From the NCBI GenBank assembly GCA_009668925.1, contig SBEK01000112.1, positions 1 through 13,903 of the forward strand: 13,903 bases of DNA, in the 5' to 3' direction. The first letter of the stretch is position 1. Each line of letters begins with the position of its first letter. The notes under the pieces were generated by a model that was not told the DNA's origin, did not search any database, and was given only the letters and a program-made list of their open reading frames with translations. Positions 1 through 13,903 of this stretch are shown one piece after another. Source of the DNA: Deltaproteobacteria bacterium. Its GTDB lineage: Bacteria; Desulfobacterota; Syntrophia; Syntrophales; Smithellaceae. The translations under genes and the position numbers were made by a program.

Positions 1-626
1 TGAGGCAGGCGGAGGGTAACGGAGCTAAACTGGTCTGTCATACCCGTGTATCGCGCATTGAAAAAGAAACGGCGGGGTGGCGGATCATTGCCGAAAGCGA
101 CAGAGGCGAAGCCTATGATTTTCTGACGGCGGTGGTCATCAATGCCGCCGGGCTCGCCGCAGACACCATCGCCAATCTGGCCGGCGCGCACTATCGCCTT
201 CATTATTGCAAAGGCGACTACTGCGGCGTTACCGGCGTGAAGCCGGGAATGGTCGGCCGGTTAATTTATCCGGCGCCCGTGAAGGATCAGGCGGGGCTGG
301 GTGTGCATCTGACGCTGGATTTGAACGGGCGCTTCCGGCTGGGGCCGGATGCCACTTACATCGACCGCCGTGAAGAATACGGCGTTTCGCCGGAGAAAGC
401 CGCTCTCTTTTGTGAGCAGGCCAAAAAGTATTTGCTTTTTTTGAAACCGGAAAATGTTCACCCGGATATGGCGGGAATCCGCCCGAAATTGCAGGGTCCA
501 GGGGACCCGTTTGCCGATTTTGTCATTCGCGAAGACGCACCGGGATTTATCAACCTCGTCGGCATTGAATCGCCGGGGCTCACCGCCTCCCCGGCGATTG
601 CCCGGTATGTTGGGAAAATGCTTTGA
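1..626 (+). CDS. FAD-dependent oxidoreductase, L-2-hydroxyglutarate oxidase (LhgO)-like, 3' part
   Basis: The frame is open from the left edge (codons from base 3) to TGA at 624-626, so the N-terminus with the FAD-binding Rossmann fold lies outside; about 207 residues are visible. Seen: an INAAGLAAD segment (codons from about 135), a CKGDYC segment, a YPAPVKD...GLGVHLT...GRFRLGPDA stretch, and a C-terminal GIESPGLTASPAIARYV. These are hallmarks of the DAO-fold family (COG0579) that includes E. coli LhgO, which oxidises L-2-hydroxyglutarate to 2-oxoglutarate and passes electrons to the quinone pool at the membrane. A GTG at 132 could be called as a start, but homology clearly continues upstream, so it is not the real one. 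Substrate is inferred from family only; a related 2-hydroxyacid or glycerol-3-phosphate-like dehydrogenase is possible. It is followed by a repeat tract and a new promoter, so it is not part of the liv operon. Confidence 0.85.
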   Translation, partial: RQAEGNGAKLVCHTRVSRIEKETAGWRIIAESDRGEAYDFLTAVVINAAGLAADTIANLAGAHYRLHYCKGDYCGVTGVKPGMVGRLIYPAPVKDQAGLGVHLTLDLNGRFRLGPDATYIDRREEYGVSPEKAALFCEQAKKYLLFLKPENVHPDMAGIRPKLQGPGDPFADFVIREDAPGFINLVGIESPGLTASPAIARYVGKML

Positions 627-633
627 AGGGAAG

Positions 634-695
634 TTTTAAGTCTTAAGTTTTAAGTTTTAAGTTTTAAGTTTTAAGTAATTAAGTAATTAAGTAAT
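634..695. repeat. AT-rich tandem repeat: six TTTTAAG heptamers, then TAATTAAG octamers
   Basis: From 634 to 675 there are six head-to-tail copies of TTTTAAG (the second is TCTTAAG). They are followed directly by two copies of TAATTAAG (676-691) and a partial TAAT. The tract starts 8 bases after the stop codon of the oxidoreductase gene and ends about 53 bases before the livK -35 box. Copy number in such tracts is expected to vary between strains. It may be an upstream AT-rich (UP-like) region, or simply slippage-prone spacer DNA. It has no coding capacity. Confidence 0.9.
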
Positions 696-748
696 GATCC
701 GGCACTCGCTCTGCTGCGCGGGGCTCCGCCCTGAACCTATCTTTTGTA

Positions 749-777
749 TTGACACACACAGGACCTTCCCCTATAAG
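749..777 (+). promoter_or_regulatory. Sigma-70 promoter of the liv operon
   Basis: TTGACA at 749-754 is a perfect -35 box. After a 17-base spacer comes TATAAG at 772-777 as the -10 box, one mismatch from consensus. Transcription would start near 784, about 33 bases before the livK ATG at 818. The box also creates a TTG codon in frame with livK, which gene finders can mistake for a start. Confidence 0.85.
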
Positions 778-805
778 CTGTGGGCAAAATATCCCAATCC
801 ATGCC

Positions 806-809
806 GGAG
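806..809 (+). promoter_or_regulatory. livK ribosome binding site (GGAG)
   Basis: GGAG lies 8 bases upstream of the ATG at 818. Together with the lipoprotein signal that begins at this ATG, it fixes 818 as the start rather than TTG 749. Confidence 0.75.
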
Positions 810-817
810 TCATTGTT

Positions 818-1984
818 ATGAAAAAAACAGCGATTTTAATCATTTTTCTGGTAATTCTTTCCCTTGGTGTTTTCGGTTGCAGCAAAGAGGATTCTTCTCA
901 AATCAAAATAGGCTTGATTGCCGAACTGACGGGCGACATTCCGGCCGTCGGCGCCTCCTGCAAAAAAGCAGCGGATTTGGCCGTGCAGGAAATCAATGAC
1001 CTGGGCGGGATAGAGCTCGGCGGCAAGAAATATAAAATCAAACTCATTGTCGAGGACAACGCCGGGAAGGCCGATCAATCGGCCTCCGCGGCGCAAAAGC
1101 TGATTACGCAAAATAAAGTCCTGGCGATTGTCGGCCCGAATGCCAGCCGCTACGCGCTGCCCGCCGCTGAAATCGCGGAAACGAGCAAGGTGGTTCTGAT
1201 CACGCCCTGGTCGACGACGCCGAAGGCCACCCTCGATTCCAAAACCAATGCCTCCAAGAAATATGTTTTCCGCGCGTGCTTCATCGATCCCTTCCAGGGA
1301 AGGGTGGTCGCCAAATTCATCCTGGACGACCTGAAACTTAAGAAAGCGGCGGTGCTTTACGACGTGGCCTCCGAATACAATAAAGGCATCGCCGAGATCT
1401 TCAGGGACGTTTATGAGCAGCAGGGCGGCAAGATCGTCGCCTTTGAAACCTACACGACCAATGACAAGGATTTTTCATCACAGTTGACGAAAATCAAGCA
1501 AACCGCGCCGGACGTCATTTTTCTGCCCAACTATTACAGTGAAATACCGCTGCAGATTCAGCAGGCGAAGCGCCTGGGCATTGCCGTGCCGTTTGTCGGC
1601 GCCGACGCCTGGGGAAGTTCCGAACTTCTGAAGCTGTGCGGCGCGGACTGCAACGGCTATTACTTCAGCACGCACTACGCCGCCGATGCGGCGACGGCGA
1701 CGACCAAAAAATTCATCGCGAACTACCGGCTGAAATACGATGCGACGCCGGATGACGTGGCTGCCCTGACCTACGATTCATTCGGACTTCTGTTTCAGGC
1801 GCTTAAGACCGCCGGTAAAAATGACCGCCAGGCCGTCCGCGACGCGCTCGCGAAAATTCCCCGGTATGACGGCGTGACGGGGGATATGCAGTTCAAGGAA
1901 GGATCGGGCGACCCGGTCAAGAGCGCGGTGATTTTGAAGATCAAGGATGGGAAGTTTACGTGGTATGCGAATGCCAAACCCTGA
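818..1984 (+). CDS. livK: Branched-chain amino acid ABC transporter substrate-binding lipoprotein (LivK/LivJ-like)
   Basis: A 388-residue periplasmic-binding-protein type 1 (Peripla_BP_6) receptor that would capture branched-chain or related amino acids outside the inner membrane and deliver them to LivHM. Residues 1-20 form a lipoprotein signal (KK, hydrophobic core, then VFG before C21); S22 after the cysteine would suit outer-membrane sorting by E. coli rules. The mature part opens with the family motif IKIGLIAELTGD, followed by A-x-Q-x-I-N-D-L-G-G near 55-64, a VED-N region near 78-81, and IVGPNAS near 104-110. The start at 818 is chosen because it gives a clean signal peptide, has an RBS and sits behind a strong promoter; the frame extends upstream to a TTG at 749, but that codon is the -35 box. 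Ligand class is inferred: HAAT receptors also bind other amino acids, amides or aromatic acids. It is the first gene of the liv cluster but is separated from livH by 444 bases. Confidence 0.93.
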   Translation: MKKTAILIIFLVILSLGVFGCSKEDSSQIKIGLIAELTGDIPAVGASCKKAADLAVQEINDLGGIELGGKKYKIKLIVEDNAGKADQSASAAQKLITQNKVLAIVGPNASRYALPAAEIAETSKVVLITPWSTTPKATLDSKTNASKKYVFRACFIDPFQGRVVAKFILDDLKLKKAAVLYDVASEYNKGIAEIFRDVYEQQGGKIVAFETYTTNDKDFSSQLTKIKQTAPDVIFLPNYYSEIPLQIQQAKRLGIAVPFVGADAWGSSELLKLCGADCNGYYFSTHYAADAATATTKKFIANYRLKYDATPDDVAALTYDSFGLLFQALKTAGKNDRQAVRDALAKIPRYDGVTGDMQFKEGSGDPVKSAVILKIKDGKFTWYANAKP

Positions 1985-1990
1985 GGAATC

Positions 1991-2127
1991 GGCTTGTTGA
2001 AACGACCCTATGCAGAGTGAATCCGGCGTATGCCGGATGCGCTTCAGCTTTAGTCACTGCGGCCTACGCAACAGTAAGCCGCTCCTAAAGCTTCGCGCGC
2101 CTTGCCTCTGGATCGTTTGAACAAGCC
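1991..2127. repeat. Palindromic element A with 15-bp terminal inverted repeats (MITE/REP-like)
   Basis: The ends are GGCTTGTTGAAACGA (1991-2005) and TCGTTTGAACAAGCC (2113-2127), inverted copies matching at 14 of 15 positions. Inside is a perfect hairpin ATCCGGC-GTAT-GCCGGAT (2021-2038). A second two-part stem pairs AGCTTTAG (2046-2053) with CTAAAGCT (2085-2092), and GCGGC (2059-2063) with GCCGC (2078-2082). The 137-bp unit can fold as a closed multi-arm structure on either strand. It starts 6 bases after the livK stop and has no open frame of note. No obvious target-site duplication flanks it. It could be a dispersed palindromic repeat, an mRNA-stabilising 3' structure that lets livK be expressed above livHMGF, or a non-coding RNA. 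Its role is inferred; the base pairing is seen. Confidence 0.65.
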
Positions 2128-2297
2128 TTGTAAAGCAGTGATTCTCGTTCGGGCCGGGCCCTGAGACGAAAATGGCATTTGGAGTATGTACCCCGTGAAG
2201 GATATTTTTCCTCAAGCCGCGTTAAAACATTCGTGGTAAAACAGGTTGGTCGGATATAGAGAATAAAAAGCGATTGATAAAGGAAGGTCCGTTAGCA
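2128..2297. other. Non-coding spacer between the two palindromic elements
   Basis: No plausible gene. It holds a GC palindrome GGGCCGGGCCC near 2150, an AATGGCAT box (2171-2178) repeated twice further downstream, and an SD-like AAAGGAAGG near 2279-2287 that leads only into the 3-codon frame ATG-CCA-TTT-TAA at 2298. No convincing promoter for livH was found; TTGGAG with ATATTT at 17-base spacing near 2180-2208 is a weak candidate only. Confidence 0.5.
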
Positions 2298-2307
2298 ATG
2301 CCATTTT
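2169..2307 (+). promoter_or_regulatory. 11-bp inverted repeat competing with element B: possible switchable leader of livH
   Basis: AAAATGGCATT (2169-2179) is a perfect inverted copy of AATGCCATTTT (2297-2307). The latter overlaps the left arm of element B, which can instead pair with 2402-2419. The core AATGGCAT therefore occurs three times: plus at 2171-2178, minus at 2298-2305, plus at 2412-2419. In an mRNA the middle copy can pair with only one partner at a time, giving two alternative folds just upstream of livH. As DNA, the three boxes could equally be binding sites for a repressor or activator. Regulation is inference. Confidence 0.4.
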
Positions 2308-2419
2308 AATTAAAGATGATATCGCGGCGGCGAGGAGGAGGCGCCGGAGGCGTATATGCAAATACGTCGAGGACGCTGACGACGAGACAACAAAGATAGC
2401 GCTTTAATTTGAATGGCAT
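2298..2419. repeat. Palindromic element B with 18-bp terminal inverted repeats, ending 9 bases before livH
   Basis: The arms ATGCCATTTTAATTAAAG (2298-2315) and CTTTAATTTGAATGGCAT (2402-2419) are inverted copies matching at 16 of 18 positions. TATC (2320-2323) with GATA (2395-2398) may extend the stem past an internal loop. The interior is a purine-rich GGCGGCGAGGAGGAGG stretch followed by a 7-bp hairpin: GGCGTAT (2349-2355) pairs with ATACGTC (2362-2368), one G-T pair, around a 6-base loop. It resembles the dispersed structured repeats seen in intergenic DNA of many deltaproteobacterial genomes; this resemblance is from memory and was not searched. It may be a miniature mobile element, a structured non-coding RNA, or a livH leader. 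Confidence 0.6.
2356..2379 (+). CDS. Possible 7-codon leader micro-ORF (MQIRRGR) inside element B
   Basis: GGAGG at 2346-2350 is placed 5 bases before ATG 2356, an ideal ribosome binding site. The frame reads Met-Gln-Ile-Arg-Arg-Gly-Arg and stops at TGA 2377-2379, 49 bases before livH. The ATG lies in the loop of the 2349-2368 hairpin. If translated it could open the surrounding stems and affect livH translation. It contains one Ile and no Leu or Val, so it is not a classical branched-chain attenuator peptide. It could also be chance. Confidence 0.25.
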   Translation: MQIRRGR

Positions 2420-2428
2420 CTTGACTCT

Positions 2429-3304
2429 ATGGCCTATATTTTTCAACAGACTTTAAATGCCTTGCAGCTGGGCAGCATTTACGCACTTATCGCCCTGGGC
2501 TACACGATGGTCTACGGCATTCTGACGATGATCAACTTCGCCCACGGCGATTTGTTCATGGTTGGCGCCTTCTTCTGTTTTCTCATTGCCGTCTATCTTC
2601 ATCTTTCTTTTGTTCCGACGCTGCTTTTATCCATGCTGGGCGTGGCCTTTCTGGGCGTGGTCATCGAACGGCTCGCCTACAAGCCGCTGCGCAATGCGCC
2701 GCGCGTTTCCGCCATCATCACGGCTCTGGGCGTCGGGCTTTTTCTGGAGAATTTCACCCTGGCGCTTTCGCCCTATCCCAAGCACATTCCGCCCTTGCTC
2801 GATAACGTCACCTGGACGGTCGGTTCGCTTTCCATTTCTTCGCTGCAGATTCTGGTGATCGTCCTTTCGCTCGCTTTGATGCTGATTCTGGATTTTATCG
2901 TCCAGCGGACAAAAGCCGGGATGGCCATGCGCGCCATCTCCTGGGACAAGTCCATTGTCGGGCTGATGGGGGTGCCGGTCAACAGGATCATCTCGCTCAC
3001 CTTCGCGATCGGAACGGGCCTGGGCGGCGCGGCCGGCATGATGTACGGGCTGGCCTATCCGGTAATCGATCCTTACATGGGGATCATGGTCGGCTGGAAG
3101 GCCTTCATCTCCGCCGTCGTGGGCGGCATCGGCAATATCCGCGGCGCGATGATCGGCGGTTTCATTCTGGGGGCGGTCGAAATTATGGTCGCCGCGTTTT
3201 TCCCCTCCACTTACCGTGATTTTGTGGCTTTCACGCTGCTCCTGGTTCTTCTGATTCTGAGGCCGTACGGCATTCTGGGCAAGCCGCACCCGCAAAAGGT
3301 TTAG
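2429..3304 (+). CDS. livH: Branched-chain amino acid ABC transporter permease LivH
   Basis: A 291-residue inner-membrane permease of normal LivH length with about eight hydrophobic segments; with LivM it forms the translocation pore. The N-terminal signature GSIYALIALGYTMVYGI (15-31) followed by MINFAHGDLFMVGAF (34-48) is typical of LivH. The stretch near 200-235, with a small-residue GTGLGGAAGMMYG segment and then VGGIGNIRGAMIGG, is the conserved permease loop that contacts the ATPases. The start at 2429 is forced: the frame closes at TAA 2405-2407 and there is no other start codon between. No Shine-Dalgarno sequence precedes the ATG (the 9 bases are CTTGACTCT), unlike livK, livG and livF. 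The gene ends 2 bases before livM. Confidence 0.95.
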   Translation: MAYIFQQTLNALQLGSIYALIALGYTMVYGILTMINFAHGDLFMVGAFFCFLIAVYLHLSFVPTLLLSMLGVAFLGVVIERLAYKPLRNAPRVSAIITALGVGLFLENFTLALSPYPKHIPPLLDNVTWTVGSLSISSLQILVIVLSLALMLILDFIVQRTKAGMAMRAISWDKSIVGLMGVPVNRIISLTFAIGTGLGGAAGMMYGLAYPVIDPYMGIMVGWKAFISAVVGGIGNIRGAMIGGFILGAVEIMVAAFFPSTYRDFVAFTLLLVLLILRPYGILGKPHPQKV

Positions 3305-3306
3305 TC

Positions 3307-4350
3307 ATGTCTTCAATCCAAACGGCCTATCAGCGGCTCTCCAAACACTGGCACACGCTTACCGGCTACAGATTTTTCTGGCCGGTCTTCGGGCTCGCCG
3401 GCCTGGCCTTCTGCGTCGCCGTCGACCGGTTTGAATTTCTGGATTTATACCTGCAGCTGATTTTGATTTATGTGGGCATCAACATCATCCTCACCGTCAG
3501 CCTGAATCTGATCAACGGATACATGGGCGAATTTTCCGTGGGCCACGCGGGCTTCATGGCCGTGGGTGCCTACATTGCCTCGCTTATGACCGTTTATGTA
3601 TTTCCGGCGGGCGCCCACGAGCTGCTTTTCCCGGTGGCGATTCTGGCGGGCGGCGCCGGCGCGGCCCTGATCGGATTGCTGGTCGCCATCCCCTCTTTTA
3701 AAACACGCGGCGACTATCTGGCCATCGTCACATTGGCCTTCTGCATGATTGTGAAATCCATTCTGGAAAATATTGACGCCGTCGGCGGGCCGCGCGGACT
3801 TCTGGGCATGGAAAAGCTCACGACGCTGCCGTGGGTCTTCTTCTGGACCGCGCTTTCGGTCTGGGTGATCCGCAACCTGGTCTATTCCAATTTCGGACGG
3901 GGCGTGTTGTCCATCCGCGAGGATGAAATCGCCAGCGACCTGATGAGCGTCAATACGCGCCAGGTGAAGATCATTGCGTTTGTCGTCTCGTCTTTTTTTG
4001 CCGGCATTGCCGGCGGGCTGTTTGCCCATGCCCTGCAGTTTATCAATCCGCGCATGTTCGATATCATTAAATCCACCGATATCCTGATTATGGTTTATCT
4101 GGGCGGCATCTCGTCCATTGCCGGTTCGATCCTCGGCGCGGTCATCTATACGATCCTGCTGGAAATCCTGCGGCCGATGGGCATCTGGCGCATGGTGTTC
4201 ATGCCGCTCTTGCTGGTGCTCCTCATGATTTACCGGCCGCGCGGTATCATGGGGCTTCGGGAGGCCCGCCTGTTTACGCCGCTTCGCGATCTCACCATCG
4301 AAAGGATGTGGCGGCAAAAGAAAAAGGAGGCCCCGGATGCCGCTGATTGA
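3307..4350 (+). CDS. livM: Branched-chain amino acid ABC transporter permease LivM
   Basis: A 347-residue inner-membrane permease, partner of LivH. Hydrophobic segments run through most of the protein. Conserved LivM motifs are seen: SLNLINGYMGEFSVGHAGFM, a TRGDYLAIVTLAF segment, GGPRGLLGM, and near the end VYLGGISSIAGSILGA followed by MIYRPRGIMG. The N-terminus has a modest hydrophilic extension before the first membrane segment. AAAAGG at 3294-3299 is a usable RBS 7 bases before the ATG, lying in the end of livH, so translation is probably coupled. The 3' end overlaps livG by 14 bases. A long antisense frame runs through the gene but shows no protein family features. Confidence 0.95.
   Translation: MSSIQTAYQRLSKHWHTLTGYRFFWPVFGLAGLAFCVAVDRFEFLDLYLQLILIYVGINIILTVSLNLINGYMGEFSVGHAGFMAVGAYIASLMTVYVFPAGAHELLFPVAILAGGAGAALIGLLVAIPSFKTRGDYLAIVTLAFCMIVKSILENIDAVGGPRGLLGMEKLTTLPWVFFWTALSVWVIRNLVYSNFGRGVLSIREDEIASDLMSVNTRQVKIIAFVVSSFFAGIAGGLFAHALQFINPRMFDIIKSTDILIMVYLGGISSIAGSILGAVIYTILLEILRPMGIWRMVFMPLLLVLLMIYRPRGIMGLREARLFTPLRDLTIERMWRQKKKEAPDAAD
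4324..4330 (+). promoter_or_regulatory. livG ribosome binding site (AAGGAGG)
   Basis: A full Shine-Dalgarno sequence inside the last codons of livM, 6 bases before the livG ATG at 4337. It supports the overlapping start. Confidence 0.8.
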
Positions 4351-5107
4351 AATATCCAAACTCACCCACCGCTTCGCCGGCCTTTGCGCAGTATCCGATT
4401 TCAATCTGGCGGTCTTGCCGCAGGAGCTGGTCGGCATTATCGGACCCAACGGAGCGGGGAAGACGACGGTTTTCAACCTCATCACCGGCGTCTACCGGGC
4501 GACGGAAGGCAGCATCAAACTGAGCGGGAAGGAGCTGGTCGGCCTGACGCCGCATCAGATCACCCGCCTGGGCATTGCGCGCACTTTTCAAAACATCCGG
4601 CTCTTTAAAGAGCTCTCCGTGCTGGATAATGTCCGCATCGCTCATTACGGCCAGATGGCCTACACGCCGGCCGAAGCGCTTTTGCATATCGGCCGTTTCC
4701 GCGCCGAGGAGAAGCGCATCACGACCCGGGCGCTGGACTTGCTCTATGTTTTCAAACTGGATGAGGCGGCGGGCGAGAAAGCCAAGAACCTGCCTTACGG
4801 CCTGCAGCGCCGCCTGGAAATTGCGCGGGCGCTCGCCACCGGGCCCGAGCTTCTCCTGCTCGATGAGCCGGCGGCCGGCATGAACCCCAACGAAATTGTC
4901 CAGCTCATGGAATTTATCCAGTGGATCCGCAAGACGTTTTCCGTCACGGTTATTTTGATCGAGCATCAGATGCGCCTGGTGATGGGCATTTGCGAACGCC
5001 TGGTGGTGCTGGATTTCGGCGCGACGATCGCCTGCGGCCTGCCCGCGGAGATTCGGGCAAATCCGAAAGTCCTGGAAGCTTACCTCGGCGAGGAGGTGGC
5101 TTCATGA
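4337..5107 (+). CDS. livG: Branched-chain amino acid ABC transporter ATP-binding protein LivG
   Basis: A 256-residue cytoplasmic ABC ATPase that powers import through LivHM as a dimer with LivF. Seen: Walker A GPNGAGKT (36-43), Q-loop Q85 in ARTFQN, signature region LPYGLQRRLEIARA (152-165), Walker B ELLLLDEP (171-178), and switch histidine H210 in LIEHQM. LivG proteins usually read LSYGxQ in the signature; here the Ser is Pro (residue 153), a mild deviation. The C-terminal extension ending in LEAYLG (246-251) is the usual feature of this branched-chain ATPase type. It overlaps livM at the 5' end and livF by ATGA at the 3' end, so the genes are co-translated. Confidence 0.95.
   Translation: MPLIEISKLTHRFAGLCAVSDFNLAVLPQELVGIIGPNGAGKTTVFNLITGVYRATEGSIKLSGKELVGLTPHQITRLGIARTFQNIRLFKELSVLDNVRIAHYGQMAYTPAEALLHIGRFRAEEKRITTRALDLLYVFKLDEAAGEKAKNLPYGLQRRLEIARALATGPELLLLDEPAAGMNPNEIVQLMEFIQWIRKTFSVTVILIEHQMRLVMGICERLVVLDFGATIACGLPAEIRANPKVLEAYLGEEVAS
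5091..5096 (+). promoter_or_regulatory. livF ribosome binding site (AGGAGG)
   Basis: Perfect AGGAGG 7 bases before the ATG at 5104. This decides the livF start against a longer in-frame reading that begins at 4921 inside livG. Confidence 0.8.
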
Positions 5108-5823
5108 CCCCGGGCGATCTTCTGCTGTCCGTTTCCGGCTTAAACGTTTTCTACGACAGCATCAAAGCGGTGGATGATATTTCCTTTGATGTGGCGAGCG
5201 GAGAAATCGTCGTGTTCATCGGCGCGAACGGGGCGGGCAAATCCTCCATCCTGCGGGCCGTCTCCGGTATGATTCCTTACGAGGGCAGCATCGCCTATGC
5301 GGGGAAAAATCTGAAAAACATCTCCGCCGACCGCATTGTCGCCGCAGGCGTCGCCCATGTGCCGGAGGGCCGCGGTATTTTCGGCAACCTTACCGTGATG
5401 GAAAATCTTAAGCTCGCCTGCTGGCAGCGCCGGGACAAAATGAAAACCACCCAGGACCTCGACCGGGTGTTTGAACTTTTTCCGCGGCTTCGTGAACGGG
5501 AAAAGCAGTTGGGGGGGATGCTTTCCGGCGGCGAGCAGCAGATGCTGGCCGTGGGCCGCGCGCTCATGACCGACGCCCGGATGCTCTTGCTCGACGAGCC
5601 GTCCATGGGGCTCTCGCCCGTTTTGGTGCGGGATATTTTCAAAATCATCCGCGAAATCAATGGGGCGGGGAAAACCATTCTGCTCGTCGAACAGAACGCG
5701 AACATGTCGCTTTCCATCGCTTCCCGGGGCTATGTTCTGGAAACCGGGCGCATTGTCCTTTCCGGAACAGGCAAAGAACTGACGGGTAATCCCCGCGTCC
5801 GGGAAGCGTACTTAGGCGCGTAG
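5104..5823 (+). CDS. livF: Branched-chain amino acid ABC transporter ATP-binding protein LivF
   Basis: A 239-residue cytoplasmic ABC ATPase, partner of LivG. Seen: Walker A GANGAGKS (40-47), the LivF-typical VPEGRGIFGNLTV stretch (86-98), canonical signature LSGGEQQMLAVGRAL (140-154), Walker B MLLLDEPSMGL (160-170), and VEQNA (195-199), where LivF has Gln in place of the usual switch His. The C-terminal VREAYLG (232-238) is standard for the family. The frame is open back to 4921, but that region duplicates livG coding sequence in another frame; ATG 5104 gives the normal LivF length and has an RBS. It overlaps the livG stop by 4 bases. It is the last gene of the operon; the 91 bases before the convergent DUF2950 gene show no strong terminator. 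Confidence 0.95.
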   Translation: MTPGDLLLSVSGLNVFYDSIKAVDDISFDVASGEIVVFIGANGAGKSSILRAVSGMIPYEGSIAYAGKNLKNISADRIVAAGVAHVPEGRGIFGNLTVMENLKLACWQRRDKMKTTQDLDRVFELFPRLREREKQLGGMLSGGEQQMLAVGRALMTDARMLLLDEPSMGLSPVLVRDIFKIIREINGAGKTILLVEQNANMSLSIASRGYVLETGRIVLSGTGKELTGNPRVREAYLGA

Positions 5824-5914
5824 GCGTTTTGCGGCGTCGACTGAAAGAAATGCAGCCCGAACGCAACCGCAGCAATTCCCGAAGCGGGGGTTTGAGGAAA
5901 GCGGCCGGGAAGTG

Positions 5915-6877
5915 TCATTCATCCACTTTTTTCCAGGTGGCGTCGGGATTGTAGCTCGTCATCGCGCGGGCGATCTTTTTCGAATTCCTGCCCAGGTCTT
6001 TCTGATAGACCATGTCGTCCTTGTTCACGATAAACGTGGTTATCCCGGTCACGCCGTAAACAGCCGGATAGGCGACGAGCGCGAATCCGCCGATCATTTT
6101 CTTGTCCACGATATAGTCGTAGGCGCCGCCCGGCGCATCCTTTCCCTGGCTCTTGAGGATCTTGTAATAGTATCCGTGATAGGGAGCAGGTTCCTTGCCG
6201 GGCAGTCTAAGCGAGGTCATTTCCTCTTCGCAGGCGGAAGCCACAAGGGGGCCCAGGAGGCTTGGTTTTTCACCGCTTTGGGCCGGGCAGCAAAGTCCGT
6301 TCTTCTTTCCCGGTTCGCTCGCCAGCCGCTGGGCATATTCACCGATTCCGGCAGCTCCGTGCTGACTCGCATACTCCAGCTGCGCATCCACATAGGCCAG
6401 GCAAACCTGAACCGCGGCGACTTCATTTTTGCCGATTCTGCGGGCAACGATTTCCTTAATCCCCGCCCGGGTATCGAAGCGCCAGCGGCTGCCGGCTTTC
6501 GTAAGCGGAACCGGCCAGGGCCAGTCCTTTTCGCCCACATGCAAAATGACCTTGTTTGTCCCCGTCTTCTCCAGCCTGTGTTTTACGCGATACGCCTCTA
6601 AAAACCCCTCCCGGGAGCCGGCATCGTCTTCACCGTCAGCCGGGAAGATTTCTTCGGAGCCTCGTCCGAACAGGGCGTTCAGTTGTTTGGCATCTTTGCT
6701 TTCAACGGAGGCGATCAGCATGCCGAAGGCTTCTTCCGGCGAGGCAAATGTTTTCTGGGTCATTTTGGCCGCCTCGGCCGCCCCGCCGCAAAGGACGATA
6801 AGCGCGGCGGCAGCGATGATGGAAAACGCCGCCATTTTGATCACATTGATTATTCTCATGCGCATAAGGATCATCAT
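5915..6877 (-). CDS. DUF2950 family exported protein
   Basis: A 320-residue protein of the DUF2950 family, function unknown. The N-terminus carries a signal peptide: a basic start, a hydrophobic core to about residue 30, then GGAAEA-A as a likely cleavage site near 36-37. A lipobox is not convincing (VL before C30). The domain covers the rest: F44-A-S-P-E-E-A-F at the start, a WP-W-P-V-P-L-T segment at 119-126, RWRFDT-AG at 131-139, RRIGKNE at 146-152, AYVDAQLEYA at 161-170, PYHGYYYKIL at 232-241, then APGGAYDY and MIGGFALVAYP (261-271), and DATWKKV at the end. The start at 6877 has CGGAGG and AAGGAG just upstream. It lies 43 bases downstream of the DUF3300 gene on the same strand, a pairing known in many proteobacteria, so the two are probably one transcript and may act together in the envelope. 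Confidence 0.9.
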   Translation of the reverse strand: MMILMRMRIINVIKMAAFSIIAAAALIVLCGGAAEAAKMTQKTFASPEEAFGMLIASVESKDAKQLNALFGRGSEEIFPADGEDDAGSREGFLEAYRVKHRLEKTGTNKVILHVGEKDWPWPVPLTKAGSRWRFDTRAGIKEIVARRIGKNEVAAVQVCLAYVDAQLEYASQHGAAGIGEYAQRLASEPGKKNGLCCPAQSGEKPSLLGPLVASACEEEMTSLRLPGKEPAPYHGYYYKILKSQGKDAPGGAYDYIVDKKMIGGFALVAYPAVYGVTGITTFIVNKDDMVYQKDLGRNSKKIARAMTSYNPDATWKKVDE

Positions 6878-6920
6878 TCTCCTTCCTCCGTCCGTCTACA
6901 CCCAATTCCGGATTCCTCCT

Positions 6921-8195
6921 TCATCGTCTTTGGCCTCCGCCGCGCGGGGCGCCTCCGCCCTGAAATCTTCCTCCGCCCTGGAATCCTCTTGCGCCGCCTG
7001 CGTCGCGACCCATGCTGCTTTCCCCGCGGTCCCGCTGCTGCATCACTTCCCGGCCGCTCGAACCGAAACCTTCGAAGGCGTTATTGCGCCCGCGGGCGGA
7101 CGGGGCAGGCGAAAAGGACGGGGCGTCGCTCCTTGGCTGCATATCGCGACGCTCCATCCGCGTTCCGGAAGGTTGTTCAAACGGCCTTGTCCCGGGGCTC
7201 GCCGCGCGCGGCGTTGTCAGCGGACGCCCTCTGTCCGGCCTTCGGTCCGGGGCCGTACCGAGGCCGGGCCCCCTTCCTTCGGGACCAAAGCCGCGGAAAG
7301 ACCGGCGTGCCTCAATGCCGGCGCGTGGCATCTGGCCGAATCTGCGGCCGATTTCAGGACTGCGGTACTCTATGCCGCGGCGATGAACCGGATTGTGCCT
7401 CCAGGTTTCCGAGCCGCCGTGCATTCTGGTAATCGGGGGTCTGTGAAATCCCAGGGTCCTGTGGTGATCGATGAATATTTCGTGCCGGCGCCAGTGGAAA
7501 CCGCACCAGGGGCCGAGGGGACCGATAAAGATGGGCGGACCGAAAAAGAAGCCGGCGCCGACAACAATACCGGGGTACCAGAACCATAAGGGTGAGCATG
7601 CCGGATACCACCAGGGACCGTAAACCCAGCACGGATCGTACGCCGGAACATAAACAACGTCGGGCCGGGCCGGCTCGATGATGATGGATCCATTGTCCGT
7701 GGTCACCGTTTCCCTCTCGGTTGACGAAAGATTGCCCTGGACTTTAGCTTTGGCCCGCAGTTTCTGTATCGTATCCATCACCTGGTCTTGCTGGCCCAGA
7801 AATGCATTGCCCAGGTCGTTGGTCAGCTGCAGGTTGTCGCTCATCGTCGCCAGCACCCGCGGATAGCGGCAGAGCGATTTTACACTGACGTCCCAGGATT
7901 TGTCCCGAAGCGCCTCATCCAATGCCTCCGGCGTCAATTCCTGTCTTTTTTGCAGCCAGCGGTCGGCTTCAACCACTTCCAGCGGATAGGTCGATGCCAT
8001 CAGAATCTGCGACAAGAGGGCATCCGGATACAGGGCGATGGGGGCGAGATACCTGTCGAGCTCTTCCTGGGAATAAACCCTGGTTTGCGGTGCGGACGGG
8101 CCCGCTTCGTCGGTCTGGGCCGGGAGCGCCGCGGGCGGAATCAGAAGAAGCGTCAACAGCAATGCGGCAGCCGTGAAATATTTATTCATCTTCAT
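6921..8195 (-). CDS. DUF3300 family exported protein with a low-complexity Gly/Arg-rich tail
   Basis: A 424-residue protein. Residues 1-27 form a signal peptide (MKMNKYF, hydrophobic stretch, ALPAQ). The DUF3300 domain starts at YSQEELDRYLAPIALYPDALLSQILMAS (41-68) and continues with YPLEVVEADRWL and SVKSLCRYPRVL to about 190, where VVYVPAYDP appears. An aromatic and glycine-rich section follows (WWYPAC...PLWFWYPG, then GFFFGPPIFIGPLGPW, 193-230). From about 255 on the tail is rich in Arg, Gly, Pro and Ser and ends with GGG/RG repeats, probably disordered. The start is set at 8195 because GAGG (8204-8207) lies 8 bases upstream and the signal peptide begins there; the frame continues to 8306, but that addition gives a polar stretch ahead of the signal. 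Function is unknown; the family is found next to DUF2950. Confidence 0.87.
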   Translation of the reverse strand: MKMNKYFTAAALLLTLLLIPPAALPAQTDEAGPSAPQTRVYSQEELDRYLAPIALYPDALLSQILMASTYPLEVVEADRWLQKRQELTPEALDEALRDKSWDVSVKSLCRYPRVLATMSDNLQLTNDLGNAFLGQQDQVMDTIQKLRAKAKVQGNLSSTERETVTTDNGSIIIEPARPDVVYVPAYDPCWVYGPWWYPACSPLWFWYPGIVVGAGFFFGPPIFIGPLGPWCGFHWRRHEIFIDHHRTLGFHRPPITRMHGGSETWRHNPVHRRGIEYRSPEIGRRFGQMPRAGIEARRSFRGFGPEGRGPGLGTAPDRRPDRGRPLTTPRAASPGTRPFEQPSGTRMERRDMQPRSDAPSFSPAPSARGRNNAFEGFGSSGREVMQQRDRGESSMGRDAGGARGFQGGGRFQGGGAPRGGGQRR

Positions 8196-8397
8196 TGATT
8201 TTACCTCGTTGTTCGATACGCAGGATCTGTTAAAATGAACAACCGAAACGATTGCAGATGATTGTTGCCGGGACGGATCCAATCCTCTGTTCATGATTAA
8301 TGTCATTATGATTTATTAGGCAATAATAGTTAAATGGAGGAATAATAGTAGCCGATATCTATGGGGCGCAATTTCCGCAGACAACAGGGGGGAAATC
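8196..8397. promoter_or_regulatory. Divergent intergenic region (DUF3300 gene / small lipoprotein gene)
   Basis: This 202-base AT-rich gap must hold promoters for both directions. I could not pick one with confidence; TTAACT and CATAAT at 17-base spacing on the minus strand (about 8308-8335) is the best weak candidate for DUF3300. A 9-bp direct repeat AATAATAGT occurs at 8322-8330 and 8341-8349, a 19-bp period that could place two sites on one DNA face. Confidence 0.35.
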
Positions 8398-8649
8398 ATG
8401 AAAGGAAAGACATTCTTGCAGCCAGGGCCGATCGGGAAAATTTTCAGAGGCCTGGTCATCGGCGGTGTGACGATCGCGATTTTGGGCGGCTGTGAAAGCG
8501 GTGACAAGGTGATTGACGAGGCGACCGGCAATCGGGCCCTTAAGCAGTATCAGGCAACCAAAGAAACATTAAATACGATCGACGCGCAGCAGAAGGAAAG
8601 ACATAAGGCGCTTGAGGAAAATGAAGCGGCGGAAAAGCGTTCGGATTGA
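8398..8649 (+). CDS. Small lipoprotein of unknown function
   Basis: An 83-residue protein with a basic N-terminus, a hydrophobic stretch (about 18-30) and LGGC with C32 as the likely lipidation site. The mature part is about 51 residues, highly charged and rich in Lys, Glu, Gln and Ala (residues 46-80), predicted by eye to be a helix or short coiled coil. A run of G followed by AAA (8387-8395) serves as RBS just before ATG 8398. I do not recognise a family. It is transcribed away from DUF3300 and ends at a strong terminator, so it is a monocistronic unit. E38 is the third residue after GCES-type sorting positions; sorting cannot be judged safely. Confidence 0.75.
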   Translation: MKGKTFLQPGPIGKIFRGLVIGGVTIAILGGCESGDKVIDEATGNRALKQYQATKETLNTIDAQQKERHKALEENEAAEKRSD

Positions 8650-8675
8650 TCGCGCCGAACCGGGGGTGAAACGGG

Positions 8676-8708
8676 AAAGCCCCCATCCCGGCAGCGGATG
8701 GGGGCTTT
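8676..8708 (+). terminator. Rho-independent terminator, probably bidirectional
   Basis: AAAGCCCCCATCC (8676-8688) and GGATGGGGGCTTT (8696-8708) form a perfect 13-bp stem with a 7-base loop, 26 bases after the lipoprotein stop. On the plus strand the stem ends in CTTTGTTT. On the minus strand it ends in CTTT too and lies about 46 bases past the kinase stop, so it likely ends both convergent transcripts. Confidence 0.88.
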
Positions 8709-8754
8709 GTTTCGAGGGCGGCGACGCCGGAAGGCGCACGCGCCAAACCGCCGT

Positions 8755-10596
8755 TTATTTCATGAGCACCTTCAGATCATCAATGATCGCGCGGTAATTC
8801 TGGTATCTTTTGTCCGGATTCTTTTCCATCATCTTCCCGATGATGTTGGACAGGGCGCTCGAAAGGATGGGGTTCATCTTCTTCAAGGGGACCAGGCTTT
8901 CCGTCGCATGCTTGGACAGAATGGCATCGACCGTGTCTCCGTCAAAGGGCGGCACGCCGGCAAAGAGATGGTAAAAGGTGGCGCCCAATGAGTAAATATC
9001 GCTGCGGCGGTCCAGCGGGCGGCCCGTGCTGCACTCGGGAGACGCATAAAGCGGCGATCCCACCATGCCTTCGGTCTTTTTCTTCTTTTCCGTTTCGTCG
9101 TTGACGACCGCCACGCCGAAATCAACCACTTTCAATACGCCATGATCGTCGATCATGATGTTTTCCGGTTTAATGTCGCGGTGGACGATGTTCTGTTCGC
9201 TGACAAAATCGAGTGTCCGGCAGATGGTGATGAAATGTTCCAGGCCTTTTGCCGTATTGAGATTGTTTCTGTCCTTGATAATATCGGCCAGCGTCCCCCC
9301 GCTAATGAGCTCCATGGCAAAGAACAGAACATCATCCGCGTGATCGATGTGGTAGATCTGCGCGATATTGGGATGGTTCAGACGGGAAACCAGCTGCGCC
9401 TCCTTCACAAACATGTCGCGGTACGAGCTGATCATGGAAAGATTGAAGGAGATGATCTTCAGGGCCACATCCCGCTCCAGGACAACGTCCCACCCTTTAA
9501 AAACACCGGCCATACTGCCGGCGCCTATAAAAGACACCGCCTTATAGTTGCCCAGTTTCTTTCCGACAAGGCTGCGGTAAAACTTTATTTCCAGAGCGCG
9601 GTCGCTTCCGGAATCCTCCGCCTCGGTATTTTCTATCTCGGGCGCGTCCATTTGCATGACCATTTTGGCGTCGATCAGTTTTCCAATCGGCGATTCATCC
9701 GTCACGGTGCGCTTTTTCGCCGGAAGTTTTTCGGGGGCTTCGCTTTGCTTGAGAATGTAATGATACGTTTCGTTCCATTCCGGGGAATTCTTGATGATGA
9801 CCCCGATGCGCGCCGACATCTGGTGATTGCTGATCGAAATATGCTTGACATGACCCTCCAGGACCAATTTCCCCTCGGGCAGCCCGACTCTGACGTAAAG
9901 CGGCATGTCGAGCTTGCCGAGCAGGGAGGTCTCCATCATCAATCCCTTGATATGGGCGTTGATGATCTGGCCGGGCATCCAGAAAATGGCATCGCGCGAT
10001 AATTCAACGGGGATTGCTTCCTTCAGGATGGTTCGTTCATGGTATCGGCGGTGCTCTTCGACGATCGGAGCGTCGCCGTCTTTCGGTCCGGCCGATGCTT
10101 CCCGGCGCCCGTCAGCGGCTGCGGATCCTCTCTTCTCTTTGGTCATGGCCGGGAATCTTCTGCCGATGCGTTCCGTGAGCACTTTGGACGCTTCCTCTTC
10201 CGGCGTATCCACGATGAAATCATGCGCCCCCATGTCAAAAGCCTTCAGAACCATGGCGACCTCATCCTCGATCGTGCGGACCGGATGATCCGCCGCTCCC
10301 GCGTCCGGCGTCCCGCCTGCGCTCTCGGCGCTGTGGATGGAGACAAAGAACACAAAGGGAATATCTTTCCAGTCCGGGCTGCTCTTTACCGCGCTGAGGA
10401 AATCATAGCCGCTGACGTCGGCAAGCTCGCTGTCGCTGACGATAAGGACGACGGGATTGGCACCCACTAAGCCGATGGCTTCACTCATGGTTGTCGCGGT
10501 CAAGAGCGCGTAACCGGCATCCGTGAGCGACTGGCCAACCGTGTCGAGAAAATTTCGTTCACGATTCACCAGTAGTATATAGCTTTTAGTATCCAT
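8755..10596 (-). CDS. Degenerate receiver + PilZ-like + Hanks-type Ser/Thr protein kinase fusion
   Basis: A 613-residue cytoplasmic protein without membrane segments. Residues 1-140 have a receiver fold: ILLVNRER at the N-terminus where DD is expected, candidate phospho-acceptor D55 in LIVSDSEL, SGYDFL at 62-67, an extra loop near 88-115, and GAHDFIVDT (123-131), where the conserved Lys is missing. Residues about 180-285 look like PilZ: R184-x3-R188, then N213-x-H215-x2-G218 in place of the usual D/N-x-S-x2-G, followed by beta-strand-like sequence ending ARIGVIIKN. Residues about 345-613 are a protein kinase with all key parts: IGAGSMAGVFKG (357-368), K380 in VALK, E399, HRDIKPEN (472-479), DFG (492-494), SPE (519-521), and D533 in RSDIYSLG. 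It is last in an operon behind cheY and cheX-like genes (71-base gap). It would phosphorylate Ser/Thr of unknown partners, perhaps tuned by c-di-GMP. The RBS is weak (AAGGA only 2 bases from ATG). Confidence 0.88.
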   Translation of the reverse strand: MDTKSYILLVNRERNFLDTVGQSLTDAGYALLTATTMSEAIGLVGANPVVLIVSDSELADVSGYDFLSAVKSSPDWKDIPFVFFVSIHSAESAGGTPDAGAADHPVRTIEDEVAMVLKAFDMGAHDFIVDTPEEEASKVLTERIGRRFPAMTKEKRGSAAADGRREASAGPKDGDAPIVEEHRRYHERTILKEAIPVELSRDAIFWMPGQIINAHIKGLMMETSLLGKLDMPLYVRVGLPEGKLVLEGHVKHISISNHQMSARIGVIIKNSPEWNETYHYILKQSEAPEKLPAKKRTVTDESPIGKLIDAKMVMQMDAPEIENTEAEDSGSDRALEIKFYRSLVGKKLGNYKAVSFIGAGSMAGVFKGWDVVLERDVALKIISFNLSMISSYRDMFVKEAQLVSRLNHPNIAQIYHIDHADDVLFFAMELISGGTLADIIKDRNNLNTAKGLEHFITICRTLDFVSEQNIVHRDIKPENIMIDDHGVLKVVDFGVAVVNDETEKKKKTEGMVGSPLYASPECSTGRPLDRRSDIYSLGATFYHLFAGVPPFDGDTVDAILSKHATESLVPLKKMNPILSSALSNIIGKMMEKNPDKRYQNYRAIIDDLKVLMK

Positions 10597-10667
10597 AGTC
10601 CTTGCGATGAAAATATCCAGTTAGATGAAGAAATTCATTTGCAAACGGCTAATTTCAAGCCGGGCGC

Positions 10668-11522
10668 TCACGCCTGTTTGGCGCGGTTCGCGTTCGGCTT
10701 GATGCAAACATGTAAAGCAAAGGACTGGTTTCCCACTTGAAAAATAAGCACGGCCACGGAGGTGTTTTGCAGGTATCCGATCTGGTGGCCGGGACCGACG
10801 ACGATGGATGGCAGTGAAATCTCAAAATGATAGGGCTTCCCGACAAATTCCTTTTTCGTGGTGCCGCTGATCATGTTAATGATTTCGCTCACGCCGTCAT
10901 GAATCAGTTCCGCATCGATGGAACCTTCTTCCGTTCCCATCATCTTCGCAATGATCATCTTGGCCAGATCCCAGTAGAATGTGACCACAAGAGTTCCCTC
11001 GGCGTCACCGGAGAGCCCCATGATCCCTGATACGTCGCCGAAGATTCTGATGGTATTGGAAAAATAAACTCTCTTGAATTGAACATCCACCCCCGCCATG
11101 GTTTTAAGGATGTGGCACGTGTTTTTGATAAAAGGCTCCAGGTATTCAAGTTCTTCCGCCAGGGGGTCCCTGCTCGGAATTAAATAACCGTTGATAATAT
11201 GCTTACAGGCCGGCGGCGGGTCCGATAAAGACAGCACTTCGGTCGCGCCGGCGATGATATAAGGTTGCGACGGGAAGTCCCGTTTCTGGCCGTGGAAAAG
11301 AATGATGGGAATATTCTGGAAGCTGCACGCATACCGCAGGTTGCAGATTTGCTGAACCACGTGTTCCTGGTTCTTGCTCATCCATAAAATGATCATGTCA
11401 TAGCCGCCGACCGCCATTCCTTCCTGAAACTTTTCATATTCGATATAGGCATCATCACTGAGCAGCTTTAAAATATCTTTTTCGGCTTTCGGGCTGCAAT
11501 CCAGTCCCAGTATTTTCTTCAT
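10668..11522 (-). CDS. CheX-like phosphatase domain protein with an N-terminal degenerate receiver
   Basis: A 284-residue cytoplasmic protein. Residues 1-115 resemble a receiver (KILGLDCSPKAEKDIL; YDMIILWMS; IPIILFHG; AGATEVLSL), but W47 occupies the phospho-acceptor position, the acidic pair is reduced to D8-C9, and the conserved Lys near 98-100 is absent, so it should not be phosphorylated. Residues about 125-277 match the CheX/CheC fold: GDVSGIMGLSGDAEGT (162-177) and the active-site E213-I-I-N216 with following G220 (SEIINMISG), then ISLPSIVVGPG (235-245). CheX proteins dephosphorylate CheY-P using that Glu and Asn, so the stand-alone CheY encoded 121 bases upstream is the likely substrate. 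GGAGG (11533-11537) lies 10 bases before ATG 11522. The pseudo-receiver may act as a docking module. It could instead be a non-catalytic CheX relative, though the motif is kept. Confidence 0.85.
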   Translation of the reverse strand: MKKILGLDCSPKAEKDILKLLSDDAYIEYEKFQEGMAVGGYDMIILWMSKNQEHVVQQICNLRYACSFQNIPIILFHGQKRDFPSQPYIIAGATEVLSLSDPPPACKHIINGYLIPSRDPLAEELEYLEPFIKNTCHILKTMAGVDVQFKRVYFSNTIRIFGDVSGIMGLSGDAEGTLVVTFYWDLAKMIIAKMMGTEEGSIDAELIHDGVSEIINMISGTTKKEFVGKPYHFEISLPSIVVGPGHQIGYLQNTSVAVLIFQVGNQSFALHVCIKPNANRAKQA

Positions 11523-11544
11523 AGAAAAGAAACCTCCATTTCGT

Positions 11545-11557
11545 ATTCACGGTGAAT
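11545..11557. promoter_or_regulatory. Small palindrome ATTCAC-G-GTGAAT upstream of the cheX-like gene
   Basis: Perfect 6-bp arms around one base, 23 bases upstream of ATG 11522 and next to its RBS. It could be an operator or a weak hairpin in the mRNA. The rest of the 121-base gap holds only a 5-bp hairpin (11604-11616). Confidence 0.3.
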
Positions 11558-11643
11558 CCCCGGGATCGCTGATAAATTCCGTGTGCATCGACGGCCGCTG
11601 TCTTGCCCTCTGGGCACCCGGTTTCCGACCCGTCTGCTGCCTC

Positions 11644-12015
11644 CTATTTCTTATCCAGCACCTGATGAATTGCATTTTTCAGTTGATCCGGCGTAAAGGG
11701 CTTGGTGAGATAGCCCTGGGCGCCGGCTGTGACGGCTTCCTGAATCCTTTTTTCTTCGGACTCCGTGGATACCATCAACACGGGAATTTTATTGAAGCGA
11801 TCATCGCGGCGCATGTTTTTGATCACGTCGATACCGTTCAAAACAGGCATGTTCCAGTCCAGAAGCACGATGCGGACATCCTGATAAGCGGTTTCCAGGA
11901 TATTCAGGGCATCCTTGCCGTTTGCTGCCTGCAGCGCCTCGAACCCGTCCGAGACGACGGCTCTCTCGACGATGCCGCGGACGAGTCGCGAATCATCTGC
12001 AATGAGCACTTTCAT
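11644..12015 (-). CDS. CheY-like single-domain response regulator
   Basis: A 123-residue receiver with no output domain, the normal CheY length. All phosphorylation residues are present: acidic pair D7-D8, phospho-acceptor D53 in VLLDWNMP, T84 in MVSTES, and K105 in LTKPF. GGAGG (12024-12028) lies 8 bases before ATG 12015. It is the first gene of the cheY / cheX-like / kinase operon. It probably receives phosphate from a histidine kinase encoded elsewhere, is cleared by the CheX-like protein, and signals by protein contact; whether this bears on motility or another process cannot be told from this window. Confidence 0.93.
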   Translation of the reverse strand: MKVLIADDSRLVRGIVERAVVSDGFEALQAANGKDALNILETAYQDVRIVLLDWNMPVLNGIDVIKNMRRDDRFNKIPVLMVSTESEEKRIQEAVTAGAQGYLTKPFTPDQLKNAIHQVLDKK

Positions 12016-12030
12016 TTTCCAATCCTCCCT

Positions 12031-12068
12031 TTCCTTTAGATACTCCGTGAGGCGAACTTCCTTTAGAT
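12031..12068 (-). repeat. 11-bp direct repeat in the cheY leader
   Basis: TTCCTTTAGAT occurs at 12031-12041 and 12058-12068, a 27-base period. In the cheY mRNA it reads ATCTAAAGGAA twice, each with an SD-like AAGGAA, upstream of the true RBS. It could be a regulator or small-RNA site, or a duplication. Confidence 0.4.
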
Positions 12069-12086
12069 CTTCCCTATGCGGTTCTT

Positions 12087-12114
12087 TTTATAGGGGAATG
12101 GCGCTGTCTGTCAA
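12087..12114 (-). promoter_or_regulatory. Sigma-70 promoter of the cheY-cheX-kinase operon
   Basis: Read on the minus strand: TTGACA (12114-12109), a 16-base spacer, TATAAA (12092-12087). Start of transcription is expected near 12080, giving a leader of about 65 bases. The -35 box overlaps an 11-base palindrome TGTCA-A-TGACA (12109-12119), a possible operator. Confidence 0.75.
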
Positions 12115-12261
12115 TGACAATTTATCTCTCCATACCGTGGCTGGTCTGTCCCGTATAAGAAACGCTGTCACCAGGCTGCTTTTTCATCCCTCGGGAAGGA
12201 GTCGCGCCCTTCATTGGCAAAAGGGCATTTTCCGCCGGAGGCGCCCTGGTCTCCCGGGACT

Positions 12262-13903
12262 CTATAACCGCCAGAGGAGTTTAAGTTTACCGACAAGTTC
12301 TTTTTGCCGCTCGTCGATGGCGGCCGGCGTCCATTCTCTATACTGCAACACCTGCGCCGTGATCATGAAAGGCGATGCGCCCCGGCCGGCGGCGAAATAA
12401 TAATTCTTCATTTTCTCGAAATCAAAATTCCGCGCCTGGACGCTTTTCCCGCCTGCGAGCAAAACCAGATTCCCGATACGATGCACCCGCTGCGATCTTT
12501 CGTCCGCCGTGGGAAACCATTTGATCCAGATGCTGTCCTTGTCCGGGTTTTGCGGAAGAACATGTTCCACCGAGATGACGGGGTCCTCCTGCAGGATTCT
12601 TCCCCCGGCGAGCGCCGAGTCGAGGCGCAGGAGAACATACCGCCGGATTCTTTTGGCGAGGAATAGATCACCGGCGAGAATTTTCATAATCAGGCCTGCT
12701 TCGCCCGCAGTCAATTGAAGCGGAGAAGTGGCGGCCTCCAGATCGGCTCTTTCTTCAATCGCCAAAAGAAGCCGCTCATAACGGCGGAGGCGGGAATAGG
12801 CGTCCGCCCGCAAAATCATCAGGCCCGCCGCCAGTCGCTCCAGGTCGGTGAAGAATCGATCGCGGGCGCTTCGCGCATCGCGGTTTTGCGCCAGGTAGAG
12901 GATCGCCGGCGGCACCCAGTCGAAGTTGTCGATTTGGTTCAGCCAGGCGAGCATGGAATTGACGGTCGGGGCGCCTTCATCGCTGCTATAAGATGCCGTC
13001 CTGATGATTTCGAGATATTCCGAGTACGGCCGGAGGACTTCATCGATGAATTTTTGCGGGTTCTTTTGCGGCGGAATGTGCTTGCGGTATTCAAGGAGGG
13101 CGACATCCCGCAATTTTGTTTTGCGGTAAACCTGCCGGACATGGGCGAATAATTCCTGAAAGGTTTCTTCCTCCTCGTCCTCCCAGAACTTGGCGTACAC
13201 TCCCTGTTTATCCCCCGGAAGCGACCCGATCATTTCCGACCGGATCAGGTCGATGAGCCGGAGGTCCTGCATCCGGGCGGAGAGCACGGAGAATGTGTGA
13301 TAGGCCGATTCGATATCCGGGGCGGATACGGCAACCAGAAAACAGCGCAGCATCAGGTATTGCAGAAGCCTCTGGCATCGCAATTCCGGAAGATGGGCCA
13401 GAGCCTCTATGAAAAAGTTTACATGGTCCAGGACGTTTCTTTGGTTCTCCGTGAGGGGTGAGCCGAAGGGCTCGGGGCTCTGCGGCTCTTTCTCGTCCTG
13501 GATAAAATAACGGAAGAATTCTTCGTCGCCCTCACGCAATTTAGACCGGTAGCGTTCGGACATTCCCGCGATCAGGTCGCCCTTTTCGTATTTGCATACG
13601 GCAAGCATAGCGGCAAACTGGCTGGGCAGCACGCGGCGCAGGGCCGCCAAAAGGATTGCAAACTCCGTTAACCGCCGCCTCCCGTCAACGACGGCGACGT
13701 CCGGAGCGTCCTCTGACTTGATCAGCGCTATGCTGCCCAGAAAATAAGGCCGGGTGAACAAGACGGGCTGCGCGTCGTTTTCCAAATAAGCCAAGAGGTC
13801 GGTCAGCAGTTCTCCGGCCTGATGCGCCGTCCACGTGTAAGGCCCGGGGTAGAGGGGCACCATAAAAGGAAAATCATTTTTAAAAATTTTAAACAACGCT
13901 TTG
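12262..13903 (-). CDS. DUF262-DUF1524 protein, GmrSD/SspE-like putative anti-phage nuclease (5' end open)
   Basis: The frame is open to the right edge. A TTG at 13896 would give 544 residues, but no RBS can be seen there and the true start may lie outside. Numbering from that TTG, residues 11-90 form a DUF262 N-domain: VPLYPGPYTW (13-22) where the family has VPxYQRxYxW, YFLGSI (51-56), and DGRRRLT (71-77) where the family has DGQQRLT. A long helical middle follows. Residues 440-500 carry the DUF1524 HNH-like nuclease motif: VEHVLPQ (443-449), HRIGNLVLL (472-480) and N490 before FDFEKMK. This architecture is that of GmrSD type IV restriction enzymes and SspE, which cut modified or foreign DNA in a nucleotide-dependent way. 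The nuclease residues look intact while the DUF262 motif is altered, so NTP use is uncertain. No methylase or dnd/ssp genes are visible. No terminator is clear downstream. Confidence 0.85.
   Translation of the reverse strand, partial: KALFKIFKNDFPFMVPLYPGPYTWTAHQAGELLTDLLAYLENDAQPVLFTRPYFLGSIALIKSEDAPDVAVVDGRRRLTEFAILLAALRRVLPSQFAAMLAVCKYEKGDLIAGMSERYRSKLREGDEEFFRYFIQDEKEPQSPEPFGSPLTENQRNVLDHVNFFIEALAHLPELRCQRLLQYLMLRCFLVAVSAPDIESAYHTFSVLSARMQDLRLIDLIRSEMIGSLPGDKQGVYAKFWEDEEEETFQELFAHVRQVYRKTKLRDVALLEYRKHIPPQKNPQKFIDEVLRPYSEYLEIIRTASYSSDEGAPTVNSMLAWLNQIDNFDWVPPAILYLAQNRDARSARDRFFTDLERLAAGLMILRADAYSRLRRYERLLLAIEERADLEAATSPLQLTAGEAGLIMKILAGDLFLAKRIRRYVLLRLDSALAGGRILQEDPVISVEHVLPQNPDKDSIWIKWFPTADERSQRVHRIGNLVLLAGGKSVQARNFDFEKMKNYYFAAGRGASPFMITAQVLQYREWTPAAIDERQKELVGKLKLLWRL

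Follow-up and report, generated by a model that had tools for sequence, protein, structure and literature searches.

Fusions of a receiver to a Ser/Thr kinase output domain (REC-STPK response regulators) are a known class, and cross-talk between two-component systems and Hanks kinases is known mainly through kinases that modify response regulators. The pairing of CheY with a CheX phosphatase has been solved structurally, as T. maritima CheX (1squ, 1xko) and as the Borrelia CheX-CheY-BeF3 complex (3hzh), and Leptospirae have CheA-CheC/CheX fusions (PMC10782961).

The locus considered here lies in a 13,903-nucleotide stretch of DNA (the window; contig SBEK01000112.1, from a member of the Smithellaceae) and recalls each of these systems in part. 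Compared with the CheY-CheX pair, its CheX has an additional N-terminal pseudo-receiver, and a Hanks kinase gene comes next wherever the contig continues. The kinase has a receiver-like domain N-terminal to the Hanks domain, as REC-STPK fusions do; here, though, it is degenerate and separated from the Hanks domain by a PilZ-like one. As in the Leptospirae fusions, a CheX-type phosphatase is tied to a kinase pathway; however, there the fusion is one histidine-kinase chain, whereas here a Ser/Thr kinase is encoded by a separate gene. Full-text searches of an open-licence library gave no description of this unit among the matches listed, and the excerpted parts of PMC2577667 (Geobacter chemotaxis genes) and PMC10782961 (CheA architectures) make no mention of it.

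The three genes are read on the minus strand in the order cheY (11644..12015), cheX (10668..11522), and kinase (8755..10596), and all are intact open reading frames. The first encodes a stand-alone receiver of 123 aa (Pfam Response_reg, E 3.2e-27), the second a 284-aa pseudo-receiver plus CheX phosphatase domain (Pfam CheX, E 2.1e-16), and the third a 613-aa protein matching both Pkinase (E 1.3e-47) and Response_reg (E 2.6e-8). Scanning found no minus-strand terminator-like site in the gaps between cheY and cheX (11523..11643, 121 bp) and between cheX and the kinase gene (10597..10667, 71 bp). Upstream of cheY is a GmrSD-type restriction gene (Pfam; 12262-13896, minus strand), and downstream of the kinase gene an 83-aa open reading frame lacking a Pfam match occupies the opposite strand (8398-8649). 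An Rfam search of the window at gathering cut-offs gave no match.

The same gene order is kept in many distantly related anaerobes. A first genome scan returned four loci, each with the three genes in order, and the arrangement is now seen in 18 genomes besides the window (the total includes G003, discussed below), which rules out an adjacency peculiar to this genome. In all 19 loci cheX is the immediate neighbour of cheY on the same strand, and wherever the contig continues, at 18 of 18 loci, the kinase gene comes next (L059 is outside this count, as its contig ends 80 bp past CheX). A profile search of 155 genomes of the first order examined recovered eight full-length CheX relatives scoring at least 472 bits, the next best match reaching 102. 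With an E-value limit of 1e-60, relatives were also found in 6 of 395 genomes of a phylum sample, 7 of 85 genomes of a second class, and 2 of 17 of a third.

Used as the sole query, the front part of the kinase picked out, among the 155 and the 85 genomes, exactly the 8 and the 7 that had been found with CheX. Over these 240 genomes of two classes, the two were found together in 15 and in no case apart, with the proviso that a kinase may have been missed in receiver-rich genomes, where the scoring covered just some of the first-look candidates (14 per genome in one kinase-front scan and 26 in the other). The count relies on score gaps, both for CheX (relatives at least 399 bits, others at most 102) and for the kinase front (at least 173 bits, with G084 in two pieces, versus at most 86, these low matches covering in the best rows at most the first ~179 of 318 positions). 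Random placement among independent genomes would give identical sets with a chance of 1.5e-13 and 2e-10, figures that serve only as illustration because the genomes are related.

The three proteins have also diverged in step: across 16 of the 19 loci, their pairwise divergences show correlations of 0.950, 0.906, and 0.895 (L059, which has no kinase, and L047 and L066, with cut kinases, were left out). The lowest identities to the window are 43% for CheY, 49% for CheX, and 41% for the kinase (34% at L066, where the kinase is cut); with identities falling to 41-49%, the order of the genes has been kept through considerable sequence change. In the first comparison, of ten loci, L001, L002, and L043 account for most of the shared flanking genes, beyond generic ABC-ATPase and receiver likeness, and L061 and L062 also have flanking genes in common. 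The copy in G003 (locus L003), catalogued as a KSB1 MAG, is on a 3.5-kb contig and its CheX is 77% identical to that of the window; this contig may be mis-binned and is thus weak evidence for spread.

Ordinary CheX loci of the same order provide a control. Of 22 such loci, 15 have a CheY-like match beside CheX and none a kinase of this type, the distance covered being at most 1.5 kb and less where a contig ends early. An ordinary CheY-CheX pair with a chance kinase neighbour is therefore disfavoured, both by this control and by the identical genome sets. The first-pass annotation had proposed that the three genes belong together; their order, co-occurrence, and correlated divergence bear this out, and the adjacency of the three architectures extends to the 18 further genomes. 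As the order is kept across distant relatives, the genes very probably form one signalling circuit, and we are confident that CheY, CheX, and the kinase work as one unit.

CheY has the complete receiver active-site set (Asp pair, acceptor Asp, Thr/Ser, and Lys), and D7, D8, D53, T84, and K105 are invariant at 19 of 19 loci, so that, together with the Pfam match, its initial description as canonical stands. The CheX phosphatase domain (residues 123-284; 10668..11156, minus strand) carries E213-x2-N216 in a long helix (204-225), and the Pfam match spans residues 164-261; the protein belongs with CheX by fold as well as by sequence family. E213 and N216 fit E-x2-N, which we take to be the catalytic motif of CheX; neither residue varies among the 19 loci or the 48 rows of alignment A4. 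The earlier assignment to the CheX type is thus upheld, and a role for the protein as CheY phosphatase is supported by homology.

The N-terminal pseudo-receiver of CheX (residues 1-118; 11169..11522, minus strand) was overlooked in the first-pass annotation. It has Trp47 at the place of the acceptor Asp, and Glu, Trp, Gln, or Ala stands there in 48 of 48 rows, so it is not a phosphorylatable receiver. Some other long CheX open reading frames of the first order examined (L021, L025, L026, L033, and L035) have the CheX part first and an unnamed tail, and were set aside as a different architecture. One viral scan with CheX found no relative, which speaks against a virus-borne copy.

The front of the kinase is likewise a pseudo-receiver (residues 1-147; 10156..10596, minus strand), in which N11-R12 replaces Asp-Asp and D130 replaces Lys, with D55 kept. 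N11 and R12 are found in 18 of 18 loci, position 130 is Asp or Tyr in all 18, and D55 is retained in 16. With the Asp pair and the Lys missing throughout, this domain is not a phosphorylatable receiver, and the aspartyl-phosphate chemistry once ascribed to it is not borne out; homology supports reading both this domain and its CheX counterpart as degenerate. At the other end, the Hanks-type Ser/Thr kinase domain (residues 351-599; 8800..9546, minus strand; Pfam Pkinase) keeps K380, E399, D474, and D492 (the Lys, alpha-C Glu, HRD Asp, and DFG Asp) in 17 of 17 loci reaching that far. Homology supports an active kinase, as assumed at the outset.

The c-di-GMP motif of PilZ receptors combines RxxxR with [D/N]-x-S-x-x-G. 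The middle domain of the window kinase (residues 182-286; 9739..10053, minus strand) has the first part, R184-x3-R188, and in place of the second N213-A-H-I-K-G218, with His for Ser, so that the full motif is lacking. Pfam PilZ gives no match to this copy up to E 1; its cut-off (22.5 bits) is reached or passed at the corresponding place in four of eight relatives (L001, L002, L003, and L043), with no match in the other four (L004, L044, L045, and L046). Like PilZ c-di-GMP receptors, most alignment rows have RxxxR (34 of 36) and the N...G pair (36 of 36); unlike them, only 12 of 36 retain the Ser and only 11 of 36, the window copy excluded, have both motifs complete. The domain is modelled as six strands followed by a helix (predicted structure, moderate confidence), and the model of the whole kinase is poor (mean pLDDT 59.5), its fold searches returning mostly kinases. 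Given the family matches and motif counts in relatives and the His in the window, the case for homology to PilZ appears good, and it is doubtful that this copy binds c-di-GMP. The receiver-like and kinase parts of the fusion first described are recognised by Pfam in this copy and the PilZ-like part in four of eight relatives; the suggested c-di-GMP sensing is not supported by the motif of this copy.

A single promoter had been thought to serve all three genes, and our scans gave no candidate above chance. The sigma-70 scan of the minus strand from 12016 to 12260 found no site ahead of cheY, the nearest minus-strand site (12425-12397) being inside the upstream GmrSD open reading frame; sigma-54-like and FliA-like patterns were not commoner than in shuffles, with none in 12016 to 12260; and in eight aligned upstream regions the ribosome-binding site was the sole conserved block. 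Among the relatives, one operon is suggested by a 4-bp overlap between module genes at L058 and by the spacing at L063, where the gaps are 1 and 7 bp. However, the 300-bp CheY-CheX gap at L065 and the 389-bp CheX-kinase gap at L060 do not suggest this, and they argue that the genes do not form one tight operon everywhere.

The surroundings of the module vary. At L001 it is followed by genes for a CHASE2 Hanks kinase, a PP2C, and an FHA protein, and at L061 by two Hanks kinases, a PP2C, and an FHA protein; L043 and L062 have sequence look-alikes of these neighbours, and at L063 the module is preceded by a Hanks kinase that has a cNMP-binding domain. In G563 a same-strand run of CheA, CheW, MCP, two CheR, and CheB genes ends just ahead of the module, and in G312 FliD and FliS are upstream, with CheD on the opposite strand. 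The initial remark that neither a histidine kinase nor a flagellar gene is close by holds for the window and not for these two relatives; since the module of G563 adjoins a CheA cluster, the missing histidine kinase is a property of the window itself. The CheA dimer domain is present in 14 of 18 module genomes, and our search did not find it in G002, G003, G084, and G601, several of which are MAGs.

We tentatively propose the following mechanism, which we hold at somewhat less than an even chance when taken as a whole. CheY would receive phosphate on D53 from a histidine kinase, of the CheA type or another, whose gene usually lies elsewhere; CheA is the likely phosphate source, with neighbourhood support in one genome only. 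The dedicated CheX would strip this phosphate by way of E213/N216. CheY-phosphate, alone or with CheX, would dock on the pseudo-receiver/PilZ-like front of the Hanks kinase and change its activity, and a fast, resettable aspartyl-phosphate signal would in this way be passed into Ser/Thr phosphorylation of targets. Because the two pseudo-receivers cannot be charged in the usual way, they are natural docking surfaces, and may hold phosphatase and kinase together while themselves unphosphorylated; PP2C and FHA proteins are possible partners where linked. We infer the docking, the direction from CheY to kinase, the feeding histidine kinase, the kinase targets, and any role of c-di-GMP. A broader version, in which the module relays two-component signals into eukaryote-like phosphorylation with the pseudo-receivers as adaptor, and with c-di-GMP gating as well in relatives that have the full PilZ motif, is a possibility to which we give about one chance in three. 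Some observations count against the main reading, namely that CheA was unfound in 4 of 18 genomes and is beside the module in just one (G563), and that gaps of 300 and 389 bp occur. A further one is that Pfam does not recognise the CheX pseudo-receiver.

The main rival is that the kinase acts on CheY or CheX: steered by its front domains, it would phosphorylate one or the other on Ser/Thr, tuning chemotaxis, pilus, or other CheY output. Gene order and co-occurrence fit this equally, a pseudo-receiver could dock the kinase to CheX or CheY, and the FliD, FliS, and CheD genes of G312 and the CheA cluster of G563 are consistent with a motility output. However, in six of the eight first-order module genomes (G001, G004, G019, G059, G077, and G140) a separate, ordinary CheX lies, by coordinates, ~1.4-1.5 kb from a CheA dimer domain; the module CheX is thus an additional copy, which argues for a separate circuit, and we consider the reversed direction unlikely. 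It is improbable that the genes are merely co-transcribed, with CheY and CheX serving a distant chemosensory system and the kinase having a separate function: kinase-free CheY-CheX pairs are indeed common, as the 15 of 22 control loci indicate, but CheX and the kinase front were not found apart in the 240 genomes, and CheY adjoins every CheX examined. The circuit first envisaged, one operon whose kinase is both an aspartyl-phosphate response regulator and a c-di-GMP sensor through PilZ, has in its favour the retained D55, the PilZ motif counts, and the presence of GGDEF proteins in 17 of the 18 genomes with the module, but is improbable in view of the Asn-Arg and Asp/Tyr substitutions at all 18 loci, the His and lack of a Pfam PilZ match in the window copy, and the module genome G458, where the search found no GGDEF.

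If the proposed route from CheY-phosphate to the Hanks kinase is true, the module would be a compact and testable case of an aspartyl-phosphate switch, with its own CheY and CheX, driving a Ser/Thr kinase, and it would exemplify two pseudo-receivers preserved over long times.

On the upstream side of cheY, the module is separated by 246 bp from a gene for a GmrSD-type restriction endonuclease (12262-13896, minus strand; Pfam GmrSD_N and GmrSD_C), the start of which lies near the end of the window. On the other side, the family scan places adjacent DUF2950 and DUF3300 genes on the same strand (5915-6877 and 6921-8306, minus), and an 83-aa ORF was read on the plus strand (8398-8649). The ORF had no match in Pfam or NCBIfam; by eye, it begins with a signal-peptide-like N terminus and has an LGGC lipobox-like stretch. 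Judging from ORFs alone, 749-5823 (plus strand) resembles a gene cluster for ABC-type uptake of branched-chain amino acids.

Long CheX ORFs from the profile-searched order (loci L021, L025, L026, L033, and L035) have a different architecture from the module CheX: CheX is N-terminal and is followed by a tail of ~140-175 residues, for which we found no Pfam name. One relative of the module is the sole content of a contig titled candidate division KSB1 (L003, 1-3530), and its CheX shares 77% identity with that of the window; the contig is perhaps mis-binned.

In another relative (L058), a domain scan showed that the module adjoins a plus-strand gene (10476-12476) whose product, possibly another c-di-GMP-related signaling protein, combines MshEN, HD_5, receiver-like, and DUF4388 domains. 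In two lineages, a group of Hanks kinase, PP2C, and FHA genes immediately follows the module (L001, 8954-13129; L061, 2121-7477).
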